Source of the DNA: Paraescarpia echinospica
Taxonomy: Eukaryota; Annelida; Polychaeta; Sabellida; Siboglinidae
DNA length: 64,000 nucleotides
Reading direction: 5' to 3'
Assembly: GCA_020002185.1 (NCBI GenBank)
Contig: CM034533.1
Coordinates: forward strand, 66,491,612-66,555,611
In this document: in pieces, positions 1 to 64,000 of the stretch
Position numbering within the stretch: the first letter of the stretch is position 1
How the letters are laid out: each line of letters opens with the position of its first letter
Translations under genes and position numbers: made by a program
Notes under the pieces: generated by a model
The model's input: only the letters and a program-made list of their open reading frames with translations
What the model was told of the DNA's origin: nothing
The model's database searches: none

Positions 1-1
1 C

Positions 2-52
2 TGGGTGAAGATCTCTGTCGGCTGTACGTGCGCTCACAGACCGACAGTCTGA
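2..52 (+). CDS. IL-17-like cytokine, 3' end only (copy 1 of a tandem cluster)
   Basis: The window opens inside the last exon of an IL-17-like gene. The frame beginning at base 2 reads WVKISVGCTCAHRPTV and then a stop at 50-52. This matches the C-termini of the two complete copies downstream and includes the VGCTC motif that supplies the last cysteines of the IL-17 cystine-knot fold. The rest of the gene lies outside the window. IL-17 family proteins are secreted cytokines that act through IL-17 receptors in epithelial immunity. Confidence 0.85.
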   Translation, partial: WVKISVGCTCAHRPTV

Positions 53-231
53 TTAGTGTGATCGTAAATTATTGTGAATTACTCAATATGGAGCCAACAT
101 TATCGAACACCCAACTAAAATCACGACGTAATAGTTAACATTGATGTTATCACGAATAAAACGATCTCATTAATATATGTATATAAACATGATACATATT
201 TGTATTATACTAAATTACCTCTTTTCTACAA

Positions 232-505
232 TTGTGTGTATGTATGTGTATATGTGTGTATGTGTGCATGCGTGTATGCGTGTATGCGTGTATGCGTTTA
301 TGCATGTATGCGTGTATGTATGTAGGCGTGTTAGTGTGTATGCGTGTATGCGTGTATGCGTGTATGCGTGTATGCGTGTATGCGTGTATGCGTGTATGCG
401 TGTATGCGTGTATGCGTGTATGCGTGTATGCGTGCATGTATGTATGTATGTATGTATGTACGCTTGCATGTATGCACTCATGCATGCATGCATGAATGCA
501 TGAGT
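232..505. repeat. (TGTATGCG)n microsatellite
   Basis: An eight-base unit TGTATGCG with variants is repeated many times, grading into TGTA and TGCA repeats at the 3' side. It creates open frames on both strands that are not genes. Confidence 0.9.
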
Positions 506-1009
506 GCATGCATGCCTGTCTGACATCAGTATTGTCGCCATTCGTGTGCGTTCATTATATTTATGTTTCTACTGTTAGATAATAGGACAGGTACTCGAGC
601 ATAGTTTGTTAATGTAGTAATATAATGTATTTGTCTGAACGTGCATCATTGACTTCATGTTATGCATTGGAAAGGAAAGATTCGTTGTTGGCATGTTATG
701 TCTGCATCAGGTATACACGCCATAATGTAAGGAGCCGGCGGATTATACTATTGACAACATACAATGTATGTTTTATTTGTAAGTTAATTTATTTGTAATT
801 TACCTAATCAAAGACGATATATATCATATATATATATATGTTAATGTCAGTATTATATGCATGTTATATAGTTAATAGATATCCGAACAGATATATGATT
901 TGTGTCTGACTATTCAATAAAATGTCAATATTGTGTCTACACCGAATTGTTTATAAAATCCCGAGAAAAAGAAGACGGCATCAGTAGAAATATTCTCACA
1001 AAACGCAAA

Positions 1010-1250
1010 TACATACGCGCACACACGTACGAAACAAACAAGCTTACACACACGCGCACACACTACCGCATGCACACGCACGCACATGTTCGCACACGTT
1101 AGTACACGCTCGCACATATACATACACAAACATTCACTCGCATACAATCACACGCACACACACACGCACGCACGCACGCGCGCGCAACAGCGCTCACACA
1201 CACTCGCATCCACATGCACATTCACATACACGCAAATGCACTCTCACACA
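1010..1250. repeat. CA/CG-rich imperfect microsatellite
   Basis: Imperfect CACA and CGCA repeats. The corresponding position in the copy 2 flank (5695-5785) also holds an AC repeat, so the microsatellite predates the duplication and diverged afterwards. Confidence 0.85.
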
Positions 1251-1346
1251 CTCTCATGTAACTACGAAGCCACGGATACAAGCAGAAACACCGACACCAC
1301 GTGCGATGCGCGGATTCAACCGGCACTACATATTATGAATCAATAG

Positions 1347-2640
1347 CTTGGTTAATTTCACATGGTTTTTAACACATAAAAATGATTCCCGAGCTTGGTT
1401 TGTTGTCCATTCTACGTTTTATGACGATTTGTGTTGGTAAGATGAGTGAAGTATAAATAACGCATGTAAAGAATAAGCGTGTGAGAGATGACGGAGCTAG
1501 ATGCGTAACAAAGACAATACGCAGTGGATGACAGTAAATAAACGACATCTAAACATCTAGTGGAACTACAACACAAAGATGCGGTCAACACGTAGAGTCA
1601 TGTCAGAGTTATCCTAATACGTCTTCAACAAAGCGCAGTTGAACATATCACACTGCTACATTACAAAACGTATCTACGAAGAAAGGCCCGTTTGAGCAAG
1701 AGAAATATGACAAGGTAAAGAATCCGCAGATGAAGGTACAGTTCCGGTGAGGGCGACTGAATGCCATAGGTACCGAAGACGTCCACTTTTGGAACCAAGC
1801 ATTGGCAGAGGGGACGATTCCCGACTTTCGTTATCGCTCTTCGACGTCGCTATCAAAAATGTATCAATCCACTAATCACCAAGAGACCCTTTAGCACGCC
1901 TATATAATATTTCAGCTATATATAAAAAAACTTACGGAGATATGCTGGACGTACAGACGAACAAACAAACAAACTGAGACTCACACTCTGCTTTAAAATA
2001 TAAAAAGGGGACTCCTCTCGTAAATCGGAAACAAAAATGGTGGACGGAATTGGGAAGACCGTAAGATTTAGATAATATTTTGAGGCATATTACGCTAATG
2101 TATTTCATGCAGGTGACGTGGTTGGAAAGCAATCCAATCTATCACATAACGAGCCTGGACAAGTTAATTAAAAAGATATATATCTGTTAAATTTTACATC
2201 GAAGATTTCGATGTAGAGTAAATCGATATCGTCTCGCGTGCACATGATACGGACAAGCAGGAGAATGAAAAATAAAGGAATGTTAGGACAGTAACAATGG
2301 AGACAGTCGAGACTGTTGACGACCTATTCACAATGGCTAAGCGACCCAACTTCGGGTCGCTATCCAGGGGTGGAAAACAACTGCACTAGAAGAAAGCAAT
2401 ACGTGAGTTTAGAAACCGATCATAACAATATTACGCCTCCTACCCGCAAGGCACAATTTGTCGTCAACAAACCGTGTCCAGCAGGTAAATCGACGTCTAC
2501 AATTAATCGCTCGTAGTAGTTGATGCGTTATCTAACGTAATACGTTTACTGAATCAACATTTCTAACAAGACAAGAGGTAAACTGTTGCGTTATCCAGAA
2601 CACTTAGCGTGATGTCCCATTCGCGTCCCGAAGCCCGATT
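1347..2640. other. Intergenic, nothing recognised
   Basis: No gene, transposon domain or strong repeat could be supported. Only short open frames without recognisable motifs occur. Confidence 0.6.
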
Positions 2641-2734
2641 GTTTAGTTAAATGTGATAGTGATGAACGTGTTACATGGTATGTTTTTCATAAACGTTCCT
2701 GCAGAAAGATCATCGTAGTTTAAGGACGCGCACA

Positions 2735-2814
2735 TACACGCAATCATGCACTCACACACGCAATCACGCGCGCACGCAATCACGCACACACACAAACAAA
2801 CAAACAGACAGACA

Positions 2815-2865
<51 letters not shown>

Positions 2866-2935
2866 ACACACAAACACACATAAACACACACACACACACA
2901 CACTCAAACACACACACACACGCACTTACGCACGC
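2735..2935. repeat. (AC)n microsatellite
   Basis: A long AC dinucleotide run with interruptions. It produces a spurious cysteine and valine-rich frame on the minus strand. Confidence 0.95.
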
Positions 2936-3009
2936 ACGTAGTTGTTCAACAATATTTTTGTAGCACGAAATCCTCACTAGCAAGTCAACTATGGCTAAAT
3001 ACTGTTGAT

Positions 3010-3630
3010 GTGTTCCAGAGAAGACATTGCGATCATTATCTAGTTCAATTAAATTGCCAAAGAAGATGCTGTTTGCGAGGATACAATATTTGTGACGACA
3101 TATTGCACGGTAACCTGCTCATGCATTGTGTACGGGTGCATGATGAAGTTAACTTTCAGTTTATGACGTCTGTGTTCAATTTTGTATTGATGCCCAATCA
3201 AATGTCCCGATATTATTGAGTCGAGTGAAATCACTTTCTTCCGGTTCTGTCTGGTCCGGAAGAGTTACAGGTGTTCGCTTGCCTTGTCAGTGCTATAGCC
3301 TCGGGTAGGCATCGATGCTTCCAGATAACGTGAGTGACACCTCGTCGCCATTTCAACCACGTACAGCTGTTGTTGTAGTACGGATATCTACTGAGATAAT
3401 CTGCAATTAGGAAGGGAATCGGAAAGAACTCGTCATTTCCCCCCATATTAAGGTATATTGACGGGAATGATGCGGTCGAAAGTACAAGGAAGTTGAAAGG
3501 GAAAATGTACGGAATTCCACACGGCCACGAATTTGTATATAAGGCGAGAAGACTGTGCTTTTCTTCAGTACGGCTCCTTTTACGTTCGTTGCCCATATGA
3601 CCACTTGTTACAAGCGACGAAAGATCTGCA
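3010..3630 (+). promoter_or_regulatory. Promoter and 5' leader of IL-17 copy 2
   Basis: A TATA box, TATATAAG, lies at 3536-3543, exactly 95 bases before the exon 1 ATG. The same element in copy 3 (8207-8214) has the same 95-base spacing. The whole block aligns with 7690-8301, so it is a duplicated and retained promoter. GGAATTCCAC at 3511-3520 (copy 3: GGAATTTCAC, 8147-8156) loosely resembles an NF-kappaB half-site, which would fit an immune cytokine, but this is only inference. Confidence 0.65.
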
Positions 3631-4803
<1,173 letters not shown>

Positions 4804-5733
4804 TTAATCTGATCGTGAATGATAGTGACTTATCCAATATGGTAACCAACATTAACGAACACCGAACTAATATATACTATCACAACGCAATGGATAAAAT
4901 CGATGTTGTTATGAACAAAACGATCTCATTAATATATGTATGTATAAATAATATATATTTTGTACTAGACCAACTTACTTCTTGTGTACAATTGTGTGAA
5001 CGTAATAGGCAGAGCGTAGACTCGAAAGGCGATGCTGGTGCACCCTGTTGTCAGTTTCTGGAAATTGGACAACGTCTACTATGGCTGTGCACTCCGGTTT
5101 GGGAGTACCAGTCCCTGCCGCAACCAGAGCAGATGGAGCAGGATGACATTGTTGGTGCAGCTTGTTGTTTGCGCCGATTGTGTGTATGATGTCAGGCACG
5201 CATGCATGCATGCCTGACATCCGTACTGTGTATTTGCGCGTGTACTACATTTATGTTTCTAATGTCAGTTGATAGGGCCGGGATTCGAGTTTAGTTTGTA
5301 CATAGAGTAATATAATGTATTTGTTTGAGCATTCGTGGTTAAGAAAATGTTATGCATTGGAAATGAAAGATACTTTGTTGCATATTTATTCTGCATCAGA
5401 TATAAACGTCATAACTTGGCGTGCTGGTGGATGATACTATTTACAGCATACAATGCATGTTTTGTTTGTACATTAATTTATTTATAATTTACTTCATCAA
5501 AGACGAAATATCACACGGTGCTGTGATTGCAAGTATTATATGAATGTTATGTGTGTTAATAAACATCCGAACAGATACATGATCCCTGCCTGGTTATTCA
5601 TTAAAATATCAGTAGGCCTAATGTAAAATAGTTGCCTACACCGGAGTCTATAAAGGTCACGAAACGGGAGGCTGACACCAATAAAAACGCCAGTAGACAC
5701 ACGCATACGCAAACGCGTACACATACACACACA

Positions 5734-5772
<39 letters not shown>

Positions 5773-5880
5773 ATACACACACTGACATGTACCAACGAAG
5801 CTACGAATACAAGCACGAACAACACCAATATCTACTTGCGGTGCCCGGATTCGATCGGAAATACTTATTCTGAATAAGCA
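4804..5880 (+). repeat. 3' flank of IL-17 copy 2, duplicated with copy 1
   Basis: This holds the 3' untranslated region and downstream flank, homologous to 53-1346. A likely polyadenylation signal AATAAA is at 5558-5563. An (AC)n run lies near 5720-5785. No further gene is seen. Confidence 0.7.
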
Positions 5881-6125
5881 GTTCATGCATCTTCTTCATC
5901 TGTGTACCATGTCTGTCGCAGACATTGGCGACCATGGCCCTCCAAACCGCACGGTCGTGTGTAGTTTGTAGCAGTTCTGTTGCGCTCCTTCCAAACCATG
6001 CTGACAAACCATCTATTATAGTTATTCTCTGGCGTCCTCTGGGTCTTTTTCCTTCATTTTTTCTGTTGTTACTGTATGTTCTAATTTTCTCTCTTCCCTC
6101 TCATTATATGGTCTATAAAACGTGC
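5881..6125 (-). mobile_element. LINE reverse transcriptase C-terminal remnant
   Basis: The minus strand reads HDRAVWRAMVANVCDRHGT followed by a stop. This resembles the DRA-WR ending of RTE-like LINE ORF2 proteins; compare YDRATWRRM at the end of the LINE at 48-50 kb. A related remnant on the minus strand lies at 59790-60025. Only the last part of the element survives. Confidence 0.55.
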
Positions 6126-6745
6126 TTGTTGTATCTAATTTTGTTGGTAAGCTTTCATTTTGATTTGGCTATCCTATGGATTACTTCATTGCCTTTCTAG
6201 TTTAGTCTCTGCATTGATTAGTTTTATATCTCTTATGTATTAATTAACCTATTTATACATTTATTTTATACCTACATGTACATTATTTCAATTAAATGAA
6301 TTTGCAATGTCTTATTTCTACATAGAACTGTAGCTAAGAACATTATTTTAGTATATATTCATTTAATTACTGTATTTATTTTACTAATATTAATTTTATA
6401 AGAATTTCTGTTAGAAAATGCTGACAATCGTAGAGTATAAATAAAATACATTAAATGACCTAAACATACTAAATATAAATATTAAATAGAAAGGTAAACG
6501 AATATGATTTAAAAGTAGCATATAAAAATTACATAAAAGGTCAGTTAGATAAACCTGAATAAAAATAAATATATATATATTTACGAGTGTATATATTATA
6601 CATGAATTAAATGAATTAGCCGTTTAAATACATAAAATAAATAATGTGCTTAAATAAAATAAAATAAATACATATAATATGCTAATTAAAAAAATTAAAC
6701 AATTAAAATAACTGCAACCTAAGTACATAACCGAATGTCAATATT
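6126..6745. other. AT-rich intergenic stretch
   Basis: Very AT-rich, with many ATAAA and TTTAT words and no coding signal or recognisable element. Confidence 0.6.
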
Positions 6746-6749
6746 GCAC

Positions 6750-7440
6750 AAATGTCACTGATGCGAACTGCAAAATTCTTTGAAGGCCTGTCGAAATAAG
6801 TGCATGAGGCAGGGCATTCCACAGGATCGGGCCAGCCACCGAGAAGGGGTCAGCACACTGATAGTTTTCCCATTGGCGACCATGTTAACGTTTTGTCTAA
6901 TTGTAAGAAAACGTGACCTGGAAACTGTATTTAACTTCTCACCTGCCATTGTCATCATCTCATTGACATGCTGGTCGAGTTTAGTCAAAATCTAATATTT
7001 CTAGCTCTTACAAAATGCCTGTATGTATGACAACCGTCAATATTTACAAATGGATGCAGGCAGTAATCCGGTTAAAGTGTCAACTAGCCAAGTTGCTGCC
7101 AAATACCCTTCCGCTTAGTAAAATAAGCTAAAAAGACACCATTTTACTGTCAACAGCTTCTACAATCACATCTAGAAATCTGACTACTCAAATGTACTTA
7201 TGTCAGAGCAAGTGAATATTGTAAAGAATCATTTCTCAAAAATATACTGCAATTTTTTTCGTCTGTAACCAAGCAGGAAGTCTAACAGTGTCCTAACCCC
7301 AGAAGGAACGACGGCCATAATGTTCAATTTAGTCATCATTATTACCTCTATCTGGGTTCTACATGTTGTAAAGCGCCACGATCAATAATTTTATAATTGG
7401 ATCTGGTACTATATTAAATAAAATATATTATTATTATTAT
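6750..7440 (-). mobile_element. Interspersed repeat family R1 (probable LINE remnant)
   Basis: One of at least five related copies in the window (others near 26838, 28560, 41188 and 41545). On the minus strand the left end encodes GPILWNALPHALI, resembling the W-N-LP motif near the C-terminus of jockey/CR1-like reverse transcriptases. At 41188 the family is continuous with a reverse transcriptase fragment, supporting a LINE origin. It ends in an AT-rich (TTA)n tail near 7425-7440. Confidence 0.55.
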
Positions 7441-7689
7441 ATAGCAATATGGGCTCAATATAGCACTGCAGCACACGTTTTCTCATTCCAAGTGTCGTGT
7501 ATATTTGTTTGTTAAAATGTTTTTCATGTTGTGAAAAGCTGCTTTGGCCAGAGCAATTCAACTGCTGATCACATCGTTGCATCGACCATGTTATAAATGA
7601 TCCCAGATAGTTAAATGTTTGGACTTGCATCAATACAGTGCCATATGCTACTATGTTGCATGTTGAAGTGTAATTTTTCTTTCTTTGAG

Positions 7690-8301
7690 ATGACCGTGTA
7701 TGTATTTACCAGCGACTTAGTTTGCGAGGAGAAAGCAGTTTGCACGGTAACATCGTCCGTCATACATTGTGTACCGCTCCATGACGTCATTGTTCAAAAG
7801 TTTAACGGTACCCTATCAAATTGCCCAGATACGATTGAATCGAGTGAAATCATTTTCTCGTGGGGCAAATCCATTACTTCTTCCGGTTCTGTCTCGTCCG
7901 GAAGATCTACGGGTATTCACGTGTCTGGTTGTGACGTCAGCGCAGCCTGGGGTAGGAGACTACGCTTCCTGATAACGAGACTCCCTGTTGACTATTTCAA
8001 CCCCGTACAGGTGTTGTAATACAGCTATTTTGTTAATCTGCAATGGGGAAGGAAATCAGATTGAACTCGTCATTTCCCCGCATCTGGTGGTATATTGTAG
8101 GAATGATGCGTTAGAAAGTAGAAGGAAGTTGAAAAGGAAAACGTACGGAATTTCACGTGGCCATCACATTTTTGTAGATGTGCAGAGAAAAAAGTCGCCG
8201 ATGGCGTATATAAGACCAGGCGTTCGTGTCTTACTTCAGATCGACTCCTTGTACGTTAGTTCTCAAAATAACAACTTGGTACATACGGCGAAAGATTTGC
8301 A
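7690..8301 (+). promoter_or_regulatory. Promoter and 5' leader of IL-17 copy 3
   Basis: Aligned with 3010-3630 along most of its length. The TATA box TATATAAG is at 8207-8214, 95 bases before the ATG at 8302. The open frames overlapping this block are not conserved between the two copies and are not treated as genes. Confidence 0.65.
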
Positions 8302-11300
8302 ATGTCTGGAAAGGAAGAAAGTACAGAGACGTCGTTTGAAAGGACGAGTAGAGACGTCGGCTTCACCTTGAAGGTATGTGTTGTCTTTAACGTAATTATG
8401 CACGAATTATACATTGAGAATAGTATTTCTTTAAATCATTTTGCATATTAGCTACTATACAGCCATTAAAACAGTAAATACACGGTATGCTAGCATATTT
8501 GCATCCCGCTTTGCCACTGATGTCGAGCCTGAAGTCCTCCAAGCCCACCTTGAGCACATCCTCAAGCTTGAAGTGACATGTGAATCCCTTCCAACAAGAC
8601 GTGATACATACAACAGTTTCCATGTAAAGTGCAACTGTCCCGATCCGTCGGTCTTCATGAACCCGGAAGTGTGGCCTGAAGGTGCCTATGTGAGGTGGTT
8701 TCACGAGAAGCATAGAACACCAAGGCATACAACACATCCTCTATGGATCTCCCAACAACGAACAACGTAAAATCCTGAGCCGTCTCGGCTAGAACTTGCC
8801 AAGGACATAAACGAAAAGCAACGTTCAGATCGCTAAATATATCCAGCTACAATTGTATAATGGAACTTGAAACATGGCTATAACAACAAGCATCACAGAC
8901 ACGTAATTGAACAGTTATTTAACAAATGTGACTTTGTGTGCTTACAAGAAACATGGCTCTCGAAACAGGATTTATGTGGGCTAAACAACATCAATGAAAA
9001 CTTTCATGGAATTGGTAAATCTTGTGTTGATGAAAGAGATGGCATAATATTGAAAAAACTTGGTGGTGTTGCAATATTGTGAAAACTTGACCTTGAAGCA
9101 GGCATTACCCCTCTAAAGTTTGACCTTAACTGGGTTGTTGGTGTCGAATATAATTGTGGCAACAACAAAATTGTAATTTTGTGTGTTTACATGCCATATG
9201 AAAGTTATCAAAATAATGATGAATATCGGGATAAACTTGGCACATTAATATCTATTATAGAAGATTTAGAAACTACGTGTGTACTGGTGGTAGGGGATTA
9301 TAACGCCGACATTTCTGACGAGACTTCGTCATTTGGAAGGTCCCTTATAAACTTCTGCACTGAATACAATCTGGTGCTGTGCAGTAAGCAGTATATATCA
9401 CCTGATTCGTTCACGTACATCATTGATGCATGGGGTAGCACCTCATGGCTAGGTCATTGTATAGCTACACATGATGGTAATGATATGGTAAATGACATTA
9501 GTGTGTGCTATAATATTGCTATCACAGATCATATCCCTGTGATAACTGATGTCAATGTAGACAGTGTGTCAGGTGTAGTCCCCGGTACTAACAATAATAC
9601 TCAGCCACGTCTTAACTGGTCAAGACTTAACAAAGGTTCCATTGATAATTACTGTAGACAGACTGAACTGAAAAACATTGTATTACCTATTGATGCTATT
9701 ATATGTACTGATGTCAACTGCAATGATGAGTCTCATCACAAAGCACTTAATAACATGTATGATAATGTAACCAGGTGTTTAACTGATGCTTGTGGCTGTT
9801 TGTCTACTAACAAACAAGGAAACTATACATGTCGGCCTGGGTGGACTGATTATGTGGCAGATATCCATAAACTTGCTAATGAAGCTTTCCAACTATGGGA
9901 CAGTATAGGTAAACCTAAACAAGGTCCTGTTTTTGAGTTAAAAAAGAAAGCTGATGCTAGATGCAAATATGCAATAAGGTTTATTAAAACACATGAAAAT
10001 GAGTTGAGGCGTGAAGCCCTTGCCAAGAAGATGGCTAACCATACAAATTATAAATTTTGGAAAGAGATCAAAACTATTAACAATAGTAAAATCCCCTTGC
10101 CAACTAATATAAATGGTAACAGTGGTGAAGAAACTATTGTGAATATGTGGATTCAACACTTTCGTGACTTGTTTAATTGTGTAAATAACAGTAGTGCCAA
10201 AACCCTAGCATTTGATGTTAGTTATGAGAGCAGCATTAGAGTGTTACCTGAAGAAGCCAAAGATGCTATAAGAAACCTTGACTGTAACAAGAGTTGTGGC
10301 CTTGATGGTGTGTATGCAGAGCGCCTGAAGTACTGCAGTGAACGCATACTGCCTTTACTGTCAATGTGCTTCACAGGTCTGTTGGTTCATGGCGTACTGC
10401 CAAGTTCTATGATTTCTGTTATATTAGTGCCCATAATCAAGGATAAATCCGGCAAGATAAACAGTAAAGCACTGGCAAGTGTTATGTCTAAAGTTTTTGA
10501 AAAAATCTTGCTCAGCAGAATGGATGACTTTTTAACAACCAGTGACAACCAGTTTGGTTTAAAAAAGAAGCATGGCACTGACATGTGCATTTATGTACTA
10601 AAAGAGGTTATTGCTAAATATCAAGCCTTAAATAGCTGTTTGTTTATGTGTTTTCTTGATGCATCTAAGGCTTTTGACCGTGTAAACCATAGTGTACTTT
10701 TTAAAAAGCTAATAGACAGAGATGTTCCTGGTTACATTGTTAGAATTCTAGTGTTTTGGTATGCGAACCAACAGATGTGTGTAAGATGGGGTAGTCATGT
10801 GTCTGACAGTATTTATGTAAGTAATGGAGTTAGACAAGGAGGTATTTTATCCCCCTATTTGTTCAGTGTTTACGTGGATGGTTTATCCACTGTACTTAAT
10901 AGTTGCAATACAGGATGTTATGTAGGATATAATTGTGTAAATAATATTATATATGCTGATGATCTTGTAGTATTTTGTCCGTCCAGCAGGGGATTACAGA
11001 CCCTTCTCACCGTCTGTGATCAATATGGAGTATCTCATGACATAAGGTACAATGCCAAAAAGAGTATGGTCATGACAATTAGAAACAAGAGTTGTAAGAA
11101 TGTTAAATTTCCAAGTGTTATGCTTGGTAACGAAAAACTATGTGAGGTAGAATCTGTAAAATATTTGGGTCATATAATTTCAAATAGTATGCTAGATGAC
11201 AATGATATATCTAGACAATGTCGCCAGTTGTATGCACAAGGCAACATGATCATAAGAAAATTTCATATGTGTTCAAATGATGTAAAGAAGACATTGTTTA

Positions 11301-11777
11301 CTACTTTTTGCTCACCTATGTATACTGCCCATCTATGGTGGAATTTTCATAACTATGCAATCAGGAAATTGTATGTCTCTTACAACAATATATTTCGAAT
11401 GGTGTTAGGTTATGACAGTTACTGTAGTGCTAGTGAAATGTTTGTTAACAATAATTTACCTAACTGTGCTGCTGTTATTATAAATTTGACATATAGGTTT
11501 ATATGCCGACTGCAGTTCTCAAAAAACATATTGATTTGTAACATTATTAATAGTGACGTGAAATACATGTCAAGAATATGGAAATACTGGTTCAATTCCC
11601 TCTATATACATTTTGTTGACGGGTGATTTTTCATTCTGTACATTGTAACTATTGTTTATAACACAACTATAGAACCATGATAATGTACTTGTATGTTGCA
11701 TGGAGTTTGTGAATAAAGCAATTATTATTATACTATACGTCATATTCTCTCTATCTCTATCTTTCTCTCCCCCCCCC

Positions 11778-11813
<36 letters not shown>

Positions 11814-12435
11814 ATTGACATGGAATATGGGTGGCAGTTATATTGTTTCTACTCTCTAGGCCCATACTAACTTTATGAAAATTGCTGGACACAAATATGT
11901 TGTCTTTCTTCAGGTGGCAGTCTTATTTGTTCTCGTGACGTTGCCGTGTACATTCTCTGCGCCCACTAACAACAAATGTAAGACGCACACGTCGAGTGAA
12001 CTGCACCAGAAATGGCTGGACCTCTACAACACTGGTGAGGCCCATGAGTCGACCTACATCACGCCCGCATTCGCCAGCTCCATCCGGGACCTGCGCTCAA
12101 CTACAGACACGATGGACTCGCACTTGTTCGGCGACCAGAAGTGTCCGACGAATCCGGCAACTCACGATGTGTCCGTGCAGCAACGTTCCATATGTCCGTG
12201 GTACAACGTGCTCAACAAAGACCAGCGGCGCTACCCTAGCGTATTGGCGGAAGCCCGTTGTAAGTGTGACCGCTGTATCGGTGTCGACGGTCTCAGTCAT
12301 TGCGAATCTGTCTACTATAACGTACACGTTCTGCATGTGACGGAACAATGTGACGATGCTGGTTACTTCAAGTGGCAGTCCGGCTGGGTGAAGATACCGG
12401 TCGGCTGTACGTGCGCTCACAGACCGACAGTCTGA
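8302..12435 (+). CDS. IL-17-like cytokine, complete two-exon gene (copy 3)
   Basis: Exon 1 is 8302-8373 (24 codons, donor AAG|GTATGT). Exon 2 is 11914-12435 (acceptor TTTCTTCAG|GTGG). Together they encode 197 residues with the same architecture as copy 2: polar N-terminus, hydrophobic signal segment VAVLFVLVTLPCTFSA, then the IL-17 domain with SICPWYNVLNKDQRRYP, EARCKCDRC and VGCTC. The 3.5-kb intron is long because a LINE inserted in it; copy 2 has an intron of 579 bases. Both signal segment and cysteines are intact, so the gene looks functional. An alternative start is the ATG in the upstream extension of exon 2 at 11875, which would also place a hydrophobic segment at the N-terminus. Confidence 0.85.
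8461..8770 (+). pseudogene. LINE ORF1 protein, C-terminal fragment
   Basis: The frame reads FASRFATDVEPEVLQAHL, later DTYNSFHVKC and then PEVWPEGAYVRWF before a stop. The Y-SF and ELWPEG-VR patterns are typical of the RNA-binding C-terminal region of ORF1 proteins in many LINEs. The 5' part is missing because the element is truncated. Confidence 0.6.
8867..11626 (+). pseudogene. LINE ORF2: endonuclease plus reverse transcriptase, one nonsense codon
   Basis: The endonuclease shows LQETWLS, VVGDYNAD and the ITDHIPV motif. The reverse transcriptase shows CGLDGVYAERLK, FLDASKAFDRVNH (motif A), NGVRQGGILSPYLF (motif B) and IIYADDLVVF (catalytic YADD). A TGA at 9080-9082 interrupts the endonuclease where the context suggests tryptophan; the same frame continues to 11626. 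The usual NYRPI segment before S-VSKVFEK is absent (KDKSGKINSKALASVMSK), suggesting an internal deletion. The start is uncertain because the first endonuclease strand appears frame-disrupted near 8860. This copy is unlikely to be autonomous. Confidence 0.85.
11745..11812. repeat. CT/CA microsatellite in the IL-17 copy 3 intron
   Basis: CTCT and CACA runs just upstream of exon 2, matching in position the longer CT repeat in copy 2. Confidence 0.9.
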
Positions 12436-12808
12436 TTAGTGTTGCCGTGAATGTTAGCGATGGCCAATACTGATGTTACCGATGTGGCACAAACTGCATT
12501 TGTACGTTTACTACACATTGATCTCAAGATTATAATTATGTATTTTTAAGTGTATGGATTTATTTATTGTGCTTGATTTCTAAAACACCTCAACAAATGT
12601 GTTTATTGCGTACGCATTCTGAGCATAGCATATTTATGTCGTGTACTTTATATTACACTATCCATGCCCATGGAATCTTTGACATTTTGACACATAATAG
12701 CTACCAATATTATTGGTATGTATGTGGTGCATACGTGTAGTGTAGCAGCGTTTCTCACCAAAGTAACACGTGTGAGTATATAATTATATGTGTATACTAC
12801 TTATATAG

Positions 12809-12814
12809 AATAAA
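12809..12814 (+). terminator. Likely polyadenylation signal of IL-17 copy 3
   Basis: AATAAA lies 374 bases after the stop codon, in a run of AT-rich sequence. No competing AATAAA was noticed closer to the stop. Confidence 0.45.
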
Positions 12815-12829
12815 GCTGTACAGTGTGTA

Positions 12830-13260
12830 CATTCACTATAAGTTACTTGTTAAATAATTCATGGCCAAGCAGTGGCTGGGATACTTCTCCGACGCTCTCT
12901 CGTTTTATCTCTATTGCTTTCTCGCGCTCTCTCCCCTCTCTGCTCTCGCTCATCTATCTCCCCCATACGTTCTCGCTGCCGCTCCCCACCACCGTCCCTC
13001 ATCACTTCTTCAACGCCGATTTTTCCTCATTCTTTCGTGTAGGTAATCTAACAGCGTGTGCTTGTTTTGCAGAAGTCAGTATGTATACTTCGTGTTTGTC
13101 TGGACATTCAACTGACATGCAATCATGATATGGGAATGTCAGATAGTATCGCACCTATTCGCGATATATGCGTGTTTATCTTTTGTTGCTTGAGGCGATA
13201 GATCTGACTTCAAAACGTAGCTGTGTAGACATAATAATTCACTATGCGTAGTCCCGTAGT
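12830..13260. other. Intergenic, nothing recognised
   Basis: Contains a CT-rich patch around 12890-13020 but no supported gene. Confidence 0.55.
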
Positions 13261-13261
13261 T

Positions 13262-13765
13262 GCTTTGAACAATACGGTGTACGAGGGACCGTATCAGTAG
13301 TGTATGATTGAACGGTGCACGAGAGACCGTGTCAGAAGTGTGATTGAACGGTGCGTGATGTATCGTGTCAGAAGTGTGATTGAATGGTACACGAGGGACC
13401 GGGTCAGAAGTGTATGGTTGAAGGGTGTACGAGGAGGAACCCTGTCAGATGTGTGACTGAAGGAAATCATGAGGGACCGTATCAGCAGTGTATGATTGAA
13501 GGAAATCATGAGGGACCGTGTCAGCAGTGTATCGTTGAAGGGTGCGTCAGTGACACGGTCAGAACTGTGTGATTGAAGGGTACCTGAGGGACCGTGTCAG
13601 AAGTGTATATTTGAAGTGTGCACGAGGGACCATGTCAGAAGTACATTATTGAAGGGTGCATGAGGGATCGTGTCAGAACTGTGTGATCAAAGGGCGCATG
13701 AGGTACTGTTTCAGAAGTGTGATTAATTTGTGCATGAGGGACCATATCAGAGGTGACAATCATTA
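13262..13765. repeat. Degenerate minisatellite, unit about 36 bp
   Basis: A unit containing GTGTGATTGAAGGGTG and GAGGGACCGTGTCAGAA recurs about a dozen times with substitutions and small indels. Short frames over it are artefacts. Confidence 0.85.
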
Positions 13766-14340
13766 TGTGTAGTAGCATGTGTGTTATTTGTAGAAATTGA
13801 CACACTTTATTAAAACATTCAAATATATATTCTATAAAATACAGTGGATCAGATAAAATTGACATACTTCAGTAGATATGTGAAACACAAACTTGGTTAT
13901 TTTTAGGCACGGAACTAATTCCTGTGAGTTAGTATCTGATTAGCCCAGGCCATGATACATATGACAATGATTGCGTGACACAGTCTGGTCCTTTTAATGA
14001 TAGTGGCAGCTTGAGCTCAGATTCCTCGTTGCGTGGGTGTCTCTATTGCATTGGCAGCAAGAACCACAACAGTCCCAAATGTCACGAGTTTGTGGTAAAA
14101 TAATAATAACAAGTGAAATCTAAACTCACAGCTTACACGGGTTTGCAATGTATGTCAAACTTCATTATTTGCAGACTTATTTACTTGTATGTACATTACA
14201 AAATTTTTACACTTGTCATTATGAGTGAACAACAAATATGAATAAGCTTTTATGTGTACCTCTTTGGATGAATAGCCAATCGTCCAAAACCATGTATAAT
14301 GTCATGTTCTAAGTTTGTCTGACTTACTATGTGACCCACA
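13766..14340. other. Intergenic, nothing recognised
   Basis: AT-rich sequence between two minisatellites, without a supportable gene. Confidence 0.5.
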
Positions 14341-14344
14341 CGTG

Positions 14345-14995
14345 ATAATTTGTGTGTTGTCTCAGTATACGTGTTGTCTCACTACATGTGTCATCTCAGT
14401 AGATGTGTTGTTTCGGTAGATGTGTTCCATCAGTAGACGTGTTGTTTCAGTAGACTTGTTGTCTCATTAGGTGTGTTGTCTCAGTAGATATGTTGTCTCA
14501 GTAGAAGTGTTGTCTCAGTAGATGTGTTGTCTCACTAGACGTGTGTTGTCTCAGCAGGTGTGTTGTCTCAGTATACGTGTTGTCGCAGTAGATGTGTTGT
14601 CTCACTACATGTGTCATCTCAGTAGATGTGTTGTCTCAGTAAATGTGTCAGTAGATGTGTTGTCTCAGTAGACGTGTTGTCTCAGTACATGTGTTGTCTC
14701 AGTAGATGTGTTGTTTCAGTTGTTGTGTTGTCTCAGTAGATGTGTCATCTCAGTAGATGTATTGTCTCAGTTGATGTGTTGCCTCAGTAGATGTGTTGTC
14801 TCAGTTGATGTGTCAGTAGATGTGTTGTCTCGGTAGATGTGTTATCTCAGTTGATGTGTTTTCTCAGTAGATGTGTTGTCTCAGTAGACGTGTTGTTTCA
14901 GTTGATGTGTTGTCTCAGTAGACGTGTTGTCTCAGTAGATGTGTTGTTTCAGTAGATGTGTCAGTAGATCTGTTGCTTCAGTAGATGTTTCCCCG
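14345..14995. repeat. 17-bp minisatellite abutting the last exon of the claudin-like gene
   Basis: The unit TGTTGTCTCAGTAGATG is repeated about 37 times with variants. The array begins immediately at the 3' end of the minus-strand gene, so the final residues and stop codon of that gene lie in repeat-like sequence. Confidence 0.9.
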
Positions 14996-17900
14996 TAAGT
15001 ACCCCTCATCTTCCTTGGTACGCATGAAACACCGCTCTAGCATGTAAGAGATCCCGCTGAGAAAGGCAGCAAGGACACCTGATATGCCAACAAAGTAGCC
15101 CCATGTGAAGAGATACGCTGTGCCGTGCATCGCTGCATTCCACTTATAGTGAGCCTTCACTCCAAACTGGACAATCGCACCGCCCATCAGAAAGTCTGCA
15201 ACAGAGCCAGCAAGGTTCAATAAAGACAACGAATTCAAATGGAAACACAAGTCATGGATTTGTGTGTAGACTTAATAAAATCTAACAATGTGCAACAACA
15301 ATCAAGAATATCAAGCTGGTCGTTAACTAAGAATTTGTTCAAGAATTGGGACATTCTGGCTAAATATCAGTTGCATGGTGATTGATATGTTGACTTGGGC
15401 ATTGATTCTTGACCAATAGGTGACCAGCTGTTGTTTGAGCTTGATGCCGTAGCGACACGATATGACTAAGAAATGGTGCGTATAGAATAAAATAGAACTT
15501 TATTTTGGTCACAATACAAATTTCTGAATATACTTACAATGGATTACAATAAACACATACTGCAACCAAGGAAATCCTCTGGAAAACCCCAAGAGGCTTA
15601 TGTCAAGGACCACCAGGACAAAATCATTTTAACAATCAGTTTCCTTATTCCATAAAATTACAGCATAACATTAAAACAGTACATTCATCTGGAATAAGGT
15701 GAATATTGTGCCACCTCCTACAACGTTTTCTTGTAACCTCTTCAATTCAGGCACCCAGTTACAATTACATTCAAGTGATATTCAGAAAAACTGGTTACAC
15801 TTCCATTCAATGCAACACACAGATGTAGACATTCTATACAACTTAAAGGATCATCTCAGAACATTGAAGAGGCAATGTCCAATATCAGATGAAATTACTT
15901 TTGTTTGGGGGAAGAGGGGTCAGAGGCAGTTTTGTCTGGCATTGGACACTGGTATTTTATGCTTCAGACTGATGCTGTTAATATATTGATATCGTATCAA
16001 TATTTATACACTTTCGTCAGAGGGGAGGAGTAGGGCACTGTGGCTAGATGAAAGTAATTTAATCTGTTATCGGACATCAATGTTCTGGTATGGTTGGTCC
16101 CTAATGGTGTCAATAATTCTGCACAGGGACAGTCCACTCTGATGGAATATCTTCATGAAGAGGTGAGGGCAGTGACAAGACACACATATACTTGTACCAA
16201 GGGATAAATGGAGTGGTGGACAACATCACAAATGTTTAAAAGTGCATGAATTGTACACCCATGTAGTAGAGCAGATTAGGACTTCTTTTGAGATCAATTT
16301 CAAATGGTGATACAGGCATGAAACTTGGCATGCTTATTCACTTTAGGCCATTCTTCAAATCCAGTCAATGTGCCCAATGAAATCCAAGATGGCGACCATT
16401 TATTTTCAAAATGGCCGCATTTTTTCTTCAAACATGTCTTTTTAGATATACAAGTTTTATTGTTATTTTACATTCAGGCTAATCAAGTCATATTTATGCA
16501 TTCAAAATATATGTGAACACTCAAGATTGCAGCTATATTTTCAGTGACGGTGATGTTTGGCAAGACATAAAGATAACATGACCAACAGCTGGGGCTTAGC
16601 CAGAGACCTGTCTGCCCATATTCAAGACTGGTAGGTCACTGGCCAAGATGGGTAATTACAACTGATAAGACAAGTGGAATTTAGAAAGTGCCAGCTGGCC
16701 ACTAGATTAACTAAAAGTTCCAAGTCTAGGGCTCCACTTTAAAGACTATCATTGGCACAACTGGTAGTGAAACAAATCAAATGGATCAGTATTAATTAAA
16801 TAAATGGTTCAAATGTCATTGAAAAACCAAGAGTAATGTATGAGTGGGGAGCTGTACTCTAGGTGCAGGTTGATATTGTGTATACTTACATGCGAGCGTG
16901 ACGGTGGTGATGAGGATGTATGCTGGCCACACTGTGTCCCCACTGATGATGGAGCAAGAGAGAAGACAGGCAATGAGCATTGCCACGTACAGTACAGCCA
17001 GTCCAGACGTGAACAGGGCTTGGCATGACTTATACCAGCCTGCAATCACCAATAACAACACAAGGTATATACACTGCTACAAATACACATGTGTAAACAC
17101 ACATGCATGCCGACACTGTGTGTTCTCTATGCTGAGCAAGTATAAAATATTTTTTAGATGTACTTCACTTCGCTTGCCCCCATTGGTGCTACATTACCCT
17201 CGTTGTACTGTGCACTCCCATTGGTACTACATTGATCCCATTGGAACTGTGCTGCCCATAGTCCCTTACTGGTACTACATTACCCTCCTTAGTACTTCAC
17301 TGCCCCATTAATATGCCTCCATTGTTACTTCACTGTCCCCACTGGTACTACATTGCCCTTTTAGTACTTCACTTCTTCCATTGATACTTCATTGCCCCCA
17401 TTGGTACTGTCCCCATTCCCCACTGGTACTACACTGCCCTTTTAGTACTTCACTTCTTCCATTGATACTTCATTGCCCCCATTGGTACTGTCCCCATTCC
17501 CCACTGATACTACATTGCCCTTTTAGTACTTCACTTTTTCCAATGACACATATGTTTATGTCACTGTTTGTAATGGTACATCACTGCCCCATTGATATGT
17601 CATTGCCTCCAGTGATATTTCATTGCCCCAATTGGTACGTCACTGTCCCCACTTGTACTGCATTGCCCTCTTTAGTATTTCACCTCTTCCATTGGTACTT
17701 CATTTCCCTATTGGTACTTCAGTGCCCCCACTAGTACTTCACTGCCCCCACTGGTACTTCACTGTCCGCACTGGTACTTCACTGCCCCCACTGGTACTTC
17801 ACTACCCCCACTGGTACTCCACTGCCCCCACTGGTACTTCACTGCCCCCACTGGTACTTCACTGCCCCCACTGGTACTTCTCTTCCCTATTCTTATATTG

Positions 17901-19306
17901 GGTTTTCTTCGCAGCAGTCAGGAAGTTAGGAATGGAAGTCGCCTCTTAATTATTAATGTGCAGGGTTGGCATGTTTCTGCCCCCGCGGAAGAAACCGTGC
18001 GGCAGGTGACAAGTCCTGTAAACATGCCACATGGACACAACAAAATGCACACAAATGAATACAAGTGGTGGGATTTTGTCCCTAAGGATTATATATGGTT
18101 GCTGTGCACACCAGATCAGTGACTTGCCTATATTACAAGATAGTAAGCGTACATCTAACACAGTACTTGTATCCACTGTCTTAAAAGTAGGGAAACACTA
18201 CAGAAATGCTAGCACTGCAAGGCAGAGACAAAAATATGTTATTATACAATGTACTCATGTGAATCATTTTAAGTGAATGTATTCATATTTTTATTCAGAT
18301 TGCACATAGATAGGTACAGAAATATATTGACAACATATTCTACAAAAACAGTCGCACTTTCCTATCAATAGCATGTATTCTCTGGTTGTTGCCATTTGTA
18401 CCAGGCAGAATCTGCTTCTGCCTGGTAGAAATACCTTCCTCCCCTATTTCTGCTCTGGGCAGAAAACCAACCCTGGTAATGTGCTAACATGACAGTTGCC
18501 CTTCTTGGTCATGAGGCAGCCAGATTAGCACAGCACAAAATAAAAGAGGCTGGTTCTATATCTAGTAGTATTGCCCATTTGCCGGAAGTGCCCTGTGCTA
18601 CCAGGCGACGGTGAGTGACAAACGGTGGCGCCACGCGACGGAGTCTAGTTAATCACGGTGTGCACCTGTACAGTGTATCTAGGTCAACGGTAAAGTTGGT
18701 GACCGACATACGATAGCGTAATACAGGTGTGTCGAATCACGTCAAGTTCAGGGAAATGCGCCACAAAACAAAACCATTTCAAATAAATCAAAGCAACGAC
18801 ATAATCTACCGGTATCAGCTACGTATAGGTGTTCTCCGCATTAAACTACAATTAAATTCACTCACAGTTTATTGAACTGTGTAAAATTAAAAGGTAAAAA
18901 CGAATACCGACGGATCGTCTACTAATGATAATTATGACGATTTGTTATTGAAATATCCTACGACGCAGGCTCGTACTTCTATCCGTTAAATAACATCCTT
19001 CATTGTAACTGCCGTCAATTGTATTGTCCGACAAAAATTTACACGTTACCACACCTGTTCTCCTGACTGTTGACGTTGTCATTTTGTCAACATCTGCCAC
19101 TCACCATCGAGAGATTTCTGCCATGCAAAGTCGTCCTCGAAGAACCAGTAACAACGATTTCTGGTTCCGCTGCACAAGGCGTACAATCCTTTGTCCTCTT
19201 GGATGTTAGGGTTCACTAACCAGTATGGTGCAATACAGCTAATCGTGCATAAGATGAAAGCAACTGTCAGGAAAAATAACCCCGTATGAACGAAGTACGA
19301 AGCCAT
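14978..19306 (-). CDS. Four-pass membrane protein of the claudin/PMP22-like superfamily (three exons)
   Basis: Exon 1 is 19306-19105 (donor GATG|GTGAGT), exon 2 is 17039-16890 (acceptor GATTGCAG, donor GCAT|GTAAGT) and exon 3 is 15195-14978 (acceptor GTTGCAG, stop at 14980-14978). Phases agree and give 189 residues. TM1 is near residues 6-27. The first extracellular loop carries the superfamily pattern PYW, then GLYALC and a second cysteine in NRCYWFFEDDF. TM2 covers SGLAVLYVAMLIACLLSC, TM3 the VWPAYILITTVTLAYFLMGG region, and TM4 YLFTWGYFVGISGVLAAFLS. A short cytoplasmic tail (FMRTKEDEGYLRGNIY) follows. Such proteins act at cell contacts or as membrane organisers; the precise subfamily was not identified. 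The ATG at 19306 is followed at once by TM1. Confidence 0.8.
15251..16808. other. Intron 2 of the claudin-like gene; no further gene seen
   Basis: Sequence between exons 3 and 2. No transposon domain was recognised. Short frames such as 15699-15989 have no motif that could be identified. Confidence 0.5.
17160..17885. repeat. 20-bp minisatellite in intron 1 of the claudin-like gene
   Basis: A unit resembling CACTGCCCCCACTGGTACTT is repeated; the left half is degenerate and the right half (about 17715-17880) is homogeneous. It lies about 120 bases from exon 2. Confidence 0.85.
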
Positions 19307-19309
19307 CTT

Positions 19310-20061
19310 TTACCTAGGCAGTTTAATGAATGGTGACGCCACCAAGCGGATGTATCAGCATGAAAACGGTGTCTTTAATTATGCCTAAGCTAAATCGTTG
19401 GTGGTCAATTGGACCTTCAACTTTGTCAAGTTGACGGGCCCCCACAAAAGTTGGTGGTCCATAAGCTAAGGCACCGGAACCGGGGAGGGGGCGGTAGGGC
19501 TGATTTGAGGAGGGGTAGTGAGATAGGATTAGCAACCTCAATATTTAAGGAGGGTTGTACATTTTCTTGTGTAATTTGTGGTGGTGGTGGGGGAGGGGGT
19601 GGGGGCTGGTTATAAGATTAGCCTCCACTATTTGTTGGTGCTTTTATTGGCGATCTTCAAGGAGGGTGAAAATCGAGGTTTACAGGTAGCATGTAGAGCT
19701 TCAAAAATTGCGAACGTTGCGGCGAAATTTTTTCAACGGCACTTCTCCCCATCTTCCGATGTCATCAGTCGAGCCGAGACAGTTAAAAAGAGAAACTGAA
19801 GTTACGGCGGCGCGGCGGCGTTCCGTATTACTGACTATAACACTGAATCCCCACTAGCACGTAGCGTCGACGTTGTGACAACGTAAAATTTATACGTACA
19901 TGTGGTTTTGATTAGTCCCAAATGAGTGGTCACGACATGATGATTTTTACGTGACAGTTTCATAATTGTGGCATTTCTACGTAGAAAATACGTTATTTTG
20001 TATTGTCCCGATTGTGTGGTCAACATGTTGAAATGTCACGCTAGTAGCTTTAGCTTTAGAA
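19310..20061. other. Upstream region of the claudin-like gene
   Basis: Presumed promoter side of the minus-strand gene. It contains a GGTGGT/GGGG-rich patch at 19575-19615. No TATA box or other motif is convincing. Confidence 0.4.
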
Positions 20062-20105
20062 CATAATAGTAGTTATATAGGTTAATCAGCGTAGGCAATT
20101 TCAGT

Positions 20106-20395
20106 TCCCTGGAGCAAAGCCCATGTTAAAAGAGAGGGATTTGCTCCAGGGCGCTCCAAGGTAAATCCATGCGTACGCTGGAGCGCCCTGGAGCAAATCC
20201 CATGTTAAAAGATAGGGATTTGCTCCAGGGCGCTCCAATGTTAATTAGTGCGTACGCTGGAGCGCCCTGGAGCAAATCCCATGCTAAAAGATAGGGATTT
20301 GATCCAGGGCGCTCCAAGGATAATCAGTTCGTACGCTGGAGCGCCCCGGGAAAATCCCATGTTAAAAGATAGGGATTTTTCCCAGGGCGCTCCAA
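20106..20395. repeat. Array of perfect hairpins in the left foldback arm
   Basis: Repeated units are each a palindrome. One occupies 20180-20236, with a 22-bp stem beginning GGAGCGCCCTGGAGCAAATC and a 13-base loop; others lie at 20259-20315 and about 20338-20393, with a partial one at about 20108-20159. Linkers contain GCGTACGCT and TTAATCAG. Confidence 0.85.
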
Positions 20396-21404
20396 GGTTA
20401 AAGGATAGGAATTTTTCCCCATGTTAAAGCATAGGAGGTTTCCCATATTAAAGGATAGGAGCTATTATCATAAAGGTATACGACCATATTTTGACTTGGA
20501 GGTCCCAGTTTATCCCTACTTGTTTTACCCCTACATAGCCCATGTTAAAGCATAGCAAACTTTCCCCATGTTAAAGGATAGGACATTTCCCCCCTGTTAA
20601 AGCATAGGGGCTAAAGCCTATCTGACCTACAGCTCATAACCACTGACGCACAACATTCATACACCGACCTACGACACATAACCATTACTAAACATTGACT
20701 TACAATTCACAAACACCGACATTCATCATAGGTCAAACTTATTGGCTAGTTTTATTAGGTAGTGATTAAATTCGTGTCTTTTATAAAAACCCGTACTCGA
20801 GACGTATATAGACTTGTTAGTTTGTTGCGAGCGTGAGCGGACACTCCCTGTATTACGTCAAAGCTATCATTGTGATTTGGTTAGCCAACTTTTGTAAGAA
20901 CTATATTGAACTCATGGTGTAAACTGGTATAAACTGGTATTGAACGCTCTATGTGTTGGAAGAACAGTCGGGTATTGACATATAACATTTATACTTACCA
21001 GCCGTATCTCACTTGAGCGTCGTTTGAAAACTGATCGCAAAACTGGTTCCAAACTATTTTGAAGTGATACTCCCTGTCTAAGTGATAACGACTCGGTGGC
21101 CTTGACACTAAAGTCGGCAAACCTCTTTTTTTTAATCAGACGCATAACAAAGTGTAGCGTTATGATAGAACAGTACAGGTGTATTAGCTATCATTTGTAA
21201 GAACTATATCGAACACTGGCTATAAACAAACCGGTATAATTCTTTGACCTGGAACATTAGCTAACATACGACATTTGTACTTACCAGACTTCGTATCAAT
21301 ATCGAAATAGTTAACACTCTTTTGTGAAAAGGTGGTTGGCTCTGAAAAGAACCGTTTAAATTAAAATAAACCTTCAAAAACAACTAAAACTATTAAAACG
21401 TTAT

Positions 21405-21545
21405 GGATGCTCCAAAACATCATCAAAGGGTGCCAAGAAGACTACAACGCTCCAAAAACAGCATCAAAGGGTTCCAAGAAGACTGCAATGCTGCAAAAAC
21501 ACCATCAAAGGGTTCCAAGAAGACTGCAACGCTGTAAAAACAGTA
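21405..21545. repeat. Short tandem repeat of about 41 bp near the foldback loop
   Basis: A unit containing CATCAAAGGGTTCCAAGAAG occurs three times in the left arm but only twice in the mirrored right arm (22320-22410). Confidence 0.8.
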
Positions 21546-23399
21546 GCGAAAGGGGCAAAATAAGTCGTGACGACAACGAATAAAATAAGGCGCCTGGTAA
21601 TGTGTATAATTTCTTTATATAGCAGTTCGATGGAACATAAAGGTCACGTGGGCGTGCCGAAAGATCACCGACTTCAGAGTACAAACGACACATGCGCAGT
21701 CGGTAGATTAGAAAATTCAAGCACGGACTGCAGAGTAAAACCCGCTTTCACCACAGACACATCATGCTATAATGCGATCCGGTATAAACTCGTAATCAAG
21801 GCTCTATGTGTTGGAAAGTCTATGTAACTTGCACAGGGAGTATCACTTCAAAACACTTTGAAAGCAGGCTATCAACTGGACTAAACTTGGTAAGTACAAA
21901 TTGCGTATGACAAATACTGTTACATGACAAAGGGTTTGACCAAAATGTTATACAGATAGCAGGTAGTTTGAGTAATTTACCAGATAAGTAACTGTTTTAT
22001 AATTCCCTATGTTTTAACACAGGACAAATACACGGATGTTTTTCCAACACATAGAGCCTTGATTACGAGTTTATACCGGATCGCATTATAGCATGATGTG
22101 TCTGTGGTGAAAGCGGGTTTTACTCTGCAGTCCGTGCTTGAATTTTCTAATCTACCGACTGCGCATGTGTCGTTTGTACTCTGAAGTCGGTGATCTTTCG
22201 GCACGCCCACGTGACCTTTATGTTCCATCGAACTGCTATATAAAGAAATTATACACATTACCAGGCGCCTTATTTTATTCGTTGTCGTCACGACTTATTT
22301 TGCCCCTTTCGCTACTGTTTTTGCAGCGTTGCAGTCTTCTTGGAACCCTTTGATGGTGTTTTTGCAGCGTTGCAGTCTTCTTGGCACCCTTTGATGCTGT
22401 TTCTGGAGCATCCATAACGTTTTAGCAGTTTTAGTTGTTTTTTAAGGTTTATTTTAATTTAAACGGTTCTTTTCAGAGCCAACCACCTTCTCACAAAAGA
22501 GTGTTAACTATTTCGATATTGATACGAAGTCTGGTAAGTACAAATGTCGTATGTTAGCTAACGTTTCAGGTCAAAGGATTATACCGGTTTGTTTATAGCC
22601 AGTGTTCGATATAGTTCTTACAAATGATAGCTAATACACCTGTACTGTTCTATCATAACGCTTCACTTTTTTACGCGTCTGATTAAAAAAAAGAGATTTG
22701 CCGACTTTAGTGTCAAGGCCACCGAGTCGTTATCACTTGGACAGGGAGTATCACTTCAAAATAGTTTGGAACCAGTTTTGCGATCAGTTTTCAAACGACG
22801 CTCAAGTGAGATACGGCTAGTAAGTATAAATTGTATATGTCAATACCCGGCTGTTCTTCCAACGTTCAATACCAGTTTACACCATGAGTTCAATATAGTT
22901 CTTACAAATGTTGGCTAACCAAATCACAATGATAGCTTTGACGTAATACAGGGAGTGTCCGCTCACGCTCGCAACAAACAAACAAGTCTAGACACGTCTC
23001 GAATACGGGTTTTATAAGACACGAATTTAATCACTACCTAATAAAACTAGCCAATATGTTTGACCTATGATGAATGTCGGTGTTTTTGAATTGTAAGTCA
23101 ATGTTTAGTAATGGTTATGTGTCGTAGGTCGGTGTATGAATGTTGTACGTCAGTGGTTATGAGCTGTACGTCAAATAGGCTTTAGCCCCTATGCTTTAAC
23201 AGGGGGGAAATGTCCTATCCTTTAACATGGGGAAAGTTTGCTATGCTTTAACATGGGCTATGTAGGGGTAAAACAAGTAGGGATAAACTGGGACCTCCAA
23301 GTCAAAATATGGTCGTATACCTTTACGATAATAGCTCCTATCCTTTAACATGGGGAAACCTCTTATGCTTTAACATGGGGAAAATTTCCTATCCTTTAA

Positions 23400-23695
23400 C
23401 CTTGGAGCGCCCTGGGGAAAATCCCTATCTTTTAACATGGAATTTTCCCGGGGCGCTCCAGCGTACGCACTGATTAACCTTGGAACGCCCTGGAGCAAAT
23501 CCCTATCTTTTAATATGGGATTTGCTCCAGGGTGCTCCAGCGTACGCACTGATTAACCTTGGAGCGCCCTGGAGCAAATCCCTATCTTTTAACATGGGAT
23601 TTGCTCCAGGGCGCTCCAGCGTACGCACTGATTAACCTTGGAGCGCCCTGGAGCAAATCCCTCTCTTTTAACATGGGCTTTGCTCCAGGGAACGG
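23400..23695. repeat. Array of perfect hairpins in the right foldback arm
   Basis: Reverse complement of the left array, with about four palindromic units in mirror order. Simpler CTTTAACATGGGG-type subrepeats flank it toward the loop side, as they do in the left arm (20395-20610). Confidence 0.85.
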
Positions 23696-23735
23696 GAACT
23701 GCCTACGCTGATTAATCTATATAACTACTCATAAT

Positions 23736-24200
23736 CAGTATATGATATATTTGTCTTAGTTAATTACCAATACAAAATGTTATTGCATTCCAATGTTAGA
23801 CTACTAAAACTCAGTGCAACACACAGTAACTTGAATTAACTCTAAAATACAATAATTGTGGCCCAACTTTCCACAAACGCTAGCCCGCGGGCCAAAATTG
23901 GACCGAAGACGGTTTCATGTTGGCCCACAGGGCTACACTGCCTACAGGACCAACGCCATGAAAAGGAAACTGTCAAGAACAACACAACAATGGCCATATT
24001 CTATCACACAACAGTGTTCGTTGGCTGAATCGTGCAAAAAAACAAAGAACACAGTAGCTGAACTAAGATGTCTTTTGCCCTCAGTTTTACTATTATAGTA
24101 TGTGCTCATGTTAAATCAGAATGCTGGTGTAGCTAATGTTGAATTTCTGGTTTATGACGGTAGTGGGAGTAAAAACCGTGCAGACTGATGGCACTACGTC
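23736..24200. other. Intergenic, nothing recognised
   Basis: An 80-codon frame at 23856-24098 has no recognisable motif. Confidence 0.4.
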
Positions 24201-24204
24201 ATTA

Positions 24205-24572
24205 GTCGGCATTTGTGTCGAATCCGGACCCTTTTTAAGCCCAAATAAAAGCTGTGCATCCTATTCACTAGTTGGCACTTGTATCGAATCCGGACCCTTT
24301 TGAAGCCCAAACAGCGACCCGGTTTGCGCTAGTCTGCGCCGCTGCGGCCGTGCGTTACCGCACAGCGCGCGTAAAATGAGCGATGTTGCAGCGTATATTG
24401 ATACAAACCGGGTCGCTATTTACGCCTCAAAAGTACGCCAAAACGCAATATTCTTGGCTACGATAATGTTGGATGATGGAACTAACTCACTGCGGTATCA
24501 AAGTTAGGCAAAACTCAATTTATAACGGCAAAATCAAGGTGGGTCCGGATTCGACACAGTCACAAGTGCCCA
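24205..24572. mobile_element. MITE-like nested palindrome
   Basis: An outer inverted repeat pairs GTATCGAATCCGGACCC (24281-24297) with GGGTCCGGATTCGACAC (24541-24557). An inner one pairs AGCGACCCGGTTTG (24313-24327 region) with CAAACCGGGTCGCT (24404-24417). The left terminal motif is tandemly duplicated (also near 24210-24235). There is no coding capacity. Small non-autonomous DNA transposons have this form; a target duplication was not identified. Confidence 0.5.
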
Positions 24573-24599
24573 CAAGTCATCTAATGGCCTATGCCGTTT

Positions 24600-26200
24600 T
24601 TGGCAAAATAAGAAATACCGTATGTGATGCATAAGATATATAATACATATTCCAACAAAGTTGTGCAAACAAACTTTTGGTAAAGTTGATTTGAGTGAAG
24701 TACTTACGAATATAAATCACCGAAGTTCACATCACATAAAATATGCCTATTGCCCAAAACCGTGTGTACTAACGGGTTATCAATAACTTTGGCTAGACAA
24801 TGATATGTTTGCATAGAAATTGGACTGCTGTTTTATAAAAAACGACACAATTTGAGATTAAATTTCATTTAAAGGTGATGGTGAAAGAGTCTTCAGATGA
24901 TACCCTTCCCAGAGAAGTCGAGATGGTGTTCGACTGAACAGGTCCACCAGGGAGTAATGTGTAAAGCGCTTTGAGCAGACCTTAGGACTGAATACTGCGT
25001 TATGTTATGAACTTACCTTTTACTCTTGTACTGACTCTGTCAGCGGGTAACAAGGTCTAGGGTTAGGGCAAGAAAAACACCACCACAACCAAGTACCAGT
25101 GGTCAAGTGGAAACCACACCTCAACTGAGTACCAGTGGTAAAATGGAAACTACACCTCAACACGATGAAGCAATCATGATTACTGACTGATATCAATCAT
25201 GATTACTACATTTACAAGTAGTGTCTTCTTATTTGATATCTTTCCCTCTATATTCAAGAGTAAAGGTTAAAACATATCTAAGAATGCACCATTTTTAAGC
25301 TAGTTTTTTTTCATCTCCGGGGAGCATGCCCCCGGAACTCCCGCCCACCGGGGGAGCATGCCCCCTAGCAACGCTTCGCGCCTGCGGCGCTCGCATAGCC
25401 CACCCGACCACCACGCTCATCAATTTACCCACGGGAAACACTGCATTGTATATACGGTGTAGTGGAAGTTTCGAAATAAAGTTTTTGCCCTTCAAAATTC
25501 TTGCCAACAAATGTCTACATTTGAAGTTTTCCAGAAAATGATGTGCCGAAGACCATATGCGTGTATCGAAGATGCCTAATCGGTGTTTGTCAGTGTGTTT
25601 AACAACACACAGACAACCTTGGGCAGTGGTCGATTAGCAGACTTCGCTATTTGTTTGCAAATTCGTCTGCCGCTCAGGTACATTGTCAAAAGTGTCAACC
25701 ACTTGGAGATGGCAAAGCCACTTTACCGGAAAATCTCCACGACTACTAAATATTAAGGGTTTAAAAGAAGAATGTTTCACTATGAAAACTTAAATGCTCT
25801 TATGAACGACACAAATGCTGATTTTCAGTATTTCTTGAAGAAGTGCAGAAATGGTTGGTACTTTTCGGCAGCATTTGATTGACCGATATCGAAATTCCAA
25901 ACGACGAATCACACCTAGAAACCCTTCAATATCTTTTAAAGGTTGTGTTGCGACTTGCGAGCTCTTTGCTCGCTCCAGGTAGTAGTAGTAGGCTTAGTTT
26001 TAGGCTATATTTAAAAAATGATTGACAGCGTCACCATTTTGTTTTATATTTTGCTTTACATGGCGTTTATATAGTGTGATTTATTAAATTATTGTTTAGA
26101 TGTTGTCCAGGGTAGCATAAAACAAATTTTTTACAGAGGCGGATCCAGAAACGTTGAAACCATCGCATACCTGTGCGAGCGCGTTGTGGTGCAACTTGTG
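24600..26200. other. Intergenic with a GC-rich palindromic patch
   Basis: No gene was identified. At 25315-25390 a GC-rich stretch contains two copies of GGGAGCATGCCCCC-type palindrome, in contrast with the AT-rich surroundings. Confidence 0.5.
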
Positions 26201-26219
26201 TGGCAATGCTGTGTGTTTT

Positions 26220-26710
26220 TCTAACTATTTCTATTGGCAAATATCTAGGTGTAGATTTGTCTTTCAGTCTTGATTTTAAGTCCCACATTGATGAATTAAC
26301 AAAGAAATCAAACAGAATATTAGGCTTTCTTATACGTAATCTTAGAATCAAGAATAAAAATCAAAATCAAATGCTTATACAACAATGATGCGATCTGACC
26401 TGGAATATTGTGCCCATGTATGGGCTACAGTATAAAATAGAAATGATACTGCGTAGAGCGGCTAGATTTGTTGTGAATGATTATAAATAATAATTATACC
26501 AGTTCAGTAACATCAATGTTAAATCATATACAGTGGGAAACTTTTGAATCAAGGCGTTGCAAGCTACAACTAATTATGCTCTATAAAATTGTTAACAACC
26601 TAGTAGACATTGACAAGAACATTTATTTGATACCGGCATCATCAAGAAAACGTGCTAAACATGTCATGTATTCATTTGCTACGGAATACCTTTGCATTAT
26701 GCAATAGCAA
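26220..26710 (+). mobile_element. LINE reverse transcriptase C-terminal fragment (CR1/jockey-like)
   Basis: The frame reads GKYLGVDLSFSLDFKSHIDE, then KKSNRILGFLIRNLRIKN, which is the typical segment after the YADD domain. A second frame at 26477-26707 reads HIQWETFESRRCKLQLIMLY, the conserved C-terminal L-W--L--RR region. Frameshifts and stops separate them, so this is a dead fragment. Confidence 0.75.
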
Positions 26711-26765
26711 TGAAGGCAATACTCAACACTCTGGTACTAGTTCACATGGCTACTTTATTTTGGCG
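26693..26765. mobile_element. Short fragment shared with the LTR region at 39.6 kb
   Basis: This stretch closely matches 39637-39705, which lies next to a Gypsy primer-binding site. It is probably an LTR piece. Confidence 0.4.
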
Positions 26766-26837
26766 ACTGCCTGTTTACTACACTATAACAGCCTATAATG
26801 CAGTCCCGTGCCCTTCCATAACACATCATTAATCTGG

Positions 26838-27125
26838 CCACTGCCAGCCTGTAGGGTTCAGCCCACTGTTATGTTTCCCATTGGTGACCATGTCAACGTT
26901 TTGTCTGATTATAGGAAAACGTCATCTACAAAATTTCTTAAACTTCTCACCTGCTGTTATCATCATCTCATTGACATGCTGGTCGAGTTTAATAAAAATA
27001 TAATATTTCTAGCTCTCGTAAAATGCCTCTATGTATGACACCCGTCAATATTTACAAATGGATGCAGGCAGTAATCCGGCTAAAGGGTCAACTAGCCAAA
27101 TTGCTGACAAATTGCTGCCAAATAC
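26838..27125 (-). mobile_element. R1 repeat family copy
   Basis: Aligns with 6835-7110 including the CATGCTGGTCGAGTTTA and TTTACAAATGGATGCAGGCA segments. Partial copy. Confidence 0.7.
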
Positions 27126-27405
27126 TCCAACATGTGTTCTGTAAACGTATCATATACAGGCAGTTGTTATGTTGCATTTATATTTATATTGATCTTTTTC
27201 TTCTTTCCTTATTAAACATCTGTAAATATACATGATATATGACCTTGAAGTGTGGATTCTTCAAAGGCCAGACGTCTTCATGAGTTCAATTGCATAGTAT
27301 TATACTACCCAATTAGTAGACATTCAATACAATGTGGCACTTGCCTGATTGAGTACTGATCAAGTCAGTTGACTGTATGACGTGTTCGTTGAGCTCTTAC
27401 GTTAC

Positions 27406-27582
27406 CTGCCCGCTTGGCCAAGTGTAAGGTATTCGTGGCGTAAGGTGAGGGTTGACCAGGCTCATCCTGGCTGCTTTCTTTGCTCTGCACTAGTGAACGC
27501 AGTAGTACAAGGAACGTAACAACAACAGTAGCAGTGACAGAAATGGCAGATACACCAGTGTGAAGGAGGCGCCGACAGCCAC
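27406..27582 (-). CDS. Candidate single exon of a single-pass membrane protein
   Basis: A 177-base open segment is bordered by a clean acceptor (ATTTTCAG|GT) and donor (GCAG|GTAACG). It is phase-symmetric (phase 1 at both ends). In that phase it reads CRRLLHTG, then a hydrophobic run VSAISVTATVVVTFLVLL, then a polar tail RSLVQSKESSQDEPGQPS. This looks like the transmembrane and juxtamembrane exon of a type I receptor. No family can be named and no neighbouring exon is certain; cysteine-containing frames on the same strand at 27618-27854 and 28242-28526 might belong to it. Confidence 0.4.
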
Positions 27583-27913
27583 CTGAAAATCGTACCGATC
27601 ACCCATATTCGTTAAGGTCACGAAAATCGGCTGATCACTCTTACGCAAGCAGAGATTATAGACAGACAGACACACACACACATACGCACGAGCATAATGT
27701 GCAAACACAACAATATAAAAAATATGACATTCTGTATTTCTGCAGCGTCTACTTGGGCTCCAAACTGACCATCATCCATGCAAACACAATGCGAAGACCT
27801 AGACCATCCGACACACACGACACCATCTGCCTGCCGACATTCATGCGAACACAATCAGACTACGAGCACCACGAACATCTTGAGTACCATGATCAATCGA
27901 CACGATGCAATGC

Positions 27914-28247
27914 TACATCAGTGACAGCAGGGGCTGACTGATGTCGACATATATCAGTGACAGCAGGGGCTGACTGATGTCGACATATATCAGTGACAGC
28001 AGGGGCTGACTGATGTCGACATATATCAGTGACAGCAGGGGCTGACTGATGTCGACATATATCAGTGACAGCAGGGGCTGACTGATGTCGACATATATCA
28101 GTGACAGCAGGGGCTGACTGATGTCGACATATATCAGTGACAGCAGGGGCTGACTGATGTTGACATATATCAGTGACAGCAGGGGCTGACTGATGTCGAC
28201 ATATATCAGTGACAGCAGGGGCTGACTGATGTCGACATATATCAGTG
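27914..28247. repeat. Homogeneous 36-bp satellite (about 9 copies)
   Basis: A 36-bp unit is repeated with almost no variation (one C-to-T change near 28161). Each unit contains ATCAGT and ACTGAT as an inverted pair around GACAGCAGGGGCTG, plus the palindrome GTCGAC. Confidence 0.95.
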
Positions 28248-28893
28248 ACCAGTCGTAACGATCACACTTCGGAAAAGTTCATCGTACACCAACTCCCGAA
28301 AAATGTAAGTGCTCACCATTTTTAATTGATTTAATTTTAAATCTAACATGCATGCAGGGTAAATGCCATGACCACGACATTCGCCTGTATTCACGCAAGA
28401 AATGTTGTCATTGTTGACACGGTGTGGTTCCAGGCTGACATGTGTGACTGTCACACAGAGACTATTGTGGCAGAGATGTGAAGCATCTAGATTCGCTCTT
28501 ATAAATGTTCTCCTGTGGTGCAGCATATAGCTTAACCGGTGTGCCGTGATGGTACGTCTATTGCCACATTGGGCTCAGCACACTGTTGGTTTCCCAAATG
28601 GCGAACATCTTAACGTTTTGTCTGACTATAAGAAAACGTCACCTACACACTTTCTTAAACTTCTCACCTGCTGTTGTCATCATCTCATTGACATGTCAGT
28701 TTAGTGTATCAAATCTAACATCTAATTATCTCTCGTGAAATGCCTCTATGAATGACACCCGTTAATATTTACAAATAGATGCAGGCAGTAATCCGGCTAA
28801 AGGGTCAACTAGCCAAATTGCTGCCAAATACCGTTCCGCTTAGCAAAATCAGCTGAAAATACACCATTTTACTGCAAACAGCTTCTACAATCA

Positions 28894-30549
28894 TACTGGA
28901 TATAAATGTGTTTGTTTAAATGCAAGGAGTATAGTAAACAAAAGAAATGAACTAAACATTATGGTAGAAGATATTGATCCTCACATAATAGGTATAACCG
29001 AATCATGGGCAACCACCGATATATCAGATGCTGAATTGGGTCTGACAGGATATGTAATGTTTAGGAAAGATAGAATAGGAAGAAGGGGAGGTGGAGTTAT
29101 TTTATATATTAAAGAATCTATCCAGGCTTATGAAATAAAATTAGACAGAGAAGCAGATTGTTTGGTGTAACATAGTTACAGGAAACTCAACGTTAACGGT
29201 TGGATTAGTTTATCGAAGTCCAAACATAAGCATAGAAGAGAATGAAAAAATACAAAACGCTATAAGGGAAGTGAGCAAACGGGACTGTGTTATTATGGGG
29301 GATTTTAACCACGGGCATATAAAATGGAAATCTCTACAGAGAATGGGTAGTGAGGACCACAAGTTTTTAGTTTTAGTACAAGATAGTTTCCTTTCTCAAC
29401 ATGTGCTAGAACCAACCAGGGGAGAAAATGTGTTAGACATAGTTTTGTCCTCACAGAATGAATTACTGGGGAACAGTGATTACAACCAAATACATTTTAC
29501 CATCAAAGTAAAATAAGAAAGGAATAGTAAAACGCAGTACAGGAGAAATTTCCACAAAGGAAATATAAGGACATAAGGAAATATTTAGCAAAGATAGACT
29601 GGAATAACACACTGAAGAATAATACAGCAACAGAATGCTGGAATATCTTAAAGAGTGAAATTGAATGTATCATCGTCAAATTTGTTCCCTTAAAAAACAC
29701 GGGAAACGGTCCAAAAAGAAACACTTATCGAAAGAAGACATTAGAAAATTAATGAACGAATATGTAGAATATGCAATGGGGGAACTGTACTAAGTACTAC
29801 TGTAAAAGAAAAAGACTTAGGGCTGACAATTAGTGCTGACGTGAAGGTTTCAGTGCAGTGGAATTGCAGCTTCAAAGGGAAATCAAATCCTTGGATTGAT
29901 TAGGCGAAATATAGCATATAAAGAAAAAGAACTAATAATACCGCTGTACAAAACAATAGTTAGGCCTCATTTAGAATATTGTATACAAGCGTGGAGGCCA
30001 TATCGCAAGAAGGACATCGATATGCTAGAAAGAGTACAGAGAAGAGCGACTAAAATGATACCAAAACTGAGGGACCTCAGTTATGAAAAACGCCTAAAAG
30101 AATGTGGTTTAACAACACTAGAGACCAGGAGATTGAGAGGAGATCAGATAGAAGTGTTTAAAATATTGAATGGTTATGCAAATATTGATAGAAATATGTT
30201 ATTTTTTCAGTTAAGAAAGATAGAAAGACTAGAGGACATGAAGTTACATTAGTAAAGGAGCAGTGCAGATTAGACGTAAGAAAGTTCTCATTTTCACAAA
30301 GGACTGTGAATGAATGGAACAGATTATCTGATGATTGTGTGGGTGCTAGTAGTGTGAATATGTTTAAAAATAAAATCGACACATACCTCAGAAGGGCTGG
30401 ATATATGTAAATAAAAGGGTTGGACTCTCGATAAGCCAAAGGGCTTCCTTGTCCACCTGCCATCTAGAGTTAATTCTCTGGATGGCAATCTTGTTAAATC
30501 TTGTTAAATCTTGTTAAATCTTGTTAAATCTTGTTAAATCTTGTTAAAT
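28894..30549 (+). mobile_element. CR1-clade LINE, internally deleted and broken
   Basis: Flanked by the direct repeat CAATCA (28888-28893 and 30550-30555). The endonuclease begins with DPHIIGITESWAT and RRGGGVILYIKES. A later frame holds CVIMGDFNHGHIKW. The central reverse transcriptase is missing between about 29760 and 29800. The C-terminal part (29896-30252) reads PLYKTIVRPHLEYCIQAW and ERVQRRATKMI, both hallmarks of CR1-like ORF2. The 3' end consists of a tandem 10-bp tail, as CR1 and L2 elements often have. Confidence 0.85.
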
Positions 30550-30550
30550 C
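30491..30550. repeat. (TTGTTAAATC)6 tail of the CR1 element
   Basis: Six perfect copies of a 10-bp unit at the 3' end of the LINE. Such tails are used in target-primed integration. Confidence 0.95.
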
Positions 30551-30660
30551 AATCACACCTGGAACTATGTCTATTCAAATGCACTAATGTCAGAGAAGGT
30601 GAATTCTGTAAAAAAATCATTTCTCAAAAATACACTGCATTTTTTGTGATTTTGCCGGGA

Positions 30661-32035
30661 TTATTCTGCATTATTACAATGATGGTACTGCAAATAATGA
30701 GACTGGTAAACTTAGCAAACATAGTGATATGAAGACACCGCCTGTTGGAGGAATGAGGAGAAATCGGCGCGGTTTCCAACAAGGCCACCCATATTTTGAA
30801 TCAATGCATGGTGAATCAACAGAAACACCACACAGTCATGTATGAATGCCACGACTCGGCATGGCTGAGTTTTCAAGAGTCGTACAAGAAACTTCTGGTG
30901 GACTGTTGACGGTACCCGATGCTGACGGCAGGCCTGGCAACAGCTAAATTCTACGACCGCCGCCAGACCAAAGTCTAACTGTGTCATGAGCCCTGTATAG
31001 TGTCTACTATGGGTTCAGTCTCCTAAACTATGTTGACAAATGCATGTCTGTCTGTTCGCCTGTACAGCTGGCTGGCTGGCTGCCTGTCTATTTATGTCAG
31101 TTAGACTTTGAATTTAATACGTAATTGGGATTTTATCAATTACAGATATCACATACCTCGGTACAAACGTACGCTCCTAACACATAAATAACTGGCTGAC
31201 TCAGCACTTTATGTTACATATCTGCTTCTTATCGAATCCTTCAATCGGCCACTACTCTCTGGATATTATCCCTTAAATACCTTGGCTACTTCTTCTCTCG
31301 ACATTCCAGTTCCAAATAAGTAATCAGCTCTAATTGCTATTGGTCAGCTATTGGTCAGCTTACCCATGACCACTCGGACAGAACCCTTATTTGTAACTTT
31401 GTTAATGTCAATTAGTTAGTCATTCCACCTACACAGCTTCCTTGTTCTGAAACTAATTTGAAGATGTTGAGTTGTCTATCTATGTATGTTATAAATGTCT
31501 AACCTGAGTTGAACTTCATGTCTCTGACTGTACTGGTTCTAAGACTACAACTCTATGTAGTACTATATATTAAGTACAATATTTAACATTAATTAATTAG
31601 TAAAAAGACTCTACTGCAAAGCAGTCAGTTCGTTACAAGCTGTTGACTGTCTTGCGTCTAGTTTTCTTCTAACCATCTCTGCATCAATGTGTTGTGATCG
31701 TAGCATTAGTCCAGGACTTTTGTGGTTGAATCTGGAACAAATTGCAACAGAAGCAATTTCAACTGTTTTGGTTACATTGAAGTTATCTATAAAACATATC
31801 AAAAGTCTATGAAATCAGCGATGAAAATTGGGGAAGTTACTCAAAACTATGGATCAACATTTCCCATATATACTCCCATGTTAAATACCACTGGTACCTA
31901 AAACGGTGGCATTTACGCAGACAGTCTAGTGCCAAATCTAGACATGCTGTGACAAGCGCCATTCATGTTCGGATCATCAAGGCCCTCGTGATCAAACTTC
32001 CGTGTTAGATAGTCACAGACTACCTGACATGAATT
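30661..32035. other. Intergenic, nothing recognised
   Basis: No domain or element could be supported. The frames are short and lack motifs. Confidence 0.5.
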
Positions 32036-32039
32036 GCCT

Positions 32040-32435
32040 ACTGGTGATATGACTACTTGTAATACGACTAATGGAGACATGACCTCGGATGCGTTACTAC
32101 TGGAGACATGACTACTAATGAAACGACTACTGGTCACATGATTACTGGTGAAATGACTATTTGTGAAATGACTACCGGACACACGCCTTCAGGTGACGTG
32201 ACTACTGGAGACTTGAGTACTGGTTAAAGTACTGCTTATGACAATTATACCCGTGTCGTGATTAGTGATTACTGTCGATATGACGTCTAGTAACGTAGTT
32301 ATTGGGTACATAACTACTGATAAAATTAATATCGGTAACTACATGTGACGTGGGTACTGGTAACATGACTACTGGTGACATGAAAACTGGTGACTACTAC
32401 ATGCAAAATGACTACTGGACACATGACTTCTGGTA
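32040..32435. repeat. Imperfect short-unit tandem repeat (ATGACTACTGGTGA-like)
   Basis: A short unit around ATGACTACTGGTGA recurs with many changes. Not coding. Confidence 0.75.
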
Positions 32436-32985
32436 ACCAACATTAAAATATTCAAGTAATAAGATTAATTACACAATACGTCCCAATTTCATGTCTCGCT
32501 GCCATCTCATTCACTGCTACCACGCTTGTTTCGAGTATCGGAAATGTTATCAATCTATCATTGTTTCTGATGGATGGCCCAATCCATCCACTAACTACAC
32601 GCACATATAAGAGTCGAATGGGAGGACAAGGTTATGCGGACGTTACGTTCACCAATTATACGAGGATTATTGCAAATAAGAGTGTCTTCCTTGCAGTTAT
32701 ACCGACGATGTCAAACCCTGTACCGACAACGTCAAATTCTGCTCCGGTGGCAAAAAGTAATGTTTCGGCAACGTCACCGTCTGCTGCGATTGTGCCGATT
32801 CATGCACCGGTGACGACGACCCGTATGATACCTGCCGGCATGGAAGAAGCCCCGTTGTAACGTATATATCCACCGTGTTGGGTAATTTGAGTTGGATACA
32901 CCGTGTTGGACATGTAATATGATAAGTTAATTAAACAATAAATCATTGGTTTTGGTTACACTAGGATGGCGAGCTGACCTTGTGG
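32436..32985. other. Unassigned stretch with one 99-codon frame
   Basis: The + frame 32561-32860 is Thr/Ser/Pro-rich toward its end and has no recognised domain. It directly precedes a retroelement remnant and may be part of it, but this was not established. Confidence 0.35.
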
Positions 32986-33327
32986 TAGGCTCAAAGTCTT
33001 AGTGTAATCAACACACTAAATTATTAGACTGGCGAGCGCTGTCACGTCTGAAGAGGAGGCCAGCCACACCGCTGGACGATGACTAAGGTACGGTAAACCG
33101 TTTATACTTCCATACGATGGCGGACAAGACGCTACCGCCGGCATAAATTGACCGACCCGACACCGACCACACAGCACCTGTCGACGCCACACTGGTACCA
33201 GCCCAAAAAATCCGCCACATCCCCACAGGGATGGAAGAACGCCCTCGCACGCCACATTCCGTCGGTTTCCCCGATTGTGCCGGGTCGGCAGACAATATTG
33301 CTGCGTTCGATGAACCCTTGTAAAGAT

Positions 33328-34296
33328 GGATGCGGGCCAATTCGACCGATATACCCAGGGCTTGGCCCAGATTTCGGCTGAATGTCGCCAAGCGGCCAAA
33401 CTGGCCGCCCAACGGCTCGAGACAACAAAAAGACTCAATAAACTGATCAAACAAACTGTTTTTCTGTGATGGCATTTCCACCTCGGCCACGCGAGCGTGG
33501 TTGGACGATAGATGTTGGCCCTGAATCGTGTGGGCCCAATCACATTATCGAGGTAGCCACGTCCACGATCACTAGGTCTCTTAGGAAGGAGGTTGAACGT
33601 TTTCTTTTAGATGTTATCACAAGAGACAATGTCCATGGCCCGCGACGCCATTCCTTGGGCCGAGTTAATACCATGCGGCAGTCCACGTATGAAACCGATG
33701 CGTCTTTTACCTGTCGTTTTCGCGATCTGGCTTAGCCTGCGTAAACTGCGCTGCAAAGAAATTATGATCAACACCGCATCCTCGTTCGGGCTTATGCTCG
33801 AGGCCTCCAATCCTCAACCATCGCTATAAAAATGATCGAACAAGCCAATCCGCAGACGCTGGTAGACGCCATGACATGGGTGGCGCAATTCAGCGAACGC
33901 ACGGATGGTGTTTCCCGACTCGGTCTGGCTCGTTCGGAAGAAGTCCCCATAGAAATCGGCGCCCTTCCATCAAACCCTCCTTCGCGGCCCACGACCGACC
34001 ACGACGTACTCAACAAAGTGCTTCGCGGTGAACAACAATTAATGACCAAGCTTGCAAAACTGGAGGCAGCGTACCAACCCCGGCACAGCTCACCTTCGCA
34101 CCGCCTGACTGCCCCCAAGGATCGTCCACCCTTTCGCCCACCGTTGAACCATCTGGACCGTCGGGATTGGTCTGCCGACGGCCAGCCACGCTGTTTCGCC
34201 TGCGGCGAATACGACCATGTCCGTCGCTACTGCTACGCCCGACCCCGCCAGGGTCGATTGGAGAAACCGTCTCAACGGCCGCCACGTTCGCACTAG
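33328..34296 (+). pseudogene. Retroelement Gag, broken
   Basis: The first frame starts MDAGQFDRYTQGLAQISAEC and stops at about 33470. The later frame 33832-34296 contains a Gag C-terminus with the zinc knuckle CFACGEYDHVRRYC (C-X2-C-X4-H-X4-C) followed by a basic tail. Stops and frame changes between the two show decay. Confidence 0.7.
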
Positions 34297-34299
34297 GGA

Positions 34300-34712
34300 A
34301 ACAAGTAACGGCTGCAAGCGGCACACTGAGACCCCCCCAGAGGTCAGGGTGACATTAAGTGGTTTTAATATCACTGCCTTAATTGACACTGATACCTCTT
34401 GTTCCGTCTTGCAGCTTGCTTCGTGTGAACGGTTGTCTGCCAAGCTTCATCGACCTATGCTGTTACGACCGGCCGACCATCTGTAGAGCATCACCGGAGA
34501 ATGATACGCCACTTACTGTGCGGGTTGTACGAAATTTGAAGGATGAGTTAATCCTACGGTGTGACGTGTTGGCTGACAGTGTGGTAAATTTAAAACTGGG
34601 ATTACTAACGATGCAAGGTAACACATGGCCGCTCTTGCATAGCCGTGCTTATGGGATGGGTGTTTTTGGTACGAGTCTACCAACTACGGATAGGCTCAAA
34701 GTCTTAGTGTAA
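34300..34712 (+). pseudogene. Retropepsin-like protease fragment, broken
   Basis: The frame contains NITALIDTDTSCSVLQLAS, which corresponds to the retropepsin active-site motif (LIDTGAS) with changed residues. A stop follows soon and the sequence continues in another frame to 34712. Confidence 0.65.
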
Positions 34713-34734
34713 CCGACAAACTAAATTATTACAC

Positions 34735-37700
34735 CGTGGCCAGAGGATGGATTATCGTTTCCCGAGTGATACTGGTTCGACGAAGACATCAAAGCTTTCG
34801 ACGAGCCAGATCAAGATTACTGACAGGACATGACCGACGACCGTGGACGTCCAACGATGTACGTCGGCCACCGATGTGCGACGTCCATCGATGTACGACC
34901 GCGAGATGAGAATAGCCCAGAACAGCGGACGTCCCGTGGGAATATTGCGGTGATCAAGAAAAAAACATGTGTTTATAGAATCATTTCCAAAGGAAACAGG
35001 TTCGTGTGTATTATGTTATGATATTACAACTTATTAACAAAAATCCATTGTGTTACAGAGAAGAACGTAGTTTCAACGAAAAGGAAAGTTAAAGGAATGT
35101 ATAACGAGTCTAAATTTTGAAATGTATTTCCATTACCGACTGATAGGGAATGTTAACACAATGAGGTGCGTGTATTACTTACGTTATTTCAGGGCAGTTG
35201 AGATTTCGCACAGGGTTAGTGAGAGTTCAAATAAACTAGATAAATGGCAATATATTGTTCATTACATGTGATGTATAGGATTTTTTTCTGAGACATTTTG
35301 CCACACTGGTTTTATCTACATTCCTATGTAGAGCTCAAATTTTGTTTGTGGTTGATAATGACACACAACTGGTGAACCTTTATTCATAGTTTATTGTATA
35401 TATGTCTCAGTGTCCTGGTTGCGGGTTGAGGTGATTGAACAGGGACCGACGTGCATGTCAAGACTTAGGAGTCATGGATTTTCCATTCTCCGTAGTGAAC
35501 GAGGCGGGGCATTTAGAACTGACACCATAGTTTTTTGGTCATGGTTATGTGGCAAATTGACGAACATATTACGTTTCTTTTTTTTTCAATTCGAATAGCA
35601 TAAGTTAAACTTACAAATTGCTATCTCGAAGTCTTTGATAATAGATGTTTACTGTATTCGTGATATTTCGTGTAGCGGACTGTATGACTCATCCAGCGCG
35701 TACAAGCAGACTGCGAACGCTGTATGCTTAGTTTTTATTTCGTAGCTACATTTAAATAATGTCAATCACAGTAAGAAATATCAGGAAGGTGTCCCGAATT
35801 GCGAAGGGGGAATGTTGTTATTCAAATTGCGGACCTTGAAAAAGTTGCTTTTAAATTATAACTGCAAGTGTGTTAATATTTTAAAATTGCTTTAATAAAT
35901 GGGTCTGACTATTAAGGCTTAGTCGAACTGAAGAGTTAGCACCAGGAAGATGTTGTTTAACACCGTGCAGCTGGATAAACTTAGTTGCAGGAGATTCGAT
36001 GAACGGAAGACGTTGGCTGATCAAATCAGAGGTAGTCTGGAAATTAAAACATTGGGACGCCATGTTTAGACCAAGCAGACTAGTCCTCGGAGAGGAATTA
36101 GGGGATAATTTGGAAAGGGATTGAGTATAATTTGGAAAGGAATTAAGGATTAATTCCGGGAACTGATTTTTTACAACCTATTTATAGGCCAAACACATTG
36201 TCGAGACTCGAGCTCATTGCACGGAAACTCATTGCACCGGATTATATAGGTTACTGCATGTTGTTGACAAAGAAACTGTCTGTCAACAGGGATGTTTGGT
36301 TCAGGGATAATGAACCCCCGGGGGCATAGGTACAGTAACTGCTAATGGTACATTGAGCATGTATGTGGTGATGTTAAGCACGTTTATGTGGATGTGAATA
36401 TTTCACGGTTTACCTACAGCAGGATACCCTACTACAGTTTTCGACAGGGGCTGTAATTTGTTTACACATGTACGATCTGTCCTCCGAATAGACAAGTGTT
36501 TATCAGCCCTTGAGAGTGCACACTCACTGTGGATTCGCCAGCTGGACTTATATCAGAGACATCGTATTATGTTGGGAGATGGTATTGCTGACGTTGCAAA
36601 CACCATCTGGTTTTTAAGCTACCCTTAATGGTTGTTAGCATGTATCTGGGATACCATCTGTTCTAGATGGCCACCGAGAAGACACTGGTACCTGCTGTTC
36701 TTGTCCATATTACCGTAGGTAGTCATTTTGTTTTTACCGAAGTATGTGTGTCGGTGTCAACAGTCGATACTAATGTGAGCTGTCAGAAGGGTTTATTGTG
36801 ATGTTCAGTTACCCTTCATCGCAGTTGTCAAGCTATGATATGCCATGATCATCGTGCCAGACAAGTATCTTATTACACCATGTATTGTATTATTTTGGCC
36901 CTGTGTTCCAAGCGTATGATCGTACCGTAATCAATGTCACTTACCGTACGGATGTTGTAGCGATGCTACTGTGATTGTTTTTTTTTGCGGTTGTAAAACT
37001 TTGATCTCTTGTTAGTCATATTTGACTATCGTAGCCTGTTTTCTGTTCTGTGGTTAGTGTTTACTGGTTACATTAATTGTTTTGTATTGAATTACTATTA
37101 TGGTAATATTATTGTTCACAGTGTTCCACGTTTCGTGTTGTTGTAATGACATATACCTGATGTATAATTAGTACACACTGATTGTATGGCTGATACGCCA
37201 CAATACGTCACTGTTGTATGCTAATATCACAATGTTGTGTATGTATCTTATGCATATGTTTGTCGTACTGATTTATAGGATTTTGTTTTTTATTTTTGGT
37301 GCAGATGTACCGGGTTATTTAATCAATCTGTTACTTTGACATGATCTTTTCCTTGAGGGTTGTATTCTTCGTTGAGCTTATGTCTCAACTGATAAAACAA
37401 TGGGAGAAATGTAAGATCCTGTCATCACAAACTCTGTAACACTATTTTTATTGGTAATTGCTAGTTTGGTGGAGGGAAATTGTTAATTTGCATTTGCCAG
37501 AATTGTTGGATTGTTACGACGATGCCAGTGTAGGGTTCATTAAGCGGCCATTAGTAAGTTGCCTAATGTGAACTGTATATTGTTTGCTCCTGCATGTAGG
37601 TAATAATTAAAATGACATTAGTAAACAGATCAATTATGCCGGGGATGGACACAGCCGATGGGACGCAGCTACAGTTACAGATAGCTGGTTGTAGGATGCT

Positions 37701-38440
37701 TCAAACTACCTCTATTTTCCTGGCGGGATGGTCTTAATCGTTACACAAATCATTATCTGACAGTGTATGGAACACGATTGTGTCTGGACACAGATAATAT
37801 TTCCTTGTTGGTAAATACTGCGTGTTCCATTCATAAGGTGCATATATGCCAGGAACGGGGAAAGCACAGATTAGAAAGTAAATATTTCACTTGCCAATGT
37901 GCAATGCATTGTTTGTTCAGTAGGTCCTTATAAGGTGTGACTATGGGGTGTTGGATTGTTGTGTGGATTTGTATATATAGGGACTGAGGGTTTTAGAAAA
38001 GGGAGAAGATAGAACGGCGGAGATGTATGAACTGATACTACAATAAAGCCTGTAGACGTGTAGGTCGAATCTGATCTTCTGTGTTTATTAATGTACGTTC
38101 TTTGTTAGTGATGTTCTTGGGCTAACCTGAACGAAGTAGGGTGAATACCTGAACATGACTGCAAGGGCTTCTACAAACTGATACAGCCACTGGTTAGGGC
38201 GGATCATATAGTCCCAAGAGTGCTGATAAAGTCACCACTTGTTTAATCTTCAACAAACATTTGTTATGATTCGAGTCCCAGAACCAGTCAACATCTGTGC
38301 GTGTCAGATCACGAAGAACGGCTGTTTCTTGTAATAAATTCGGGCACAATTTTGCCAAGTACGTAACCATGCCTAGGATATGTCTAACGTTCTCTTTACT
38401 TTTGTTGTTGGCATGTTCTTTATCGCTTCCACTTTCTTTG
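34735..38440. other. Long AT-rich region without a recognised gene
   Basis: Read on both strands. Only frames up to about 63 codons were found, with no motifs, splice-supported coding segments or clear repeats. It may hold decayed LTR-element sequence. Confidence 0.5.
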
Positions 38441-38442
38441 GG

Positions 38443-39710
38443 TCAGCAATCTGAGAGGAATACGACGTGCTGAGTGAACGACAGGTTTAGCATCACCTCG
38501 ATCTCAGTTGGGTGTGGTGTTCCCCCTTTTGACAGTCCAGTCCACATAACTGCATACGGTAATCTTCTACCAGTACCTGCGCTGGTCACGCCGTCGATTC
38601 TGGAAATTAACCCCAGTTCCACACTGCTCTGTAAGCTCAAGATAGTTGGCGCATTTCCTTGAACAGTGACGAAATCAACGGGATAGTACTTCTGCTTGTA
38701 CTCAGCTGTGAAGGACGCGTTTTCTCGCACAGTAAGACGATGTCCCCTTACGATTCAAGCTTCGTCTTGCACAATCGTATGCATGTCGGTCGTCGAGCAT
38801 TTACCACATCAAATGCTTGCTTTGACGTCACGTTGCATGATGCTCCTGTGTCAATCTTGACTTTTAAGCTTCGATCATTGATGTGGAGAACAGCATGCTT
38901 TTCTCTGTTTCTTGAGTTGTGCACTGTATATACAAACATGTTGCTGTCTGCGTGGTTGACTGTATCTTCTGCGTCTGCATTGCTTTGGCAAAGTTACTGC
39001 AGCAACTTGCAAAGTGGTTTCGCATTCCACATTTATTGTAATTCCTGCCATACACAGGACACTTTCTGGACCCATGTGTTGTACCACAGAATTTACATTG
39101 TTTGGCCTTAAAACCCTGGTCATTCCTACTCGGGTTCATGGAACGCTGCCAAGTGTCACTACCAGGTACTGTTGGTGCCTTTTATTGCATGTGACAGCTA
39201 CTGTTGGCTCATGCCTGCTCACCAGTTATTTCACTGCTGCGGCAAATGTGTGTCGTTTCTGCGAGCTTCAATTCCGCTCTTGATAGCAATTTCTCAGGTA
39301 CCGTGTTTAATGTCACGTTCACCACGATTTGATCTCGCAAGATATTGTCTTTTCGCCAGCGTGATATTTGCATGAAGAGATCAGATTATTTAAATCCGTC
39401 AGAAATGCATCGAAAGTCTCACCAAGTTCCTGGTTTCGTTGCAGAAACTTATACCGTTCATACGTCACATTTGTTTTTGGGGTGAACTATCGTGCAAAAG
39501 TTCCCCCCATCTCTGACGGTCGCCGGTAAGGGTGAACTTTCCAGGCGGCTTTAGCGTCATATCTGCACTACTTGCCATGTTTGAGATATGTTTCACTTAG
39601 ATCGCGCGTTCTGACACCAAGTCACGTAGTAACGTTGCAATATGCAATAGCAATGACGACAATATTCAACACACAGGTACTAGTTCACATGGCTACTATA
39701 TTTATAAACA
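38443..39710 (-). mobile_element. Ty3/Gypsy-type retroelement remnant (gag-protease)
   Basis: Reading the minus strand, TGGTGTCAGA (39619-39610) is a typical primer-binding site. A Gag start follows at 39579 with MASSADMTLKPPGKFTLTGD. Farther on is a zinc knuckle region CKFCGTTHGSRKCP and CGMRNHFASCC. Then comes the protease KVKIDTGASCNVTSKQAF (intact DTGAS), and finally YYPVDFVTVQGNAPTIL, the protease-RT linker. Frames shift several times and the reverse transcriptase is missing. Sequence right of the primer-binding site up to about 39710 is probably LTR. Confidence 0.8.
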
Positions 39711-39711
39711 T

Positions 39712-40810
39712 TTACCACTTTTCAGATCATTTGATCAACCTGTCAAGATTATCTTGTAACTGCTGTCTATCTCCATCACATTTAATCCTTCTAAACACAT
39801 TTGCATCATCCGCAAATTTTAACACCTTGCTTGTTATATCATCGTTCAAATCGTTGATATATATTAAGAATAATACAGGTCACAGTTCTGATCCCTGTGG
39901 TACCCCATTCAAAGCTGTGGCACTTTGTCGAAAGCTTTCTCAAAATCTAAGTAAATCATATATCTATTGGTGATCCCTTGTATATCCACTTAGTGATATC
40001 TTTCAAAAATATGTAATATTTGTTAAGCATAACCTCGCTTTTAGAAACCCATGTTGAGATGGGTTTATTGAGTTATTTTAACAAGAAAATCCACCATATG
40101 ATCTTTAGTTAGCCTTTCTAATAATTTGCAAATCACCGATATTAAATTCACTGGTCTGAAGTTTAAAAAAAAAAAAATAACGGTATAATGTTTGCTTCTT
40201 TCCATTCTAAAGGAACCACTCCCTCGATCTTCTAATGACCGGTTGAAAATTGTTGCAAGCGGTATGCTAATTTGTTCTACAATTTCCAATAGTTGTTTGG
40301 GTGGAATTCCATCCAGTCCAGGTGATTTATTATCCTTCATAGCCCTTATTTTCTTAGGTACCATTTCCGGTGTTACAATTAAATGTCCTAAATAGTTTGA
40401 TTCCGCCCCTTGAACTTAGCTTCTGGTACTGGCAGTGAACTAATATCTTCCCTGGTAAAGAGCGAACTAAAATACTCATTCAGGTCTTCGGCTATTAAGA
40501 ATCCCTCTGACATGATAATTATTTCCAGCACTATCTTCTAGAGGACCGATCTTATCCTGAACTTTCTGTGTGCCCCGGACATATGCATAACAATTCTTGC
40601 TGTCATGGTTTATATTACAAGCTAATTTTTATTTATAGCTTAATTCTCTTTGAATTTCTAATTTCAGTTGTTGCTTGGTTGTAACTTCTTTATAAATTTA
40701 TTTATGTAGTCTTCATCATTTCCAGTACGTCTATATTACTGTTCATATTTTTTAATGGCTTCTTTCGGTAAGTGTTTCTTTCTGGGCCGTTTCCCTTGTT
40801 TTGTTAAGGG
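39712..40810 (-). mobile_element. CR1-clade LINE fragment, internally deleted
   Basis: The minus strand encodes DNKSPGLDGIPPKQLLEIVE, NFRPVNLISVICKLLERL, LDFEKAFDKVPQL, NGVPQGSELCPVLFLIYIN and LKFADDANVFRRI. A deletion removes the stretch between the AFDKVP and GVPQGS motifs. The part at 40740-40810 matches 29660-29740 in reverse complement, so this is the same family as the CR1 element at 28.9-30.5 kb. Confidence 0.8.
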
Positions 40811-40814
40811 AACA

Positions 40815-41187
40815 AATTTATTGACGATGACTCAATAACAACCGAGTCTATTCCGCTACAGAGTGGTGTGCCACAGGGCTCGGTCATTGGGCCAGTTATC
40901 TTCACTCTATACACCACACCAATGCAGCGCATATTCAAAAGATATGAAATAAAGTACCATAAATATGCTGATGACATTCAACTATATGCGTCATACAATC
41001 CAGCTATGCGCTACGCATGCTGAAACTAAATTATGGAAAAACTAAGATGACCATTTTTACATCAAAACATCATCTCAAGATGTGCGGAGGTTGCTCTATG
41101 ACCATTGGAGACGATATCATTTCACCAGTAGACTGCATACGGAATTTGGGAATTCAGATTTCCAGGTGTGATTGTAAAAGCTGTTGA
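40815..41187 (+). mobile_element. LINE reverse transcriptase fragment
   Basis: The + strand reads PLQSGVPQGSVIGPVIFTLY, then KYHKYADDIQLYAS and NLGIQIS, corresponding to reverse transcriptase motifs B, C and D/E. A deletion follows YADD. It runs directly into the R1 repeat at 41188. Confidence 0.75.
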
Positions 41188-42005
41188 CAGTAAAATTGGG
41201 TGTTTTTAGCTGATTTTACTAAGCGGAAGGGTATTTGGCAACAGTTTGGCTAGCCGGAATACTGCCTGCATCCATTCGTAAATATTGACGGGTGTCAAAC
41301 ACATAGGCATTTTACGAGAGCTAGAAGTATTAGAGTTTGACTAAACTCGACCAGCATGTCAATGAGATGATGATAGCAGCAGGTGAGAAGTTTAAGAAAT
41401 TTTGTAGGTCACCTTTTCTTATAATCAGATAAAACGTTAACATGGTCGCCAATGGGAAAATTAACAGTGTGCTGACACCTGTATAGTGAGTGAGTGTCAA
41501 CTGGGGTTGCAATCTCTTAAGGACACTTGTCTCCTAGCAATAGTATAAGGGGTCAGCACACTGATAGTTTTCCCATTGACGACCATGTTAACGTTTTGTA
41601 TGATTGTAAGAAAACGTGACCTAGAAACTGTATTAAACTTCTCACCTGCCGTTGTCATCATCTCATTGACATGCTGGTCGAGTTTAGTCAAAATCTAATA
41701 TTTCTAGCTCTTACAAAATGCCTGTATGTATGACACCCGTCAATATTTACAAATGGATACAGGCAGTAATCCGGCTAAAGTGTCAACTAGCCAAATTGCT
41801 GCCAAATACCCTTCCGCTTAGTAAAATCAGCTAAAAAGACACCATTTTACTGTCAACAGCTTCTACAATCACATCTAGAAATCTGACTACTCAAATGCAC
41901 TTATGTCAGAGCAAGTGAATATTGTAAAAAGTCATTTCTCAACAATATACTGCACTTTTTTTCGCCTGTACCCAAGCAGAAAGTCTAACAGTGTCCTAAC
42001 CCCAT
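41188..42005. mobile_element. Two R1 repeat copies in head-to-head inversion
   Basis: The left copy (about 41188-41480) is the reverse complement of the right copy (about 41545-42005) over the shared segment, with a spacer of about 65 bases. The left copy is continuous with the LINE fragment at 40815-41187. Confidence 0.75.
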
Positions 42006-45000
42006 AAATGAATAATGGTCTCAGTGGTAAAGTTAGCGCCACCTAACGAATGATCGAACAACAATTTGAGCGTGGAGGAGACGCACGAAACGCGCAGACC
42101 AAATGTCGTCACAAAAATCACATGACCAGGCAGGAGTCACATGGTTCGGCTTGACGTTTCCGTAAAGGCCGGGTTCCGTAAATACGCGGAGCATGCCGAG
42201 TTTAAACTCATCTCTTGAAAGTGGCTCGATGTCAGTTATTGGTAGGTTGGCATAGTCCTAATAGTAATACAGCATAATCTAAGTATAAATAAAGACAAAT
42301 CAGAAACATGTAAACGCGTCTACAGCTACGCGTACGGTTATTCACTAGTAATGGTCTTACTCTTAGTCTTAGACTTCCTTGTTTCCTAGTTTCCAGCACT
42401 CGGCAACGTTCTATTAACTGACTAGTCTGTATATATTGTGGTTACAATGCTATGATCTTATGAAGTCTCATTCAACTAGCCAGCCTTTTTCAGAACATTA
42501 TCGCCAAGTCGACCTTTCTATGCTGGCACTGAGGGTGGTCACTGCCAGGGTGCTTGTCGTCCTCAGTGGTTCTTTTATGTCCCAAATTGAGAGCCTTGGC
42601 TTGACCTAGGTCGGGTACTCCGTCTCCGGTGAACTCCAAACAGCCCAATCTTGGGCTAACGCAGGAGTTTGTGGTGTTTGTGCATATGCGCTGAGGGTTG
42701 CTTAAATTAAAAAAATATTTAAGGGAAGTTAAGGTGATTGGGTGTGCTGAATGGAAGGTTCATGATGGCTGATGGTCGTAGGTAAGAAGTCACTGACAGT
42801 GACAGTGGTCAATTGTGCCACCTCGACCCTGTCACCTGTGCCTGAGCTGTTATAACTATGTCTATGGTATGGGTACAGGCTACATCGCAGTAATTTACGA
42901 CGTACAGGTTTACTAGGATTTAGACAATAGGGGTAAGACCACATTAAGGATTCGTCCGCCATTACCGAAAGAGTGCCCTTGAAAATACTGTTTGGGTGTA
43001 ATGTGTGGATTTTTTTCGAGCACTTTGACATGGAACATGTTAGTCCAGTGAATACTGAATGTACTACTGCATTAGATCTTTCACGAGGTAGCAATAAATA
43101 TACGGTAGTCACTCGCTTATTCGCACAGTGGCTATTTTGCAGAACACACCAATATTTCAAAATTTGTCACCAGATTGGGGCGAAATTGAGAGGTGTCAGG
43201 TTTGGGTGGATTTTTCTGAAAAGTGAGGTATGAGAATTTCATGAATTTTCCACAGCATTTGTGTCAATGGAGGTTAAATATGCTGCCAATATTTTCATGA
43301 AAATCGTATGTCAAATTTTGCAGGAAATGCAGACCTGCGTATCATTCCGGATTGTCCGGAATCATTCCGGAAATACACCTAAAATTACGGTTTTACGGCG
43401 AGGGATGAAAATATTACGGATACTTGTCACAATGATCGTCAATCACTTCTGTGCTCCTGAAAGTTAGCTTCACTTTATTCAACAGGTGGCTTGTTGTGAC
43501 ATAGTTTTTTATTTGCTGTTTCTGATCGTAATCTGACCAATAGGAAACGGCTTTGCGACAAATTCGTATTTCCGTGCTCGTGGCGCTCAAACAAAACGAA
43601 GTCACGACTCACACGGCACGAAATGCTGGCGGGGATTGAAACAGCACCACTACCAGCCAAGAAGAAACGTGTACTGCAACCGTTTATAACAGCATGCACG
43701 CAGACATGGCCCGTATTGTCAAGTTTAAAGAAGGGGGTCGGCTTTACATACCTCCGGATACGTGAAATTTATTTTCCTATTTCACATGGTCATGACTCAT
43801 GCCATGGTCACTGGTGGCCGGGATAATTGCAGGTACTGACTACGTCGTTAGACTAGTACTAGTGACAGAGTAGTGGGTGTTGTACTTGTAGTGTTAGGCC
43901 AACTGACTGTACTAAGACTAAGTTGTGTATTTATTGAGTTTAGTCTATCATTTATTGCCTATAACTCAGTGATAGGCTTATATACTAGAGTTGAGTAGAC
44001 TAGACAATGTCGATGACTAGCGTAACATAATGGTTTTGCCGTCCCCCGGCATGACTTTGATCTAGTCAAGTTACTATACTGGGTGGTCTATAGCCTGGCC
44101 CTAGCCCTAGGTATACCGGCTACTAATATTAATCTTAATTACACCACAAATAGACAATGACGTGACGCATTGTTATAATGTGTAAAGTTTTTGTAGTCAG
44201 CATGCTATTTTTGAAATTTACATAAAATTAGAATGCGTATAGACTCATTTACATTACAATTACGCTTCTTCACGTTTGATTTCCATCAATGTTGGTTATG
44301 AACATCTACCTTACCTTGTTAACTGAATGCTTCAAAATACCTCATAGTTTATTAGAGACAATTATGTTTTGGGTGCAACTATCGTCATAGTCACAGTATT
44401 AAAGTATTACTGACAGTGGTGTTCTTTTCGTGACAATATCTGGCACGGTTCTGAACTATTACTGACGGCAAGCCTATATTCCTGAAAATCAGTGTAAATG
44501 GGAAGATGGATTACTGACAGGAAGATTTAGGGGTAGGCAGGTCTGGAAATGAAGGAAACATTATAATGGCCGTCTATGTAAAATCTAAATGTGGTCTTAC
44601 CCCAATACTATATTATGACGAGGTGGTGCCCTGCACTTTTTCTTCAAGCTTGTATGCATGTTGACCGGATCAAGTTAAACTCGGATAGCCGCTATCTGCG
44701 GATAGCTATTCGCATTTAACTTCTGTTCCCATTTAACTTCTGTTCCCAATTCGTATGCACAAGTCATAGCTACTGCCGTGGTTATCTATCCGGTCACGTT
44801 TAGCCATATAAGGTAGTTTTGGCAATGTCAAGGACGTGAGTAAAATGCAAACGACAACGTATAGTACCGGGTCGCTGTTCGACCCACTGCAGAAAGCGTG
44901 CTATCAAATCTCACAAGATGTAGCTGCTGATCTCTGTGTATGACTAATGAGAATTGAGCATGACTTCCCAAGGCAATTACGTCACGGGCATCGACATGTC

Positions 45001-45827
45001 TTTTTCATTGATTACAACTGCTAGCACAGTAAACGCTATTACCAAACTTTTTGTGCGCCGTTGTGTTTTCGTACGGAAACTAAATATTTAGTTAAAACCA
45101 ACTTTTCTGACAATTTATTTGACACAAATAAGTGATCAGGAGTTACAATGTGGATATCTTTCACAAATAGTTCTTCACAGTTTTATGAAAACGGCATGTT
45201 TATGTTATTGACACGATCGGCGACAAGACCAATATACATTAACAGTGCGAGTGATTTATTGTTGAAAACAGCATCTTTTACGCATATATATATATATGGC
45301 CTTAACTGGTCAGCGATGAGTATTGTTTTAAAACTAACATTAAAATATGTTTTTAGAACACAGTGTACATCCCACCGAGCAACCATGGTCGGAATGACCC
45401 CTAAATGTTGTGACACCATTGTCACCAGTAACACACATACGCGGACATTATTATATTTGATTATATCCCTTCCTCTTGTCGTTGACAAATTCATGCTCAT
45501 TCTCTGACAAAGCTTGACAGTTGAATTCGAATTTGTGTTCCATCAATATGTTGGGCGCAGTTACTAGATCTGCGCAATCTGCAGATGTGCTGGGTTGTGC
45601 TGCGCAAACCTTGGATCTAACACAGTTGTGTTTAGATTTACAGATGGCACAAATTCATCGGTTGCATCTTTTAAAACAGTGTTACTAGTAGAAGAGTAAC
45701 CAGGCAATGCCCCGGGTGTAGTCTGCCTCATATTTAACAATAAATAAAAACTATAGAAGATATTTCTACAAATTAAGTACAAAACTACATTTCACAGATT
45801 TCAACTTTCTACCCACCTTGCTGTGGC
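42006..45827. other. Gene-poor region before the transporter gene
   Basis: No complete gene is supported. The frames at 42729-43160 (-) and 45148-45507 (+) have no recognised motif. Confidence 0.45.
43623..43826 (+). pseudogene. Possible BED/C2H2-like zinc-finger fragment from a domesticated transposase family
   Basis: The frame contains TWPVLSSLKKGVGFTYLRI and then FPISHGHDSCHGH. This resembles the P-L----G--Y--C--C---F-I-HGG--D---H pattern of zinc-finger domains in hAT-derived proteins, but both expected cysteines are replaced. It is a weak call. Confidence 0.25.
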
Positions 45828-45872
45828 AGGTCACATATGTGATGTTTGCTGTTTCAGAGGTGGTCACATGAC

Positions 45873-45898
45873 TGACGTCATGTGTCAGAGTGACGTCA
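45873..45898 (+). promoter_or_regulatory. Two CRE/ATF motifs just before the SLC18B1-like start codon
   Basis: The palindrome TGACGTCA occurs at 45873-45880 and 45891-45898, in the 5' leader directly upstream of the ATG at 45908. Three more copies lie in intron 1. Confidence 0.5.
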
Positions 45899-45907
45899 TC
45901 AGCTGGC

Positions 45908-48900
45908 ATGCCACAGAAAGACGATGACAGGTTGTTTGGTGCCATCGCAGCCATTCCACATGATACCCAGCTTAAGGAGGACTTCATTTCTTCCAGTCAA
46001 CGACACAACTCCATTACAATGCCAACAGATGGCAGCACTGTGTCACTGCCACAGAAAGACTCACTTTCATATGATGCACCAACAGACCGAGAAGTATTGG
46101 TGCCTCCAGATGTCAGCACGGTGTCTCCGTTCTCACTGTGGAACTCGTCAACGAGACAGAAGTTGTTGTTGCTTGCCCTTGCACTTGTTGACCTCACGTC
46201 AAACATGTGTCTGTCCGTGCTCGCTCCGTTCTTCCCTGACGAGGTACCATCTCTTTATCACTTCATAGTAAACCACCTTGAGCACATCAAACATGTGTCT
46301 GTCTCCTTTTTTCTTAGCAAGGTACCATCTCTTTTGTGTGTCTGTTTGCTCCATTCTTGATGATGATGTATCATCTCTTTATCACTTTATAGTAAACCAC
46401 TGATAGTTTAATTATAAAGTGCATCCTTTTGTGAAATAACTTCATTTACTTTGATTGTTAGACTGAGTAACTATTAAAAGTCCGAATACCTGTATGCTAA
46501 ACATCTAGAGCTTTCACACGATTTTGATTGAACCCGATAACGAAATGTGTAGTTTGTCTGATGACGTCACCAGATCAAGGTGTTTGTCTGATGACGTCAC
46601 CAGATCAATGTGTAGTTTGTCTGATGACGTCACCAGATCAGCAAAAGTAGAGAAATTGTAGAAATGAAGTACCACGTGTTAGACTTGTAGTGGATATGTT
46701 CAATTTTGTTTCTTGAAAAATACTCATATTTACGTATTACATCATTGTAATATTTACTGACGTACGCAGTACACGCCCCTTTGTGTTGAATGTGAAGATA
46801 TTGTTTGCTTCCAGGCAGCCAAGAAGGGGGTTAGTGACACTACGAGTGGGGTGATATTTGGGGTGTTTGCCCTAGTTCAGTTCATCACATCTCCAATCTT
46901 TGGCAAACTGGTAAGATGTTTATTAGTGATAAAAAACTGATTATTTTAAGTTATGCTGCATTTAATGAATTAATTTGCTAATGTTATGAAATGGAATATG
47001 AAAAAAACAAAAAGATTGGTGCTAACAAATATTGATTAATTAAAATCCCTTTAATATCCCTCATGGAGAACACTGACCCTACTAGTTGACTATCAGTAAC
47101 CCTTTAACCTAAGCCATTTTTTAAAAGTCCTGTTTCCCCATGCAAATCCTGACCAGGTTTAAAAAACAATTTAGCGTCAGTGTGATGCTACATTAATAAA
47201 ATATGTTTAATATAATAATGTAATTTCTTTTGTGCTTAAATCCTCGGAAACCAAGCTCAGATAATATTTTCTAAAACTACCTACAGGAGGCCAAGACTTG
47301 ATTATGTGGCATGACATAGCTATTGTTTACTGGGTTTGGCAGACTTGGGGACTGTCAGGGAAAGTAACGTATTGTGACATTCCTTTCAGCTGCCTATTGT
47401 TGGAGCAAGATTCCTTCTTCTCGCCGGCCAATTCTTTGGAGGTGGATGCATACTTCTCTTTGGGTAAGTGACATCAGTCTAGTCCTCAGGTGGTAGTATT
47501 TACCAGTTCTTTGGAGGTGGATGCATACTTCTATTTGGGTAAGTGACACCAGTCTAGTCCTCAGGTGGTAGTATTTACCAGTTCTTTGGAGGTGGATGCA
47601 TACTTCTCATTGGGTAAGTGACATCAGTCTAGTCGTCAGGTGGTAGTATTTACCAGTTCTTTGGTGGTGGATGCACATTTCTCTTTGGGTAAGTGACATC
47701 AGTCTAGTCCTCAAATGGTAGTATTTACCAGTTCTTTGGAGGTGGATGCATACTTCTATTTGGGTAAATGACACCAGTCTAGTCCTCAGGTGGTAGTATT
47801 TACCTATTATACTTTTCTTTGGGTAAGCGACACCAGTCTAGTCTTCAGGTGGTAGTATTTACCAGTTCTTTGGTGATGGATACATACTTTTCTTTGGATA
47901 AGTGACACCAGTCTAGTCCTCAGGTGGTAGTATTTACCTATTATACTTTTCTTTGGGTAAGTGACACCAGTCTAGTCTTCAGGTGGTAGTATTTACCAGT
48001 TCTTTGGTGATGGATGCATACTTTACAAGATCAAAGACACAGGCAATGGACGAGTTGTACGGGGAGCTGGGAACACCGGAGGGAGAAAGAAAGATTTATA
48101 GAATAGCAAAGGCTCGCGACAAATCGACCAAAGATTTCACACAGATAAGACGGATAAAGGATGGACAAGGAGTGGTTCTATGGGAACAGGACAAGATCAA
48201 GGATCGGTGGAAAGGATATTTCGAAAATCTGCTAAACGTAGAGAACCCGAGTGCAGTCTTTGACGATGGAGTGCCAAATGAAGGCTTAACACCAGGAATT
48301 ATCAGGGAGGAAGTAGAGGTGGCACTGAAAAGGATGAAAACTGGGAAGGCGATGTGACCAGACGAAATTCCAGTGGAGGTCTGGAAGAGTTTGGGAGAAG
48401 AGGGGGTCGATATGCTGTGGAATCTGATGCAGAAGATATACGTACAAGAGAAAATGCCAGAGGAATGGAGAGACAGTGTCATCGTGCCTATCTTCAAGGA
48501 GAAGGGAGACATCCAGGATTGTGGCAATTACAGGGGCATCAAGTTGATGTCGCACACCATGAAGGTTTGGGAAAGGGTAATTGACAGAAGGCTGAGGGAA
48601 GAGACAAGCATAGGTGAGGAGCAGTTCGGTTTTATGCCGGGCAAAAGAACAACGGACGCCATATTTGCAGCAAGGCAGTTGATGGAGAAACACTGGGAGA
48701 TGCAGAAGGAACTGCACATGGTCTTCATTGATTTAGAGAAGGCATATGATAGAGTGCCACGACAGGATGTTTGGAGGTGTATGCGGGAGCAGGGCGTGAC
48801 TGAAAAGTATGTACGTCTTGTAAAAGACACATATGAAGACGCAAGGACGCAAGTCAAGAGCAGTGTAGGACTGACAGGCAAGACCACCGTTAGAGTGGGG

Positions 48901-51900
48901 CTGCACCAGGGGTCCTCACTGAGTCCTTACCTGTTTGACTTGATTATGGATGTGTTGGGCCGGGGCATCAAAGAACAGCCCCCCTGGTGTATGCTGTTTG
49001 CAGACGACATCGTGCTGTGCAGTACCAGAAGAGAGGAGGTGGAAAGGAAGCTCGAGGAATGGAGAAGTGCAATGGAAGAGCGAGGACTAAAGATTAGTAG
49101 GAAGAAGATGGAATACCTGAGGTGCAACAAAAACTATGACCTAGAGATCCGGTTACAGGGCGAGACAGTGAAAAGAGTGAAGACATTCAAATATCTAGGA
49201 TCAACATTGGCAGATGATGGAGAATTTGATGCGGAAGTCACTCATAGAGTGCAGAGCAGGTGGAAGAACTGGAAGAGAGTATCTGGAGTGCTGTGTGACA
49301 GAAAAATGAACGTGAAGATCAAGGGAAAAGGTTACAGGACAGTGGTAAGGCCAGCACTGATGTACGGGGCGGAGACATGGGCGGCAAAGAAGACACAGGA
49401 AAAGAAGTTGGATGTCGCAGAATTGCGAATGCTACGATGGATGTGCGGAGTCACAAAGATTGAAAAGATAAGAAACGAAAGAATCAGAGGGAAAACGAAA
49501 GTGGGGGAAATATCAAAGAAAGTCCAAAAAAGTAGGTTGAGATGGTATGGACACGTGATGAGAAGAGAGGAGGATTATGTAGGAAGGAGAGCGATGGGAA
49601 TGGACGTGCAAGGGAAGAGGAGGAGAGGAAGGCCGAAGAGGAGGTGGTTAGACAGTGTGAGGGCAGATCTCAGGGAGAAGGGACTGTCGGGGGAGGAAGT
49701 GTACGACCGAGCGACATGGAGGCGAATGTCATCATACATCGACCCCACATAAAAGTGGGACAAAGATGAAGAGGAAGAAGAAGAAGAAGATGGAGAACAC
49801 TGACCCTACTAATTGACTACCAGTAACCCTTTAACCTAAGCCATTTCTTTAAAGCCCTGTTTCCCCATGCAGTACGTGACCAGGTTTAAGAAACAATTTA
49901 CCGTCGGTATGATGCTACATTCATTAATGATGTTGAATAATAATGTAATTTCTTTTGCGCTTAAATCCTCGGAAACCAAGCTCAGATAATATTTTCTAAG
50001 ACTACCTACAAGAGGCCAAGACTTGTTATGTGGCATGACATAGCTATTGTCTACTGGGTTTGGCAGACTTGGTGACTGTCAGGGAAAGTAACACATTGTG
50101 ACATTCCTTTCAACTGCCTATTGTTGGAGCAAGATTCCTTCTTCTCGCCGGCCAATTCTTTGGAGGTGGATGCATACTTCTCTTTGGGTAAGTGACATCA
50201 GTCTAGTCCTCAGGTGGTAGTATTTACCAGTTCTTTGGAGGTGGATGCAATACTTCTATTTGGGTAAGTGACATCAGTCTAGTCCTTAGGTGATAGTATT
50301 TACCAGTTCTTTGGAGGTGGATACATACTTCTCTTTGGGTAAGTGACATCAGTCTAGTCCTCAGGTGGTAGTATTTACCAGTTCTTTGGAGGTGGATGCA
50401 ATACTTCTATTTGGGTAAGTAAATCAGTCTAGTCCTCAGGTGGTAGTATTTACCAGTTCTTTGGAAGTGGATGCATACTTCTATTTGGGTAAGTGACACC
50501 AGTCTAGTCCTCAGCTGGTAGTATTTACCAGTTCTTTGGTGGTAAATGCATAGTTCTCTTTGGGTAAGTGACCCCAATCTAGTCCTCAGTTGGTAGTATT
50601 TAACAGTTCTTTGGTGGTAAATACATACTTCTCTTTGGGTAAGTAACACCAGTCTAGTCCTCAACTGGTATTATTTACCAGTTCTTTGGTGGTAAATGCA
50701 TAGTTCTCTTTGGGTAAGTGACCCCAATCTAGTCCTCAGTTGGTAGTATTTACCAGTTCTTTGGTGGTAAATACATACTTCTCTTTGGGTAAGTAACACC
50801 AGTCTAGTCCTCAACTGGTATTATTTACCAGTTCTTTGGTGGCGGATACATACTTCTCTTTGGGTAAGGGACACCAGTCTTGTCCTCAGCTGGTAGTATT
50901 TACCAGTTCTTTGATGGTGGATGCATACTTCTCTTTGGGTAAGTGACACCAGTCTTGTCCTCAGCTGGTAGTATTTACCAGTTCTTTGGTGGTGGATGCA
51001 TACTTCTCTTTGCGTAAGTGACACCAGTCTTGTCCTCAGCTGGTAGTATTTACCAGTTCTTTGGTGGTGGATGTGTCTTCCACTTTGCGTAAGTGACACC
51101 AGTCTTGTCCTCACCTAGTAGTATTTACCAGTTCTTTGGTGGTGGATGCATACTTCTCTTTGGGTAAGTGACACCAGTCTTGTCCTCAGCTGGTAGTATT
51201 TACCAGTTCTTTGGTGGTGGATGTGTCTTCCACTTTGCCTAAGTGAGCAGGTTGTCTATATGGCACGTTTTGACTATGACAAGTTGTGACAAGCGTGATT
51301 CTCTCCTCCATACCTTATGGTGACCAGTTTAAAACCGAAATAACCTTTGAATTTGGCAAAACATTACAAATTACAAAACAATTTGTTGATTCGCTCAACA
51401 GAGGCATTAATTAATTGCATTAATTTAACATTTAATTCAACAATGTACATATAATTGAACACACCGATGACAGCCATTTTGTTGTTAGACATTTTGATCG
51501 AAGGATGTTTCCATTTACTGGTAGGACAGGCAGTGAATCTTGGTACAGCTCTGCTAGAGTCAATATGTTTACATGCTAACGTGAAGGTTGTGGCTTGCAG
51601 TCCCCTAGACTATATTCCCAGCAGCGATGAGAACACAACACTGTTTACCGTCATGTGTTTTGTGGTGAGGGGCTTTGCTGCGACCGGATTTTCAGCGTCC
51701 AACACTGCCAGCTTCGTAATCACAGCCAAAGCCTTCCCCAATAACGTTGCCACTGTCTTTGGGATTCTGGAGATGGCTGGTGGTCTTGGCTTCACGATTG
51801 GACCAGGTATAGGAGGCGTCCTCTTTCAGGTGGGTGCAGCAATTTAATAAGTGAACCAGTTTTTATAAACATATCTTTACGTCATGTACAGCTGCCCAGT

Positions 51901-54900
51901 GATGCGTGAAGTTGGTTGTGACTGCATGCCCACTGTCACCTTTTAGGTATCCACTAAATGTCCATCTAATCATTGAAGCACAGCATCCAGTTACCTTTGT
52001 GTCTCTAGACGGGTTACCCCAGTTGATGTATGTTATAACTTGTAATGTTGTATCAATTAGCCTGTTTAAACAAATCAAGACAAATACTGGTCAAGCAAGA
52101 CTTTATCATGTGATGTTGAAATACTACTGAATATCTGAACTGCATGTTGAAGACTGTAATAGAAGATGAAGAAGATGTATAATCACATTATTGAGGAGCC
52201 AAATGAACTCTATAATCAGAAACACCCATCAACCAGTGGATTGGTTTAATTTAGATTTTGTGAAACCTTACTTCCATTTTCAGATCTCCGGGTTTGCGCT
52301 GCCTTTCGTGTGTCTGGGGGCTCTCATGATGTTGTCTACGCCTGTGTGTGCGTTGTGTCTCCAGCAACAACAGTTTGGTTAGTTTATGTTGCTACATGCA
52401 CTTGTGGTGTGTGTGTGTGTGTGTGTGCGCGTGCATGTGTGTGTGTGTATGAGTGTTTGTGTGTGTGCGCACAGGCACATGCGGGTGTGCATGTTTGTGC
52501 TTGATGTCACCAGCACCAACAGTTAGAAAATTACATACAGAGAACACCTTTCCCAAACCTCTTGTACAACCATGCATAGTGGATAGAGGATAAAACATGG
52601 ACATTGTTAGCATATTCCACTGACCTTGATTGTGTATCTACAGAAATACATGTAAAAATGCACAACTAATCACGCATTTGTGAAAGCAGACAGATTGTGC
52701 GTGTTCACTGTCAGTAATTGTGCTATGTTTCCCCAGGAGACATCCACAGTCTGGCCACAGTGCCTCTGCCCAGTCTCCTGCGGATTCCCGCGGTCCTCAT
52801 TGTGTGTCTCGCAGTCATGCTTGGCGCCCTCGTGTGGTCCGTCATTGAACCAATACTGGAGCCCCACCTGGTGGTGGTGAGTAGACTTTTCATTATCAGC
52901 CAACAAGGTTCGTACAGGGCATGGAAATTCTTGAATAGCGTGAAATTTCATTACTTAAAAACCGAGGCCTGCAATTTTCTAAATGGCACGGAAAAGCCTG
53001 AAATTCCATAATATTCAGTTCTCTGCCTATGGAGGTGCCACTGTGGAAACAAGTTTTAAAAGATAACAAATACTGTAATGGTGGATTATAACTGCTGCAG
53101 TTGATTTATTCCATGGTTGGGTTAAGCTAGTACAGCTATAGTGTAATTATTCTTAAAATGTATGTTTAGTGTAATTATTATGCATAAATGTAAGTTGGTT
53201 TTGACATGGATTTTTAAAGAAAGCATGGAAAGAGCATAAATTTTATAGTTACTGAAGTATATAAACTCTGGCCGAGTTTTTTGCCCTGGTAGATCTGTCA
53301 TAGTGGAGTATTCATGTTGTCTGCTGTGGTAAACCTCAGCCCCATGTACCTGGGGGTTTCTTGTTCTAGTTTGAACTCAGTCCCATGTACCTGTGTTTGT
53401 TGTTGCAGTTTAACCTCAGTTCCATGTACCTGTATTTGTTGTTGCAGTTTAACGTCAGTCCCATGTACCTGTGTTTGATGTTGCAGTGTGACCTCAGTCC
53501 CATGTACCTGTGTTTGTTGTTGCAGTTTGACCTCAGTCCCATGTACCTGTGTTTGTTGTTGCAGTTTGACCTCAGTCCCATGTACCTGTGTTTGTTGTTG
53601 CAGTTTGACCTCAGTTCCATGTACCTGTATTTGTTGTTGCAGTTTAACCTCAGTCCCATGTACCTGTGTTTGTTGTTGCAGTTTGACCTCAGTCCCATGT
53701 ACCTGTGTTTGTTGTTGCAGTTTGATCTCGTTCCCATGTACCTGTGTTTGTTGTTGCAGTTTGACCTCAGTCCCATGTACCTTGGCCTCATCTTCCTCCT
53801 AATGGCTGCCTTCTATGCTTTCTCATCGCCCTTGTGGGGCTATGTCGCAGATAAACTGGTGAGAGTTGCTCACCCGGTCACTCAGTAATCTCTGGACAGT
53901 ATTGACACATGTCACTAACACACGTGATATCTTGCCAGTTCTAAGGCATGCCACTAACACATTTGTCAGTGATTGTTATATACTTCAGATATATGTCACC
54001 TTTGACAATACTAACGTGTCATTGACACACTTTTCAATGGCTGTTGTTTACTTTTAATATCTGTGATATCTTGACAGCACTAACACGCATCACTAACACA
54101 TTTCTTAATTACTCATATACTTCAGATATCTGCCATCTCTTGACAATACTAATATGTGTCACCAACACACTTCATAATAACTGTCAAATATTTTACATGA
54201 GTAGTACAGGTGTGCACACCTACCATACATATATGTATGTCATCTATTGACATGTCACTAATACACTTATCAATGATTTATATTTATTGCTGATTTATAA
54301 ATTACGCAGGCTACAGAAATTGATTTGAGAGGTGAGCCATAAGTTGGTTCTCTCGTGTGTTATCCTTTGTATTCGTTCTCTCTGTGATGACTTTCACATT
54401 CGCAATGTTTTCATAATCTTTGATTGTTTGGTATAACGTATTGTCTTGTGTTGTGTTGTTGCATTGAACAAATGATGCAGTTGTTGATTCAACACAACTA
54501 CACAAGCACCTGATGTTGTAGGCTGATGCAGCTATCATGCTCGTGTTTGGCTTTCTATTTTCTGGGCTGGGCCTGCTTCTGCTGGGGCCGTCGCCTCTCT
54601 TTGGGTTTGACCCACTTTACAAGTAAGTGGTGACACCAGTGGAGACCAACTACACAAATAGGTTAGACCAATTATGTGACGTCTGGTGTTGTTCTGTGTG
54701 ATGTCAGTTCATCTGCAATGTGCGATGTTGATTGTTCTGTACTGTGTCATGTCAGCTGTTCTGTGGTGTGTGATGTCTGTTGTCCTGTGGCATGTGATGT
54801 TTGTTGTTCAATGTATTTTGATGTATTTTGTTCTGTGCAGAGAATAACTTGTTCTGTGCAGTGTAATATATTGTTCTGTGCACTTTGAACATGTGATGCA

Positions 54901-57900
54901 TGTTATGTGATGTATGTTATGTGATGTATGTTATGTGATGTTTGTTATTCTATGATGGATTATGTTGGTCGTTTTGTGCTTGTAATGTCTGCTTTCTGTG
55001 TGATGTTCATTGTTCTGTCCTGTGTGATGTTGTCTTCTGTGATGTTTGTTGTCCTGTGTGCTGTCTGTCCTGTGTGATGTATGTTGTGATGTATTTTGTG
55101 ATGTATGTTGTGATGTATGTTGTGATGTTTGTTGTGATGTATGTTGTGATGTATGTGGTGATGTTTGTTCTGATGTTTGTTGAGATGTATGTTTTGATGT
55201 ATGTTGTGATGTATGTTGTGATGTTTGTTGAGATGTATGTTTTGATGTGTGTTGTGATGTATGTTGAGATGTATGTTGTGATGTATGTGGTGATGTATGT
55301 TGTTATGTATGTTGTGATGTTTGTTGTGATGTATGTGCTGCCATGTTCCAGTGAGCTCTGGCTGAATATGCTGGCACTCGTCGTTCTGGGTGTTTCTGTC
55401 AGTCTTGCTGTGGTTCCAACGTTTGTGAAGATCATCAGTGCTGCCAGGTAATTCCTTCTTCACTGACAGCCCACTTCAGACTGCAGTCTCTCATTACCCT
55501 GCTCATTAAATCACATAGAACTTTTTAACTGTTTCATTTTTTTAAACATTTATCAGTAGTAAAGGGAGGCGGTCTGTTCCTCTGCCCTGAATTAGCCGCC
55601 GTAGTAATTTGTAACAGGAAGTCTGCCCTGTTAAACGCGGGGAAATTGTTGAACATCAAAGGGTTTTTGCGGTTAACTCAGCCCGCCTCAGTATTATTGC
55701 CAATGAAGCTTGTTTTGAAATTGGATGTTTTGTTTACCATTTGAAAGTGCTCAGGGGTGTATCTTCCAAATTGTGAACGTTGTTACGGGCTTACTAAACA
55801 CAATTTGGTGGGCAGTATACCTTCAACATAGTTATTATAGTCTTAAGAACATTATAGTAATTAATAAATGAAAAACTAGGACAGACTGCCTCCTTTTAAT
55901 GTGGACATAGTCCAGGAAGCTTCTGTTGGCTCTTGGACACAAACACCTTAAAGTAGGAATTCAGACACAATAGTTGTGAGCTTCATTCAACAAAAAAGAT
56001 ACTGAGTGTGTCACAAAATCGAGTGTAAGTATTAATAAATTAATAAATTGGCGGTACCCGATTTGACATAGCAAGTTATAGGTTCAGGTGCACTAGGATT
56101 TGGAGTGAACGAGAGACATAACGTGACATCCGATATGTATGTATGAGAAGCCAACTGGCATTCCCATTTAATACATCAACAATAATAAACAAAAGCGGTT
56201 CAGTGATAGTTGACCAACCGTTACTATGCTGACATTATATTTATAACACTATACATTGTACTCAACGAGTATGCATCCAAATACGAAATTACATGGGAGA
56301 CAATTTAAACAGCTGGTCACTTACATGAAGACGGGTATACACCGTTGTAAGTCTATGAACTGTATCCAATGAATGTCTCGTGATGTGCGAATGTCTACGT
56401 TCGCATCGCCATTGGTCGCGTTCGACGAGATGTCAGGACGAAGTCGAAAGTTGCTCAGCGTTCGGCGAACGAATTCACGTAGATGAAAGCAGGCGACTCG
56501 GGCAATCAAGTAGACGGTAGATTTGCTTTGTCGATCCCACGCGAATCACCAGGCGACAACACGAAAACGATGTCACGACATCGGCGATGTCGAGAAGGTC
56601 TGTCACGGAGTCTGTGTTACGACAACCAGCAGACGAAACGGTGGTGGCCTCGCATTCGAAGATCACGTCAAAAACGGAACTGCAGTCGGTTATCGCTGTC
56701 TTCTTCAACGCGTCAGAAGTGCTGCATCTCACAACTAATCAGTACTGTTGAAATCGTAGAAGTATTTACTACAGGCGTTGGGTGGACACACGTTTCAGCC
56801 CAATTCCTGGAGACGAGAGTGCATCACTTTCTTCTGCTCAAATGTTCGTCTGGCCTCGAATGGCCGTCCTGCCCTTATATAGCTTGATGGCCGGAAGTTA
56901 GTCTGACCAATTACAACACTTAATACAAATTAAAGTCGCTTCAAAAACTGGCTCCCGAAACCATTCACACTTCGAAGCAATCCATTCAACTCGCTGAGTT
57001 TAAAATATATTTTGCGAACTAAACGTATGGCTATATAAGTGCTCATTCAATCTTTAACTTACATGAATTACTTACATAATTAATATCACTGGATTCCCTG
57101 TATCGAGCCGGATACCACAATATTCATCGTACATTCCAACTCTCATGAATTAATCCATAATTTTAATAAAACGCACTATTCATAAGCTCCGTGTGACCCT
57201 AGTGTTTTTCACACCTACATTTCTGTAAACAACTTTTATAAGTTCATAATATAATCTTTTTATAACCACAACATAAGTAGTTTGACAGGTCACCATATTA
57301 CCAGTCATGTTAAATAATTTCTACAGGTACCAAATTTGGTATACGTAACCGTAGAATTAATGGTGTACGCTACAAATGAAATAAATTAAATCTGACTCGT
57401 CGGCAGTTAAAACGTTACACGCCTTAATCGCCAGAGGGCACAAGCGTATACCTCCGCGACAATACATACCAGAGATGGCAGCACCATCCCATCAACCATA
57501 CTATGTATACAAAACCACTGTTCTAAAGCCTGATTAAATTCTATACAAACCACTTTGTGACAGAGTGTTTCAAGTTATATGTGCATCATCAGATAGTCGA
57601 TATTATTCCTGTGATACATTACAAATGCCAACCGAAATGAGCCCTTAGACCTGTGTTCATTGTGTGTGTTGCTGTGTTGTAGGAAGGCAGGACTGGATGA
57701 TGGTATGTCTCTCTACTCCAGCATTGCAGGGCTCTGGGGATCCATGTACGCTCTAGGGTAGGCTCACTCACACGTCTCACTTCACTCCCCCTCCCTCTTC
57801 TATTCTCTCCTTACCTCCCTCCCCATCTCTGCCACCCTTCCCTTTCCTCTCTCCCTCCCCATCTCTGCCACCCGTCCCTTTTCTCTCTCCCTCCCCATCT

Positions 57901-60128
57901 CTGCCACCCTTCCCTTTTCTCTCTCTCTCCCCATCTCTGCCACCCTTCCCTTTTCTCTCTCCCTCCCCTTCTCTGCTTCCCCTCCCCTTCTCTGCCACCC
58001 CTCCCTTTTCTCTCTCCCTCCCCATCTCTGCCACCCTTCCCCTTTCTCTCTCCCTCGCCTTCTCTGCCACCCTTTTCTCTCTCCCTCCCCATCTCTGCCA
58101 CCCTTCCCTTTTCTCTCCCTCCCCTTCTCTGCCACCCCTCCCTTTTCTCTCACCCTCCCAATCTCTGCCACCCCTCCCTTTTCTCTCTCCCTCCCCTTCT
58201 CTGCCACCCCTCCCTTTTCTCTCTCCCCATCTCTGCCACCCCTCCCTTTTCTCTCTATCTCCCCATCTCTGACACCCCTCCCTTTTTTCTCTCTCTCCCC
58301 ATCTCTGCCACTCCTCCCTTTTCTCTCTCCCTCCCCATCTCTGCCACCTCTCCCTTTTCTCACTCCCACCCAATCTCTGCCACCTCTCCCTTTTCTCTCT
58401 CCCTCCCAATCTCTGCCACCCCTCCCTTTTCTCTCTCCCTCCTAATCTCTGCCACCCCTCCCTTTTCTCTCTCCCTCCCAATCTCTGCCACCCCTCCCTT
58501 TTCTCTCTCCCTCCCAATCTCTGCCACCCCTCCCTTTTCTCTCTCCCTCCCAATCTCTGCCACCCCTCTCTTTTCTCTCTCCCTCCCCTCCCTTTTCTCT
58601 CTCTCTCCCCTCCCTTTCCCTGCTTCAATTTTGCATCTCTCTCGCTCTATACTCATTCCTCTATCTCCTTCCCTCTCTTCCCTTATCTACTCTCCACCTT
58701 CTCTCTCTACCCATCTCTACCCTCTGTCCGTTCCTCCGTCACTCCCCCTTCTCTCTATCTCCCTCCATCTCTCCTCCCATTTCTCTCTCTCCACCCTCTC
58801 CCCCTCTCTCTACCCTCTCTCTTCTCTGCCCCATCCCTGTCATGTTCTACCATAGCACCCTGCCCTGTCATGTTATACCATGGCACCCAGCCCTGTCATG
58901 TTCTACCATGGCACCCTGCCCTGTCATGTTCTACCATGGCATGCTGCCCTGTCATGTTCTACCATGCCACCCTGCCCTGTCATGTTCTACCATGGCATCC
59001 TGCCCTGTCATGTTCTACCATGGCACCCTGCCCTGTCATGTTCTACCATGGCACCCTGTCCTGTCATGTTCTACCATGGCATCCTGCCCTGTCATGTTCT
59101 ACCATGGCACCCTGCCCTGCCATGTTCTACCATGGCACCCTGCCCTGTCATGTTCTACCATGGCATCCTGCCCTGTCATGTTCTACCATGGCATCCTGCC
59201 CTGTCATGTTCTACCATGGCACCCAGCTCTGTCATGTTCTACCATGGCATCCTGCGCTGTCATGTTCTACCATGGCACCCTGCCCTGTCATGTTCTACCA
59301 TGTCATCCTGCCCTGTCATGTTCTACCATTGCACCCTGCCCTGTCATGTTCTACCATGGCATCCTGCCCTGTCATGTTCTACCATGGCATCCTGCCCTGT
59401 CATGTTCTACCATGGCACCCTGCCCTGTCATGTGCTACCATTGCATTCTGCCCTGTCATGTTCTACCATGGCATCCTGCCCTGTCATGTTCTACCATGGC
59501 ACCCTGCCCTGTCATGTTCTACCATGGCACCCTGCCCTGTCATGTTCTACCATGGCATCCTGCCCTGTCATGTTCTACTATAGCATCTTGCCCTGTCATG
59601 AATTTGAATTTCTCTTGACATTGGCCTTCCAAATCACAATCTAGCGGTAGTCATCTAAAGAAGTTTGCTAATAGCTAGCTAAATGCAACAAGACAAAAAT
59701 ATAAATTGAGAAACAAATAAAAAGAATAACAGTTTCAATGATCCAGTCTTCCAGTCTAATGAATCTTTTCTCATACATTTTTCTTCTAGGTGCCATGTCT
59801 GTCACAGGTATTGGCGATCATGGCCCTTCAAACTACTCAGTTGTTTGTCTTTTGTAGCAGCTCTCCTACGCTCCTTCCAAACCATGTTAACAGACTATTC
59901 AGTATTTTTATTCTCTGACATTCTTTGTAATTTCCCCTGGATCTTTCCTGTTGTTACAAGATGTTCTAACTATTGCTTTTTCATTATGTGGCCTGTACAT
60001 TATGCCATACACGTGACATGATGTGTCCTTACAGAGACTTCCTGGGACCAACCATTGGCGGCGTGTTGTTTGACATCGTGGGATTTGCATGGACCGTCAC
60101 CTATGTAGCCATTGCTTGCTTCGTCATG
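45908..60128 (+). CDS. SLC18B1: SLC18B1-like major facilitator transporter (11 exons recognised)
   Basis: Exons: 45908-46243, 46815-46910, 47390-47463, 51601-51829, 52284-52377, 52737-52876, 53760-53858, 54522-54622, 55352-55447, 57683-57757, 60035-60128. All borders have AG/GT consensus and the phases join into 478 residues without a stop. Vertebrate SLC18B1, a vesicular polyamine transporter related to the vesicular amine transporters, is of similar length. Diagnostic segments are NMCLSVLAPFFPDEAAKKGV (TM1 and loop), CFVVRGFAATGFSASNTASF, AKAFPNNVATVFGILEMAGG, YLGLIFLLMAAFYAFSSPLW, LAVVPTFVKIISAARKAGLD and FLGPTIGGVLFDIVGFAW. The N-terminus is a long Ser/Thr-rich cytoplasmic tail. The GTG at 45890 is in frame but the first ATG is 45908; an upstream acceptor at 45857 suggests a separate 5' untranslated exon. 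The terminal exon after 60128 is not certain. Confidence 0.88.
46545..46640. repeat. Three tandem units carrying TGACGTCA in intron 1
   Basis: A unit of 30-33 bp containing GTTTGTCTGATGACGTCACC occurs three times, giving perfect CRE palindromes at 46562-46569, 46592-46599 and 46625-46632. Possible intronic enhancer; function is inferred only. Confidence 0.7.
47430..48022. repeat. 75-bp array containing exon 3 end and splice donor (block 1)
   Basis: Beginning within exon 3 of the transporter, a 75-bp unit repeats. It includes 32 exon bases (starting TTCTTTGGAGGTGGATGC), the donor GTAAGT and intron sequence ending TTTACCAG. Donors occur at 47464, 47539, 47614 and 47689 in exact 75-nt steps, then in degenerate, shortened units. 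The array is cut by the LINE at 48023. Confidence 0.9.
48023..49789 (+). mobile_element. RTE-like LINE, 5'-truncated, in intron 3 of the transporter gene
   Basis: It starts inside the 75-bp array and ends with a GAAGAAGAAG tail. It carries most of an ORF2 but no endonuclease. The 3' end joins directly to the second copy of the exon 3 block. Confidence 0.85.
48026..49752 (+). pseudogene. LINE reverse transcriptase, one nonsense codon
   Basis: The frame begins TRSKTQAMDELYGELGTPEG and continues with KDRWKGYFENLLNVE, PDEIPVEVWKSLG, DCGNYRGIKLMSHTMKVWE, MVFIDLEKAYDRVPR (motif A), GLHQGSSLSPYLFDLIMD (motif B) and MLFADDIVLC (catalytic FADD). The C-terminus has RLRWYGHVMRRE and YDRATWRRM. A single TGA at 48355-48357 interrupts the frame just before PDEIP, where glycine is expected. 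The rest is open for 459 codons, so the insertion is not very old. Confidence 0.85.
49790..51240. repeat. Second copy of the exon 3 block with its 75-bp array (block 2)
   Basis: 49790-50190 duplicates 47063-47465 including intron 2 sequence and exon 3. It then continues into a longer array of about 14 units. Many units keep an AG before and GTAAGT after the 32-base exon piece. Confidence 0.9.
50114..50187 (+). pseudogene. Duplicate of transporter exon 3 with a destroyed acceptor
   Basis: The same 74-base length and reading frame as 47390-47463 (LPIVGARFLLLAGQFFGGGC and following). The acceptor is CCTTTCAA instead of CCTTTCAG, so normal splicing into it should fail. The donor remains intact. 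Confidence 0.8.
52405..52505. repeat. (GT)n microsatellite adjoining an exon
   Basis: A GT-rich run starting about 30 bases after the donor at 52378. Confidence 0.9.
53331..53759 (+). repeat. 39-bp array of splice acceptors before exon 7 of the transporter
   Basis: Each unit contains TTGTTGTTGCAG followed by the first 22 bases of exon 7 (TTTGACCTCAGTCCCATG and four more). Acceptor AG dinucleotides end at 53369, 53408, 53447, 53486, 53525, 53564, 53603, 53642, 53681, 53720 and 53759, in exact 39-base steps. The reading frame of exon 7 is open through all units, reading FDLSPMYLCLLLQ repeatedly. Confidence 0.95.
54910..55345. repeat. 12-bp repeat TGTGATGTATGT before exon 9 of the transporter
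   Basis: Imperfect repeats of TGTGATGTATGT and TGTGATGTTTGT run up to the acceptor at 55350-55351. A looser TTCTGTG/GATGT repeat extends upstream to about 54680. Long frames on both strands are artefacts. Confidence 0.9.
55450..57680. other. Intron 9 of the transporter; no gene recognised
   Basis: Frames at 56321-56887 on both strands have no identifiable motif. No transposon domain was found. Confidence 0.5.
57770..58620. repeat. 36-bp pyrimidine-rich minisatellite just after exon 10
   Basis: About 23 copies of a C/T-rich unit containing CCATCTCTGCCACCC and TTTTCTCTCTCCCT. The array starts about 15 bases after the donor of exon 10. The 283-codon minus-strand frame (12-residue GREKREGWQRLG repeats) is a shadow of the array. 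Confidence 0.92.
58841..59605. repeat. 28-bp minisatellite with ACCATGGC in each unit
   Basis: About 27 units of 28 bp containing CATGTTCTACCATGGCA and CCTGCCCTGT. Because 28 is not a multiple of three and no unit contains a stop on the + strand, all three + frames are open for about 240-260 codons. Not a gene. Confidence 0.95.
59790..60025 (-). mobile_element. LINE C-terminal remnant next to exon 11
   Basis: Related to 5881-6125. The minus strand reads VVWRAMIANTCDRHGT near its end and RPHNEKAIVRTSCNN upstream. It ends about 10 bases before the exon 11 acceptor. Confidence 0.5.
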
Positions 60129-60518
60129 GTAACTACAAACTATTATAATAAAATCTTTATTAAGAATGGTAATTGTACAGTCTTTATAATACTGTTATAT
60201 TAGTACTTTTATGAAGACTGCACATTGTGGTCAAAATATACAAATTGAAGAAAAAAACTTGAGAGGTAAATATATAAGATAATGTTATATTAGTAGTCAT
60301 ACTGTAAACATCATGGTTTAAAGTACATGTTTTAAAACCATTTTTTTCTATAATTTTGGTTAAAACATGTGTTGTTGTTTTTTGGTTACATCCGCCTGCC
60401 GTATGGCCAAGACCATTAGCAAACACATCATGATGCATTATAAATATTCATATAGTATATGGTGGTAATTTCCACTACAATTCTACCATGGGTTTTCAAT
60501 AGATAAACTATTGTGTGA

Positions 60519-61155
60519 TGGTTGTGTTTAGAATGTTCTCTTATGGTCTCTGCTGTATGGTGTTGGTTGTGTTTAGAATGTTCTTTTATGGTCTCTGCTG
60601 TATGGTGTTGGTTGTGTTTAGAATGTTCTCTTATGGTCTCTGCTGTATGGTGTTGGTTGTGTTTAGAATGTTCTCTTATGGTCTCTGCTGTATGGTGTTG
60701 GTTGTGTTTAGAATGTTCTCTTATGGTCTCTGCTGTATGGTGTTGGTTGTGTTTAGAATTTTCTCTCATGTTCTCTGCTGTAGGTTATTTGTGTTTAGAA
60801 TGTTCTCTCACGGTCTCTGCTGTATGGTGTTGGTTGTATTTAGAATGTTTTCTGATGGTCTCTGCTGTATGGTGTTGGTTGTGTTTAGAATGTTTTCTGA
60901 TGGTCTCTGCTGTATGGTGTTGGTTGTGTTCAGAATGTTTTCTGATGGTCTCTGCTGTATGGTGTTGGTTGTGTTCAGAATGTTCTCTTATGGTCTCTGC
61001 TGTATGGTGTTGGTTGTGTTTAGAATGTTTTCTGATGGTCTCTGCTGTATGGTGTTGGTTGTGTTCAGAATGTTTTCTGATGGTCTCTGCTGTATGGTGT
61101 AGGTTGTGTTTGTGTTGGTTGTGTTTGTGTTGGTTGTGTTTGTGTTGGTTGTGCA
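60519..61155 (+). repeat. 45-bp minisatellite, possible terminal-exon repeat of the transporter
   Basis: About 13 units of 45 bp. Each has an acceptor-like TTGTGTTTAG followed by AATGTTCTCTTATGG. Joined in phase 0 to exon 11, the first unit would read NVLLWSLLYGVGCV and stop, a hydrophobic ending that could finish TM12. This is inference; no other terminal exon was recognised. Confidence 0.6.
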
Positions 61156-61564
61156 GGGATCAAATTTAGCCGTAGTTGCCCTTGTTCCTTGCCGTGGTGC
61201 CCCAATAAATTGGACTGTAGCCACGGCCATAAATAGCCGAGGTTGCCCTCCCTGTATGGTCTAGTGCCCTTCCCATGCCTGGTACCAAGTAAACTGAACT
61301 TGGCAGCATTTGTCACTTGTTGTGTATCCGTCCATTAGAACAGAAATTCAAAGAAGTCATTGCCGACTCTCACATAGTTTTAATGGGCGTAACCATATTG
61401 TTGTCGTTTACAAGCTACATATCCGAGAACTAACTGCGCCCAGCCCTCTAAGTTGCGACTGAATTGGTCGCATATGCAACTGTTTTTAGTCATTTGGGCC
61501 GAAGGTCCAAGGGACTATCGCCATCACTCTGCATCCACCGTCCGCCATTAGCTGCCGTATCTCA

Positions 61565-61860
61565 GAAACCGTTCTGTAACTTTTTCTCTAATTTTGCGTA
61601 GACATCTTAGGGTACTGCCACTATGCATGAGAAATCTGTATTTGATTGAATCATTCTTAGGGCCCCCAAGGGCCCAAAAACCTGGTAATTTGTCAAATTT
61701 TGTATATTTTTTCAAAAACTGTTCAGTAACTTTTTCTCTAATTTTGTATAGGTGTATCTTAGGGTGCTGCCACTATATACCAAAAAATCTGTATTTGATT
61801 GAATCATTCTAAGGGCACCTCAGGAGCCCCCAAAGTGCAAAAGTTTTACATTATCTAATG
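61565..61860. repeat. Two tandem copies of an approximately 152-bp unit
   Basis: The segment with TAACTTTTTCTCTAATTTTG and TCTGTATTTGATTGAATCAT is present at about 61573 and again at about 61725 with moderate divergence. Confidence 0.75.
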
Positions 61861-62700
61861 ATGTGGTTTTGAGAAAGGCCCTTGAGACCACCCCCATCAG
61901 TAGATTTTGCCAGAAAAAGTGCCCAGCCTCACTCCACTCTGCATTGTTCCATTGAGACCTTGACTAACCTTTAATTGGTCACCGGCAGAGCAGACACATT
62001 TGACCCCTGTTAAACTGAACAGTTGTCTGCAGCTTTTAAACTGTATCTTCAAAACTACCGACTTTCTATAATTGCAAGTTGTGTTTATTTTGATGTTCGT
62101 TTAATTATTATAAATATGTGACTGTGGTGTCTATTGGTTAAAGATGTATTTGTTACATACAGGTGACCTGTAGGTAACAAACAGGTGACAATACAAGCAA
62201 TTCAAGCTTAAAATTTTCATTTTGTAAATAAAACCATAGTGACTATGACTAAACCGACTATGACAGGAATGCTAGTAAGTAAATAAATCATTTATTTCCA
62301 ATACTATTCAACATTACACGTCACAATATGATAAATACAATGTTGTATATGGAAAGTGGGTGAACAGAAGTACAGTACTTATTAAAGGAAAACAAAAGGT
62401 AACGTTGTGGTGTTTAGCACCTAAAAGAGTTAGCACAAACTAACCATTTGCATCTACAATAAAAAAAATTCAATTCAGTGGTTTACTCGGAATGTAGTCT
62501 TAAAGTGGAAGATTCTAATGAAATCTGCGATAACATGTAGACTGCCATCTTACTGATGACGCGTTCATTTGGCCGAAAGCAACCAATAAACGAGCAGCAT
62601 TATTTTTGATGTGTACGACACACTGTCTTGTGTAGTTCGCATAGTTGGTTCATGTTCATCGGATGCGGTTCGTTATATTAGTATAAGTTGAGCTTACAGT
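61861..62700. other. Intergenic, nothing recognised
   Basis: AT-rich sequence. No supportable gene or element. Confidence 0.5.
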
Positions 62701-62718
62701 GAAAACGTGACTTGCAAT

Positions 62719-63078
62719 ATGCCACACTGCTCTACATACGGTTGTAACAATAGTACAGCGAAGGATAATGAGCTGTCTTTTTTGTTTCCCTTTGAAACAA
62801 CCAGAATTGAAATAGTGGATTCAAAACTGTGGACGGGCTGGTTGGAAGCCTTCGAAATACAACGCACTGTGTTCAGATCATTTTGAAGAAACGTGCTTCG
62901 AAGGAAATCCATATCGTCAGTTAATGACACAAGATCCGACAAAACGTCGCTGACGTTGATGTTTGAAGCCAGGTGCAGTGCCTACGATATTTAGTCACAG
63001 ACTTCAGCTGTCGGACTCGAAGCGACGCATATTTTCGGTCAAACGTGCCGCCGCCGCGAAATCGATCGCAAGAAGGTT
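62719..63078 (+). pseudogene. THAP-domain gene fragment, frame-broken
   Basis: The ATG at 62719 opens MPHCSTYGCNN, the C-X4-C start of a THAP zinc finger. After a frame change, the sequence continues WIQNCGRAGWKPSKYNALCS, DHFEETCFEGNPY, supplying the second metal-binding Cys and His and the usual HF motif. In the same frame downstream, LKPGAVPTIF matches the AVPTIF motif that closes THAP domains. At least one frameshift (about 62790-62805), a TAG just before the tryptophan codon and two TGA codons (about 62953-62960) break it. THAP domains bind DNA and are shared with P-element-type transposases. Confidence 0.75.
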
Positions 63079-63079
63079 A

Positions 63080-64000
63080 GTACCGAGTTACTTGGTATCC
63101 AATTAAAATCTGTTGACATTTGAGATGCAAGATATGCTGGAGGCAAGCCAGAACAGTACCAGAATGTACTATATTGCACCACAAAGAGTTTAGACTTTAG
63201 TCTTTAGAAGATAGCCGAATAGCAAAACTTAACGGCAATCAAGTCGCGTGAGCGATATTACATTAACGGATTAACATGGGCTGGAATGATTGTCGTTTAT
63301 AATAACACTACCAAACTTACTGTATTTTGTGTTAAATGAACAAAAAATACGTTCTGCATTCAATAATATTGCATTAGACATTGTCATATATCGAAATGTT
63401 TGGCCTATTATTTATGTCATGATGTTATATAATTGGACTTTGTATATAATTATGTGTGACTATGGTTTATGTGACGAAGAATATCACTATATACTCTATT
63501 ATAAAACATTTAAAATGGCTTCATTTGTATTTAGTAAAATTACATAATGTTACTCAATTTTAGTTAAGGGGATACAACCCAGGTGAAAGTGTTTTTTTTA
63601 GAAAAAAATACTAAAATGTTTTTTATGCCAGATTATGATAGCTTATTATGTTTACTGTGAATAGATATCATTTTATAACAATTACATACCTTTAAACCAC
63701 TCTTATCTATGGAATAAGGGTGTCAATATCAAGTAATTTTTATCCATTATGCCACATTTGATGGCCATTTTCTTAAAAAAACATTTAAATTCTGCATTTG
63801 GAAGGATATCTCTGGGAGTAATTATGTGATCCAAATATTGTTATCAATGAGCTCACCAGATACACGTTTGTATTATAAAAATACTGGCATCACTCAATAA
63901 TCATATATTGTTGAAGTATCGTTAATAATATACCATGTGCACACATCTTCACTAACTTGTTTTTTGCACACTAACAGCAAAAACAGGTAACAGCTGTTGT
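63080..64000. other. AT-rich end of window, nothing recognised
   Basis: The frame 63290-63547 has no motif and unusual composition. A donor-like GGTTAGT follows the THAP remnant near 63076, but no further exon was found. Confidence 0.45.

Follow-up and report, generated by a model that had tools for sequence, protein, structure and literature searches.

The 3′ splice site of intron 6 in an SLC18B1-like transporter gene of the siboglinid annelid Paraescarpia echinospica is repeated in tandem. The same kind of array is present in two further tandem copies of the gene on the same contig (the gene in the window is referred to as copy A, the others as copies B and C), and in C, the exons of which are intact, the reading frame of the units is lost. 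Judging from sequence comparison, we consider it very probable that the array is a minisatellite that arose through duplication of the boundary, that the last acceptor is the one mainly used, and that the upstream copies are intronic and have no coding role. A previous sequence-only reading of the same stretch of 64,000 nucleotides (the window) had proposed either a length-variable protein made by acceptor choice or a harmless array in which the last acceptor is always taken; the latter is the better supported of the two options, with use of the last acceptor as a predicted feature.

The host gene and its repeated boundary

The gene model comprises eleven exons between positions 45908 and 60128, all on the forward strand, with ten GT-AG introns and 478 residues without a stop. 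Exon 1 (from the ATG) spans 45908–46243 and is followed by exons 2 (46815–46910), 3 (47390–47463), 4 (51601–51829), 5 (52284–52377), 6 (52737–52876), 7 (53760–53858), 8 (54522–54622), 9 (55352–55447), 10 (57683–57757), and 11 (60035–60128), while exon 12, the last, falls outside the window, near C3:66561246 in this genome. Exon 7, FDLSPMYLGLIFLLMAAFYAFSSPLWGYVADKL, holds the start of a membrane segment, as judged by eye. The earlier assignment of the gene to SLC18B1-like transporters is borne out by a match to solved SLC18B1 (9d7u) with an E value of 1.8e-81 over residues 51–469 of the 478, which amounts to near full-length similarity to this MFS protein, and many database homologues carry the name SLC18B1-like. 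The frame of exon 4 alone scored 33.0 bits against MFS_1, just under the cut-off of 33.4. The best database matches come from Ridgeia piscesae (85%) and Lamellibrachia satsuma (84%, covering 26% of the query), so that amphioxus, considered as the source, was rejected in favour of a siboglinid. A siboglinid-like protein of 535 aa, on a contig of 2538 bases, matches the query at 83%. We take the source tag of this last protein, ‘lgn’, to stand for Logan, and its contig to be probably cDNA.

At the boundary between intron 6 and exon 7, TRF reports an array at 53333–53782 with a period of 39, 11.5 copies, 91% matches, 0% indels, and a score of 749. Its eleven acceptor-like AG ends lie at 53369, 53408, 53447, 53486, 53525, 53564, 53603, 53642, 53681, 53720, and 53759, in the constant 39-nt steps that had been described previously, and the accompanying statement that no unit contains a stop and that all keep the frame of exon 7 is confirmed for all ten inter-AG units, each of which is 39 nt long. 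The ten decoy units, GTGTTTGTTGTTGCAG, occupy 53370–53759 on the forward strand, and each joins a copy of the first 23 nt of exon 7 to a copy of the last 16 nt of the intron, so that the units span the exon–intron boundary. The repetition of the boundary had thus been recognised correctly, with the small correction that 23 exon bases, not 22, match the unit consensus. At the 5′ edge lies a degenerate first unit (53331–53369, forward strand), with a similar edge unit in B and C; it ends in acceptor 1, which accordingly reads TTCTAG, not TTGCAG. The exon-proximal acceptor, with its AG at 53758–53759 on the forward strand, is the one that we infer to be used, as it gives the exon 6–7 junction found in 63 of 68 homologues.

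Over the 20 nt that precede them, acceptors 2 to 11 match the commonest form exactly or with one base changed, which suggests that position, not local strength, decides among them. A branch-like yTnAy motif is found at −35 of 8 of the 11 acceptors. Nine of the ten units of copy A contain another AG, 11 nt from the unit start, which had gone unmentioned in the sequence-only reading; the exception is the last decoy unit (53721–53759, forward strand), which reads CTCGT. Loss of this AG was considered as a mark of the true acceptor and rejected, given that B and C retain CTCAG at that place. Similarly, only at the true acceptor of A is such a motif, TTGAT at −35, separated from the site by a stretch free of AG, an arrangement that is not common to B or C, so such an AG-free stretch would not be required at the true acceptor. 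An Rfam scan gave no matches at the gathering score.

Three tandem copies and their homologues

A 22-base exon-derived word has 12 matches in the genome, grouped in three clusters on one contig, and a protein search of the host genome, with 16 exon matches, recovered the gene in three tandem copies and, in addition, one distant match. The distant match (L031, 49% identity) has no array at the corresponding acceptor, whose position was judged by eye and of which five TRF rows fall short. The 11 exons of copies A, B, and C correspond to one another and do not differ in length; each copy has 1434 nt of open frame, GT-AG at its ten introns, and an exon 12 that is likewise open, and boundary arrays on both the donor and the acceptor side are present in all three. 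Acceptor units number 10 in A, 6 in B, and 8 in C, so copy number differs between the gene copies. All units measure 39 nt in A and likewise in B, and those of C measure 39, 35, 35, 35, 35, 38, 40, and 40 nt; an AG stands in front of six of the eight units of C, and two units end in CAA. The units are open in frame into exon 7 in 10 of 10 cases in A, in 6 of 6 in B, and in none of 8 in C, such that a frame readable from every acceptor is not kept across the gene copies.

The exons of C are nevertheless well preserved. Pairwise dN/dS is 0.39 for A–B, 0.52 for A–C, and 0.46 for B–C. The introns differ by 11 (A–B), 18 (A–C), and 13 (B–C) indel events. At this rate, about 5, 11, and 8 indels, respectively, would be expected in the 1434 nt of exon, compared with none observed; simple repeats in the introns inflate this rate, and the comparison leaves out introns 3 and 8–11, the array part of intron 6, and, for A–C and B–C, intron 1 (length difference over 400). 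On the C branch alone, we estimate about 17.5 nonsynonymous and 10 synonymous changes (P = 0.19). Together, these values suggest that the exons of C are intact and without visible decay, with C-specific constraint by itself not significant. If C is expressed and functional, as its exons suggest, it would pass over the decoy sites, since none of its units is in frame. As the signals in A and B closely resemble those of C, both copies would most simply pass over their decoys too.

Other parts of the gene also differ between the copies. Exon 3 and about 330 bp upstream of it are duplicated at 49785–50187 with 93% identity (as seen in the window interval 47062–51223), and the duplicate sits behind a reverse-transcriptase ORF at 48358–49752. 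The second copy of exon 3 itself (50114–50187, forward strand), in which the acceptor AG has become AA, is presumably dead. B and C have a single full-length exon 3 each, so this duplication is specific to copy A. The introns of the gene are rich in minisatellites. For instance, a 12-bp array, TGTGATGTATGT, located just 5′ of exon 9 comprises 22 copies in A (55073–55336), at least 67 in B (L009 9090–9901, cut off by the end of the locus), and 82 in C (L010 8132–9115), which represents a strong intronic copy-number turnover between paralogues.

Among the 68 database homologues, 63 have 0–2 extra residues at the exon 6–7 junction. Of the rest, P0066 has 5 extra residues, P0054, P0056, and P0062 do not have the stretch around the junction, and P0061, a predicted protein fused to a reverse transcriptase, has no alignment there. 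Thus, a repeat insertion is absent from every one of these homologues that aligns at the junction, and the 535-aa siboglinid-like protein likewise shows no extra junction residues. Searches for the repeat peptide found none among 8000 and 3597 scored candidates, a result of little weight for a database that does not hold this species' protein. As for P0061, it comes from Lamellibrachia satsuma and joins the reverse transcriptase to this transporter from its exon 8 on; it is probably a gene-prediction artefact that stems from a retroelement in intron 7.

Reading frame, homogenisation, and origin of the array

An open frame across the whole array is not a rare outcome of chance. A random 39-mer taken from the gene region has no stop in a given frame in 57.3% of cases, and the array itself is stop-free in three of six frames; if the openness of the array is counted as one event and not as eleven, the chance of the whole array being in frame and open is 1/3 (for length) × 0.573, or about 0.19. 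Exact unit length was considered as evidence of coding selection and rejected, given that spacing is also exact in a 28-bp array at 58835–59600, where 28 is not divisible by three, and in a 36-bp array at 27917–28249, and that the acceptor array of C is not exact. With the frame not maintained in C, chance and homogenisation appear to account for the constant unit length in A and B. Of the two causes previously suggested for strict unit length, selection and homogenisation, selection is not needed.

The differences among the units can be read in two directions. The ten decoy units of A hold 14 differences from the consensus, of which 13 are nonsynonymous and one is synonymous. Neutrality predicts 69–80% nonsynonymous changes, giving a probability of 0.04 to 0.20 for 13 or more, and at the gene's own constraint this probability falls to 0.01 to 0.03; when the ten distinct changes are each counted once, P is 0.38 under neutrality and 0.05–0.12 under constraint. 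This pattern provides weak evidence that points away from coding constraint. On the other hand, in A and B together, the exon-derived part of the units differs at 15 of 368 positions, compared with 3 of 256 in the intron-derived part (Fisher P = 0.049; for A alone, 11 exon-derived versus 3 intron-derived differences, P = 0.17). The lower number in the intron-derived part could mean that the decoy splice signals are kept, which counts against the view that they are passed over. Copy C does not follow this pattern: its units vary in length within the intron-derived part, and many of its decoy signals are lost or shortened.

The donor side of exon 3 carries a second boundary array, with 75-bp units made of the last 36 nt of the exon and the first 39 nt of the intron, which begins with GTAAGT. 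This array lies at 47428–48024 and continues, after the retroelement and the exon 3 copy, at 50152–51223, both on the forward strand. Copy A has 20 donor-like units, B has 27, and C has 5, with GGTAAG in 16, 21, and 4 of them, respectively, and their spacing is inexact (59, 74, and 76 occur). When exon 3 is read on into the unit, an in-frame TAA follows directly, which indicates that boundary arrays arise in this gene without coding potential, and the exon 7 array thus belongs to a class that is independent of coding. A possible enrichment of arrays at exon edges was also considered and rejected, as two of nine arrays in the gene overlap exons and random placement gives two or more in about 91% of trials; the nine were listed by hand, with nested TRF rows merged and with the 2-bp array at 52403–52467 and the rows inside or adjoining listed arrays omitted.

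Regarding the age of the acceptor array, the degenerate edge unit is found in all three gene copies, with A and B one base apart and C further away, and this similarity suggests that the array is older than the gene duplication. A T4 variant occurs in copy C both at the last decoy acceptor and at the true one, which fits copying across a live splice boundary. Signs of gene-specific homogenisation are modest, as the observed value was reached in 170 of 5000 label shuffles, and units differ more within C (5.18) than between genes (3.73).

The rest of the window holds further repeated structures. An IL17-like frame at 4219–4803 (with a Pfam IL17 match) and a closely similar one at 11860–12435 flank a reverse-transcriptase ORF at 9083–11626. 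Two 79-bp arrays at 20107–20401 and 23396–23690 have consensus units that are reverse-complementary by eye, and similar ORFs at 20912–21187 (reverse strand) and 22631–22918 (forward strand) face each other between them, such that the interval 20107–23690 resembles a fold-back element.

Splice-site choice and related systems

Taking exon definition, scanning, and branch-site rules as general background, we propose the following sequence of events. A tandem duplication spanning the intron 6–exon 7 boundary would have started the array before the tandem duplication of the gene, and unequal exchange or slippage would then have altered the units in each gene copy and, at least in A and B, made them more uniform. 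Exon 7 may be defined as a unit together with its own donor, in which case the spliceosome would take mainly the exon-proximal acceptor, and the upstream copies would remain in the intron and be removed with it. With the donor of exon 7, the last acceptor gives an exon of 99 nt, and the others give exons of 138–489 nt. The near-identity of the local signals leaves their strength unable to account for such a choice, and simple first-AG scanning would not predict use of the last acceptor; both points count against this proposal.

If the decoys of A and B were really used, the result would be a ladder of transporters with a loop growing in 13-residue steps, the array being kept in A and B and given up in C, which we consider very unlikely. 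The regulated form of this idea, in which acceptor choice in A and B yields transporters with 0 to 10 extra copies of FDLSPMYLCLLLQ between helices 7 and 8, and C has lost the trait, appears highly unlikely. Its attraction is that all decoys of A (10) and B (6) are in frame and stop-free, that the local signals of decoys 2 to 10 are within one base of the true site, and that intron-derived sequence varies less than exon-derived sequence among the units of A and B; decoy use in either copy would yield peptides containing MYLCLLLQFDLSP. Against this, C has intact exons yet not one unit in frame, the 13:1 ratio suggests an array unconstrained as protein, the insertion occurs in none of the homologues aligning at the junction, and the two peptide searches were empty, within the limits of that database. 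Furthermore, alignment with solved SLC18B1, with helix limits set by eye, suggests that the insertion would hit a short loop between helices. The length-variable protein of the sequence-only reading is thus not supported.

A milder possibility, which overlaps with the explanation that we prefer, is that a small share of transcripts splices to the decoys without function; in A and B, such products would be in frame and escape nonsense-mediated decay, and those of C would be destroyed. Eleven near-identical acceptors, most of them with the yTnAy motif at −35, could plausibly compete, and, in contrast to the donor array, A and B have no feature that would eliminate the product; nonetheless, RT-PCR results from amphioxus reportedly suggest regular splicing (PMC3087553), and we regard such leakiness as possible, if rather doubtful. 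It might also be asked whether the unit number, or the whole array, was mis-assembled. Short arrays are prone to mis-sizing in assemblies, and a globin array was reportedly mis-assembled in the amphioxus draft (PMC3087553). However, the array is found at three loci with different unit variants, and the flanks in intron 6 share 93.6% (B) and 89.9% (C) identity with those of A, so this is not one locus assembled three times, and an artefact seems extremely unlikely.

Arrays of similar anatomy have been described in amphioxus as ‘mirage’ minisatellites, in Adh3, the globin genes BflGb6 and BflGb9, TnC, and PGBD5; according to the accessible parts of these reports, they occur on either side of the intron, vary in copy number, and reportedly leave splicing undisturbed (PMC3087553, PMC3902484). 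The globin authors noted that boundary copies could act as cryptic sites (PMC3087553). The tubeworm arrays can be classed as mirage minisatellites, as their units span the boundary and their copy number differs between paralogues; as far as the accessible descriptions go, they also resemble the amphioxus arrays in that many copies carry an AG or a GT and the genuine boundary stands at the edge. By analogy, the reported lack of an effect on splicing in amphioxus suggests that the last acceptor is mainly used in the tubeworm too. There are also differences, as the host is a siboglinid annelid, the array is known here from DNA and not through RT-PCR, one gene has both donor and acceptor arrays, in three paralogues, and the acceptor unit keeps the frame in A and B.

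Other systems are less close. NAGNAG and other in-frame tandem acceptors are likewise closely spaced and could give in-frame variants, but the cases consulted lie 3–9 nt apart, in contrast to ten steps of 39 nt with the frame lost in one paralogue. Intron gain through internal tandem duplication (Rogers; Zhuo et al. 2007; Gao and Lynch 2009, as cited in PMC3087553) has duplicated boundary segments as its proposed raw material, as in the tubeworm array, whereas the tubeworm gene shows no new intron or exon. In C. elegans, the intronic minisatellite CeRep25B has been tied to alternative splicing by enrichment (PMC4039745); like the tubeworm array it adjoins splicing decisions, and unlike it, in the available part of the report, its units are not described as copies of splice boundaries. 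By analogy, that link might count against the main reading proposed here. In the earthworm metallothionein gene, intronic minisatellites and exon-4 duplications absent from the transcript have been reported, and the accessible part of the source does not describe a boundary array.

Our literature search, which covered mostly papers available without subscription, found no annelid boundary minisatellites and found mirages described only in cephalochordates. Thus, as far as we have seen, this is the first annelid mirage and the first in a new phylum within the literature searched. It extends these minisatellites to an annelid in which one gene carries both donor and acceptor arrays and the paralogues differ in copy number and frame, and it illustrates that a seemingly designed in-frame ladder can be a product of chance and homogenisation. 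With 10, 6, and 8 upstream units, the three paralogues offer a natural test of how splice sites are chosen when they are nearly identical, and of the cost of such arrays. Even on a weaker reading, if ten near-identical acceptors are always skipped, the gene would represent a natural assay of how the spliceosome chooses the last site.
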